Assembly: GCA_019873665.1 (NCBI GenBank)
Contig: JAIOAV010000031.1
Location: 1 to 38,074, forward strand
DNA from: Chloroflexota bacterium
GTDB taxonomy: Bacteria > Chloroflexota > Anaerolineae > JAAYEA01
Direction of reading: 5' to 3'
DNA length: 38,074 nucleotides
The notes beneath the pieces were generated by a model that was given only the letters and a program-made list of their open reading frames with translations, did not search any database and was not told the origin of the DNA. The stretch's first letter is position 1, and every line of letters begins with the position of its first letter. Shown one piece after another: positions 1-38,074 of the stretch. Made by a program: the position numbers and the translations under genes.

Positions 1-14
1 TGCTCTTCCGATCT
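1..14. other. Illumina adapter remnant at left contig end
   Basis: The first 14 bases, TGCTCTTCCGATCT, are identical to the 3' end of the Illumina TruSeq read-2 adapter. Bases 38059-38074 at the other end are the reverse complement of the same adapter. This is library-construction sequence, not genome. Genomic sequence begins at about base 15. Confidence 0.97.
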
Positions 15-15
15 C

Positions 16-585
16 GTGACTCCCCAGCCGGAGGAAGAGCTTGAGGAGATCGAGCATGTGGTACGAGAACTACCTCCGCAGTTAGATGCGATCCTGCGCA
101 TCGTGCTGGCGGTAGCGATCGTCGTCTTTGTCGTGTGGCTGATTACACTGGCGTTGCGGCGTCGCCAGCCCAAACGTCACGCCGAGGTGCTGGAAAGCCG
201 TGAATCGGTCTTTTCCTGGGATCTGCTAAGAGACCAGATCAGATCCATCTTCCGACGTCCGCGCCCGGCGCCTGCGCCGCCTTTCTTCGTCCCCCTAGGT
301 AACACCGATGATCCTCGGCTCGCGATCCGAGCTGCCTACCAGCGCTTGCTGGCGCTGGCAATCGAACAGGGGTTACCCCGTCTGCGCGCGCAAACGCCGA
401 GCGCCTATCTAGTTCAGCTCAGCGAACGGTGGCCCGAGCAGCACGACGCGCTGCGGCTGGTAACGGAGAACTATATCATCGCCCGTTACCGGCCCGATCC
501 GCCGACCATGGCGCAGGCAGAAGCCACCGCACAAGCTGTAGAGTGGATTCAGCTTGCTCTGACCGCGACACCGACTCTATCTTGA
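16..585 (+). CDS. DUF4129 domain membrane protein, 5' end missing
   Basis: This is the C-terminal part of a membrane protein. The frame is open from the adapter junction, so the GTG at 16 is probably an internal codon rather than the start. The visible 189 residues begin with an acidic stretch, then one hydrophobic segment (about residues 25-47) followed by an Arg/Lys-rich stop-transfer sequence. A cytoplasmic domain (about residues 100-180) follows, containing an AYQRLLALA helix, a TPSAYL motif and a closing ARYRP motif. That order is typical of DUF4129, which often forms the C-terminus of transglutaminase-like membrane proteins or stands beside MoxR/DUF58 genes. Those partners would lie to the left and are not visible. 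The function of DUF4129 is not established. The family call is fairly safe; the full architecture is unknown. Confidence 0.75.
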   Translation: MTPQPEEELEEIEHVVRELPPQLDAILRIVLAVAIVVFVVWLITLALRRRQPKRHAEVLESRESVFSWDLLRDQIRSIFRRPRPAPAPPFFVPLGNTDDPRLAIRAAYQRLLALAIEQGLPRLRAQTPSAYLVQLSERWPEQHDALRLVTENYIIARYRPDPPTMAQAEATAQAVEWIQLALTATPTLS

Positions 586-629
586 TCATCCCGCTCTCGT
601 GTGGATGTCGCCTTTGTATTGGCCCCGCC

Positions 630-658
630 TTGTACTTTCCGCACGCTTGTGGCATAAT
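630..658 (+). promoter_or_regulatory. Candidate sigma70-type promoter of the polyol operon
   Basis: TTGTAC at 630-635 and CATAAT at 653-658 are separated by 17 bases. The -10 matches consensus at 5 of 6 positions and the -35 at 3 of 6. It lies about 75 bases upstream of the D-lyxose isomerase start, in the only intergenic space before the operon. Confidence 0.5.
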
Positions 659-710
659 CGTCGGCGGGCCACAGGCTAGCCCACTTATCGACAGATCGCA
701 GTCGCTCTAG

Positions 711-1271
<561 letters not shown>

Positions 1272-1294
1272 TAGCCGATCGAGAAGGCGGGGCA

Positions 1295-2473
1295 ATGAAA
1301 AAGGCGCTGATGTACGGCGCGGGAAACGTAGGGCGCGGTTTCCTCGGCCAGCTCTTTGCCGAGTCTGGATATGAGGTCGTGTTCGTGGACATTGTGCCGG
1401 AGCTCGTGGCGGCGCTCAACGATAAGGGCAGCTATCGCCTGGTATTGGTGAGCAACGAGGGCGCGCAGGAGATCCAGGTGCGGAACGTCCGCGCGGTGGA
1501 TGGGCATGACACAGAACGCGTGGTGGCTGAGTTGGCTGATGCAGACTTGGCAGCGACGGCGGTAGGTGCGAGCATCTTGCCGCGCATCGCCCCTGTGGTG
1601 GCCGCCGCCATCGTGCGGCGGGCGCAAGCCACACCCTCCCGGCCACTCAACATCATTATCTGCGAGAACCTCAAGGATGCTGCCTCCCTCTTCCGTGGCA
1701 TGCTGGAGTCGTATGTGCCCGACCCGTACAAGGCATTCCTGGCACAACAAGTCGGGCTGGTAGAGGCGGTGATTGGGCGGATGGTGCCAATCGTACCGCC
1801 CGAGCTGCAGCAAGAGGATCCATCGCTTATCCTCGCCGAGCCATACAAGGTGCTGCCGGTGGATCGCGCCGGCTTCGTGGGGCCCATCCCGGATATCGTG
1901 GGCATGGAGCCGCACGATCGGTTTGTCGCGTATGTGGATCGCAAGCTGTATATCCACAACGCCGGTCACGCCGTGCTGGCCTATCTCGGCTACCTGAAGG
2001 GGTGGACGTACGGCTACGAGGCGCTGGGGGATCCGGACATTCACCCCTGGTTGCGGCGCGCGCTTGACGAATCGCAGAAAGCGCTGGTGGCGCATCACGG
2101 CCTCGATGCGGCTGCCTTGCGGGCACACGTGGACGATCTCCTCATCCGTTTTGGCAACCGCGCGCTGGGCGATACCATCTACCGACTGGCCCGCGACCCG
2201 CTGCGCAAACTCGGCCCAACAGATCGCCTGGTCGGGGCTGCCCGGCTCGCGCTGGCACACGATATCGAACCGCTGGGTCTCGCCACCGGCATCGCGGCGG
2301 GGCTGGCTTTCGACCACCCGGACGACCTGCGCGCCGCCGAATTGCAGAGGCGGCTCGTGGCACAGGGCTTGGACGCAGTGCTACAGGAGGTCTGCGGCCT
2401 GGAGCCGGCCGGACCGCTGGCGTCGCTGGTGAAGAAACGGTATGCTCTGGTGCGGGCGGGGCGACACTGGTGA
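1295..2473 (+). CDS. mtlD: Mannitol-1-phosphate 5-dehydrogenase
   Basis: This NAD-dependent enzyme interconverts mannitol 1-phosphate and fructose 6-phosphate in the cytoplasm. At 392 residues it matches MtlD of Escherichia coli along its whole length: an N-terminal Rossmann motif GAGNVGRG (residues 8-15), the ICENL segment near 122-126, and the catalytic motif DRKLYIHNAGH with Lys217, Asn222 and His225. The polyol-specific long-chain dehydrogenase C-terminal helical domain is complete. No mannitol PTS genes are visible nearby, so the source of mannitol 1-phosphate here is open; it could be made by another kinase, or the enzyme could run in the mannitol-forming direction. The gene sits between the lyxose isomerase and a PfkB kinase, with 10 bases before the preferred start of the latter. 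Confidence 0.9.
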   Translation: MKKALMYGAGNVGRGFLGQLFAESGYEVVFVDIVPELVAALNDKGSYRLVLVSNEGAQEIQVRNVRAVDGHDTERVVAELADADLAATAVGASILPRIAPVVAAAIVRRAQATPSRPLNIIICENLKDAASLFRGMLESYVPDPYKAFLAQQVGLVEAVIGRMVPIVPPELQQEDPSLILAEPYKVLPVDRAGFVGPIPDIVGMEPHDRFVAYVDRKLYIHNAGHAVLAYLGYLKGWTYGYEALGDPDIHPWLRRALDESQKALVAHHGLDAAALRAHVDDLLIRFGNRALGDTIYRLARDPLRKLGPTDRLVGAARLALAHDIEPLGLATGIAAGLAFDHPDDLRAAELQRRLVAQGLDAVLQEVCGLEPAGPLASLVKKRYALVRAGRHW

Positions 2474-2483
2474 GTGTGAGCGC

Positions 2484-3410
2484 GTGATCTACACTGTGAC
2501 GTTGAATCCCGCCCTAGACAAGACGCTGCTGGCTACCGGATTAGAGCCGGAGACAATCAACCGCGCGCGCGTGCTACGCCTCGATTGTGGTGGCAAGGGG
2601 ATCAACGTCTCGCGTGCACTGCGAAATCTGGGCGTGCCCAGCGTGGCGACGGGCTGGATCGGCGGCGCAACGGGCGAGCAACTGGCGCAGAGGCTGCGGC
2701 AGGAGGGGATTCAGACCAATCTGATCCCCATAGTCGGCGAGACGCGCACCAATCTCACCATCCACGACCAGCACCGCGGCGTCCTCGTCAAGCTGAACGA
2801 GGCGGGGCCCACGGTAAGCAATGAGGAGGTGGGCGGTTTCCTGAAGCACGTGCAGCAGCATGTGCAACAGGGCGATATCTGGGTGCTTTCAGGGAATCTG
2901 CCCCCGGGCGCGCCGGATGACCTATACGCCACGCTGATTCGCCTCATTCAGGGCGCCGGCGGGAACGCCTGGCTGGATGCCAGCGGCGTGCCACTGCGAC
3001 TCGGCTGCGCAGCAGCCCCCAAGCTGGTCAAGCCAAATCTGAGCGAGGCGGAATCAGTAGTGGGGCGCAGCCTGGCGACCGGTGACTTGGGCGAGGCGTT
3101 ACGCACATTCCTGGACATGAGCATCGCGTGCGTGGCGATCTCCCTGGGTAAAGATGGCGCAGTGATCGCCGATGGCCGCGCCGCCTATTGGGCACGGCCA
3201 CCTACTGTGCAAGCACGGAGCAACATCGGCGCGGGAGACTCGTTGCTGGCCGGGCTGCTGTGGAGCGCGACCCAATGTATGCCGCTGGCGGAGATGATCC
3301 GCTGGGCGGTCGCGGCGGGCACGGCTGCGGTGTTGGAGGAGGGGACCGGCGTCTGCACGCGGGCGCGCACCGAAGCGCTATATGCACAGGTAGCGGTCGC
3401 GCCGCTATAG
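2484..3410 (+). CDS. 1-phosphofructokinase / tagatose-6-phosphate kinase family (PfkB)
   Basis: This ATP-dependent sugar-phosphate kinase belongs to the FruK/LacC branch of the PfkB family and probably makes a ketohexose 1,6-bisphosphate. With the GTG start at 2484 the protein is 308 residues, begins with the family's typical IYTVTLNPALDKT sequence, and avoids overlapping mtlD; an ATG at 2442 would add a 14-residue tail unlike the family. The substrate motif GGKGINVS lies at about residues 36-43 and the GAGDS anion hole/catalytic base at about 249-253 (Asp252). The product of MtlD is fructose 6-phosphate, so a fructose-phosphate substrate fits the operon. FruK, LacC and Pfk-2 activities cannot be told apart by eye. 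No strong Shine-Dalgarno precedes the GTG, so translation may be coupled to mtlD. Confidence 0.83.
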   Translation: MIYTVTLNPALDKTLLATGLEPETINRARVLRLDCGGKGINVSRALRNLGVPSVATGWIGGATGEQLAQRLRQEGIQTNLIPIVGETRTNLTIHDQHRGVLVKLNEAGPTVSNEEVGGFLKHVQQHVQQGDIWVLSGNLPPGAPDDLYATLIRLIQGAGGNAWLDASGVPLRLGCAAAPKLVKPNLSEAESVVGRSLATGDLGEALRTFLDMSIACVAISLGKDGAVIADGRAAYWARPPTVQARSNIGAGDSLLAGLLWSATQCMPLAEMIRWAVAAGTAAVLEEGTGVCTRARTEALYAQVAVAPL

Positions 3411-3446
3411 AGCCACAGGGCCCATGGCGTGTTTCGGTCTGACCAA

Positions 3447-3455
3447 TGGTATGAT
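3447..3455 (+). promoter_or_regulatory. Candidate extended -10 promoter before the polyol dehydrogenase
   Basis: TGGTATGAT at 3447-3455 reads as an extended -10 (TG, one base, then TATGAT, 5 of 6 to consensus). It stands 28 bases before the ATG at 3483, in the 72-base gap after the kinase. No good -35 is visible. It could give the dehydrogenase its own transcription start inside the operon. Confidence 0.35.
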
Positions 3456-3482
3456 CTCTCAGGAACGAGGTGAAAGCTAAAA

Positions 3483-4514
3483 ATGAAAGTCGCCAAGCTA
3501 TATGGCGCGCGCGATGTGCGCATTGAACAAGCCCCGGCGCCGGAACCCGGGCCGGGTGAGGTTGCCCTCAAAGTCAGGGCAGTTGGCATTTGCGGATCCG
3601 ACGTTCACTATTACAAAGAGGGAGGCATCGGCGATGCCACGGTGGAGCAGCCGTTGATCTGGGGGCACGAGTTCTCCGCCGAGATTGCCGATCTGGGCAC
3701 AGGCGTTACCGGCCTGCACGTGGGTCAAGCGGTCGCAGTGGACCCCGCGCGACCCTGCGGGCATTGCGAGTTCTGTCTGGAGGGAAAATCGAACCTCTGC
3801 CCAGAGGTGGTCTTTGCGGGATCGCCGGGTGTCGATGGCGCGATGAGCGAGTACATGGTGTATCCGGCCAAGTACTGCTATCCGCTGCCTGAGAATCTGG
3901 ACTATGCTGAGGGCGCCATCCTGGAGCCGCTGGGCGTCGCCATCCATGCGGTAGATCTGGGCAAGATCCGCGTCGGCCAGATGGCTGCTGTGCTTGGATG
4001 CGGGCCAATCGGGCTGTTGACCATCCAGGTCGTGCGGGTAGCGGGCGCCAGCCGCATCTTTGCCACCGAGCCGCTCGGTTACCGGCTGGAGGCTGCGAAA
4101 CGGGCCGGCGCGACCGATACCTATAATCCGCAACAACAGAACATCGTTGAGGCCATACTGAACGCGACGAAAGGTCGTGGTGTGGATGTGGTCTTTGAGT
4201 GCGCCGGGGCGCAGGAGACGGTGGACCAGGCCATGCGGATCGCCAAGCCGGGCGGGACGGTAGTATTGGTGGGCATCCCGAGCGTTGACACGACGACATT
4301 CACCGCCTCGGTAGCGCGTCGCAAGGGGTTGAATATCAAGATGTCACGGCGCATGAAAGAGGTGTACCCGCGCGCCATGGCACTGGCCGCACGCGGCATG
4401 GTGGATCTTCGCTCCATCATCACGCATCGCCTGCCGATCGAACGGGCAGCCGAGGCATTCGCGCTGTTGGAGCATTATCGCGACAATGTGATCAAGGTCA
4501 TCATCGAACTCTAG
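3483..4514 (+). CDS. Zinc-dependent polyol dehydrogenase (sorbitol/xylitol/L-iditol 2-dehydrogenase type)
   Basis: This medium-chain dehydrogenase most likely oxidises a polyol such as sorbitol, xylitol or arabitol to the ketose with NAD+. In its 343 residues the catalytic zinc ligands are visible as Cys37, His62 and Glu63, with Glu148 in the EPL motif. The structural zinc site is complete (Cys92, Cys95, Cys98, Cys106). The coenzyme motif GCGPIG is at 172-177. The Shine-Dalgarno GAGGTGA at 3467-3473 supports the ATG at 3483. It closes the polyol operon and is followed by a strong terminator. Ketoses it would make, xylulose or fructose, are the products or substrates of the lyxose isomerase and sugar kinase steps upstream, so the four genes form a coherent route. 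The exact polyol is not determinable. Confidence 0.87.
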   Translation: MKVAKLYGARDVRIEQAPAPEPGPGEVALKVRAVGICGSDVHYYKEGGIGDATVEQPLIWGHEFSAEIADLGTGVTGLHVGQAVAVDPARPCGHCEFCLEGKSNLCPEVVFAGSPGVDGAMSEYMVYPAKYCYPLPENLDYAEGAILEPLGVAIHAVDLGKIRVGQMAAVLGCGPIGLLTIQVVRVAGASRIFATEPLGYRLEAAKRAGATDTYNPQQQNIVEAILNATKGRGVDVVFECAGAQETVDQAMRIAKPGGTVVLVGIPSVDTTTFTASVARRKGLNIKMSRRMKEVYPRAMALAARGMVDLRSIITHRLPIERAAEAFALLEHYRDNVIKVIIEL

Positions 4515-4526
4515 CCCTGACACCGG

Positions 4527-4562
4527 CACAAAAAAGCAGGGCGCACGCCCTGCTTTTTTGTG
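4527..4562. terminator. Bidirectional intrinsic terminator
   Basis: A perfect 17-bp inverted repeat (4527-4543 against 4546-4562) with a GC-rich core flanked by six A on one side and six T on the other. It can end transcription from both directions: the polyol operon arriving on the plus strand and the lytic transglycosylase gene arriving on the minus strand. Confidence 0.95.
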
Positions 4563-4596
4563 CGACACGCACTCACATCCAGAGCATGACATCATC

Positions 4597-7128
4597 TCAG
4601 TCGCCAGGGTACAGGGCGACGTACACTGCGTATTGCTTGGCGATCTCCATCACATACGTCTTGGGCTCGGCAGCGGTGATCCTTTCCACAAACAGGTCAG
4701 TATCGGCGATGGGCAGGCCACCCGCCCATCTTTCCACGTTGCCCGGGCCGCCGTTATATCCGGCCAACGCGCCATAGATGTTGCCGTCGAACATGCGCAG
4801 TGCGGCGGCCAGATACCACATCCCGTAGGCAACGCTCACGCGCGGACGGTAGAGATCATCCGGGTCAAAGCGACGCTCTCCCAACCGCGACGCGATCCAT
4901 TCTCCGGTGCTCGGCATCACCTGGCAGAGGCCCCGTGCCCCCGCCCAAGAGGTAGCGCGCGCCTCAAAGAGGCTCTCCTGGCGAATAAGCGCCAAGAAGA
5001 GACGGGGATCAAGGTTGTACTTTCCTGCCTCCTCCAGCAGCAATTCGATGTAGTGGGTCGGGTAGGCAAAGTACGCCAGGAAAGCCGGCATCTCCTGCCA
5101 AGGCGGGCTGTCGGCCAAGCGGCGAATCTGCTCCAGACAGGCGAGCACAATGGAATACGCCTCCTGCTCCTGCATATCGAGCGCCAGCGCATAGAGCGCC
5201 AATGGCTGCTCGCGCACCGCTTCCTGCACGACCCGGAAGGCTGCCCTTGCCTCCTCCCACGCGCCGGCGTCCCAGAGCTCCGTGCCGATCGCATACCATT
5301 CATGGCCCTGCACACTCTGCCGCGCCACATCCAGCGTGTCAGTGCGACCCAGCGTCCCATTCAGCTCCTGTAGCCACGCCTCTGCTTCCGCGCGCCCCGT
5401 TGCCTCTGGTCGGTACGCCTCTAGCTGCAAGAGCGAGCTGTCCACCTCTTCAAGGGATATCTCGGGTGTCGTGCCAGCCAGTAGCGCCTGCGCGCGGAGG
5501 CCATAATATCCCAGTGGGTCAGCGGCCGCCGCATCCTGCCAGCGCGCGAGAGCGTTGGCCTCCACGCCTGCGTGCTGCCAAGCCTTCCCAATCCAGAACA
5601 GGAGCGCGGCTTGCTGGCTGGCGACAGGGTTCGTCTCCAGCGCCTTTTCCCATGCCAGGCGCGCACTCTCGTATTGCCCGGCCTGATAGTAGCCCAACCC
5701 TGCCAGGAGCTGTGCCCGCGTCGCATAGCCGCTGCGGGGATATTTGGTGTAGAGCGACTCGTATGCGACAGAGGCCCTGGCCGGTTCGCCCAGATTGTCC
5801 CACAGTTGCGCCTGCCGCCAGAGGACCTCGGGCGCTTGCACATAGCCGGGATACCATTTCAATACCCGTTCATACGCCGCCACTGCCCCCCTGGGGTCCG
5901 CTGATAGCTGCAGCACCACCCCGCGCTGGAACATGGCATCCCGCGCCTGGCCGCTATCGGGATATGATTTGATGATTCTGTCAAAGGTCGCCAGCGCGGC
6001 ATCCCAGCTTTGCAGGTCCCGCTGCGCCAGACCGATGTACAGGAGGGCCTGCGGCATATCCGCCTTGGCCTGCGTCGTCATATACGACTCTAGCACCTCG
6101 ATCGCCCTCTGATACTGGCCAGCATGATAGTTGATGATACCGCGCAGCAGCGGGTCAACTGCCATGTCCATCTCCAGTAGCGCCACCAGCGACTGATACG
6201 CGCCATACGCTGTCGGATAGAGCGACATCACCTTGCGGAACCAGAAGGCGGCATCATCGTGCCGCCCCGCCGCGAGATAGGTGGCGCCGATCTCGTAGCC
6301 TAGCTGCGCCTTGTAGATGTCGGATGTCGTAGCATCCAGGACTCGCTGATAGTAGCTGACCGCCTCCTCCACCTTTTCCTGGCGACGGTAGAGCGTGGCC
6401 AGTTCCTCCATTACCTGGCGTTGCAGGCTGGCGGGGATGGTTGCCGACAGGGCGTGTGCGTAGGCGTCTATTGCCGCGTCGTCATCGCCCATTTGCCGAT
6501 ACACATCCCCCAGGCGGGCGTCCACATAGCCCGCGACGTGCGTCTGCCGGGCGCGGAAGCGCTTGAAGAACTCGGCCGCCTTGGCCCATTCGCCCAGCGC
6601 GTTGTGGGCGACCGCCAGCCGGAAAAAGACGCCAGGGATGTGCGGCGAATCAGGATAATCCTCGACCAAGTGGCCAAAGACGTCAATCACCATTCGCCAA
6701 TCGCCTTGCACATAATATGTCTCACCCAACTGGAAGAGCGCCTCGGCGGCCAGTGCTGGCTCGGGTGTTGCCGCTTCCTGTAGAGCCAGGAGCACGGCGG
6801 CGTATTCGGCCACGGCGCGCTCGTAATCCCCCTGTCTGCGTAGCGCAGCCGCAGTGGGAAGACGAACTTCGGGCGGGATGGAAGGCGTGGCGGTGGGTGG
6901 CTTCGGCGTGGGTGTCGGCAAAGCTGTGGGCGAGGATGTGGGCGCTGCCGCTGTGGGCGAAAGCGGTGTCATACTCGCTGTCGCCGTCACGCCAGAGGTG
7001 GGTGTCTGCGCTGCAGGCGCGATGGTGAGCGTTTGCCCGCGTTCACACGCCGCGATGGCTGGAATCGCCAGCAGCAGGATGATGGTCGGCCATATCTTCT
7101 TGGTTCGAGTTATGCAGGGATTTGCCAT
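4597..7128 (-). CDS. Lipoprotein soluble lytic transglycosylase with TPR repeats (Slt70-like)
   Basis: A cell-envelope lytic transglycosylase that cleaves peptidoglycan glycan strands, probably for cell-wall turnover. From the ATG at 7128 the protein is 843 residues; longer in-frame starts would place 43 extra residues before an otherwise perfect signal peptide. Residues 1-28 form a lipoprotein signal: KK, a hydrophobic stretch and the lipobox AIAAC with Cys28. A Thr/Pro/Ala-rich linker follows, then a long helical body of TPR-like repeats (about 90-680). The C-terminal SLT domain carries the catalytic glutamate in RQES (Glu718), the GLCQVMPST motif and the AGYNGGPGNV motif. The order (signal, TPR superhelix, SLT) is that of Slt70, with a longer TPR region than in E. 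coli. It is convergent with the polyol operon. Confidence 0.9.
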   Translation of the reverse strand: MANPCITRTKKIWPTIILLLAIPAIAACERGQTLTIAPAAQTPTSGVTATASMTPLSPTAAAPTSSPTALPTPTPKPPTATPSIPPEVRLPTAAALRRQGDYERAVAEYAAVLLALQEAATPEPALAAEALFQLGETYYVQGDWRMVIDVFGHLVEDYPDSPHIPGVFFRLAVAHNALGEWAKAAEFFKRFRARQTHVAGYVDARLGDVYRQMGDDDAAIDAYAHALSATIPASLQRQVMEELATLYRRQEKVEEAVSYYQRVLDATTSDIYKAQLGYEIGATYLAAGRHDDAAFWFRKVMSLYPTAYGAYQSLVALLEMDMAVDPLLRGIINYHAGQYQRAIEVLESYMTTQAKADMPQALLYIGLAQRDLQSWDAALATFDRIIKSYPDSGQARDAMFQRGVVLQLSADPRGAVAAYERVLKWYPGYVQAPEVLWRQAQLWDNLGEPARASVAYESLYTKYPRSGYATRAQLLAGLGYYQAGQYESARLAWEKALETNPVASQQAALLFWIGKAWQHAGVEANALARWQDAAAADPLGYYGLRAQALLAGTTPEISLEEVDSSLLQLEAYRPEATGRAEAEAWLQELNGTLGRTDTLDVARQSVQGHEWYAIGTELWDAGAWEEARAAFRVVQEAVREQPLALYALALDMQEQEAYSIVLACLEQIRRLADSPPWQEMPAFLAYFAYPTHYIELLLEEAGKYNLDPRLFLALIRQESLFEARATSWAGARGLCQVMPSTGEWIASRLGERRFDPDDLYRPRVSVAYGMWYLAAALRMFDGNIYGALAGYNGGPGNVERWAGGLPIADTDLFVERITAAEPKTYVMEIAKQYAVYVALYPGD

Positions 7129-7289
7129 GTTGCTCCATGCGGAAGGGGCGGCGATCCTATGCTCCGGGGGCAAGGGTGGTGGCGAGAGGATCGTGCATCG
7201 CGGCCACAGGGCAGCATCGCCACAGTCACCACTTGCGAGTCCAGCGTCACCCTGCAACAGGGGGACGCCACGGCCCGCAACTATCTGCT

Positions 7290-7317
7290 ATTATAATCAT
7301 ACCGCCCCTCCGCGCAA
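7290..7317 (-). promoter_or_regulatory. Candidate promoter of the lytic transglycosylase gene
   Basis: On the minus strand a perfect TATAAT (7295 to 7290) is preceded, 16 bases upstream, by TTGCGC (7317 to 7312), 3 of 6 to the -35 consensus. It is about 160 bases upstream of the lipoprotein start, so the 5' leader would be long. TATAAT is also present on the plus strand at 7292-7297, so direction is uncertain. Confidence 0.35.
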
Positions 7318-7354
7318 AACGCGGCGTGACCCGGCAAGTCCGGGGCCCCCGGAT

Positions 7355-7382
7355 TTGTGACTCATCGGTTGTGCGATATAAT
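7355..7382 (+). promoter_or_regulatory. Promoter of the glycogen synthase gene
   Basis: TTGTGA at 7355-7360 and a perfect TATAAT at 7377-7382 are 16 bases apart. The -10 is 54 bases upstream of the glycogen synthase ATG. A 15-base palindrome (7339-7353) lies just upstream of the -35. Confidence 0.6.
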
Positions 7383-7435
7383 GTATCCAGAGCCAGATTG
7401 TCTTGCCACGCCAGCTATCAGGATGAGGGGATGCC

Positions 7436-9160
7436 ATGGATTCTGCACTCAAGATCGCCTTTGTTACTGCCGAGGTCAGACCCTTTGCCGCAACGGGTGG
7501 TCTCGCGGATGTGGCGGCAGCCCTGCCCAAGGAGCTGCGCAGATTGGGGCACGATGTGCGCCTGATCATGCCCCACTATGCCATGATCGAGGCACAGAGG
7601 CCGACCCTGCAGGAGATCCCCGCGCTGCGCGAGCCTATACTCGTGCCCAACGAGGGGCGGATGTGCGTCAAGGCAACGCATCTTCCGAACACTGACGTGC
7701 CGGTTTACCTGCTCCAGGCGCTAGACCGCGACTATTACAGCCGCACCCACAATCGCGATCAGATCTACGGCTGGCCGGATGACGGCAGCCGCTTCATATT
7801 TCTCTGCCGCGGCACGCTGGAACTGCTGAACGCGTTGGACTGGACGCCGGATGTCATTCACTGTAATGACTGGCACGCTGGCCTCATCCCTACCTATCTG
7901 CAGAGCGTTTACCGATACGATTTCCCGTGCACGGCGTCCGTCTATACGTCGCACAATCTCCTCTATAGCGGCCCCGACAACCTCTCCGCCGCCGCGTCGC
8001 GGGAAGCAGGGCTGGGCCGAGAGCTCTTACCACTGGTGCATCCGCACGAGTACTATGGCCACTTTAACTTTGCCAAAGGCGCGCTACTCACCGCGGATGT
8101 TGTCAACACGGTCAGTCCCACATACGCGGAGGAGGTGCTGCTGCCGGAATCAGAACCGCTGCCCTACGAGGTACGCATTCCCGACGGATCGCAGGTGCTC
8201 AGGCACCGCCCACGCATTCCCAATGGCGTCGGCTTTTGCGATATCCTGCGTTACCGGCGGCAGAGCCGGCCATTTGTCGGCATCCTCAACGGCATTGACG
8301 CAGACTACTGGAATCCGCGGACAGACGCGCTGCTGGAGATACCCACATTGAGCGGCCTGGCGCAACAGCTATCGCCAGCGATTCACATTGACCCGCTGCC
8401 ATTGTCAGTGTTGTGCTACGGGGCAGACGATGCTCCAGAGCAGATCATGGCGCGCAAGGTGCTGCACAAGCGTCGTCTGCAGCGGCTTTGCGGGCTCGCG
8501 CTGGACGACGGGGCGCTGCTTATTGGCCGCGTGGCGCGTATCGGCGACCAGAAGGACTATGTCCTGATGGCCGAGGACGCGCGAGCGCTCTCGGCCATGA
8601 TGGGGATGCCATGCCAATTCGTCGTGCTGGGGCGAGCGTCAGGTGGTGACACGGTCGGCCAGTGGTACCGCCGTGAATACACGCGCTTTGACCAGACATA
8701 CCCGGACCGACTCTGCTACCTCAATAGCCGTTGTGAGCAGTGGCTGGGCCAGCCGTTGCCGCCAAACGCAGATTTTGAGCTTGAGCACCTGATCTACGCG
8801 GGATGTGACGCGTTTCTGATCCCCTCGCTCTACGAGCCATGCGGCCTGACGCAGATGGTCAGCCTTCGCTATGGCACGGTACCGATCGTGCGCCGCACCG
8901 GCGGCCTGGCGGACACGGTACGTGACGCCAGCGAGCCACCGCATCCGGTCAAAGGGGGAGGCTTTGTCTTTGTCGAACCATCGCCCGCTGCGCTGACCGA
9001 CGCGGTGTGGCGCGCAGTGAACCTCTACCGCGCTGAGCCAGACGCCTGGCGCGCGCTGGTCCTGGATGGCATGCAGAAGGACTTTTCCTGGACCCCCTCA
9101 GCGCATCAATATCTGGAAGCGTATCGCCTCTCGCAGCACATCCGACGCGGTGGCGGCTAG
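7436..9160 (+). CDS. glgA: Glycogen/starch synthase, GT5 family (ADP-glucose type)
   Basis: Glycosyltransferase that extends alpha-1,4-glucan chains from a nucleotide-glucose donor. The 574 residues have the GT-B two-domain layout of GlgA: the N-terminal FVTAEVRP/TGGLADV region (residues 9-26), VIHCNDWHAGL, the ILNGIDADYWNP linker segment, and the C-terminal EPCGLTQM glutamate motif followed by RRTGGLADTV. Two oddities stand out. The lysine of the usual KTGGL donor-binding motif is alanine here (Ala19, sequence FAATGGL). There is also an insertion of roughly 20-30 residues between the EEVLLPE segment and ILNGID, which makes the protein longer than the usual 470-500 residues. It may use ADP-glucose less tightly or a different donor. 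Its stop overlaps the stop of the convergent hbd-like gene. Confidence 0.85.
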   Translation: MDSALKIAFVTAEVRPFAATGGLADVAAALPKELRRLGHDVRLIMPHYAMIEAQRPTLQEIPALREPILVPNEGRMCVKATHLPNTDVPVYLLQALDRDYYSRTHNRDQIYGWPDDGSRFIFLCRGTLELLNALDWTPDVIHCNDWHAGLIPTYLQSVYRYDFPCTASVYTSHNLLYSGPDNLSAAASREAGLGRELLPLVHPHEYYGHFNFAKGALLTADVVNTVSPTYAEEVLLPESEPLPYEVRIPDGSQVLRHRPRIPNGVGFCDILRYRRQSRPFVGILNGIDADYWNPRTDALLEIPTLSGLAQQLSPAIHIDPLPLSVLCYGADDAPEQIMARKVLHKRRLQRLCGLALDDGALLIGRVARIGDQKDYVLMAEDARALSAMMGMPCQFVVLGRASGGDTVGQWYRREYTRFDQTYPDRLCYLNSRCEQWLGQPLPPNADFELEHLIYAGCDAFLIPSLYEPCGLTQMVSLRYGTVPIVRRTGGLADTVRDASEPPHPVKGGGFVFVEPSPAALTDAVWRAVNLYRAEPDAWRALVLDGMQKDFSWTPSAHQYLEAYRLSQHIRRGGG

Positions 9161-10020
9161 GCCGACCCATCAGGGTAATCGTAAAAGCCATGACCCACCT
9201 TGCGCCCCAATCGTCCGGCGAGCACCATGCGCCTCAGAAGGGGGGGTGGCGCAAAGCGCGCTTCTCGGTACTCGTCATACATGGACTCGGCGATAGCGAG
9301 ACAGGTGTCCAGGCCGATCAGGTCCATAAGAGTGAGCGGCCCCATCGGGTGATTCAGACCCAGCTTGACAGCGGTGTCAATGTCCTCTCGTGTGGCGAGT
9401 CCATCCTGCAGCAGGCGCACGGCGTCCAGCAGGTACGGGATGAGAAGCCGGTTGACGATAAAGCCCGGCGTATCGGGCGATAACACCGCTGTCTTGCCCA
9501 GAGAGGCGACAAAGGCGCGGGCGGTGGAGAGGGTCTCCACACTTGTCATCAGCGTCTGCACGATCTCCACCAGCGGCATGACGGGGGCGGGGTTGAAAAA
9601 GTGAAGGCCGAGCACCCTGTGCTGGCGCTGCGTCGCGGCGGCCAGCGCCGTAACGCTGAGGGATGACGTATTGGTCGCCAGCAGCGTCTGCGGCGCGCAC
9701 GCCGCGTCCAGCGCGGCAAAGAGCTCCACCTTGAGTGCCCTTTGCTCCGGCACCGCCTCGATCACCAGATCAACATTCGCCAGATCCGCCAGCGCAGTTG
9801 TGCCATGAATGCGCGCTGCGATGTCGCGCCTGGCCTCGTCGGTAAGGCGGCCGCGCGCCACCGCCTTGTCCAGTGAAGCGTTGATCCGGTCCAGCCCTGC
9901 CGCCAGGAGCGATTCGTTCACCTCGCGCGCGACGACCTCGTATCCGGCACGGGCGCATACCTCGACGATGCCGGCGCCCATCTGGCCGACCCCCACCACC
10001 CCGACGCGCTTGATCTCCAT
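9157..10020 (-). CDS. hbd: 3-hydroxybutyryl-CoA dehydrogenase
   Basis: NAD(P)-dependent oxidoreductase that interconverts acetoacetyl-CoA and 3-hydroxybutyryl-CoA. At 287 residues it has the usual stand-alone length. The Rossmann motif GVGQMGAG is at residues 10-17, the catalytic His140 lies in LHFFNPAP, Glu152 in VEIV pairs with it, and the NHPMGP substrate-loop motif is present near residue 220. The Shine-Dalgarno GAGGAGG stands 5 bases before the ATG. It follows a thiolase gene with an 18-base gap, so the two form an acetyl-CoA condensation and reduction pair, usable for butyrate or polyhydroxybutyrate synthesis or, in reverse, beta-oxidation. No crotonase, acyl-CoA dehydrogenase or PHB synthase is visible in the window, so the pathway direction is open. 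The stop overlaps that of glgA. Confidence 0.92.
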   Translation of the reverse strand: MEIKRVGVVGVGQMGAGIVEVCARAGYEVVAREVNESLLAAGLDRINASLDKAVARGRLTDEARRDIAARIHGTTALADLANVDLVIEAVPEQRALKVELFAALDAACAPQTLLATNTSSLSVTALAAATQRQHRVLGLHFFNPAPVMPLVEIVQTLMTSVETLSTARAFVASLGKTAVLSPDTPGFIVNRLLIPYLLDAVRLLQDGLATREDIDTAVKLGLNHPMGPLTLMDLIGLDTCLAIAESMYDEYREARFAPPPLLRRMVLAGRLGRKVGHGFYDYPDGSA

Positions 10021-10038
10021 CCTTGCCTCCTCGCCCGA

Positions 10039-11223
10039 CTAGAGCATCTCGACCATCATCGCTACCGCCTCCCCGCCGCCCAGGCAAAGCGCCGCGATGC
10101 CGCGACGCAGCCCGCGCGCCCGCAAAGCGTGCAGCAGCGTAACCAGCACACGCGCGCCACTACAGCCAATCGGGTGGCCCAGCGCGATGGCCCCACCGTT
10201 CACATTCACCTGCTCCTCATCCAAACGTAGCTCACGGATGTTGGCCACCGCCTGCGCGGCAAACGCCTCATTCAGCTCCACAAGGTCCACATCTGTCAGC
10301 GCCATGCCCGTCTTTTGCAGCAGGTTGCGGATGGCCAGCACCGGCGCGGTGAAGAGATGCAGCGGCTCCACTGCTGCTTGAGCATATCCCGCGATCCGCG
10401 CCAGCGGTCGCCAACCCGCTTCCGCGGCGTGCGCCGCGTCGCTGACCACGACAGCTGCCGCGCCGTCGCTCAGGCCGGAGGCGTTGCCTGCCGTCACCAT
10501 ACCCCCAGGATCGAATGCCGGCTGCAGGCGCGCCAGCGCCTCTTGCGACGTGTCGCGACGCGGGCACTCGTCAGCATCCACGCAGAGCGGTGGCCCCTTT
10601 CTTTGCAGAACCTCCACGGGCACGATCTCTGCCCGGAAGTCGCCCCGGTCCTGCGCGGCCACCGCTCTCTCGTGGCTGCGCAGCGCATAAGCATCCAGTT
10701 CGCCACGGGTCAGCCCATACTGGCGCGCGATCCACTCGGCGGCGAGGCCCATATGCTGGTTCTGGAACGAACACCAGAGGCCGTCATAGATAGTGGCATC
10801 CACCAGTTCGCCATTCCCCAGCCGGTAGCCGCTGCGTGCTTGGCGCAAGAGGTAAGGGCCGAGCGACATGTTCTCCATGCCCCCGGCTACGATCAAACGT
10901 GCGTCTCCGGCGCGGATCGCCTGCGCCGCCATCATCACTGTCTTGAGCCCCGAGCCACACACCTTGTTGACGGTCGTCGCGCCCACTGTAACGGGTAACC
11001 CCGCCTGCAATGCCGCCTGGCGGGCCGGGGCCTGCCCCTGCCCTGCCTGGATGACGCTCCCCATCAACACCTCGTCCGGCAGCGTATCGCCCAGCTGCGC
11101 GCGGCAGAGCACCTCCCGGATGGCGATGGCCCCCAGCGTCGGCGCAGGCACCGACGCCAGTGCCCCCATGAAACGACCGATCGGCGTACGCGCCGCACCG
11201 AGCAGCACGATCTCTCGCTCCAT
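10039..11223 (-). CDS. Acetyl-CoA acetyltransferase (thiolase)
   Basis: Thiolase that condenses two acetyl-CoA to acetoacetyl-CoA or cleaves 3-ketoacyl-CoA. The 394-residue length is standard. The active-site nucleophile is Cys89 in NKVCGSG, His350 is in GHPIG, and the second cysteine is Cys380 in CLGGGE. The NEAFAAQA motif is also complete. A Shine-Dalgarno (AAAGGAG) lies 10 bases before the ATG. It is upstream of and co-directional with the hydroxybutyryl-CoA dehydrogenase, and follows the broken MFS transporter with a 26-base gap. The biosynthetic (AtoB/PhaA) and degradative types cannot be separated from sequence alone, but the pairing with Hbd favours C4 metabolism. Confidence 0.92.
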   Translation of the reverse strand: MEREIVLLGAARTPIGRFMGALASVPAPTLGAIAIREVLCRAQLGDTLPDEVLMGSVIQAGQGQAPARQAALQAGLPVTVGATTVNKVCGSGLKTVMMAAQAIRAGDARLIVAGGMENMSLGPYLLRQARSGYRLGNGELVDATIYDGLWCSFQNQHMGLAAEWIARQYGLTRGELDAYALRSHERAVAAQDRGDFRAEIVPVEVLQRKGPPLCVDADECPRRDTSQEALARLQPAFDPGGMVTAGNASGLSDGAAAVVVSDAAHAAEAGWRPLARIAGYAQAAVEPLHLFTAPVLAIRNLLQKTGMALTDVDLVELNEAFAAQAVANIRELRLDEEQVNVNGGAIALGHPIGCSGARVLVTLLHALRARGLRRGIAALCLGGGEAVAMMVEML

Positions 11224-11249
11224 ATTCCAGGCGCTCCTTTCTCCCGTGC

Positions 11250-12621
11250 CTATTTGCGCCGCACACGCGCGCCCAGCCAGCGACGCGTGCGGGCGATCAG
11301 GCTCGGCCCTGTGTACGGATGGCCGAACTCCAAACGGGACATGACGACAAAGCCGATCAGGCGAAGGAAGCCCGCCAGGATCAGGGCATAACGCGTGCCG
11401 ATCACGCTGGCCGCAGCCGTGCCCAGCAACGGCGCGACAAATGCCGAGACATTCAAGATGGTGTTATACGTGGCTACGTATGTCGGCATCCGGTCCGCAG
11501 GCGTCACCTCCAGCAGCGTGCCAAAATTGCCCAGGCTATAGCCGGCGCTGAAAATGCCGCCAGTAATGCCCACGAGCAGCAGTGGCTCCACTGTCGTGGT
11601 CAAGGCAGTGAGCAGCGGAAAGGTGCACAGGCCCAACACATTCGCGAGCAACACCCAACGCGGCCCGCGTTTCTTGACGACGCCTCCCCATGCCAGGTAA
11701 GCAGCCGTCTGCACAGCGCCGCTGACAGTTGCCAGCAGGCCGAGAAACGTGTCAGAGGCGCCCAGATCACGCACGCGGTACAGGCCATAGAGCGCCATGG
11801 GAAAGTTCATTCCCCAGCTCAACGCAAAGCTGGCCAACAAAGTTGGCAAAGCCTCGCTCCGCCCGGATGCCCTGCCAGCTTGCCCGCAAGCGGCTACGCA
11901 GACCGACGGCCGCTCCTTCCTGCACTGGCGACGCCGCCGGCACACGCTCTTTGAGCGGGGTGATATGGCGCACATGCCACAGGCTCACCATCGAGGCGGC
12001 GAATGCCACCGCGAAAAAGATCTGGTAGTTATAAGGAAAGGCGATGATATCCAACAAGCGACCGGCTACCATCACTGACAGCATCCCCATCAAAGAGAGA
12101 AGCATATTGCGCACGCTGTTGATATGCGCGCGCTTGTCCGGCGGCGTCGCCTCGGCAAAGAGCGAGGTGAAAGCCACGCCCGCCAGTGCGCCCGGCAGCG
12201 TCCCCAGGACGATGAGCGTTACAAATGCCTCAGCGCGATACCGCACGAGGATGAAAGGCATGACGGCGATGATCAGATAGACCAGACGTGCGGCCAGGAG
12301 GCTGGCGACCGTGATCGGACGCAGTTTGGCCTGACGCTCCACCAGCCGCGCGACCGGCACCTGCCAGACGATGTTGATCAACGCCGGCAGCGAACTCAAC
12401 AGGCCGATCAGTGTCTCGGACGCGCCCAGGCGAATGGCAAAGACGCTGGTGAATGTGCCCAAAATGCCGTTCGCGATGCCGAACCAGGCGATGTCGCCAT
12501 AGAGGTGCAATGCATTGCGCTCGTCCAGAGAGCGCGGCTTCGTGAGCCAAGCGGCTAAGCGCAGGCGAAAGCGATGCCGGTAGTAGTTCGCCTGGGCCTT
12601 GAGCACGGCCCAGCGTCTCAT
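11250..12621 (-). pseudogene. MFS transporter interrupted by a +1 frameshift
   Basis: Two overlapping frames together encode one major facilitator superfamily transporter. The upstream part runs from the ATG at 12621 and has about six membrane segments; it goes out of phase near ERGFANFV and stops at 11767. The second frame picks up at once with ASFALSWGMNFPMALYG and continues with six more hydrophobic segments to 11250. Removing one base of the GG at about 11834-11835 (plus-strand CC) joins the halves into roughly 450 residues with about 12 segments, the normal MFS size. This is either a sequencing or assembly error or a recent inactivation; there is no other decay. The start overlaps the HIT gene stop by four bases (ATGA), implying coupling. 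The substrate is unknown. Confidence 0.85.
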
Positions 12622-13151
12622 GGCACCGACTCAGTTGGCGGAGGTGGCGCACCGCACACAGATGAGATGCCGAGCTCTCGCGCCGCCTGCTGCAGCAACT
12701 CGTAGGTATGCTCGAGAAAGTCGGGCACGACGCGTGTTCCCGCCAGCACCGGCATAAAGTTCGTATCGCCGTTCCAGCGCGGCACCACATGGATATGTAC
12801 GTGCTCGATGATCCCTGCGCCGGCCGCCGCGCCGATGTTCAGGCCCACGTTAAAAGCGTCGGGATGCATGGCGCAGCGGAGCACGGCCATGCTCTTTTGC
12901 ACCATCTCCATCAGCCTGGTCAACACATCCACGCTCAGATCCTCGATCGAGGGCACATGCTCATACGGCACGACCATCAAATGGCCGTTATTGTAGGGAT
13001 ACAGGTTCAACAACACAAAGCCACATTCACCCCGCCAGAGCACGAGATCTTCCGCATCGTTGTGCGCCTTGGCTTTGGCGCAAAAGATGCATTCGTCCGG
13101 CTTGGCGGCGGTGAGATACTTGACACGCCAGGGGGCCCATAATCTCTCCAT
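12618..13151 (-). CDS. HIT family (histidine triad) nucleotide hydrolase or phosphorylase
   Basis: A histidine triad protein, probably acting on diadenosine polyphosphates or AMP-linked substrates. The 177 residues contain the triad HVHIHVVP with His117, His119 and His121, preceded by a zinc-type pair Cys21/Cys24 (CIFC) and the NLYPYNNGHLMV core strand. The N-terminal ERLWAPWR sequence is typical of the longer AP4A-phosphorylase-like HIT proteins found in actinobacteria and Chloroflexota rather than of short HinT. AAAGGAG stands 5 bases before the ATG. It is the first gene of the minus-strand group HIT, MFS, thiolase, Hbd. There is no obvious functional link to the downstream genes. Confidence 0.88.
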   Translation of the reverse strand: MERLWAPWRVKYLTAAKPDECIFCAKAKAHNDAEDLVLWRGECGFVLLNLYPYNNGHLMVVPYEHVPSIEDLSVDVLTRLMEMVQKSMAVLRCAMHPDAFNVGLNIGAAAGAGIIEHVHIHVVPRWNGDTNFMPVLAGTRVVPDFLEHTYELLQQAARELGISSVCGAPPPPTESVP

Positions 13152-13181
13152 GATCGCTCCTTTACGCGTGCGTTACACTCT

Positions 13182-13832
13182 CTACGTCTCCCACACGAGT
13201 TTAGTTCGCTCCGCCTGCCAAGTCATATCCGAGAGCCCCAGCTCCGCCAGTACCTCATCTACGCGACCGGTAGCTGCGTTGCTGTTCGCCAACCGCATGA
13301 ACAGGGCAGGGCCATCGCCCGCCACCAGGCGCAGCTCGTCCACCAGCGGGCGCAGGTCATAGGTGCGCTCTCGCCCTTTGTGCAACCGCACGCGAGGAAG
13401 ATGCTCCGCAGTCAAGAAGCGATGAACCCGCTCATCCAAGTCCTGCGGCATTGCGCCAAAAGCCACCAGATACTCGGCCCACTGCATCGCTGCCTGGAGC
13501 GCCGGCGCGTTGAGATCAACCTGTCGAATTGCCTGGATGGCCATGTCTGGCGGCATCTGCACTGCCAGGCGTTGCGCCACGACCAAGGGCGGCAGCGGGG
13601 GTGACAGCCATATGTCCATCACCTCGGCACGACCCGTCACGCCCACGGGCAGAGCCGCACCCAGCGCGAACTTGGGCCGCGGGCTGAACCCCTGCGAATA
13701 GACGAGTGGCAGGCCCGCGCGCCGAAAGGCGCGTTCCAGCGCGCGCGCCAGATCGAGGTGCGAGATGTATCTGACCGCTTCGCCTTTGGCAAAGGTCAAC
13801 CGCAGTCGCTGTGTGCTCGTTTCAGGCGTCAT
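13182..13832 (-). CDS. TIGR03936 radical-SAM-associated protein (DUF2344)
   Basis: A 216-residue protein of the DUF2344/TIGR03936 family, which nearly always stands beside or is fused to the TIGR03960 radical SAM protein. The start signature RLRLTFAKGEAVRYISHLDLARAL is split here around residues 8-32 and the GFSPRPKFALGAALPVGV segment follows. I chose the ATG at 13832 because the family homology starts immediately after it; the frame stays open upstream but that part is antisense-like low-complexity coding of the neighbouring gene. It begins 43 bases after the radical SAM gene and is surely cotranscribed. Its function is not established; proximity to ribosomal and tRNA-modification genes in many genomes suggests an RNA-related role. 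Confidence 0.87.
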   Translation of the reverse strand: MTPETSTQRLRLTFAKGEAVRYISHLDLARALERAFRRAGLPLVYSQGFSPRPKFALGAALPVGVTGRAEVMDIWLSPPLPPLVVAQRLAVQMPPDMAIQAIRQVDLNAPALQAAMQWAEYLVAFGAMPQDLDERVHRFLTAEHLPRVRLHKGRERTYDLRPLVDELRLVAGDGPALFMRLANSNAATGRVDEVLAELGLSDMTWQAERTKLVWET

Positions 13833-13875
13833 AACCCCATGTCCCTGCCGCGATGCTTTTGCTGGCTCGTGGATG

Positions 13876-15735
13876 CTACACCGGCGGGCATTCTGCCAGC
13901 GCCAGGTGAACGCGCGCGCCGCACCCTGTACACCCATCGCGGCAATCAGGCGTGGTCTCGCCGCGCAGCGCGCGCTGGTATTCATCCCAGAGATAGCCGC
14001 GATCAACGCCGGTATGGATGTGTTCCCACGGGAACACCTCATCCGCCCCCCGCAGCCGTCCCGCGTCAAAACGCGGGTCCAGCCCTTCCGCAGCAAAGGC
14101 ATCCGCCCAAAGCGTGTATCGGAAATGTTCGTCCCAGGCATCAAAGCGCGCGCCGCTGCGCCAGGCACGCTCGATCACCCGGCTCAGGCGCCGGTCGCCC
14201 CGCGAGAGAGCCGCTTCCAACAACGTGGAGTCGGGATCATGCCAGCTCAAGTTAAGGCCGCGTCCGCGCAGGGCGCGGCGCAGCCGCTCCTGCCGCGCGG
14301 CGATCAGATCGAGGTCGGCCAGCGGCAGCCACTGAAAGGGGGTATGCGGCTTGGGCACAAAGGTGGCTACGCTGACATTCACGTCCACGTTCCCGCCGCC
14401 GCGAGCGGCGCGACCTATCTTTTGCACCTTGCGCACCAGATCGGCAATGGCGTCAATGTCCTCGTCCGTCTCAGTGGGGAGACCCATCATAAAGTAGAGC
14501 TTGATATGACGCCATCCCCGCGCAAAGGCCGTCTCGGCGGTGCGCATCAGATCATCCTCGGTTACATTCTTGTTGATGACATCCCGCAGCCGCTGGCTGC
14601 CCGCTTCTGGCGCAAAGGTCAAACCTGTTTTGCGCCCCCCCTGGATCATGTCCGCCAGCCCCACGGAGAACGCATCAATGCGCAGCGAGGGAAGCGAGAT
14701 CGCCAGGCGTTGCGAGCCGTAGCGTGCCAGCAGCGCCGCCAGCAACTCCTCGATATGGCTATAGTCACTGCTGCTCAACGAGATGAGCGAGAGCTCCTCG
14801 TAACCAGTTGCAGCAAGCATCGCCTCAACGCTTTGCAGGACCTCATCCACCGTGCGCTCTCGCACCGGACGATAGATCATCCCCGCCTGGCAGAAACGGC
14901 ACCCCTTGGTGCAGCCTCGCTGGATCTCGATCACCGCACGGTCGTGCACTGTATCAATATACGGCACGATCAGGCGCGTCGGTGGCGAGGGCCACGGCCA
15001 CGCCACTTGCTTTATCACCCGGGGTGCAGCTTCTGGCACATTCGGCGTGATGGCGGCCACGCGGCCATCGCCATGATACGTTACATCATAGAAACGCGGC
15101 ACATAGATGCCAGGCAGCAGCGCTGCTTGCCGCAAGAAGCGTTCCCTTGCCCCTGGCCCCAGGACACTCTCCTGCCCGCTTTTGACATCGCGATAGAGTT
15201 GCAGCAGGCGCGGCAGAGCGTTCTCCCCCTCACCGACGAGAAACAGGTCAAAAAAGTCAGCGACCGGCTCCGGGTTATAGGCGCCGCTGCCGCCCGCGAT
15301 CACCAGCGGGTGTTCGCCGGTGCGATCGCTGGCGCGCAGCGGGATGCCGGCCAGATCGAGCATATTGAGGATATTCGTATAGGTCAGTTCGTATTGCAGC
15401 GAAAAGCCGAGGATATCGAAGGCGGCCAAGGGGTGGCGCGTCTCCAGGCTAAAGAGCGGAATCCCCTCTCGCCGCATCGCCACCTCCATATCCGTCCAGG
15501 GCGCATAGGCACGCTCTGCCAACATATCCGGCGCGGCGTTGACCAGGTCATACAAGATCTGCAGGCCCAGGTTAGACATGCCGATCTCGTAGGTATCCGG
15601 ATAGATCAGCGCCAGACGGACGACCACCTCATCCCACTCTTTTACCACGGCGTTCCACTCGCGGCCGGTGTAGCGAGCCGGGCGGGTGACGTGCGGCAGA
15701 ATGCGGTCTAGCAGCGCAGATGATACTTCTCTCAA
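13876..15735 (-). CDS. TIGR03960 B12-binding-domain radical SAM protein
   Basis: A 619-residue radical SAM protein with an N-terminal cobalamin-binding-like domain (about 35-190, with IYPDTYEIGMSNLG and a VGEGE motif near 168-171). The 4Fe-4S motif CTKGCRFC supplies Cys275, Cys279 and Cys282, followed by a TIM-barrel core with YEELSLISLSSSDY and LTFAPEAGSQRLRDVINK. The C-terminus has extra cysteines (DCRDGCTGCG) that could bind another cluster. Translation appears to begin at a TTG (15735), since homology starts there and no ATG or GTG fits; the Shine-Dalgarno is weak. The next gene is its usual partner TIGR03936. The reaction is unknown; the family is annotated as a probable methylthiotransferase- or methyltransferase-like enzyme only by analogy. 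Confidence 0.87.
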   Translation of the reverse strand: MREVSSALLDRILPHVTRPARYTGREWNAVVKEWDEVVVRLALIYPDTYEIGMSNLGLQILYDLVNAAPDMLAERAYAPWTDMEVAMRREGIPLFSLETRHPLAAFDILGFSLQYELTYTNILNMLDLAGIPLRASDRTGEHPLVIAGGSGAYNPEPVADFFDLFLVGEGENALPRLLQLYRDVKSGQESVLGPGARERFLRQAALLPGIYVPRFYDVTYHGDGRVAAITPNVPEAAPRVIKQVAWPWPSPPTRLIVPYIDTVHDRAVIEIQRGCTKGCRFCQAGMIYRPVRERTVDEVLQSVEAMLAATGYEELSLISLSSSDYSHIEELLAALLARYGSQRLAISLPSLRIDAFSVGLADMIQGGRKTGLTFAPEAGSQRLRDVINKNVTEDDLMRTAETAFARGWRHIKLYFMMGLPTETDEDIDAIADLVRKVQKIGRAARGGGNVDVNVSVATFVPKPHTPFQWLPLADLDLIAARQERLRRALRGRGLNLSWHDPDSTLLEAALSRGDRRLSRVIERAWRSGARFDAWDEHFRYTLWADAFAAEGLDPRFDAGRLRGADEVFPWEHIHTGVDRGYLWDEYQRALRGETTPDCRDGCTGCGARVHLALAECPPV

Positions 15736-15765
15736 GTGGGATTGGCCTTTCTGAATACTTTGCAG

Positions 15766-15794
15766 ATTATAGCGCGCTCGGCCTCATTCGCCAA
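15766..15794 (-). promoter_or_regulatory. Promoter of the radical SAM operon
   Basis: On the minus strand TTGGCG (15794 to 15789) and a perfect TATAAT (15771 to 15766) are 17 bases apart, 30 bases upstream of the TTG start. The radical SAM pair therefore has its own promoter in the gap after yjbQ. Confidence 0.65.
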
Positions 15795-15814
15795 GAACGC
15801 CGCGAGCAAGGTCC

Positions 15815-16225
15815 CTAGCCCGCTTCGCGGTCCGGGATGACCTTGACCCACACACGCCGCTGACGCGGCCCATCGAACTCGGCCAGATAGACGCCCTGCC
15901 ATGTGCCCAGCTTGAGCCGACCATTGTCTATCAGGATGGTCGCGCTGGCGCCGAGCAGGCTCGCTTTGATGTGCGCCGCCGCGTTCCCTTCGCCATGCTC
16001 GTACCCATCCCGCCAGGGGATCAATTTGTCCAGCTCGCGCAGGATATCGCGCGCTACGCTCGGGTCGGCGTCCTCGTTGATCGTGATCCCCGCCGTGGTG
16101 TGCGGGACAAAAAGGTGGCAGATGCCGCTGCGCACCCCGCTCTCCGCAATGACACGGTTGAGCTGATCGGTGATATCCTCCAGCGCCGCGTGGGAAGAGG
16201 TTCGGATGGAGATCTCCTTCAACAT
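15815..16225 (-). CDS. YjbQ/UPF0047 family protein (secondary thiamine-phosphate synthase type)
   Basis: A small beta-barrel protein of the YjbQ family (UPF0047, COG0432). From the ATG at 16225 it is 136 residues; an in-frame ATG at 16237 exists, but the GAGGTG Shine-Dalgarno lies between the two and favours the shorter form. The signature VPHTTAGITINED and the histidine-containing HGEGNAAAHIKASLLG and LGTWQGVYLAEFDG segments are intact. E. coli YjbQ has a weak thiamine-phosphate synthase activity, hence the common annotation, but the physiological role is not firmly known. It stands alone between the radical SAM genes and a tRNA gene, with its own promoter. Confidence 0.88.
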   Translation of the reverse strand: MLKEISIRTSSHAALEDITDQLNRVIAESGVRSGICHLFVPHTTAGITINEDADPSVARDILRELDKLIPWRDGYEHGEGNAAAHIKASLLGASATILIDNGRLKLGTWQGVYLAEFDGPRQRRVWVKVIPDREAG

Positions 16226-16251
16226 ATCGCACCTCATCTTGTGGTACGCGG

Positions 16252-16281
16252 ATTATAGCATAGCGACCGGCTCAGGCGCAA
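16252..16281 (-). promoter_or_regulatory. Promoter of yjbQ (extended -10)
   Basis: On the minus strand TGC precedes a perfect TATAAT (16257 to 16252), forming an extended -10; TTGCGC (16281 to 16276) stands 18 bases upstream. It is 27 bases from the start at 16225 and runs back to back with the tRNA promoter at 16289-16317. Confidence 0.6.
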
Positions 16282-16288
16282 TCGCGGT

Positions 16289-16317
16289 TTGACAAAACCC
16301 GCCATTTCTGGTACAAT
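16289..16317 (+). promoter_or_regulatory. Strong sigma70-type promoter of tRNA-Glu
   Basis: A perfect -35 TTGACA (16289-16294), a 17-base spacer and TACAAT (16312-16317, 5 of 6) lie 17 bases before the tRNA. This is the closest to consensus of the promoters in the window, as expected for a stable RNA. Confidence 0.85.
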
Positions 16318-16333
16318 CCGCGCTGTAATGCAT

Positions 16334-16407
16334 GGCGCATTCGTCTAGCGGCCTAGGACATCGCCCTCTCAAGGCGAAGATCAGGGGTTCGAATCCCCTA
16401 TGCGCTA
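16334..16407 (+). tRNA. tRNA-Glu (anticodon CTC)
   Basis: A full cloverleaf can be drawn. The 7-bp acceptor stem pairs 16334-16340 with 16400-16406 (first pair G-U). The anticodon arm has the 5-bp stem TCGCC/GGCGA around the loop CTCTCAA, giving anticodon CTC that reads GAG. The T arm is AGGGG, TTCGAAT, CCCCT. The discriminator is A16407; the 3' CCA is not fully encoded. Promoter and terminator flank it, so it is a single-gene unit. Confidence 0.95.
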
Positions 16408-16411
16408 CCTC

Positions 16412-16439
16412 AAGCCCGGCAATCAGGCCGGGCTTTTTT
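16412..16439 (+). terminator. Intrinsic terminator of tRNA-Glu
   Basis: A GC-rich hairpin (AAGCCCGGC paired with GCCGGGCTT around a short loop) followed directly by a run of T ending at 16439, five bases after the tRNA. Confidence 0.93.
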
Positions 16440-16477
16440 GTCTCTTGGCCGCGCTCTCGGGCCAAGCGGTGCTGCAT

Positions 16478-16506
16478 TTGACACGGCTCGACAAAGCTGC
16501 TATCTT
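16478..16506 (+). promoter_or_regulatory. Promoter of the GNAT-like gene
   Basis: A perfect TTGACA (16478-16483), a 17-base spacer and TATCTT (16501-16506, 4 of 6) lie about 128 bases before the ATG at 16634. The leader between them shows nothing else recognisable. Confidence 0.6.
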
Positions 16507-16633
16507 GTACATTGCACTTCGCAGAGCGATACGGTCGTAACATGCCGTGCGTCGGGCTCAGTGATGGCGTTGAGAGCCCGCCGCGTCAGTGTGGGCCCAG
16601 TGCCAGGCGATTCGCAGTGAAAGGGGGAAGCTC

Positions 16634-17740
16634 ATGCAGACCAGACAGGTGGAGAGCGCCCGTGACCTGAAAGCGTTTATCGAGGTGCCCTATCGCTTCT
16701 ACAAGGACGATCCAGTTTGGATCCCCCCGCTGCGCAGCGAACAGAAAAAGCTCTTCACGCCGGAGGGGGATCCGCTGCTGCGACACGCCGAGTATGCCCT
16801 GTATCTGCTGGAGGATGACCAGGGGCAGGTGATCGGGCGCATCGCGGCCTTTGTCGACCGCCACGCCACCGATTTCTGGCAGGAGCAGATCGGCTTTTTC
16901 GGCTCCTACGAGTGCATTGACGATCAGGCCGCCGCGAATCTGCTGCTGGACACCGCACGCCGCTTTCTCCAGGCGCGCGGCATGAAAGTGATGCGCGGGC
17001 CGATCAACTTTACTGCCACCGAGTGGGGCTTTGTCGTGGAGGGGTATGAGCACGAGCCGGTGCTCATGTCGCCATACAATCCGCCCTACTACAACGATCA
17101 GATGCTCAACTTTGGCATGCAGAAGGCGAAGGATCTGAAAGCCTTCTATCTGCTGGCGAAGGATTATGTCATCCCGGAACGCATCGCCAACATGCTGGAC
17201 CGGCTGGCCCAGCGATACCGTGTTACAGTGCGGCCCGCCGACCTGAAGAATCTGGAGCGGGACACCTGGTACATGGCGGACATCATGAACAAGTCCATCG
17301 CCTTCAACTGGGGGTCCTATCCCATCACCCGCGAGGAGAGCGTCCAGCTGGCAAAAGACCTCAGACAGATCGTTGATCCCAACGTGGTCCTGATCGCGGA
17401 AGTGGACGAGAAGCCGATCGGCTTCTTGATCGGCTTGCCTGACATCAACGTGCTGCTCAAGGGGCTGAACGGCCGCCTGTTGCCGTTCATCTTTCGGCTG
17501 CTCTTCCAGCGGCACAAGATCAACCGCTATCGTCTCTGGGCGCTCGGCTTTTTGCCGGAATATCACGGCAAGGGGCTGGACACGCTGCTCTACCACCGCG
17601 CCTATCAAGCGTTGGGGGGAAAAGACATCTTTATCGAGGTCAATTACGTCCTCGAAGACAATGTCAAGATGCTAAATCCCCTGTACAAGCTGGGAGCCAA
17701 GCCGCTCAAGACGTACCGGGTCTATGCGATGGAGATCTGA
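16634..17740 (+). CDS. Large GNAT-like N-acetyltransferase superfamily protein
   Basis: A 368-residue soluble protein resembling the YghO-like branch of GNAT-fold proteins. It has an N-terminal conserved segment (VPYRFYKDDPVWIPPL, residues about 19-34), a central RGPINFTATEWGFVVEG motif, and a C-terminal acetyltransferase-like half with IAEVDEKPIGFLIGLPD and LGFLPEYHGKGLDTLLY, the latter similar to the acetyl-CoA-binding loop. The C-terminal NPLYKLGAK segment resembles the GNAT N-x-x-x-Y ending. The start at 16634 follows AAGGGGGAAG; an in-frame ATG at 16589 has no ribosome-binding site. The substrate is unknown. It is monocistronic and convergent with the FAD oxidoreductase gene; no terminator is evident in the 46-base gap. 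Confidence 0.72.
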   Translation: MQTRQVESARDLKAFIEVPYRFYKDDPVWIPPLRSEQKKLFTPEGDPLLRHAEYALYLLEDDQGQVIGRIAAFVDRHATDFWQEQIGFFGSYECIDDQAAANLLLDTARRFLQARGMKVMRGPINFTATEWGFVVEGYEHEPVLMSPYNPPYYNDQMLNFGMQKAKDLKAFYLLAKDYVIPERIANMLDRLAQRYRVTVRPADLKNLERDTWYMADIMNKSIAFNWGSYPITREESVQLAKDLRQIVDPNVVLIAEVDEKPIGFLIGLPDINVLLKGLNGRLLPFIFRLLFQRHKINRYRLWALGFLPEYHGKGLDTLLYHRAYQALGGKDIFIEVNYVLEDNVKMLNPLYKLGAKPLKTYRVYAMEI

Positions 17741-17786
17741 GACAGACGCGCCCGTAGAGAGATGGGCTGTGCGCGCGCAAGGCTGA

Positions 17787-19583
17787 TCAGTACAGACGCA
17801 CCTCAAAGATGCCAGCCTGACGTGCGCCGTTGGTGGCGTCCACCGTGATGCGCACGCGCCGCACCACGCGCGGCGCAAAGGCATGCACCCGCTGGCGCTG
17901 GTAGTTGCCGCGCACCTCGACCAGCGTCTCCCACGCGTCGCCGTTCGCCACCTCGATCCGGTAATCGCGCACCGTCTCCGGCTGCGGCCCTTCGATCATG
18001 CGCGCCTGTAGATGCTCATAGTAGGTGAACGCCAAGGGGCGCGTGAGACCGGTGTCAAAGGTCAGGCGAACCTCTTGCAGAGTGCATGGTTCGGGCAGCG
18101 TCAACTCCACCCACTGCGGCAGCGGGGCATCAGGCGCCGACAGCCATAGGTGATTGGCATCCGCAGTGTTGCGCGTGACGCCATCAATGATGTTGCTAGC
18201 GGAGAAGCCGGCGGCCTCGCTGGAGGCGCGCACCGCCGCCCGGCGCGACAGGTCGGTGGGATCGGCATTGGCCAGATGCGGGATATAGGCATCATCCTTG
18301 AGCAGCATCTGCTGCAACGCTGCGATGTGGTGCGCGGCCAGGTCGCGCGGCGTGACATCGCGCTGCACCGCCATGGCAGCAGCAGTGCCCACCGCCTGCC
18401 CTTCCACAGCGCAGGTAGCCATGACGCGCGCTGAGGCAAAGGCGAGATGTGTGGCGCTGATGTTGCGCCCAGCCATCATCAGGTTCACGATGTTGCGCGA
18501 ATAGAGGCTGCGCAGCGGGATGCTGTACACTGTCTCCAGGCGCGGCTGTTCGCACGGAGCCTCATCGCGGGCAAAGATGCCCCTTGGTGGATGCGTGTCG
18601 ATCGGCCACCCCCCATAGGCGACGCGGTCGGGGAATAACACCGCCTGCTCCAAATCCTGCTGCGTCAACACGTGATCGCCCAGAAAGCGCCGCGACTCGC
18701 GCTTACCCGGCAGCAAGCCGATCCACTCCAGCGCCCAGTTCTCTGCACCGTGGTTGCCGCCGTTCTTGATATGGTCCCACACTCCCAGTGCAATACGATA
18801 CAACGCATCGCGAATCTGCTCGTTGTCCTTGATGGTGTCCAGCTCGCCGCCCCACTCCACCCACCAAAAGCCGTAGGAGAATGGCTGATGCGGCCGGTGC
18901 CGCAAGTCCTCCTCGCTGATGGGCTGAATCCAGTCGGGCGCACGGAAGGGCATCGGTCGTCCATAGTCACGCGCCTGAAAGAGGATACTGCTCCCGAGCG
19001 TAAGGCGATCGCCGACATTCGGCGCGCTGCGTTCGCCGTATTCGGCCTTGCCTTCCCGCCCCACGACGTAATCCGCTCCCGCCTCCGCCCCCAAGCGACC
19101 GTCACCGGTGCAATCCACAAAGATACGAGCGCGGATCGTAAAGCGATCCTCTGTAGAAGTGCGCGTTGCCGTAACCGCGGCGATGCGTGCCGGCGCGTCG
19201 CGGATGGGTGACTCGGCCATGATAGCGCCGTCCAACGACGTGTTCAGCAGAAGCGTGATATTCGGCTCGCGCGTCACCCACTCCCAGAGGAGCAGATCCC
19301 ACATCTGGGCACAGCGTTGCGGGTTGCGCACTGCATTTTCCAAGCGCAACTCTTCCAGGATGCCGGTCTCTCGGGCGTTGGGGCGGCCGCCGGAGACATC
19401 CGCGCCGCTCACCGTCATGCGGATTTCGCTGGAGGCGTTGCCGCCGAGCATTGGCCGGTCCTGGATGAGGACCACCCGCGCGCCGTGGCGCGCTGCTGCG
19501 ATGGCAGCACACACCCCCGCCATGCCGCCACCAGCCACAACAACATCGCTCTTCAGATAGCGGGCCGTGCTAACGCGACTCAT
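17787..19583 (-). CDS. FAD-dependent oxidoreductase with C-terminal discoidin-like domain
   Basis: A 598-residue flavoprotein of the FAD-dependent oxidoreductase type common in carbohydrate loci of Planctomycetota and Chloroflexota. The N-terminus has the dinucleotide-binding GGGMAGVCAA motif (about residues 17-26), then LGGNASSEIR, a second FVDCTGDGRLGAEAGA motif and the MMAGRNISATHLAFAS segment that closes the FAD fold. The last 140 residues (SASNIIDG, WVELTL, VRLTF, YRIEV) look like an F5/8 type C (discoidin) beta-sandwich. No signal peptide is visible. The GTG at 19592 overlaps the Shine-Dalgarno GGGAGGT, so the ATG at 19583 is preferred. It is last in a minus-strand run after the HldE-like kinase. 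The substrate is not known, probably a sugar or glycoside derivative. Confidence 0.8.
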   Translation of the reverse strand: MSRVSTARYLKSDVVVAGGGMAGVCAAIAAARHGARVVLIQDRPMLGGNASSEIRMTVSGADVSGGRPNARETGILEELRLENAVRNPQRCAQMWDLLLWEWVTREPNITLLLNTSLDGAIMAESPIRDAPARIAAVTATRTSTEDRFTIRARIFVDCTGDGRLGAEAGADYVVGREGKAEYGERSAPNVGDRLTLGSSILFQARDYGRPMPFRAPDWIQPISEEDLRHRPHQPFSYGFWWVEWGGELDTIKDNEQIRDALYRIALGVWDHIKNGGNHGAENWALEWIGLLPGKRESRRFLGDHVLTQQDLEQAVLFPDRVAYGGWPIDTHPPRGIFARDEAPCEQPRLETVYSIPLRSLYSRNIVNLMMAGRNISATHLAFASARVMATCAVEGQAVGTAAAMAVQRDVTPRDLAAHHIAALQQMLLKDDAYIPHLANADPTDLSRRAAVRASSEAAGFSASNIIDGVTRNTADANHLWLSAPDAPLPQWVELTLPEPCTLQEVRLTFDTGLTRPLAFTYYEHLQARMIEGPQPETVRDYRIEVANGDAWETLVEVRGNYQRQRVHAFAPRVVRRVRITVDATNGARQAGIFEVRLY

Positions 19584-19689
19584 CTGGTGCACCTCCCCGC
19601 GCCGCGCGCTCTAGCGCGACATCTCAAATCGTCCGCTCCCCTGATGGGCGACCTGTGCCGCGCCCTCTGTGTCAGTTGGATATGGATCT

Positions 19690-20736
19690 TCATGCAGCCT
19701 TGTTGCCCGCCGTCTCCCGGAAACGCGCCAGCAACTGCGCCGGCGATGCGGTGCCGGTCGTGCCGATCTGCTGTATCGTGATCGAGGCCACGAGGTTGCC
19801 CACGAGGGCGGCCTCCGCAGGGGTGGCTCCCGCGGCCAGCGCCAGCACGATGCCCGCCATGGTGCTATCGCCTGCGCCCACTGGGTCTATCTCGCCTGTT
19901 ACGGGCACAGCGGGGATGCGTTGCGGCTTGCCCGCGCCAAAGAGTGCAATCCCCTCAGCGCCCATGGTCAGATACACGGGTCGGCCGGTGCGCTGGAAGA
20001 GCTGCGCGCCATACCGCGCGATCTCCGGCCATTTCAGCGCCGTGTCGTCGCCATCCCAGCCGCTGTCAATGGCGCGCGCCGCCTCCCGGCGGTTCGGCTT
20101 GATGATGACATGGCGGTAGAGGCCGATCCGCTCGCGTGAATCCACGCCGAATACCTTGTCTCGAAACAGCGCCGCCAGATGCACGATCTCCTCGCGCACC
20201 CGGTCAGTGATGACGCCATGATTGCGTTCCTGCACCTGGTCGGCGACGATGACCGCGTCCATATACGGGACGAGCGCACGCAGGCGACGGATCAACTCGT
20301 CTTCGGCCGTGGCGGCCAGCGGCTGGCGGTTCTTGATGTCGAGTCGGTTCAGTTCGTGCACACGCCCATCCGGCTCGCGCATCAGCGGCTTGGTATAAGT
20401 GGGCGTGAATCGGTCTGTCAGCGTCAGCAGCCACTTGTCTTCCACGCCCCGTGTCATCAGGCCGCGTCGCAGCTCGTACCCTTCGCCATCATCGCCGACA
20501 ATGCCCAACGCTGTCACCTGCGCTCCCAACGCGCGCAGGTTGGAGGTTACTGTGCCTGCCGCGCCGGGGCTGCAACGCACCTCCACCACCTGATACGCTT
20601 CCAGCCCCGTCTCCAGCGAAGTCTCGCTGAGCGTGCGATCCATGACCAGATACTTGTCGAGAAAATAGTCGCCCACCACGAGCACGCGAAGCTGCGGGAA
20701 GCGCTCGATCCAGCCCTGTAGCGTCTGCTCGTCCAT
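19690..20736 (-). CDS. PfkB-family carbohydrate kinase, HldE/RfaE N-domain-like
   Basis: A 348-residue ribokinase-like kinase closest in pattern to the D-glycero-beta-D-manno-heptose-7-phosphate kinase domain of HldE. It shows VVGDYFLDKYL near residue 24, a GAAGTVTSNLRALGA sugar-binding helix, the AVIVADQVQERNHGVI segment, and the catalytic DPVGAGDSTMAG motif near residue 290. The nucleotidyltransferase domain found in full HldE is absent. The ATG at 20736 follows GAGGGAG and begins nine bases after the upstream gene's stop; a GTG at 20748 would overlap that stop. Neighbours are a deoxyhypusine-synthase-like protein and a HAD phosphatase, a trio that could form a sugar-phosphate pathway. A lipopolysaccharide role is doubtful in a monoderm-like lineage. 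Confidence 0.78.
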   Translation of the reverse strand: MDEQTLQGWIERFPQLRVLVVGDYFLDKYLVMDRTLSETSLETGLEAYQVVEVRCSPGAAGTVTSNLRALGAQVTALGIVGDDGEGYELRRGLMTRGVEDKWLLTLTDRFTPTYTKPLMREPDGRVHELNRLDIKNRQPLAATAEDELIRRLRALVPYMDAVIVADQVQERNHGVITDRVREEIVHLAALFRDKVFGVDSRERIGLYRHVIIKPNRREAARAIDSGWDGDDTALKWPEIARYGAQLFQRTGRPVYLTMGAEGIALFGAGKPQRIPAVPVTGEIDPVGAGDSTMAGIVLALAAGATPAEAALVGNLVASITIQQIGTTGTASPAQLLARFRETAGNKAA

Positions 20737-20744
20737 ATGCTCCC

Positions 20745-21710
20745 TCACATCAACTGCTTCATAATCTCGCGGTATAGATGTGGGAACGTCAGGCGATGCG
20801 GCCCCTGCACATAGAAGCTCTCCCCACCATCTTGCACGGTGCGCACGAGGATCGTCTTTTGCGGGCGAAAGTAGTAGAGCGGGTCGCTCTTGGGGCGCTC
20901 TTGATGGTAATCCGGCCCCAAGTCGTGCAAGTCAAAGACCGCCGTGGCAAAATGCGAGATCACGCGTTTCTCCTGCACAGCGACGTTGCGCGCCATCGCC
21001 AACGCTTTCAGATACACCTCTGGCCCCATCACAGCGGAGCCAAAGTTGAGCAGAACACCGCCCTCCAGCCCATAGACCGCTTGCGCAAAGATCAAAAAGT
21101 CGCGATAGGAGGCCGCGCCCAGCGCCGCGCCATCGCAATTCGGGTGCTCGTGGATGATGTCATAGCCGATTCCCACGTGAATGGTAACCGGCACCTGCAG
21201 CTCATAACCAGCAGCCAGGACGCTGATCTCGCGGTGCGGGAAATCTCCTGTGGCGATCGTCTCCCCCAGCGCCTCACCTAGGCCAAGATCAGACCGCGCG
21301 GTGCGCGCGATCACCTCGTTGATCTGTCCCGTCTCCATCCAGAGGCCAAACCGGCCATCGCGGATGTATTCGGCCACGCTCTCGGTGGTAGCGCCGATGA
21401 GCGCCAGCTCCCAGTCATGTATAGCGCCCGCACCGTTGGTCGCCACATGGGTGATGAGACCCCGCGCCATCAGGTCAATGATAAAGCGGGAGACGCCGGC
21501 GCGGATGACGTGCGCGCCCATCATGAGGATGACCTGCGCGCCCCGGTCGCGTGCCGCGATGATGCGCGCCGCAATCTGCGGCAGGTCCGCGTTAGCAAAG
21601 GGCGGGAGCAGATCATCGAGTTGGAGGAAGCTTTCCAGTGTCAGATCATGCTGGCGTTCGTGGAGCGGCCGCACGCGGAGCTTGCTGCGATCAAAGATGG
21701 GATAGGGCAT
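20745..21710 (-). CDS. Deoxyhypusine-synthase-like Rossmann protein of unknown function
   Basis: A 321-residue protein whose central part (GAHVIRAGVSRFIIDLM, HVATNGAGAIHDWELALIG, TTESVAEYI) resembles the deoxyhypusine synthase family fold as it occurs in bacteria that lack eIF5A. It therefore does not imply hypusine synthesis; a lysine-based catalytic motif equivalent to that of the eukaryotic enzyme is not evident. A glycine-rich VTIHVGIGYDIIHEHPNCDGAA stretch around residues 180-200 and a VLLNFGSAVMGPEVYLKAL segment may form the NAD and substrate site. It is sandwiched between a HAD phosphatase and the HldE-like kinase with gaps of 15 and 8 bases, so all three are cotranscribed. I infer a role in sugar or polyol-derived metabolism, but the reaction is not known. 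Confidence 0.55.
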   Translation of the reverse strand: MPYPIFDRSKLRVRPLHERQHDLTLESFLQLDDLLPPFANADLPQIAARIIAARDRGAQVILMMGAHVIRAGVSRFIIDLMARGLITHVATNGAGAIHDWELALIGATTESVAEYIRDGRFGLWMETGQINEVIARTARSDLGLGEALGETIATGDFPHREISVLAAGYELQVPVTIHVGIGYDIIHEHPNCDGAALGAASYRDFLIFAQAVYGLEGGVLLNFGSAVMGPEVYLKALAMARNVAVQEKRVISHFATAVFDLHDLGPDYHQERPKSDPLYYFRPQKTILVRTVQDGGESFYVQGPHRLTFPHLYREIMKQLM

Positions 21711-21725
21711 GGAATCATCCTCCCC

Positions 21726-22556
21726 TCATCGTCCGGAGAACAGATATGCCACCAAGCGTTCGCTCTCGTGGAAATCGGGCACCACGATATCCGCTCCGGC
21801 GCGAATGAGACGCGCGCGCTTTTTGGCGTCGAGCCGACCCGGGTGTATCTCATCCGTCGCCACTGCCACGGCAATGCCCCCCGCCGCTCTGGCGCTTTCG
21901 ATCTCATCATACCCGTCACCGAAGACCACCAGTTGCGCACCCGAGATCTCGTGCGTGCGCAGGATGTTGGCGATCACCATCGCCTTGGAATAGCTCTTGT
22001 AGTCATCCACCGCGCCATAGATGCCGCCATCAAAGTAGGGCGCAACACCCAGCGCTGCTGCCTCATCTTGAACGTAGTGGCGATCGGTGCCGCTGGCCAG
22101 GTAGCATGTAACACCCCGGGCGCGCAGCAGGCGGAGCATATCCTCCGCGCCGGGCACAAGCAGCGCCGTGCGCGCAATGCGCCCCTCCTTCAGGCCCTGG
22201 ATGCGGTGGGCGATGTGCGCCAGCAGCCGGTCGAGGTAGATGTGCTTGTAGGCCACCGGCTCCAATGGCGCGCCGCCGCGTTTGGCTACTTCGTCGTGCA
22301 GCGCGATCATCTGATAGATGCTCTGCTGGCCGGTGGTGCGGTCCACGATCTCCGTAACACATGCGGTGAGTTCGTCGTCTGGCTCATGCTGCGGGGTCTG
22401 CCGCAGGAACTCGACCATCATCGGGATCATGACTTGTTGCCATCCCTCGCGGATGAGGGAGATGGTGCCATCAAAGTCAAAAAGGGCGTGGCGAATCTCG
22501 CCACGCGATATCTGCGTGTTGATAATCTCAATCTCGCTATTCGCCAAATAGACCAT
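21726..22556 (-). CDS. HAD-superfamily hydrolase (phosphoglycolate-phosphatase-like)
   Basis: A 276-residue haloacid dehalogenase-like phosphatase. Motif I is DFDGT at residues 27-31 (nucleophile Asp27, acid Asp29), followed by a large helical cap (about 35-135). Motif II is the Thr/Ser of YLASGTD, then a lysine region (SYSKAM), and motif IV is VFGDGYDEIE with paired acids. The cap between motifs I and II makes it a subclass I enzyme like phosphoglycolate phosphatase or beta-phosphoglucomutase. It heads the trio with the deoxyhypusine-synthase-like protein and HldE-like kinase. A phosphatase next to a heptose-type kinase recalls the GmhB/HldE pairing of the heptose pathway, but GmhB is shorter and this protein is not a close match. 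The substrate is unknown. Confidence 0.82.
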   Translation of the reverse strand: MVYLANSEIEIINTQISRGEIRHALFDFDGTISLIREGWQQVMIPMMVEFLRQTPQHEPDDELTACVTEIVDRTTGQQSIYQMIALHDEVAKRGGAPLEPVAYKHIYLDRLLAHIAHRIQGLKEGRIARTALLVPGAEDMLRLLRARGVTCYLASGTDRHYVQDEAAALGVAPYFDGGIYGAVDDYKSYSKAMVIANILRTHEISGAQLVVFGDGYDEIESARAAGGIAVAVATDEIHPGRLDAKKRARLIRAGADIVVPDFHESERLVAYLFSGR

Positions 22557-22593
22557 GAGCGCGCTTTCATACCTCGCTGTTCGGATGGATAGG

Positions 22594-22628
22594 AGCGGTG
22601 AAGGGCGCGAATTCCGCCCCTCACCGCT
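22594..22628 (-). terminator. Hairpin downstream of the DUF2961 gene
   Basis: An inverted repeat with 14-bp arms (22594-22607 and 22615-22628), one A-C mismatch and a 7-base loop. It begins 20 bases after the DUF2961 stop. There is no T-run on the minus strand, so it may be a Rho-type pause or 3' protecting hairpin rather than a classic terminator. Confidence 0.5.
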
Positions 22629-22648
22629 GTCGTCTCATGCTCTGATCC

Positions 22649-23950
22649 TTACTGGAAGGCTTTACGAATCCGGACAGCGTGTCTGATGTTCTCGGCGGAT
22701 TGCTGCTGGGTCTTGGCAGCCGCCTCTTCCGCCTGCTGCTGTCGCTGCTGGCGGAACGCTTCGCGCCGCTGCCGCCACGCCTGGCGCATCTCTTGCATCT
22801 CCTCAGTCATGGCGGGTGGCGTGGGCGGGATGGGAGGCTGAATCGGCACGACGCCGAGATCGCCCAGGCGGATCGGCAGCCGCTTCTCCACCGGCAGGAT
22901 GCCGAACGGCTTGTGCGGCAGCGTCTGATACCAGTAGGCGGTGGAGGCCCAGTCGTTGGTCGAGTGATTGCCGTGTCCGTGCTCGATCGTCACGCGGATG
23001 CTCTTTTCAAAGCGCACGGGATCCACCAGATGGAAGCGGTAGCTCACCTGATAGCCGGGCTTGTTCCCTTCGTACAGAGCAGAGCCATTCATCGGGAATG
23101 CATTGTCCTGCATGCCCCATGCCTGATTCAGATAGTCCTCGCTGCCGGTGCCGTGCAAGCTGGGCGGCCACTCCTCGCCATCTATGAAGAACATGTCATC
23201 GCCTTCGCCCCACCATGTCCCCTGGAAGTTCGTTACCGAGATATTGCAGCCAATGTAGTGACCGCGCCCTTCCGCTTCCAGGATAGTGTAGTTATCGCGG
23301 CCGCTGAGGTTCACGACGTTCGCTTCCCGCACGTTCACCTGGATCTCCGAATCCCAACCATCGCAAGGGTTTTCGCGCCGCCACTGCGCATGGAAATAGA
23401 GGGTGTCGGGCGACAAAGGCTGCCGATACAGCTCATAGTCAATATAGAAATACTGGGTATGCGGGTTCTCGCCTTGGTTCTCCAACTCGATGCGCGCCCG
23501 CTTGCCAAAGGGCATCTGCAGGTAACAGTTCAGCGCCGCGCTGCCCCCAAACTTGTAACGCTGGTTCTCGTTCGCCGACACGGTGAAAGGGATAGAGCTG
23601 AAATTGCTGCAGATCGAATGGCCCAGGCAGAAAAAGTCTCCCAGCGGCACCAGTACGCTGGGATTTTCCTGATCGTCCCAGTATATGCGCAGCAGCACTT
23701 TGCGGTAATAGTCGGGATCAGGGACCTGCCAGTCCGGGCCGACGATCTGCGAGCTGCGCTGCGTCATCCAGATATGGGTGATGCACCCCGGCCCTTGCAG
23801 ATCGGCCAGCACTGCCGTCTGCCCGGGCAAGATGGTCCAGGCATCCTGGTTGCGTCCCGTCTGATCCCAGCTCGACACGCGCGCCGTACGCGCGTCCCGC
23901 GCCCTGGTAAGATTCGCCAACAATCCGCCGAACGGTCCAGATTCCACCAT
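22649..23950 (-). CDS. DUF2961 protein, GH172 family glycoside hydrolase candidate
   Basis: A 433-residue protein of DUF2961, now classed as glycoside hydrolase family GH172, whose studied members act on alpha-D-fructofuranosides and alpha-D-arabinofuranosides. Two glutamates stand at the expected places: Glu249 in WWGEGDDMF and Glu271 in GTGSEDY, 22 residues apart, close to the spacing in the characterised difructose dianhydride-forming enzyme as I recall it. The core spans about residues 5-360. It is followed by a Pro-rich linker (about 365-380) and a Gln/Arg/Glu-rich tail (about 383-430) that should be a coiled coil, an unusual addition. No signal peptide is visible. GGAGG precedes the ATG. 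The neighbours, a URO-D-like protein and sugar enzymes, suggest intracellular glycoside breakdown. Confidence 0.85.
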   Translation of the reverse strand: MVESGPFGGLLANLTRARDARTARVSSWDQTGRNQDAWTILPGQTAVLADLQGPGCITHIWMTQRSSQIVGPDWQVPDPDYYRKVLLRIYWDDQENPSVLVPLGDFFCLGHSICSNFSSIPFTVSANENQRYKFGGSAALNCYLQMPFGKRARIELENQGENPHTQYFYIDYELYRQPLSPDTLYFHAQWRRENPCDGWDSEIQVNVREANVVNLSGRDNYTILEAEGRGHYIGCNISVTNFQGTWWGEGDDMFFIDGEEWPPSLHGTGSEDYLNQAWGMQDNAFPMNGSALYEGNKPGYQVSYRFHLVDPVRFEKSIRVTIEHGHGNHSTNDWASTAYWYQTLPHKPFGILPVEKRLPIRLGDLGVVPIQPPIPPTPPAMTEEMQEMRQAWRQRREAFRQQRQQQAEEAAAKTQQQSAENIRHAVRIRKAFQ

Positions 23951-23994
23951 CGTTCGCCTCCTTCAGAGATCAGCTTCCTGCTCTTGCTTGCAAG

Positions 23995-25083
23995 CTAGCC
24001 CCACCGATCAGGGTGGAGTGTCAGCTCCTTCATACGATTGACATAGTACATGTAATTGCTGAATGGCACGTCCGGTGGCACCAGATGGTCGCACCAGGGG
24101 ATGTAGCCGCCATCCAGCAGGAGGGGTTGCACAGCCCGCAGCTCGGCGTCAATCGCTGCCGGGCCTGCGGCCATGGCGCGCTTGTCTATGCCACCGATCA
24201 GGCGGAGCTGTCGCCCATACGTCTGGCGCAGCTTGACCGCATCCATCCCTGCCGCACGCTCGATCGGGTAAAAGCCGGTTACGCCGCCCTCCAGCCAGAG
24301 CGGGATCAGCGGCCCCGAATCGCCGTCGCTATCCACAAAGATCAGGTGAATGCCATGGTCGTGAAAGAGGGAGGTGATCTTCTTGTACGGCTCCAGCATG
24401 AACTCGCGGAACATCCTGGGCGAGATGATGGGGCCGGACTTGTACGCCATGTCCTCCCACATGGTTACATAGTCAATATCCACTTCCTCCACAGCGCGGC
24501 GCACTGTCCGCACGACAAAGTCGGCGAGATAGTCCATCATCTCGTGTATCCAGTCGGGGTCGTCGTACATGGTCAGGCACACCCGGTCAAAGCCCATCCA
24601 GTTGCGAATCCAGCCAAAGATGCTGCCACCGGCAATGCTGAGGGGATAGTCGCGACCGCGCCAGCAGCGCTTCTTGTCCTCCCAGTAGAGCGGATAGCGA
24701 CAGGGCGAATCCGGATTGAGGCGTGGCTTAATGTTCTTCTCCCAGTCCTCCCGCGTCTCCAACGGGAAGCGCAGCCATTGCGGCATCGTGTTGTAGCCCT
24801 TGTCTTTGAATTCCTTGCGGATGATGCCGCTCACATCCTGGTAGATGCGGTACTCGTCCGTCTCTTCGATCGTCTCTTCTACAAAGTTCGGGACCAGGCC
24901 AAGCGAGACCCCGACCCCCTCTCGCCGGTCAACACCGAGATAGTCCTGGAGATGGACATCCTGCGGCAGACCTTCGTCACGCCACCGTTCCAGTGTCTCT
25001 TTCCAGTACCACATCTCCCACCAGGGACAACGATCTACCGGATGGTAGTTCATCCAGCGGACAAAGCGTTCCCGATCGTTCAT
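23995..25083 (-). CDS. Uroporphyrinogen decarboxylase (URO-D) superfamily protein
   Basis: A 362-residue TIM-barrel protein of the URO-D superfamily, but not HemE: it lacks the usual N-terminal Arg-rich PVWMMRQAG signature and instead opens with ERFVRWMNYHPVDRCPWWEMWYW split over residues 5-27. Later landmarks are MWEDMAYKSGPIISP, HLIFVDSDGDSGPLIPLWLEGGV and GGIDKRAM near the C-terminus. This group is common beside sugar oxidoreductases in Planctomycetota and Chloroflexota and resembles cobalamin-dependent methyltransferases of the MtaA/MtbA type; a demethylase role on methoxylated sugars is a guess. The start at 25083 follows a perfect GAGGAGG five bases upstream. It starts 17 bases after the HAD gene and is followed by the GH172 candidate. 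Confidence 0.8.
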   Translation of the reverse strand: MNDRERFVRWMNYHPVDRCPWWEMWYWKETLERWRDEGLPQDVHLQDYLGVDRREGVGVSLGLVPNFVEETIEETDEYRIYQDVSGIIRKEFKDKGYNTMPQWLRFPLETREDWEKNIKPRLNPDSPCRYPLYWEDKKRCWRGRDYPLSIAGGSIFGWIRNWMGFDRVCLTMYDDPDWIHEMMDYLADFVVRTVRRAVEEVDIDYVTMWEDMAYKSGPIISPRMFREFMLEPYKKITSLFHDHGIHLIFVDSDGDSGPLIPLWLEGGVTGFYPIERAAGMDAVKLRQTYGRQLRLIGGIDKRAMAAGPAAIDAELRAVQPLLLDGGYIPWCDHLVPPDVPFSNYMYYVNRMKELTLHPDRWG

Positions 25084-25100
25084 GCGCTCCTCCTCGTTGT

Positions 25101-25859
25101 CTAGCGTCCAAATGGTGCGCTCGATTCGCCTGTAGCGCCTAACAGGGTGACAATCTCTGCCAGAGACCGGGCGACCCGGTAGCCACGGGTGGCCGCCCAC
25201 GTCGCCTTTTTCCCGCGCCGATCCACCAGGATCGCGCAGGCAGCGCGGTCCAGCAGCGGCATATCGGTCACGCCGTCGCCGATGACGATCGCGTTCGCCA
25301 AGTCAATCCCGAGGCGAGCGACAGCCTCCAGCTTGTCGTGCGGCAGGTGAATGTGCAGGTCTATCCCCGTGATGCGATTTTGCCAGAAGGTGAACCAATT
25401 CGCCTCAAGCGCGACAAAGCAATCCGATACGCCGGCGCACTGCAAGACACGCTGACTCAAGTCGCCAGTGCCGCAGCTTACGACCACCATCCGCTTTCCC
25501 ACACGCGCCAATGCCCGGATGGCGAGGCGTTCCGCCGGCACAATGTGATGGGCGATCTCTTCCGCCACGGTGTCCAGCTCCGTTACCGGCAGGCCATGCA
25601 GGCAAAAGGCGTATAGACGCTTGAACGGCCCTTCCAGATAGTTGCGCTCGTCAGCCCACGCCAGGAGACGGCCAAACAGCGCCCTGGCGACGCCGGCCCT
25701 GTGTCGCCGCTGCTGCCACAGGCTGCGCAGCAACGCCTGCTCGCTATCAAAGGGTAGGATCGTGCCGTCAAAGTCCCAGATGATGTCGGTTAGCGCTGCG
25801 CACGTGCCCGCATCCTGCGATTTGGTGAGGGGGTACAGCTCTTGCGTCTTGGTCTGCAT
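25101..25859 (-). CDS. HAD-superfamily phosphatase (phosphoserine-phosphatase/MtnX-like)
   Basis: A 252-residue HAD subclass IB-type phosphatase. Motif I is WDFDGT (Asp29, Asp31), motif II is the Ser in VVSCGTGDLS, the motif III lysine is in LPHDKLEAV, and motif IV is GDGVTDMPLLD. A helical cap lies between motifs I and II as in phosphoserine phosphatase. It differs from the other HAD protein at 21726-22556, which has a different cap and lower similarity. It is upstream of the URO-D-like gene with a 17-base gap. The ATG at 25859 is preceded by GGAAG ten bases away. The substrate is unknown. The 56-base gap upstream contains a short adapter-like string (see the findings). Confidence 0.8.
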   Translation of the reverse strand: MQTKTQELYPLTKSQDAGTCAALTDIIWDFDGTILPFDSEQALLRSLWQQRRHRAGVARALFGRLLAWADERNYLEGPFKRLYAFCLHGLPVTELDTVAEEIAHHIVPAERLAIRALARVGKRMVVVSCGTGDLSQRVLQCAGVSDCFVALEANWFTFWQNRITGIDLHIHLPHDKLEAVARLGIDLANAIVIGDGVTDMPLLDRAACAILVDRRGKKATWAATRGYRVARSLAEIVTLLGATGESSAPFGR

Positions 25860-25915
25860 GGACTCGTATCTTCCGATCTATATGGATCAGCCGCGTTGAC
25901 AGAATCGGAGAAGCG

Positions 25916-26410
25916 CTAGAGCTTGCGCACCAAGTAGAGCGCCTCGTGGAAGGGCATAAAGCCCACCTTCTCATAGGCGCGGCGCGCCGGGGCATATTCC
26001 GGTTCCAGCCCTGTCTCCACCCAGGCATACTTCATCCCCTCTTCACGGAAGATGTCGAGCACGCGCTGATAGAGCGCCGAGCCGATCCCCTGGCCGCAAT
26101 GCGCCGGATCAACGGCGTTGTTGCGAATCTCGCCGACCTCGCGCTCCCGATCCAACACGTAGGTTACAAAGCCCACAACCTTGCCATCCCGTTCCGCGAC
26201 GAGCACCTGATCGGCGTGTTGCTCCCAGAAGCGGATCAGCTCTTGCCCCTTCCAGTGCTCCCACGGCTGGCCGCCAATCTGCCCATAGCGTTGCTCCAGC
26301 CAATGATGGACGGTACGGCCGCGAAAGCCCACGATGAGCAGCTCCATCAGTCGCTCCAGTTCGTCCGGGCGGGCGCGCCGGATGGTCAAACCTGGCAGCG
26401 CATCGCTCAT
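25916..26410 (-). CDS. GNAT family N-acetyltransferase
   Basis: A 164-residue single-domain GNAT acetyltransferase. The acetyl-CoA loop is visible as VDPAHCGQGIGSALYQRVLDIF, preceded by the GKVVGFVTYVLD strand and followed by ARRAYEKVGFMPFHE, the usual C-terminal motif. The start at 26410 overlaps the stop of the Gfo/Idh/MocA gene by four bases (ATGA), so translation is coupled; a longer frame upstream runs in antisense to that gene and is not coding. The acceptor is unknown. Coupling to a sugar oxidoreductase suggests an amino-sugar substrate, but this is inference. Confidence 0.85.
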   Translation of the reverse strand: MSDALPGLTIRRARPDELERLMELLIVGFRGRTVHHWLEQRYGQIGGQPWEHWKGQELIRFWEQHADQVLVAERDGKVVGFVTYVLDREREVGEIRNNAVDPAHCGQGIGSALYQRVLDIFREEGMKYAWVETGLEPEYAPARRAYEKVGFMPFHEALYLVRKL

Positions 26411-27408
26411 ACGGCGACCTCCCGTCCTTCGCGCAGAGAGCGCATGATCGCGCTCGCCACCCGCACCGCCTCCAGCCCCTCCTCGCCGGTGCAGGCCGGC
26501 GTGCGGTCCTCGCGGATGCAATCCACAAAGTGCGCCACCTGATCGTGATAGACGCCAGTGAGACGCCCGTGCACCTCCGGCAGCCAAAGGGTACCGGGGA
26601 AGATGGCGGCGTCCGGCCTGTAGATGCCGATCCCCTGCTCCTGGCCGTACACCTCGATCACGCCGCCAGTGCCAGCCACCTCAAAGTGAAAGCGCTGCGG
26701 TCGGCCGGTAACATCCGGCATCCCCCACGAGTTCTCCACCATCGCCAGTGTGCCATCGGCAAAGGTCAAGATGCTCAAAATGCTGTCGTCCACGTTGCCA
26801 GAGCCGCGACGCACCGCCTTGGCGAACGCCCTGAGCACTGGCTGCTGCGCCGTCCAGAGCATCATATCTATGTCATGCACGCCCAGGAAAAAGACCACCG
26901 ACACGCGATCGCCGAGACGATCTCGCACAGTGCTGGGGTTATTGCGGCGCGCGAAAAAGTGCAACAGGTGACCAATGTCGCCGCGCAACACCGCCTCGCG
27001 CATCGCCAGGAATTGCGGCTGAAAGCGAAGCGTGTGGCCAACCATCAGCTTTTTACCGACCGCTCGCGCCCGCGCCACCATCTGTTCCCCTTCTTCCACC
27101 GAGAGGGCGAGAGGCTTTTCCACGCACACGTGCATTCCCGCGTCCAGCGCCGCCATCACCGGCGCCAAATGTTGCGGGTCGGAGGTGGTTACATAGACGC
27201 CATCCAGGTCCGGGTGCTGGCGCAGCATCGCCTGATAATCGGTCCCAGCATAGCCGGCAACGCCCAGCTCGCGGGCCAACTCTGCCGCACGGCCAGGAAT
27301 GATATCGCAGACGGATACCAGCTCCGCCTCCGGCAGGTTCGCCACGACGCGCGAATAGATCTTGCCCATCATACCCAGGCCGATGACGCCGAAACGCAGC
27401 TTGCCCAT
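26407..27408 (-). CDS. Gfo/Idh/MocA family sugar or inositol oxidoreductase
   Basis: A 333-residue NAD(P)-dependent oxidoreductase. The N-terminal Rossmann motif GVIGLGMMG is at residues 5-13, the family motif CVEKPLAL lies near residue 95 with the catalytic Lys, and the C-terminal domain contains GVHDIDMMLW, whose His/Asp pair corresponds to the substrate site of Gfo/Idh/MocA enzymes. The start at 27408 places the Rossmann strand at the very N-terminus; the frame upstream lacks family features. Substrates of the family are hexoses, inositols, and deoxysugars. It is followed by a translationally coupled GNAT gene. The intergenic region upstream carries a long inverted repeat at 27493-27572. 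Confidence 0.87.
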   Translation of the reverse strand: MGKLRFGVIGLGMMGKIYSRVVANLPEAELVSVCDIIPGRAAELARELGVAGYAGTDYQAMLRQHPDLDGVYVTTSDPQHLAPVMAALDAGMHVCVEKPLALSVEEGEQMVARARAVGKKLMVGHTLRFQPQFLAMREAVLRGDIGHLLHFFARRNNPSTVRDRLGDRVSVVFFLGVHDIDMMLWTAQQPVLRAFAKAVRRGSGNVDDSILSILTFADGTLAMVENSWGMPDVTGRPQRFHFEVAGTGGVIEVYGQEQGIGIYRPDAAIFPGTLWLPEVHGRLTGVYHDQVAHFVDCIREDRTPACTGEEGLEAVRVASAIMRSLREGREVAV

Positions 27409-27492
27409 GCTCTCTTCTCTCTCCCATCTCCGCGCCGTCAGAAGCCGCGCAGGTGGCCGCATGATAACATCTTTCCCCGCGGCCGTCAAGGA

Positions 27493-27572
27493 CTGGCCCA
27501 ACTCAACGCAAAGGCTCCGCGCCGAGTTACCCTCCAACGCAGAGCCTTTGCGGACGATCAGCACTGGGCCAG
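27493..27572 (-). repeat. Long interrupted inverted repeat after the isochorismatase-like gene
   Basis: Two nested inverted repeats form one 80-base structure: CTGGCCCA (27493-27500) with TGGGCCAG (27565-27572), and CGCAAAGGCTC (27507-27517) with GAGCCTTTGCG (27542-27552), around a 24-base loop. The structure starts directly after the TAG stop of the isochorismatase-like gene (stop at 27573-27575) and ends 85 bases before the next start. It could terminate or pause transcription, protect the 3' end, or bind a protein. No T-run follows on the minus strand. Confidence 0.65.
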
Positions 27573-28088
27573 CTAGACGATAGTGGCCCCCAGGACCTCT
27601 TTCATGTGCTTGAGCGCCCACTCGTGCGCTTCATCGCTGAATGAAGCCACCGCGTCGGCCGGCACCTCCACCCGATAGTCGCGGTTACGCAAATCGGCTA
27701 CCGTGTGCAGCACGCAGATATTGGTACATACGCCCACCACGATCACCTTGTCCGGCTTGAGAGCCCTCAGGCGCTTTTCCAGATCGGTGCGGAAAAAGCC
27801 GCTGTAGCGCGTCTTCGGGATGCGATCACCCGGATAGCCCACCAGCTCCGGGATGAGTTGGGACTCGTCGGTGCCAGCTATCGCATGGGGCGGGAACATC
27901 TGGAACTCCTTGTCGTCCGGCTTGTGCGCGTCCATCAGGAAAAAGATATGCGATCCTTGCGCCACCTCGCGATCCAGAATCTCTCGCACGTGCGGGATGA
28001 TGGTGCGGGCACGGTCGCCGCAATAGAGCGAGCGTCCCTTCTCCATAAAGGCAACGATCATATCCACCACGATCACAACATTGGCCAT
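27573..28088 (-). CDS. Isochorismatase/nicotinamidase-family cysteine hydrolase
   Basis: A 171-residue cysteine hydrolase. The catalytic triad is visible as Asp9 (VVDMIVAF), Lys92 (IPKTRYSGF) and Cys125 (GVCTNICVLHT). Residues Asp53 and His55 in MDAHKPDD fit the metal site of nicotinamidases, and PPHAIAGTDESQLIPEL matches the PncA-type loop. That combination favours a nicotinamidase or a close amidase over a true isochorismatase. The ATG at 28088 has a strong GAGGAGGAAG six bases upstream; a TTG at 28103 would overlap that site. It starts 11 bases after the SAM hydroxide adenosyltransferase gene, so both are in one transcript. No NAD-salvage gene is nearby to decide the substrate. Confidence 0.82.
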   Translation of the reverse strand: MANVVIVVDMIVAFMEKGRSLYCGDRARTIIPHVREILDREVAQGSHIFFLMDAHKPDDKEFQMFPPHAIAGTDESQLIPELVGYPGDRIPKTRYSGFFRTDLEKRLRALKPDKVIVVGVCTNICVLHTVADLRNRDYRVEVPADAVASFSDEAHEWALKHMKEVLGATIV

Positions 28089-28099
28089 AGTCTTCCTCC

Positions 28100-28882
28100 T
28101 CAATGATCTTGAATGCCAAGGGAATCTCCCACCTGCGCATCCAAAAGCCGGGCGGCGCTCCCCTCACGAACGGCAATCTCCAACCGGCGAGAGCTGCCGA
28201 TCACCGCCACAAGCTCCCCACGGGGAACTGCTGCATACGACGGGTGCAGACCCACGATTCGCTTCCCTTTATAGTATACGACAACCTGCGGCATGGAGGC
28301 CAAATCCCGATCCCGCACATCGGTGATCAGGTTGCCAAAGTGGTCAATGTAGCGCACATGACCGAGGAGCGTACCGTCAACCTCTCTCTCTGGCTGGAAT
28401 ACGGGAAGGTGCAGCAGATCGCTCACCGGGTCTCCCAGCTCGCGCAGCGGCACACCACGCGCCAGGTGCGCCCCCACCGGCGCAAAGATGTCGCGCCCAT
28501 GGAAGGTGTGGCTCACGATCGGCAGCCAGAAGGCAGGGCGATTCAGATGCACCGCTGCCACGACTTGCTCCTGCGCCAGCGCCTCACTCAATACGCCATT
28601 GTCCGGCGCGACGTAGAACGCACGGTCGGTCTGCACCGCGATGGCGCGCCGTTCGCTGCCCACGCCGGGGTCCACAACGACCACATGGATTGTGCCCGCC
28701 GGGAAAAAGGGCACAGCCGCAGCCAGGACAAAAGCTGCCTCCTGGACACCCTGCGGCGCGACGCCATGGGAGAGATCCACAATCCGCGCCGCCGGGCAGA
28801 TGCTCAGGATGACGCCGTGCATCGTCCCCACAAAGCCATCAGCGAGGCCAAAATCAGTGGTCAGCGTGATGATGGGAGGCAT
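28100..28882 (-). CDS. SAM hydroxide adenosyltransferase (DUF62, fluorinase/chlorinase superfamily)
   Basis: A 260-residue enzyme of the DUF62 family, which hydrolyses S-adenosylmethionine to adenosine and methionine using an activated water. N-terminal landmarks are LTTDFGLADGFVG (Asp10 and Asp15 near the SAM ribose), VVDPGVGSERR and APDNGVLS. The C-terminal beta-barrel is marked by HVRYIDHFGNLITDV and LVAVIGSSRRLEIAV. A halogenase-type extra loop (as in FlA) is not obvious, so the hydrolase is the safer call. It starts one base after the stop of a SAM-dependent methyltransferase, so a coupled SAM-related module is likely. The ATG at 28882 puts the homology at residue 1; the longer frame upstream is antisense to the methyltransferase. 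Confidence 0.88.
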   Translation of the reverse strand: MPPIITLTTDFGLADGFVGTMHGVILSICPAARIVDLSHGVAPQGVQEAAFVLAAAVPFFPAGTIHVVVVDPGVGSERRAIAVQTDRAFYVAPDNGVLSEALAQEQVVAAVHLNRPAFWLPIVSHTFHGRDIFAPVGAHLARGVPLRELGDPVSDLLHLPVFQPEREVDGTLLGHVRYIDHFGNLITDVRDRDLASMPQVVVYYKGKRIVGLHPSYAAVPRGELVAVIGSSRRLEIAVREGSAARLLDAQVGDSLGIQDH

Positions 28883-28883
28883 A

Positions 28884-29645
28884 TCAGCCCATCTCCCCCG
28901 GTCGCAGCTTTTCCAGCACCAGCAGGTGCGACAGGCCAAAGAGGCGCAGCGGCGTGTTTTCCAGAAAGTAGGTGAGGCGACGCAACAACCCCGCACCGCC
29001 GGGGAAGCGGGCCGCGATCTTGTCATAGCCGGGATAGATCTGCGTGTGCACGACGGTCCGCACCGGCAGCCTCTCATAGAGCGCGTGGAGGCCGCCCCGC
29101 GTGTAGGTGCGGACATGCGGGCAACAGCGCTGCCGCCAAACGTTGGGGAGATAGTTGACCAGCGGGATGTTCCCCTCGTGATACCGCCCGCCCCAATAGA
29201 CGCCGTGCGTCTCAAAGGGATATAGGCGATTCGGGGCAAAGATAACGACTCTGCCGCCGGGCCGCAGCACGCGGCATGCCTCACTGATGCTCAGCCGGTC
29301 ATCCTGGACGTGCTCGATGATCTCGTGCATCAGCACCACATCGAACGAGTCGTTCGGGAAGGGCAGATGCTCCGCCGCTGAAACGCAGACATGAGGCAAC
29401 GATTGATGCGCCTGGCGGATCTTGTCCTCGTCCACATCCACACCATAGACGCGGCGACTCGACGCGGCCATCTTGCGGACGTACGCGCCGATGCCGCACC
29501 CCACATCGAGCACCATCTTGTCCGCCAACGGCGCATAGCGGTTGATCATATCCAGGCGACGATCCTGGCCAAAGCGCCAGACATAGCTGGGACGTCCAAG
29601 TGTGATTGCTTTGCTATCGTTTTCAGACAAAGGTAGCCCCCTCAT
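28884..29645 (-). CDS. Class I SAM-dependent methyltransferase
   Basis: A 253-residue Rossmann-fold methyltransferase. Motif I is LDVGCGIG (residues 46-53), motif II is the acidic GVDVDEDKI, the post-motif AAEHLPFPNDSFDVVL follows, and motif III is LRPGGRVVIFAPN. The C-terminal third (about 140-240), with YFLENTPLRLF, is not conserved and probably gives specificity. It matches UbiE/Methyltransf_11-type enzymes. A downstream SAM hydroxide adenosyltransferase starts one base later. The acceptor cannot be predicted. It is divergent from the thioredoxin reductase gene, sharing the 151-base region at 29646-29796. Confidence 0.85.
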   Translation of the reverse strand: MRGLPLSENDSKAITLGRPSYVWRFGQDRRLDMINRYAPLADKMVLDVGCGIGAYVRKMAASSRRVYGVDVDEDKIRQAHQSLPHVCVSAAEHLPFPNDSFDVVLMHEIIEHVQDDRLSISEACRVLRPGGRVVIFAPNRLYPFETHGVYWGGRYHEGNIPLVNYLPNVWRQRCCPHVRTYTRGGLHALYERLPVRTVVHTQIYPGYDKIAARFPGGAGLLRRLTYFLENTPLRLFGLSHLLVLEKLRPGEMG

Positions 29646-29732
29646 GCCCGAAGATGCGAGCAGCTATATCATAACTGGACTCGCCACAGAGATCAAGTGT
29701 CCGCCAGCGCCCCGGCGGGAAGGAACACCTAT

Positions 29733-29760
29733 TTGGCAGATTGGGGAAAAGGCATACAAT
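29733..29760 (+). promoter_or_regulatory. Promoter of the thioredoxin reductase operon
   Basis: TTGGCA (29733-29738, 5 of 6) and TACAAT (29755-29760, 5 of 6) are 16 bases apart, 37 bases before the ATG. The same transcript should carry both DUF1858 genes up to the terminator at 31349-31382. Confidence 0.75.
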
Positions 29761-29796
29761 AATGAGAATACGTCAGGGTACAAGAGAGGATCAGAA

Positions 29797-30741
29797 ATGT
29801 ACGACGTCATTATCATCGGTTCTGGCCCCGCGGGATATGCGGCGGGGATCTATGCCGGGCGCTCCATGCTCTCCACGTTGCTGATCACCGGCAGCACGCT
29901 TGGCGGCTGGGCGGCGCTGACCGCCGAGATCGAAAACTACCCCGGCTTTCCGGAGGGGATCCAGGGACCGGAGTTGATGGACAGGATGCAAAAGCAGGCG
30001 GAAAAGTTTGGCGTCAAGATCGAGATGGATGAGGTAACCAGCGTTGACTTTTCCAGCCAGCCTTTCAAGGTCGAGACCTATAGCGACACCCATGAGGCAC
30101 GGACGGTCATCGTCGCCACCGGCGTCTCACCGCGCAGACTGGGGGTGCCAGGGGAGGAAGAGCTAGCCGGGCGAGGCGTTTCGCGCTGCGCCACGTGCGA
30201 CGGCTTTTTCTTCACCGGCAAGCGCGTCGCCGTGATCGGCGGCGGCGATTCGGCAGTCGAGGAGGGCATCTACCTCACGCGCTACGCCACACACGTGGAC
30301 ATCATCCATCGGCGCAATCGCCTGCGCGCGCAAAAGGTGGCGCAGGAGCGCGCGTTCAAGAACGAAAAGATCTCGTTCATCTGGGACACCATTGTGACCG
30401 AGATCATAGGCAAAGACAGCGTGACCGGGCTAAAATTGCGTAATGTGAGGACAGGTGCCGAATCGGTCCTGGAGTGCGACGGCGTGTTCATCTTTATCGG
30501 CAACACCCCGAATACAGAGCTATTCGTGGGCAAGCTCGCCCTGGACGAGTATGGGTACATCATCACCGACAGCAACACTCACACCAGCGTGCCAGGCGTC
30601 TTCGCCGCAGGAGATGTGCAGGAGCTCAACTTGAAGCAGATCGTTACCGCCGTCAGTGCCGGCGCGCGGGCGGCGATGGAAGCGGAAAAGCATATCGCTG
30701 AACTAGAGGACCGCGCCTATCCGGAGCGGCAGCTGGGCTGA
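29797..30741 (+). CDS. trxB: Thioredoxin-disulfide reductase
   Basis: FAD-dependent reductase that moves electrons from NADPH to a disulfide partner. From the ATG at 29797 (RBS AGAGAGGA) it is 314 residues, the standard low-molecular-weight size. The FAD motif is GSGPAGYAAGIYAG (8-21), the redox pair is Cys131/Cys134 in CATCDG, the NADPH motif is GGGDSAVEEG (148-157), with HRRNRLRAQK as the phosphate-binding arginines, and the last FAD motif is GVFAAGDVQE. A longer in-frame ATG at 29602 is not supported by homology. No thioredoxin gene follows. Instead two tiny DUF1858 proteins come next, the second with a TGA in its CxxC, so they are candidate redox partners. Confidence 0.93.
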   Translation: MYDVIIIGSGPAGYAAGIYAGRSMLSTLLITGSTLGGWAALTAEIENYPGFPEGIQGPELMDRMQKQAEKFGVKIEMDEVTSVDFSSQPFKVETYSDTHEARTVIVATGVSPRRLGVPGEEELAGRGVSRCATCDGFFFTGKRVAVIGGGDSAVEEGIYLTRYATHVDIIHRRNRLRAQKVAQERAFKNEKISFIWDTIVTEIIGKDSVTGLKLRNVRTGAESVLECDGVFIFIGNTPNTELFVGKLALDEYGYIITDSNTHTSVPGVFAAGDVQELNLKQIVTAVSAGARAAMEAEKHIAELEDRAYPERQLG

Positions 30742-30790
30742 CGGTCACCTGTCAGGCAACAGTAGTTAGTAATGAAAGGAGCATATCAAC

Positions 30791-31003
30791 ATGACGATTA
30801 ACAAACAGATGTCTATCGGCGAGGTCGTGCAAAAGTATCCGCAGACGATCCCCGTCTTTCTGCAGCACGGTCTGATGTGCGTAGGCTGCGCTGCGGCGCG
30901 CTTTGAGAATATCGAGCAGGGCGCACGCGCCCACGGTATAGACGTGGACGCGCTCATCACAGCACTCAACAAGGTAGTGCCGCAGCAGTCGCCCGTAGCA
31001 TAA
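30791..31003 (+). CDS. DUF1858 small redox protein (CxxC form)
   Basis: A 70-residue DUF1858-family protein, related to the TIGR03980 'hybrid cluster protein-associated redox disulfide domain'. The family core starts MSIGEVVQKYPQTIPVF and reaches the motif CVGC (Cys30 and Cys33), followed by a helix with ARFENIEQGARAHGID and the end ALNKVVP. With two cysteines in CxxC, it probably acts as a small thiol-disulfide carrier. A good Shine-Dalgarno (AAAGGAG) precedes the ATG, 49 bases after the trxB stop, so it is in the same operon. Its downstream paralogue shares about 50 of 66 aligned residues and has TGA in place of the Cys33 codon (TGC at 30887-30889). Confidence 0.87.
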   Translation: MTINKQMSIGEVVQKYPQTIPVFLQHGLMCVGCAAARFENIEQGARAHGIDVDALITALNKVVPQQSPVA

Positions 31004-31098
31004 ACAAGAGCCCGTCTGTGCCAAGGGACTCTTGCTATACGGTTTCGGGGCTTGTAATCGTTTGTGATGACTCGGTTAAGGAAGGAGGTGGACCTCGG

Positions 31099-31314
31099 GT
31101 GGCGATTACTAAAGACATGTCTATCGGTCAGATCGTGCAGCAGCACCCACAGACGATTCCGGTATTCCTCAAACATGGCTTGATGTGCATCGGTTGAGCG
31201 GCCTCTCGATACGAGAATATCGAGCAGGGTGCTCGAGCTCATGGCATTAATGTGGAAGCATTGATCGAGGCGCTAAACAAGGTCGTGCCGCAGCCAGCCA
31301 AGAAGGAAAGCTAA
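31099..31314 (+). CDS. Candidate selenoprotein: DUF1858 redox protein with CxxU motif
   Basis: A tandem paralogue of the gene at 30791, read here through one in-frame TGA at 31195-31197 (codon 33). The frame runs from GTG at 31099 (GGAGGT nine bases upstream) to TAA at 31312-31314, 71 residues. The TGA replaces exactly the second cysteine of CxxC, so the motif is Cys30-Ile-Gly-Sec33. After the TGA the protein remains colinear with the paralogue (AA, R, ENIEQGARAHGI, ALI, ALNKVVPQ identical); changes are mostly synonymous or conservative (F/Y, D/N, D/E, A/S), which would not persist in untranslated sequence. A hairpin follows the TGA directly. Other genes here use TGA as stop (mtlD, trxB), so the code is standard. 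A Cys-to-stop mutation or a base error are the alternatives. Confidence 0.75.
31195..31233 (+). promoter_or_regulatory. Candidate bacterial SECIS stem-loop
   Basis: Seven bases after the in-frame TGA (31195-31197) a perfect 7-bp upper stem forms between CTCGATA (31205-31211) and TATCGAG (31218-31224). The 6-base loop CGAGAA has G as its second base, as in bacterial SECIS models. Below, with C31225 bulged, 31202-31204 pair with 31226-31228; after one G-G mismatch 31198-31200 pair with 31230-31232, and A31197 with T31233. The total of about 37 bases rooted in the UGA is the expected size. The cysteine paralogue does not keep the left arm: its Arg-Phe codons are CGC-TTT, where this gene has CGA-TAC. 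Confidence 0.72.
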
Positions 31315-31348
31315 AGCGGCACCGGTATCTGTCATCTATTGTGCACGG

Positions 31349-31382
31349 AAATGGCCTCGCTTCAGCCGAAGCGAGGCCATTT
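31349..31382. terminator. Intrinsic terminator of the trxB-DUF1858 operon
   Basis: A perfect 15-bp stem (31349-31363 with 31368-31382) around the 4-base loop AGCC, followed by T. It begins 35 bases after the selenoprotein candidate's stop and also lies 65 bases after the end of the convergent DUF5666 gene, so it may serve both strands. Confidence 0.9.
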
Positions 31383-31446
31383 TGCTTTATCGGGATGGCA
31401 GGCATGCGCAGATCCGAACGCCTGCGGGAGCATGCCGTGCGTTCGG

Positions 31447-32853
31447 CTATGCGGTCAATATCCCGGCGGCATCAGGGTCAGGCAGAGCCACGATCGAGGC
31501 CTGCATGGTGCCATCCTCATTCCAGAAGCCGATGACGAGCACGATGGCGTCCGGATGCGCCGCGAGATAATCCGCCAGGTCCTCCACAGTTGGGGATCGC
31601 ACGTCCGGCACGCAGAAGCGAGTATCCTCGTTAGTGTGCACGGTCTTGCTGCCGTCATCCGTGAGGAGCACCAGCACGCCAGTGGTCGTGTCAAGCGACT
31701 CCACCGTGCCCGTGATGCGCTCTGGACGTGGCCGGGGTCGGGTGATGGCGACGATCTTGGCCAAGACCTGGTCCACGCCGGTTGGGTCCACCACGCCGTT
31801 GACTACGGCGCGATCATTCACCCGCACATCTGCCAAAGTGGCACTCGTCATACCCTGGATATGGAACTTGGTATCACCATTGACCGCGATCGTCTTGGTC
31901 TCGCCAGAGCGGAGCTCCAGGCTAAAGGTCTGGGCATCCAGATCAATGGCGGTAACTATGCCGGTGAGCACCACGGGGCGAGGCTGTGGGCGGTGCACGG
32001 TTACGACCAGCGCGAGGTAATGCGCGCCGATGTAGGTGGCCGTGATGTCAGGTGGCAGCACTTTGGCCACAACCTTATCCCCGACCTGCAGATCAGCAAA
32101 AGTGGGATCTTGGACACCGGGGATGACGAACTGCGTGTCGTCGTTTACGTCAATGATGAAAGTCCGGACACCGCTCAGCAACTTGAACCAGGTGTCGCCA
32201 ATCTTGGTTACTTTGCCGGCCAATTCGACAGGACGTGCTTGCGGGCGATGGATCACCACAAGCTGAGCTACCAGCACGGGATCGGTCGCCGCGTTATCCG
32301 CTGCTGGCACGGCTTTCACATTCGCCCGATCCCCCACCCTGACGTCAGCCAGCGTCGGCAGCCGCACACCAGGGATGATGAACTCGGTATCATCGTTCAC
32401 CTGCACAGAGATCGTGCCGCGCCGTGTCTCGAGCGTGAGCGAGGCGTCGCCAACCTCTTTCACCACGCCGACGATCTCCACCGGACGCACGCCCGGCTTG
32501 ACTGTAACCATGCGGGCGTCAAAATCGGTGCGAGACATCGCCTGCCACCTGCCCGTCGCCACGATCTGGTCGCCGCGAACGATATCCGCGATGCTCGGGT
32601 CAGGGTCGTTGGGGATGACAAAGCGCGTATCGGCGGTGGTATGGATGATCACTTCGGCATAGGGATTCTGCGCCTGGATTTTGATCTTCCCTTCGTCCGG
32701 CAGCACCTCCAGAACGACCCCATTGACCTGTTGCAGAATAGCCTGATCGGACACTTCTTCCTGGCGTGCCGGCCCTTCCGCTAACGCGACGCCGGCAGTA
32801 CCCAACAGCAGTGATAGGACAAGCAGCACGAGAAACAGATTTCGTTTGAGCAT
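31447..32853 (-). CDS. Secreted protein with five DUF5666 repeats
   Basis: A 468-residue exported protein built from about five copies of an 80-residue beta-rich unit. The start at 32853 follows GGAGG eight bases upstream and gives a clear signal peptide: LKRN, a Leu/Val-rich core, and an ALA-E cleavage site near residue 25. Each repeat contains a G-x-V strand, a D-D-T-(E/Q/R)F segment, a P-x-(L/F)AD-x-xVGD turn and ends in a HRPQARP-like Arg/Pro hinge; the last copy is the most divergent. The pattern is that of DUF5666. Its function is unknown; an OB-like extracellular ligand-binding role is possible. It is convergent with the trxB operon. The gene is divergent from the Mrp-type ATPase. Confidence 0.82.
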   Translation of the reverse strand: MLKRNLFLVLLVLSLLLGTAGVALAEGPARQEEVSDQAILQQVNGVVLEVLPDEGKIKIQAQNPYAEVIIHTTADTRFVIPNDPDPSIADIVRGDQIVATGRWQAMSRTDFDARMVTVKPGVRPVEIVGVVKEVGDASLTLETRRGTISVQVNDDTEFIIPGVRLPTLADVRVGDRANVKAVPAADNAATDPVLVAQLVVIHRPQARPVELAGKVTKIGDTWFKLLSGVRTFIIDVNDDTQFVIPGVQDPTFADLQVGDKVVAKVLPPDITATYIGAHYLALVVTVHRPQPRPVVLTGIVTAIDLDAQTFSLELRSGETKTIAVNGDTKFHIQGMTSATLADVRVNDRAVVNGVVDPTGVDQVLAKIVAITRPRPRPERITGTVESLDTTTGVLVLLTDDGSKTVHTNEDTRFCVPDVRSPTVEDLADYLAAHPDAIVLVIGFWNEDGTMQASIVALPDPDAAGILTA

Positions 32854-32970
32854 GTTGTTGGCCTCCAATTCTCCACTGGTCTGGCGATCCGATGTTACGG
32901 CTGCGCGATAAGGTCGGGGCTACAGAGCGCAGCAAGAGACATGATTCCTATCCCCTATATTGGCATCTGT

Positions 32971-32999
32971 ATGTTACTTCACTGTGAAGCTTGCGTAAA
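32971..32999 (-). promoter_or_regulatory. Candidate promoter and palindrome upstream of the DUF5666 gene
   Basis: On the minus strand TTTACG (32999 to 32994) and TAACAT (32976 to 32971) are 17 bases apart. A palindrome, CTTCAC-T-GTGAAG (32977-32989), fills the spacer, a position typical for a repressor operator. Both promoter boxes match consensus at 4 of 6 positions only. Confidence 0.35.
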
Positions 33000-33012
33000 A
33001 TCGGTGTAAAAC

Positions 33013-33041
33013 TTGCGGGAAAGCGCCCTTTGTGCTATGAT
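33013..33041 (+). promoter_or_regulatory. Candidate promoter of the Mrp/NifU-like genes
   Basis: TTGCGG (33013-33018) and TATGAT (33036-33041, 5 of 6) are 17 bases apart, 62 bases before the Mrp ATG. The -35 is weak (3 of 6). Confidence 0.5.
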
Positions 33042-33103
33042 TGCCGCTCGAGTCTACGGAGATGGCACACCACATTCCATGTGCCGCATAGAAAGGGGTT
33101 CAA

Positions 33104-34150
33104 ATGGCGAGTGTCGAACAGGCACGCGCGGCGTTGACAAAGGTGATAGACCCAGAGCTGGGGCGCAATATCGTGGAGTTGGGGATGGTGCGTGATCTGC
33201 AAGTGCAGGGCGAGACAGTCCGTTTCACGCTGGCGCTCACGACGATGGCCTGCCCATTGCAGAACCGGATGATCGCGGACGCCAAAGAGGCGCTGTTGGC
33301 GCTGCCGGGCGTGACACAGGTAGATGTGCAGATAGCCGAGATGACGCCCGAGCAGAAGCGGCAGATCATGGGCTCCAGACAGGAAGAGAGCTATACCGCT
33401 ACCAGTTTCAACCACGTGCGCAACGTGGTGGCGGTGATGAGCGGCAAAGGCGGTGTCGGCAAGTCGCTCGTGTCGGCCTTGCTCGCTGTGGCCCTCAAAC
33501 GAGCTGGCAAACGCGTTGGCATCTTGGATGCAGATATCACGGGCCCCAGCATTCCCAAGATGTTCTTTGCCGAGACGCCGCGCCTTTCCAATTCCCCGCT
33601 CGGCATCCTGCCGGCACAAAGCGACGGTGGTATCAAAGTGATGTCTATCAACCTGCTGTTGCCGCACGAGGATGACGCGGTGATCTGGCGTGGGCCGCTC
33701 ATCTCTGGCGCGATCAAGCAGTTCTGGGGTGACGTTTTCTGGGGCGATCTGGATGTATTGGTGGTGGACCTGCCGCCGGGCACGTCAGACGCCTCGCTGA
33801 CGGTGATGCAGTCCCTGCCGATCACCGGCATTGTCATGGTAACCACGCCGCAGGAGCTGGCAGGTATGGTGGTGCGCAAGGCATCGCAGATGGCTGCGCA
33901 GTTGTCCATCCCGATCTTGGGCCTGGTGGAGAACATGAGCTATGTGCTCTGCCCCCACTGCGGCACTCGGATTGACGCCTTCGGGCCCAGCCATGCAGCG
34001 GAGGTCGCCGAGCGGATGGGAGTGACTCTGCTGGGGCAACTGCCCCTGCGCGCCGAGATTGCTGCCCTGGCGGATGCCGGGCGCATTGAGGAAGCAGCCT
34101 TGGAGGATTTCGCGCCGATCGTCGAGCAGGTTACGAACAGCCTATCGTGA
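33104..34150 (+). CDS. Mrp/ApbC/NBP35-type iron-sulfur cluster carrier ATPase
   Basis: A 348-residue P-loop ATPase that binds and transfers Fe-S clusters. The N-terminal MIP18/DUF59 domain (residues about 3-85) has VIDPELGRNIVELGMV and a TTMACPL cysteine. The deviant Walker A SGKGGVGKS is at 113-121, the DADITGPSIPKM motif follows, Walker B is VVDLPPGTSD, and the C-terminal cluster-binding cysteines are in LCPHCG. The order DUF59-ATPase-CPHC is that of bacterial Mrp proteins. AAAGGGG precedes the ATG. A NifU-like scaffold gene starts 58 bases later, so the two likely form an Fe-S assembly and delivery unit. Confidence 0.92.
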   Translation: MASVEQARAALTKVIDPELGRNIVELGMVRDLQVQGETVRFTLALTTMACPLQNRMIADAKEALLALPGVTQVDVQIAEMTPEQKRQIMGSRQEESYTATSFNHVRNVVAVMSGKGGVGKSLVSALLAVALKRAGKRVGILDADITGPSIPKMFFAETPRLSNSPLGILPAQSDGGIKVMSINLLLPHEDDAVIWRGPLISGAIKQFWGDVFWGDLDVLVVDLPPGTSDASLTVMQSLPITGIVMVTTPQELAGMVVRKASQMAAQLSIPILGLVENMSYVLCPHCGTRIDAFGPSHAAEVAERMGVTLLGQLPLRAEIAALADAGRIEEAALEDFAPIVEQVTNSLS

Positions 34151-34208
34151 ATGACTGCAGAGTCAGCAGAGCTCCTGCCCCTCGTTTCAGGCATTTCAGA
34201 GGATAGAG

Positions 34209-34625
34209 ATGGTCTACAGCGAAAAGGTCATAGATCATGCGCAAAACCCACGCAATGTCGGCTTCATAGAGGACGCCGACGGCATGGGCACTTGCGGCGA
34301 CCCCAGTTGTGGCGATTTTGCCATCGTGACGATCCGCGTGCGCGATGGGCAGATCACCAACTGTCGGTTTCTTGTGCGCGGTTGCAGCGCGGCCATCGCC
34401 ACATGCAGCGTTCTGACGGAGATGGCCAGGAACAAGAGCCTACGGGAAGCACAGGAGATCACCGACGCCGCAGTTACGGCAGCGCTGGATGGTCTTCCCC
34501 CAGAAAAGCAGCATTGCTCCAACCTAGCAGCCACTGCCTTGCACGCGGCCATCGAGGATTATCGGAAGCGGCACCGGGTAGACTTGCATGATTGGCGCAC
34601 GCCCTACCTGGGGAGCAAACGGTAG
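34209..34625 (+). CDS. Iron-sulfur cluster scaffold protein (NifU N-domain/IscU/SufU-like)
   Basis: A 138-residue scaffold of the NifU-N/IscU family, on which Fe-S clusters are assembled. The three ligand cysteines are present in GTCGDPSCGDF (Cys29 and the nearby Asp), RGCSAAIATC and KQHCSNLAATALHAAI. The extra cysteine in PSCGDF is common in the anaerobic clade. The start ENHAQNPRNVG-like segment (VIDHAQNPRNVGFIEDADG) matches IscU. A zinc-type SufU insertion is not seen, so the protein is closer to stand-alone NifU N-terminal domains. It follows the Mrp ATPase and has AGAGGATAGAG directly upstream of the ATG. No cysteine desulfurase is visible in the window. Confidence 0.88.
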   Translation: MVYSEKVIDHAQNPRNVGFIEDADGMGTCGDPSCGDFAIVTIRVRDGQITNCRFLVRGCSAAIATCSVLTEMARNKSLREAQEITDAAVTAALDGLPPEKQHCSNLAATALHAAIEDYRKRHRVDLHDWRTPYLGSKR

Positions 34626-34691
34626 CGCCACCCAGCCCAGGCAGCGCCGTAAACTTGACAATACGCCCCGTTTCAGTGAATATGGTACGCA

Positions 34692-34713
34692 CTGAGACGA
34701 TCGCTCGTCTCAG
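34692..34713. repeat. Perfect inverted repeat between NifU-like and NHL genes
   Basis: A 9-bp perfect stem (CTGAGACGA with TCGTCTCAG) with a 4-base loop, 66 bases after the NifU-like stop and 68 bases before the NHL protein start. No T-run follows. It could be a weak terminator, an operator or a 5' leader hairpin. A TTGACA at about 34658 lies upstream without a well-placed -10. Confidence 0.55.
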
Positions 34714-34781
34714 GCCTCCCGGCGGATCTCTGCTCTGGTGTGTGAAGCGCGTCCCTCCAGATAGATCAAGAGGTGAGCTTG

Positions 34782-37529
34782 ATGGCACAACGATCGATCG
34801 GCAAGATGTTGGCCCTGGTCATCACCGTGCTGACGGCTGTGGCTGGCTTCTCTTTGATCTCCCCGCCCTTATCGAGTCAGACGACGCCCCAGGCCGCGAT
34901 GGTGTTCTCTTATGTCGCGGGCTGGGGCGAGGTCGCCCCTGCAGGACAGTTCAACGACCCCGGAGGTGTGGCCATCGGCCCGGATAACCGCATCTACGTG
35001 GCCGACACCGGCAATCACCGCGTTCAGGTTTTCGAGGCCGATGGGACGCTGGTGCGGCAGTGGGGGAGACTGGGGCGGGATGACGGCGAGTTTTGGTCGC
35101 CCGGCGGCATCGCGGTAGATACCAGTGGCCATGTGTATGTCGCCGATACCAAGAATCACCGCGTGCAAAAGTTCACCGCCAATGGCGACTTGGTCACCAA
35201 ATGGGGTGCGCCGGGTGAAGGCGACGGGCAGTTCCGAGAGCCCACCAAGCTGGCCGTCTCCCTCACCGGCAAGGTGATCGTCGCCGATACGGGCAATCAT
35301 CGTGTTCAGGTCTTCAGCGCATCGGGGGCTTTCGAGGATGTATGGGGAGGATATGGCACGGGCGCGGGTCAGTTCCGAGAGCCGCGTGGCATCGCTATTG
35401 ACCTGATCGGACGCGTATATGTAGTGGATGCCGGGAACAGTCGTATACAGGTATTCAATCTGGCCGGAACTTATCTTTACGCATGGGGTGAGCCGGGCAG
35501 CGCTTACAACCAGTTTCAAGAACCATATGACGTGTCGGCTGATCTCAGCTATATCTATGTCGCCGATGCGGGCAATCACCGCGTTCAGATATTCAACCCC
35601 AGCGGTACCTTTGTCAAGGTGTTGGGGCAAGAAGGTGGCGGCAATGGCGATTTTCGCCGGCCCCGTGGCCTCGCTGCCAGCACAAGCGGCAACCTGTACG
35701 TGGCGGACACCGGGAACCACCGGCTGCAAGTCTTGTCTGGCGGTCTGTATGTCAATCAGTGGGGAAAGCGAGGGCGCGCCAGAGGCCAACTCGCTGCTCC
35801 GCAGGGCGTGACGGTTGATGCTGCCAACAACGTCTATGTGGCAGATACTGGCAATGACCGCATACAGAAATTCACGGCGCAAGGTCAGTTTCTGGCAGAA
35901 TGGGGAACAGCCGGCGCCGATCCCGGCCAGTTCCGCCAACCCTATGACATCTGCTTTGCGCCTAACAACGTGATCTATGTGGCCGATAGTGGCAACAACC
36001 GCGTGCAGGCGTTCGACACTTCCGGTGTGTTCTCCCTCGCCTCAGGTGCCGGCGCCTTGCGCTCACCGCAGGGCTTGGCCGCCAGCATTAACGATCGCCT
36101 CTTTGTCGCCGATACCGGCAACAGCCGCTTGCAGATTCTGACGCATGCGCTTCAACCCGTGACACAGTGGGGCACACCGGGAACCGGCAGTGGCGAGATA
36201 CTGTTTCCAGCGGCGGTGGCGCGCGGGCTGCTCGGCCTGACGTATGTGGCCGATGAGGGGAACCACCGCATCCTGGTGTTCAACAGCGCCGGCCAAGTAG
36301 CGAACACCTGGGGGGCGCAGGGAAGCAATCCCGGCGAATTCCTCTTCCCAGCCGGGATCGCGGTGGACAAGCGGCTGAGCCATGTGTATGTCGCGGACAC
36401 AAGGAATCACCGCATCCAGGTATTCAGTGCCTTTGGCATCTTGCTGGCGACATGGGGCAGTTATGGCTGCGAGCCAGGCGAGTTCAATGCCCCTGCCGGC
36501 ATCGCGGTGGATAGCAGCAGCCACATCTATGTCGTAGATGCCAACAACCGCGTGCAAGTCTTTCGCTGTGTCTCTTGTACACCGCCCACCCCTGCCCCGG
36601 TCATGTTGCCCCTCATCCTCAGGCGCTATCCAGACGACTGGAATCTGAGCGGCCTAGAGGGAATACCGGTCAAGACGCTGGCCTATGATCCGGTACGTCC
36701 TGAGGTCGCTTATGCGGGCACGGGCGGTCACGGCATCTTCCATCGCCGTGATTGCACGCTCCCCTGGGAACAGCTCGACCAGTTTCGGGAGAGCAGCGTC
36801 TATGCCCTGTTGGCGACAACGAACAACTGCCTCTACGCAGCTATCTACGGCGAAGGGGTGTATCGCTCCCGCGATCAGGGCGCGACGTGGGAGTTTGCGA
36901 GCAATGGCATCGAGAATTACTATCTCTACGCGTTGGCCGTGCACCCTATTCAGCCAGAAACCATCTATGCTGCATCGGATCGCGTCTACAAAAGCACCGA
37001 TGGCGGCGCCAACTGGCGGGCTGCCGATGACGGCTTGACGGGCACTGAGCTGAACTGCTTGGTCATCGTGCCCGATGCGCCGAATATCATCCTGACTGGC
37101 ACTGCCGATCAGGGGGTCTTTCGCTCCACGAACGGTGGCGTTTCCTGGCAGGCTGCCAACACCGGCCTGTCGAATCTAGTGATCTGGCACCTTGCTGTCA
37201 GTCCGACTGACTCCCGCACCATCTTTGCCGCCACAGATGACGGCATCTACCGGAGTGATGATCGGGGACTGAACTGGATGTTCGCGGGCAGCGCTACAGA
37301 CACACAAAGGACGTATTGCTTGGCCATTCACCCCACAAAGAGGCGCATGATCTACGCCGGGACGGCCGGCGGTGGTGTGCTCGTCAGCACCGACAATGGC
37401 CTCACGTGGGCTGCCATTAATGACGGGTTGGGGAACGATGTTGTTCAGGCGTTGACGATAAGCACGGATGGCTGTGCACGGCTATACGCCGGCACAGATA
37501 ACGGCATCTGGGAACGCGCTGGCAACTAG
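34782..37529 (+). CDS. Secreted NHL-repeat and Asp-box beta-propeller protein
   Basis: A 915-residue exoprotein. The ATG at 34782 follows AAGAGGTGAGC; residues 1-40 form a signal peptide (KMLALVITVLTAVAGF) with a Ser/Thr-rich end. Then come 12 NHL repeats (about 34.95-36.57 kb) of 45-50 residues, each with a YVADTGNHRVQVF-like strand, enough for two six-bladed propellers. A Cys/Pro linker with VMLPLILRR follows, an LPLxxR-type segment often seen in Chloroflexota exoproteins. The C-terminus (about 36.66-37.52 kb) has five Asp boxes (RSRDQGATW, KSTDGGANW, RSTNGGVSW, RSDDRGLNW, VSTDNGLTW) of the sialidase/Ycf48 type, a third propeller. No catalytic residues are evident; ligand or polymer binding at the surface is likely. 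Confidence 0.88.
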   Translation: MAQRSIGKMLALVITVLTAVAGFSLISPPLSSQTTPQAAMVFSYVAGWGEVAPAGQFNDPGGVAIGPDNRIYVADTGNHRVQVFEADGTLVRQWGRLGRDDGEFWSPGGIAVDTSGHVYVADTKNHRVQKFTANGDLVTKWGAPGEGDGQFREPTKLAVSLTGKVIVADTGNHRVQVFSASGAFEDVWGGYGTGAGQFREPRGIAIDLIGRVYVVDAGNSRIQVFNLAGTYLYAWGEPGSAYNQFQEPYDVSADLSYIYVADAGNHRVQIFNPSGTFVKVLGQEGGGNGDFRRPRGLAASTSGNLYVADTGNHRLQVLSGGLYVNQWGKRGRARGQLAAPQGVTVDAANNVYVADTGNDRIQKFTAQGQFLAEWGTAGADPGQFRQPYDICFAPNNVIYVADSGNNRVQAFDTSGVFSLASGAGALRSPQGLAASINDRLFVADTGNSRLQILTHALQPVTQWGTPGTGSGEILFPAAVARGLLGLTYVADEGNHRILVFNSAGQVANTWGAQGSNPGEFLFPAGIAVDKRLSHVYVADTRNHRIQVFSAFGILLATWGSYGCEPGEFNAPAGIAVDSSSHIYVVDANNRVQVFRCVSCTPPTPAPVMLPLILRRYPDDWNLSGLEGIPVKTLAYDPVRPEVAYAGTGGHGIFHRRDCTLPWEQLDQFRESSVYALLATTNNCLYAAIYGEGVYRSRDQGATWEFASNGIENYYLYALAVHPIQPETIYAASDRVYKSTDGGANWRAADDGLTGTELNCLVIVPDAPNIILTGTADQGVFRSTNGGVSWQAANTGLSNLVIWHLAVSPTDSRTIFAATDDGIYRSDDRGLNWMFAGSATDTQRTYCLAIHPTKRRMIYAGTAGGGVLVSTDNGLTWAAINDGLGNDVVQALTISTDGCARLYAGTDNGIWERAGN

Positions 37530-37546
37530 CCCGCAACCAGGTGTGG

Positions 37547-37574
37547 TTGACCATTGGCTCAATCGCGCTACAAT
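37547..37574 (+). promoter_or_regulatory. Promoter of the 3'-edge TIM-barrel gene
   Basis: TTGACC (37547-37552, 5 of 6) and TACAAT (37569-37574, 5 of 6) are 16 bases apart, 45 bases before the ATG at 37619. Confidence 0.72.
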
Positions 37575-37618
37575 ACAGCCAACACCGCCGAAGTTCATGA
37601 GAGGAGAGACAAACAACT

Positions 37619-38058
37619 ATGATCAAGATCGCGGTCTTTACCGTCATGATGCCGGAATACGATCTGCAGCAGACCGCCGCGACGCTAGCAGCAAAGGGCT
37701 ACGATGGCGTCGAGTGGCGCGTAACGCGCGTAGATCCCAGCAAGGCGGACCAGCCGCCGTCCTATTGGGGCAACAATCGCAGCACCGTGGATGTCGAGAC
37801 GATCGGCGAGAAAGCGCTTGAGATCAAGGGGATGAGCGACGCGGCAGGGCTGGAGATCTGCAACCTAGCATGCTATGAGCCAGGTGATGCCTTTGAGCGC
37901 ATTGAGAAGATCATGCAGGCCGCGCAAAAGATGGGAGTGTGTTCCATGCGAGTTGGCGTGCCCCGCTACGACCGCACGCGCCCCTATCCGGAACTGTTGC
38001 AAGAGGCGCGACGCAATTTGGGGCAGATTGAAAAGCTCGCCAAAAAGTATGGCGTGAA
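37619..38058 (+). CDS. Sugar-phosphate isomerase/epimerase (AP-endonuclease-2-like TIM barrel), 3' end missing
   Basis: The first 146-147 residues of a TIM-barrel protein of the xylose-isomerase-like superfamily. It opens with MIKIAVFTVMMPEYDL and GYDGVEWRV, the first and second barrel strands, and continues through LEICNLACYEP and a MRVGVPRY strand. The gene is cut by adapter sequence at 38059, so the missing part is a library artefact, not a biological truncation. The ATG at 37619 follows GAGGAGA 11 bases upstream and has its own promoter. Inosose dehydratase-, hydroxypyruvate isomerase- or tagatose epimerase-like functions are all possible; the metal-binding half is absent. Confidence 0.8.
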
Positions 38059-38074
38059 AGATCGGAAGAGCACA
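38059..38074. other. Illumina adapter remnant at right contig end
   Basis: AGATCGGAAGAGCACA is the start of the TruSeq adapter read-through and the reverse complement of the sequence at the left end (extended by two bases). It interrupts the last coding frame and is not genomic. Confidence 0.97.

What the first reader, a model, noticed from the sequence alone, without database searches (positions are those of the whole stretch)
31099..31314. Tiny DUF1858 redox protein with TGA in place of the CxxC cysteine: a probable new selenoprotein
Seen: GTG-initiated 71-codon frame, one in-frame TGA at codon 33, exactly aligned with Cys33 of the upstream paralogue (30791-31003). About 50 of 66 aligned residues are identical. 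Beyond the TGA the two copies differ mostly at synonymous sites and by conservative changes, so this part looks translated. Known: bacterial selenoproteins often have CxxU where homologues have CxxC, and Cys paralogues are common. Inference: the TGA codes selenocysteine. I do not recall a well-described selenoprotein family based on DUF1858, so it may be new; this must be searched.
Basis: partly seen in the sequence, partly recalled or inferred. Interest (0 to 1): 0.93.

Follow-up and report, generated by a model that had tools for sequence, protein, structure and literature searches.

The report
Selenium twin of a redox protein
A tiny gene sits directly behind a nearly identical gene but carries a TGA codon where its neighbour has an active-site cysteine, followed by a hairpin that distant bacteria share in the same gene, so it is likely a selenium-containing redox protein; the protein family was already listed as one that can carry selenium, but this copy probably switched from cysteine on its own.

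Summary
Window 31099-31314 is a DUF1858/TIGR03980 frame with one internal stop, TGA, opposite Cys33 of the tandem paralogue at 30791-31003. Selenocysteine is by far the best reading. A contig scan found 45 DUF1858 genes with TGA at this cysteine, 44 of them in Bacillota. A 7-bp hairpin with a GGG loop (31220-31236) fits the published bSECIS model; among rows with the same protein motif all seven pairs form in 27 of 32 TGA rows and 0 of 24 Cys rows. A model built without the window scores the TGA copy 58.9 bits and its Cys twin 25.5. The genome has selA, selB and tRNA-Sec; selD was not found in this 91.5%-complete bin, though the same-family relative has it. The claim of a new family fails: two reviews already list DUF1858 with CxxU. 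New here: a member in a lineage that otherwise showed only Cys copies (none in 399 other phylum genomes or 99 other relatives), behind thioredoxin reductase, and evidence that three silent changes in EQGAR codons completed the hairpin locally. That origin is favoured, not proven (AU p = 0.064 for one alternative). Selenium incorporation, redox activity and the reductase link are inferred.

The parts
31099..31314 (+). DUF1858/TIGR03980 gene with one in-frame TGA; predicted selenoprotein with CxxU (Cys30, Sec33)
31195..31197 (+). TGA codon 33, aligned with the second Cys of the CxGC motif of homologues; predicted Sec codon
31220..31236 (+). bSECIS hairpin UCGAGCA-GGG-UGCUCGA, 7 bp; 22 nt from the UGA to the stem, 29 nt to the GGG loop
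31082..31088 (+). AAGGAGG, probable ribosome-binding site of the TGA gene, 10 nt before GTG
   Evidence: sequence read directly
30791..31003 (+). tandem Cys paralogue (CxGC); 4 of the 7 hairpin pairs
29602..30741 (+). thioredoxin reductase (TIGR01292, CATC active site), same strand, just upstream; the HMM match begins at residue 67, so the true start is probably Met66 (29797); its own stop codon is TGA
31349..31382 (.). 15-bp perfect inverted repeat, loop 4, probable end of the transcription unit
   Evidence: the consensus terminator scan did not list it

Best explanation
The 71-codon frame at 31099-31314 is a DUF1858 gene with a TGA codon at the second cysteine of its CxxC motif and a 7-bp hairpin (31220-31236) inside the coding sequence, and that TGA is likely read as selenocysteine. 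Predicted steps: SelB carrying Sec-tRNA-Sec binds the hairpin, UGA 33 is decoded as Sec, and a small all-helical CxxU protein is made in place of a 32-residue stub. Its Cys30-Sec33 pair would form a selenenylsulfide and shuttle electrons; the neighbouring thioredoxin reductase is the likely reductant of both this protein and its Cys twin (inferred from gene order only). The gene likely arose by duplication of a local Cys copy: EQGAR codons already give 4 of the 7 pairs, and three silent differences from the Cys twin (GGC/GGT, GCA/GCT, CGC/CGA) complete the hairpin. Shown here: the TGA, its position, the homologues, the hairpin and its covariation, selA, selB and tRNA-Sec, and the gene order. 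Inferred: decoding, chemistry, electron donor and direction of change.
For: Homologues: a TGA-specific pattern over genome contigs gave 52 loci, of which 45 are DUF1858 genes with U at the same codon and 7 are false. Hairpin: in rows with EQG/GQA, all 7 pairs in 27 of 32 Sec against 0 of 24 Cys rows (Fisher 2.8e-11, not corrected for relatedness). Sec alignment: 96.4% of cells paired, 22 double-change cells and covariation score 0.294, each reached by 0 of 500 shuffles, and at most 41.5% paired when slid; Cys alignment: 54.8%, reached by 57 of 500. RNAalifold on the Sec rows finds exactly this helix, on the Cys rows not. Model built on 31 rows without the window: window TGA copy 58.9 bits, Cys twin 25.5, best Cys gene in 28 sources 35.8. 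Hairpin alone -8.4 kcal/mol, Cys equivalent -1.2. Residue +13 is R, L or Q in 32 of 32 Sec rows against 10 of 24 Cys rows. Machinery in this genome: tRNA-Sec 70.4 bits, selB 355.5 bits, selA 582.7 bits, all over cut-off. Codons after the TGA are conserved. Fold: pLDDT 90.9, best match 2k5e. TrxR on the same strand upstream of a Cys DUF1858 in 13 of 24 Cys rows from this phylum, window included. Origin: win_Sec, win_Cys and a same-family Cys gene form a starred clade, 99/92.
Against: selD not found in G000: best hit 91.2 bits, below the 125-bit cut-off; its translation looks to me, by recall, like a HypE/AIR-synthase relative. The minimum-energy fold of the isolated 66 nt (and 54 nt) from the TGA on is a different, longer hairpin starting at the UGA, so the small hairpin rests on comparison, not on that fold. 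Two of the five covariation measures do not exceed shuffles in the Sec rows: pairs with a change on both sides (370 of 500 as high) and further pair types (285 of 500). One Cys gene, the Caloramator twin in L086, has 6 of the 7 pairs. One genome only: no second TGA copy at the active site in 399 other phylum genomes or 99 other relatives. selA is over cut-off in 87 of 100 genomes of that set and in 3 of 5 false-hit genomes, so the machinery permits but does not single out this gene. Joining win_Sec with a clostridial Sec/Cys group is not rejected at 0.05 (p = 0.064, group named after seeing the tree), and a tree with win_Cys sister to L154 is 8.4 log units better than the printed one. No TrxR was found at the 45 TGA loci from other genomes, many of which hold little upstream DNA. 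No reads, proteomics or selenium data.
Confidence: 0.93

Rival explanations
1. Assembly or sequencing error: codon 33 is really TGC or TGT and the gene is an ordinary second Cys copy.
For: TGC to TGA is one base; no reads could be checked; no examined relative has the TGA.
Against: An error at one base would not also complete the SECIS hairpin 22 nt downstream: three silent differences from the Cys twin add exactly the three missing pairs, and the leave-out model separates the twins by 33 bits.
Confidence: 0.03
2. Decaying duplicate: the TGA is a premature stop and the rest is a pseudogene.
For: An intact Cys copy lies next door; the TGA copy carries more amino-acid changes than its twin relative to the same-family Cys gene after codon 33 (9 against 3).
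Against: Strong purifying selection after the TGA, no further stop, and a SECIS hairpin shared with TGA homologues.
Confidence: 0.03
3. The gene is a selenoprotein, but it came from a Bacillota donor together with its SECIS instead of arising from the local Cys copy. (A rival on origin only; it shares the recoding claim of the best explanation.)
For: The hairpin is identical in letters to those of Syntrophomonas and others; tandem Cys-Sec pairs also occur in Caloramator and Fonticella; AU p = 0.064 for a clostridial grouping.
Against: Starred 99/92 clade with its own twin and the same-family Cys gene; 77% identity to the twin, its highest in the set.
Confidence: 0.25

Closest known systems
DUF1858 domain-containing protein, CxxU (WP_012065717.1) of the prokaryotic selenoprotein lists (PMC9312934, PMC13188914)
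   Same: Same Pfam family (PF08984) and same CxxU motif (table rows seen as passages).
   Different: The rows give motif, accession and references only. Here: a lineage otherwise seen with Cys copies, tandem with its Cys twin behind thioredoxin reductase, and a described SECIS.
TIGR03980, hybrid cluster protein-associated redox disulfide domain
   Same: 92.3 bits against a cut-off of 44.95.
   Different: Second Cys replaced by the TGA codon; I did not look for a hybrid cluster protein gene.
PDB 2k5e and 2k53 (small proteins of unknown function)
   Same: Sequence match E 1.1e-13 and 2.1e-12; TM-score 0.76-0.78 to the model.
   Different: The matched 2k5e stretch has CIGC where the window has CIGU.
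ScdA/YtfE N-terminal domain (PF04405)
   Same: Sequence match of 22.9 bits, below the 32.5-bit cut-off, and weak fold matches to YtfE chains, E 1.3 to 2.7.
   Different: Stand-alone 71 residues; the following di-iron domain of those proteins (recalled) is absent.

Membership tests
Bacterial selenoprotein | In-frame UGA aligned with a conserved Cys of homologues | tested here: met
   46 Sec rows (window plus 45) and 55 Cys rows share the motif position.
Bacterial selenoprotein | bSECIS: 4-16 bp upper stem, G in the first two loop positions, loop 16-37 nt from UGA, MFE at most -7.5 kcal/mol (model as given in PMC13188914, passage) | tested here: met
   7 bp, loop GGG, 29 nt, -8.4 kcal/mol for the 17 nt alone. 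Checked by hand; bSECISearch itself was not available, and the 66-nt fold prefers another hairpin.
Bacterial selenoprotein | Host has selA, selB and selC | tested here: met
   all over cut-off.
Bacterial selenoprotein | Host has selD | tested here: inconclusive
   No hit over cut-off in G000, 91.5% complete; 84 of 100 genomes of the relatives set are over cut-off, G790 of the same family included.
Bacterial selenoprotein | Selenium present in the protein | not testable with these tools
   Needs labelling or mass spectrometry.
PF08984 / TIGR03980 | Score over curated cut-off | tested here: met
   74.9 against 32.2 bits and 92.3 against 44.95 bits, TGA read as Cys.
PF08984 / TIGR03980 | Redox pair at the CxxC position | tested here: inconclusive
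   First Cys encoded; the second position is TGA, a redox residue only if read as Sec.
Thioredoxin reductase-linked thiol carrier | Reduction by thioredoxin reductase | not testable with these tools
   Only gene order: 13 of 24 Cys rows of this phylum, window included.

The most novel reading that the evidence does not exclude
DUF1858 carries a latent selenocysteine signal in its own protein code: codons of the helix motif EQGA plus R, L or Q fold into most of a bSECIS, so a Cys gene becomes a selenoprotein gene by one base at the Cys codon and two to four silent changes. Different bacterial lineages, this one included, have done so independently and reached the same hairpin letters, and the signal in turn holds residue +13 to R, L or Q.
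Probability: 0.5. Interest if true: 0.68.

Novelty: new member of a known kind. Interest (0 to 1): 0.5.

Why it matters
How a selenoprotein can arise from a cysteine protein is an open question, because a stop codon and a working SECIS must appear together. Here a Cys gene and its likely Sec sister lie 95 bp apart, behind a thioredoxin reductase, and differ in the SECIS stretch by three silent bases. If the local origin holds, the intermediate states can be built and measured. It also gives a covariation-supported SECIS for a family of which I saw only list entries, and a practical flag (TGA plus EQGA[RLQ] hairpin) for genes that annotation would cut at the TGA.

Tried and rejected
New family claim: rejected after the paper searches (8 papers hold 'DUF1858', two of them selenoprotein reviews). 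A second TGA in the phylum, G153:C123:51417: rejected, the TGA lies before the motif. Rfam: nothing SECIS-like. Census of stops in DUF1858 of the class of G432 (301 of 341 genomes match): useless for this, because the list of matches was cut off at the best scores, all without stops. Neighbours of the 45 TGA genes: recurrent neighbours look like general housekeeping genes and suggest no partner (names by recall, not searched). Naming the phylum: no call names it. The record labelled Chloroflexota (L093) is a false hit. Terminator scan does not list the repeat. Left out of the hairpin counts: 14 of 46 Sec rows and 31 of 55 Cys rows without EQG/GQA; the 14 Sec rows form 5 or fewer of these 7 pairs and probably use other hairpins, not tested. 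Of 159 domain hits, those without G..C.G[CU] were dropped and duplicates merged, leaving 46 Sec and 55 Cys rows. Among the 45, L087 has only 25 codons before and 20 after its TGA. One search was given 50 of the 52 loci (L068 and L095, both false hits, left out). One search did not include the Cys twins of L086, L096 and L102. One search scored only 15 first-look candidates in each genome, so misses are possible.

Full report
What is there. The frame 31099-31314 starts with GTG, ends with TAA and has a single internal stop, TGA, at codon 33. It follows a Cys paralogue (30791-31003) and a thioredoxin reductase (29602-30741, TIGR01292, 406.7 bits) on the same strand. Both small proteins belong to PF08984 and TIGR03980. 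TGA also serves as an ordinary stop here, because the reductase itself ends with TGA, so a plain TGA-as-sense code is unlikely.

Is the part after the TGA translated? Between the twins, codons 34-65 differ by about 19 synonymous and 7 nonsynonymous changes (dN 0.10, dS saturated), codons 3-32 by 16 and 9 (dN 0.14). There is no further stop, a good ribosome-binding site precedes the GTG, and a 15-bp inverted repeat follows the TAA.

Relatives with the same TGA. A pattern demanding TGA at the second Cys codon, scanned over genome contigs (described as one genome for each of 84,980 species), returned 52 loci. Read in frame, 45 are DUF1858 genes with CxGU and 7 are chance (L061, L068, L078, L093, L094, L095, L107). 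By record title 44 are Bacillota and one is Sumerlaeota (L083). selA is over its cut-off in 43 of these 45 genomes (missing in G400 and G419) and in 3 of 5 false-hit genomes. In the window's phylum TIGR03980 matches 108 of 400 genomes, and 54 of 100 in the relatives set; both sets include G000, and only G000 has the TGA at the active site. The same-family genome G790 has three copies, none with a stop. A SECIS model search in 396 genomes of the class gave 58.9 bits for G000, then 35.8 or less (shallow first look).

The SECIS. With the first base of TGA as column 1, columns 26-32 pair with 36-42 around a GGG loop. The window has all seven pairs, its Cys twin four. In rows with the same protein motif (32 of 46 Sec, 24 of 55 Cys) all seven form in 27 of 32 Sec and 0 of 24 Cys rows; the best Cys row, the Caloramator twin in L086, has six. 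In 31 of 32 Sec rows pair 27-41 is C-G, U-A, A-U or U-G: the wobble base of an Ile/Val/Leu codon follows the middle base of the Arg/Gln/Leu codon five residues later. In the Sec rows no shuffle of 500 reached the percentage paired, the double-change cells or the covariation score, but the numbers of pairs with double changes and of pair types were reached by 370 and 285. In the Cys rows percentage paired and covariation score were reached by 57 and 54 of 500. Shuffles do not allow for relatedness; sliding the partner, which does, gives at most 41.5% paired against 96.4%. RNAalifold recovers this helix from the Sec rows alone. A covariance model built without the window scores the window TGA copy 58.9 bits and its twin 25.5; the best Cys gene in 28 further sources reaches 35.8. 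The numbers fit the bSECIS model described in PMC13188914 (passages). Against: the minimum-energy fold of the 66 nt from the TGA on is another, longer hairpin.

Machinery. tRNA-Sec on contig C6 (70.4 bits; anticodon tca), selB on C53 (355.5 bits), selA on C44 (582.7 bits). The five best SelA matches among 13 compared are from its own family and class, so contamination from a distant phylum is unlikely for that gene. selD was not found in G000, but 84 of 100 genomes in the relatives set have it over cut-off, G790 included. The bin is 91.5% complete.

Origin. On a tree of 101 proteins over 60 columns, with the Cys/Sec residue masked, the window TGA gene, its twin and a same-family Cys gene form a starred clade (99/92). 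The Sec/Cys label needs 10 changes, at least 6 by starred branches; the count cannot tell gain from loss. One clade for all Sec rows is rejected (AU p 4e-18). A grouping of the window gene with the clostridial EQG group has p 0.064, and a tree in which the window Cys twin pairs with G790's Cys gene, leaving the TGA gene outside, fits better than the printed one. So the duplication may predate the split from G790, and a local origin is favoured without being proved. Few columns and sampling by pattern limit this. In the SECIS stretch the twins differ by exactly three silent bases and pairing rises from four to seven; three is also the minimum for that Cys sequence, and 10 of 24 Cys rows could reach seven pairs by two to four silent changes, 14 by none. 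Residue +13 is R, L or Q in 32 of 32 Sec rows and 10 of 24 Cys rows, as expected if the RNA constrains the protein.

Function. AlphaFold gives a confident five-helix domain (pLDDT 90.9) that matches PDB 2k5e and 2k53; it is not a thioredoxin fold (my reading of the helices). A thioredoxin reductase gene stands just upstream on the same strand in 13 of 24 Cys rows of this phylum (window included), in 3 of 31 other Cys rows and at none of the 45 TGA loci from other genomes. The loci of the 45 hold 2.5-8 kb and the gene often lies near an end, so an upstream reductase could be missed there. I therefore propose that the reductase reduces the DUF1858 protein, but this rests on gene order, chiefly in one phylum. 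Other printed hints on the domain are an NnrR-dependent DUF1858 gene in Bradyrhizobium (PMC6710368, table passage) and an N-terminal DUF1858 in DrpB of nitrate-respiring Thermus (PMC6282519, passage).

Known or new. PMC9312934 and PMC13188914 list a DUF1858 selenoprotein with CxxU (table passages); the first cites for it a 2008 and a 2016 paper (reference list). Of PMC9312934 I saw the outline, abstract, part of the reference list and passages; of PMC13188914 passages; of PMC1794560, PMC5029168, PMC2398784 and PMC4982691 passages. In the held library, searches for DUF1858, TIGR03980, Chloroflexi with selenoproteome, Chloroflexota with selenoprotein and SECIS with convergent evolution listed no paper whose title or shown abstract start describes this gene, its SECIS or a convergent origin. 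I did not open most of the listed papers, among them the deep-Sep predictor (PMC12013277), nor any supplement, and most subscription papers are not held. Cys to Sec conversion as such is described (PMC1794560, passages). The finding is a new member of a known kind, with a good evolutionary case attached.

Noticed in passing
relatives set of G000: selD in this class is itself nearly always interrupted by one in-frame TGA (all but five of the listed over-cut-off rows, three of those five lacking the N-terminal part), as expected of Sec-containing SelD.
   Followed up: no
L086, L096, L102, L067: Tandem Cys and TGA copies of DUF1858, 324-379 bp apart, also occur in two Caloramator genomes, Fonticella and another Clostridiaceae genome (there with the TGA copy first), like the window pair (308 bp).
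   Followed up: partly
L079:4365-4412: This TGA gene lacks the common hairpin (3 of 7 pairs) but could form a longer one, GAGCAAGG-GGC-CCUUGCUC.
   Followed up: no
14 Sec rows outside the EQG/GQA subset (Alkaliphilus, Negativibacillus, Oscillospiraceae and others): They have other codons at the hairpin site, some with GCAUC-GGU-GAUGC-like hairpins; a second SECIS type in the same family is likely.
   Followed up: no
window 28100-29284 (-), 31447-32868 (-), 33104-34150 (+): Neighbours: SAM hydroxide adenosyltransferase, a DUF5666 protein, and an Mrp/ApbC-like iron-sulfur carrier.
   Followed up: no
G000:C30:35118-35288: Third DUF1858 copy of the genome, Cys type, divergent.
   Followed up: no
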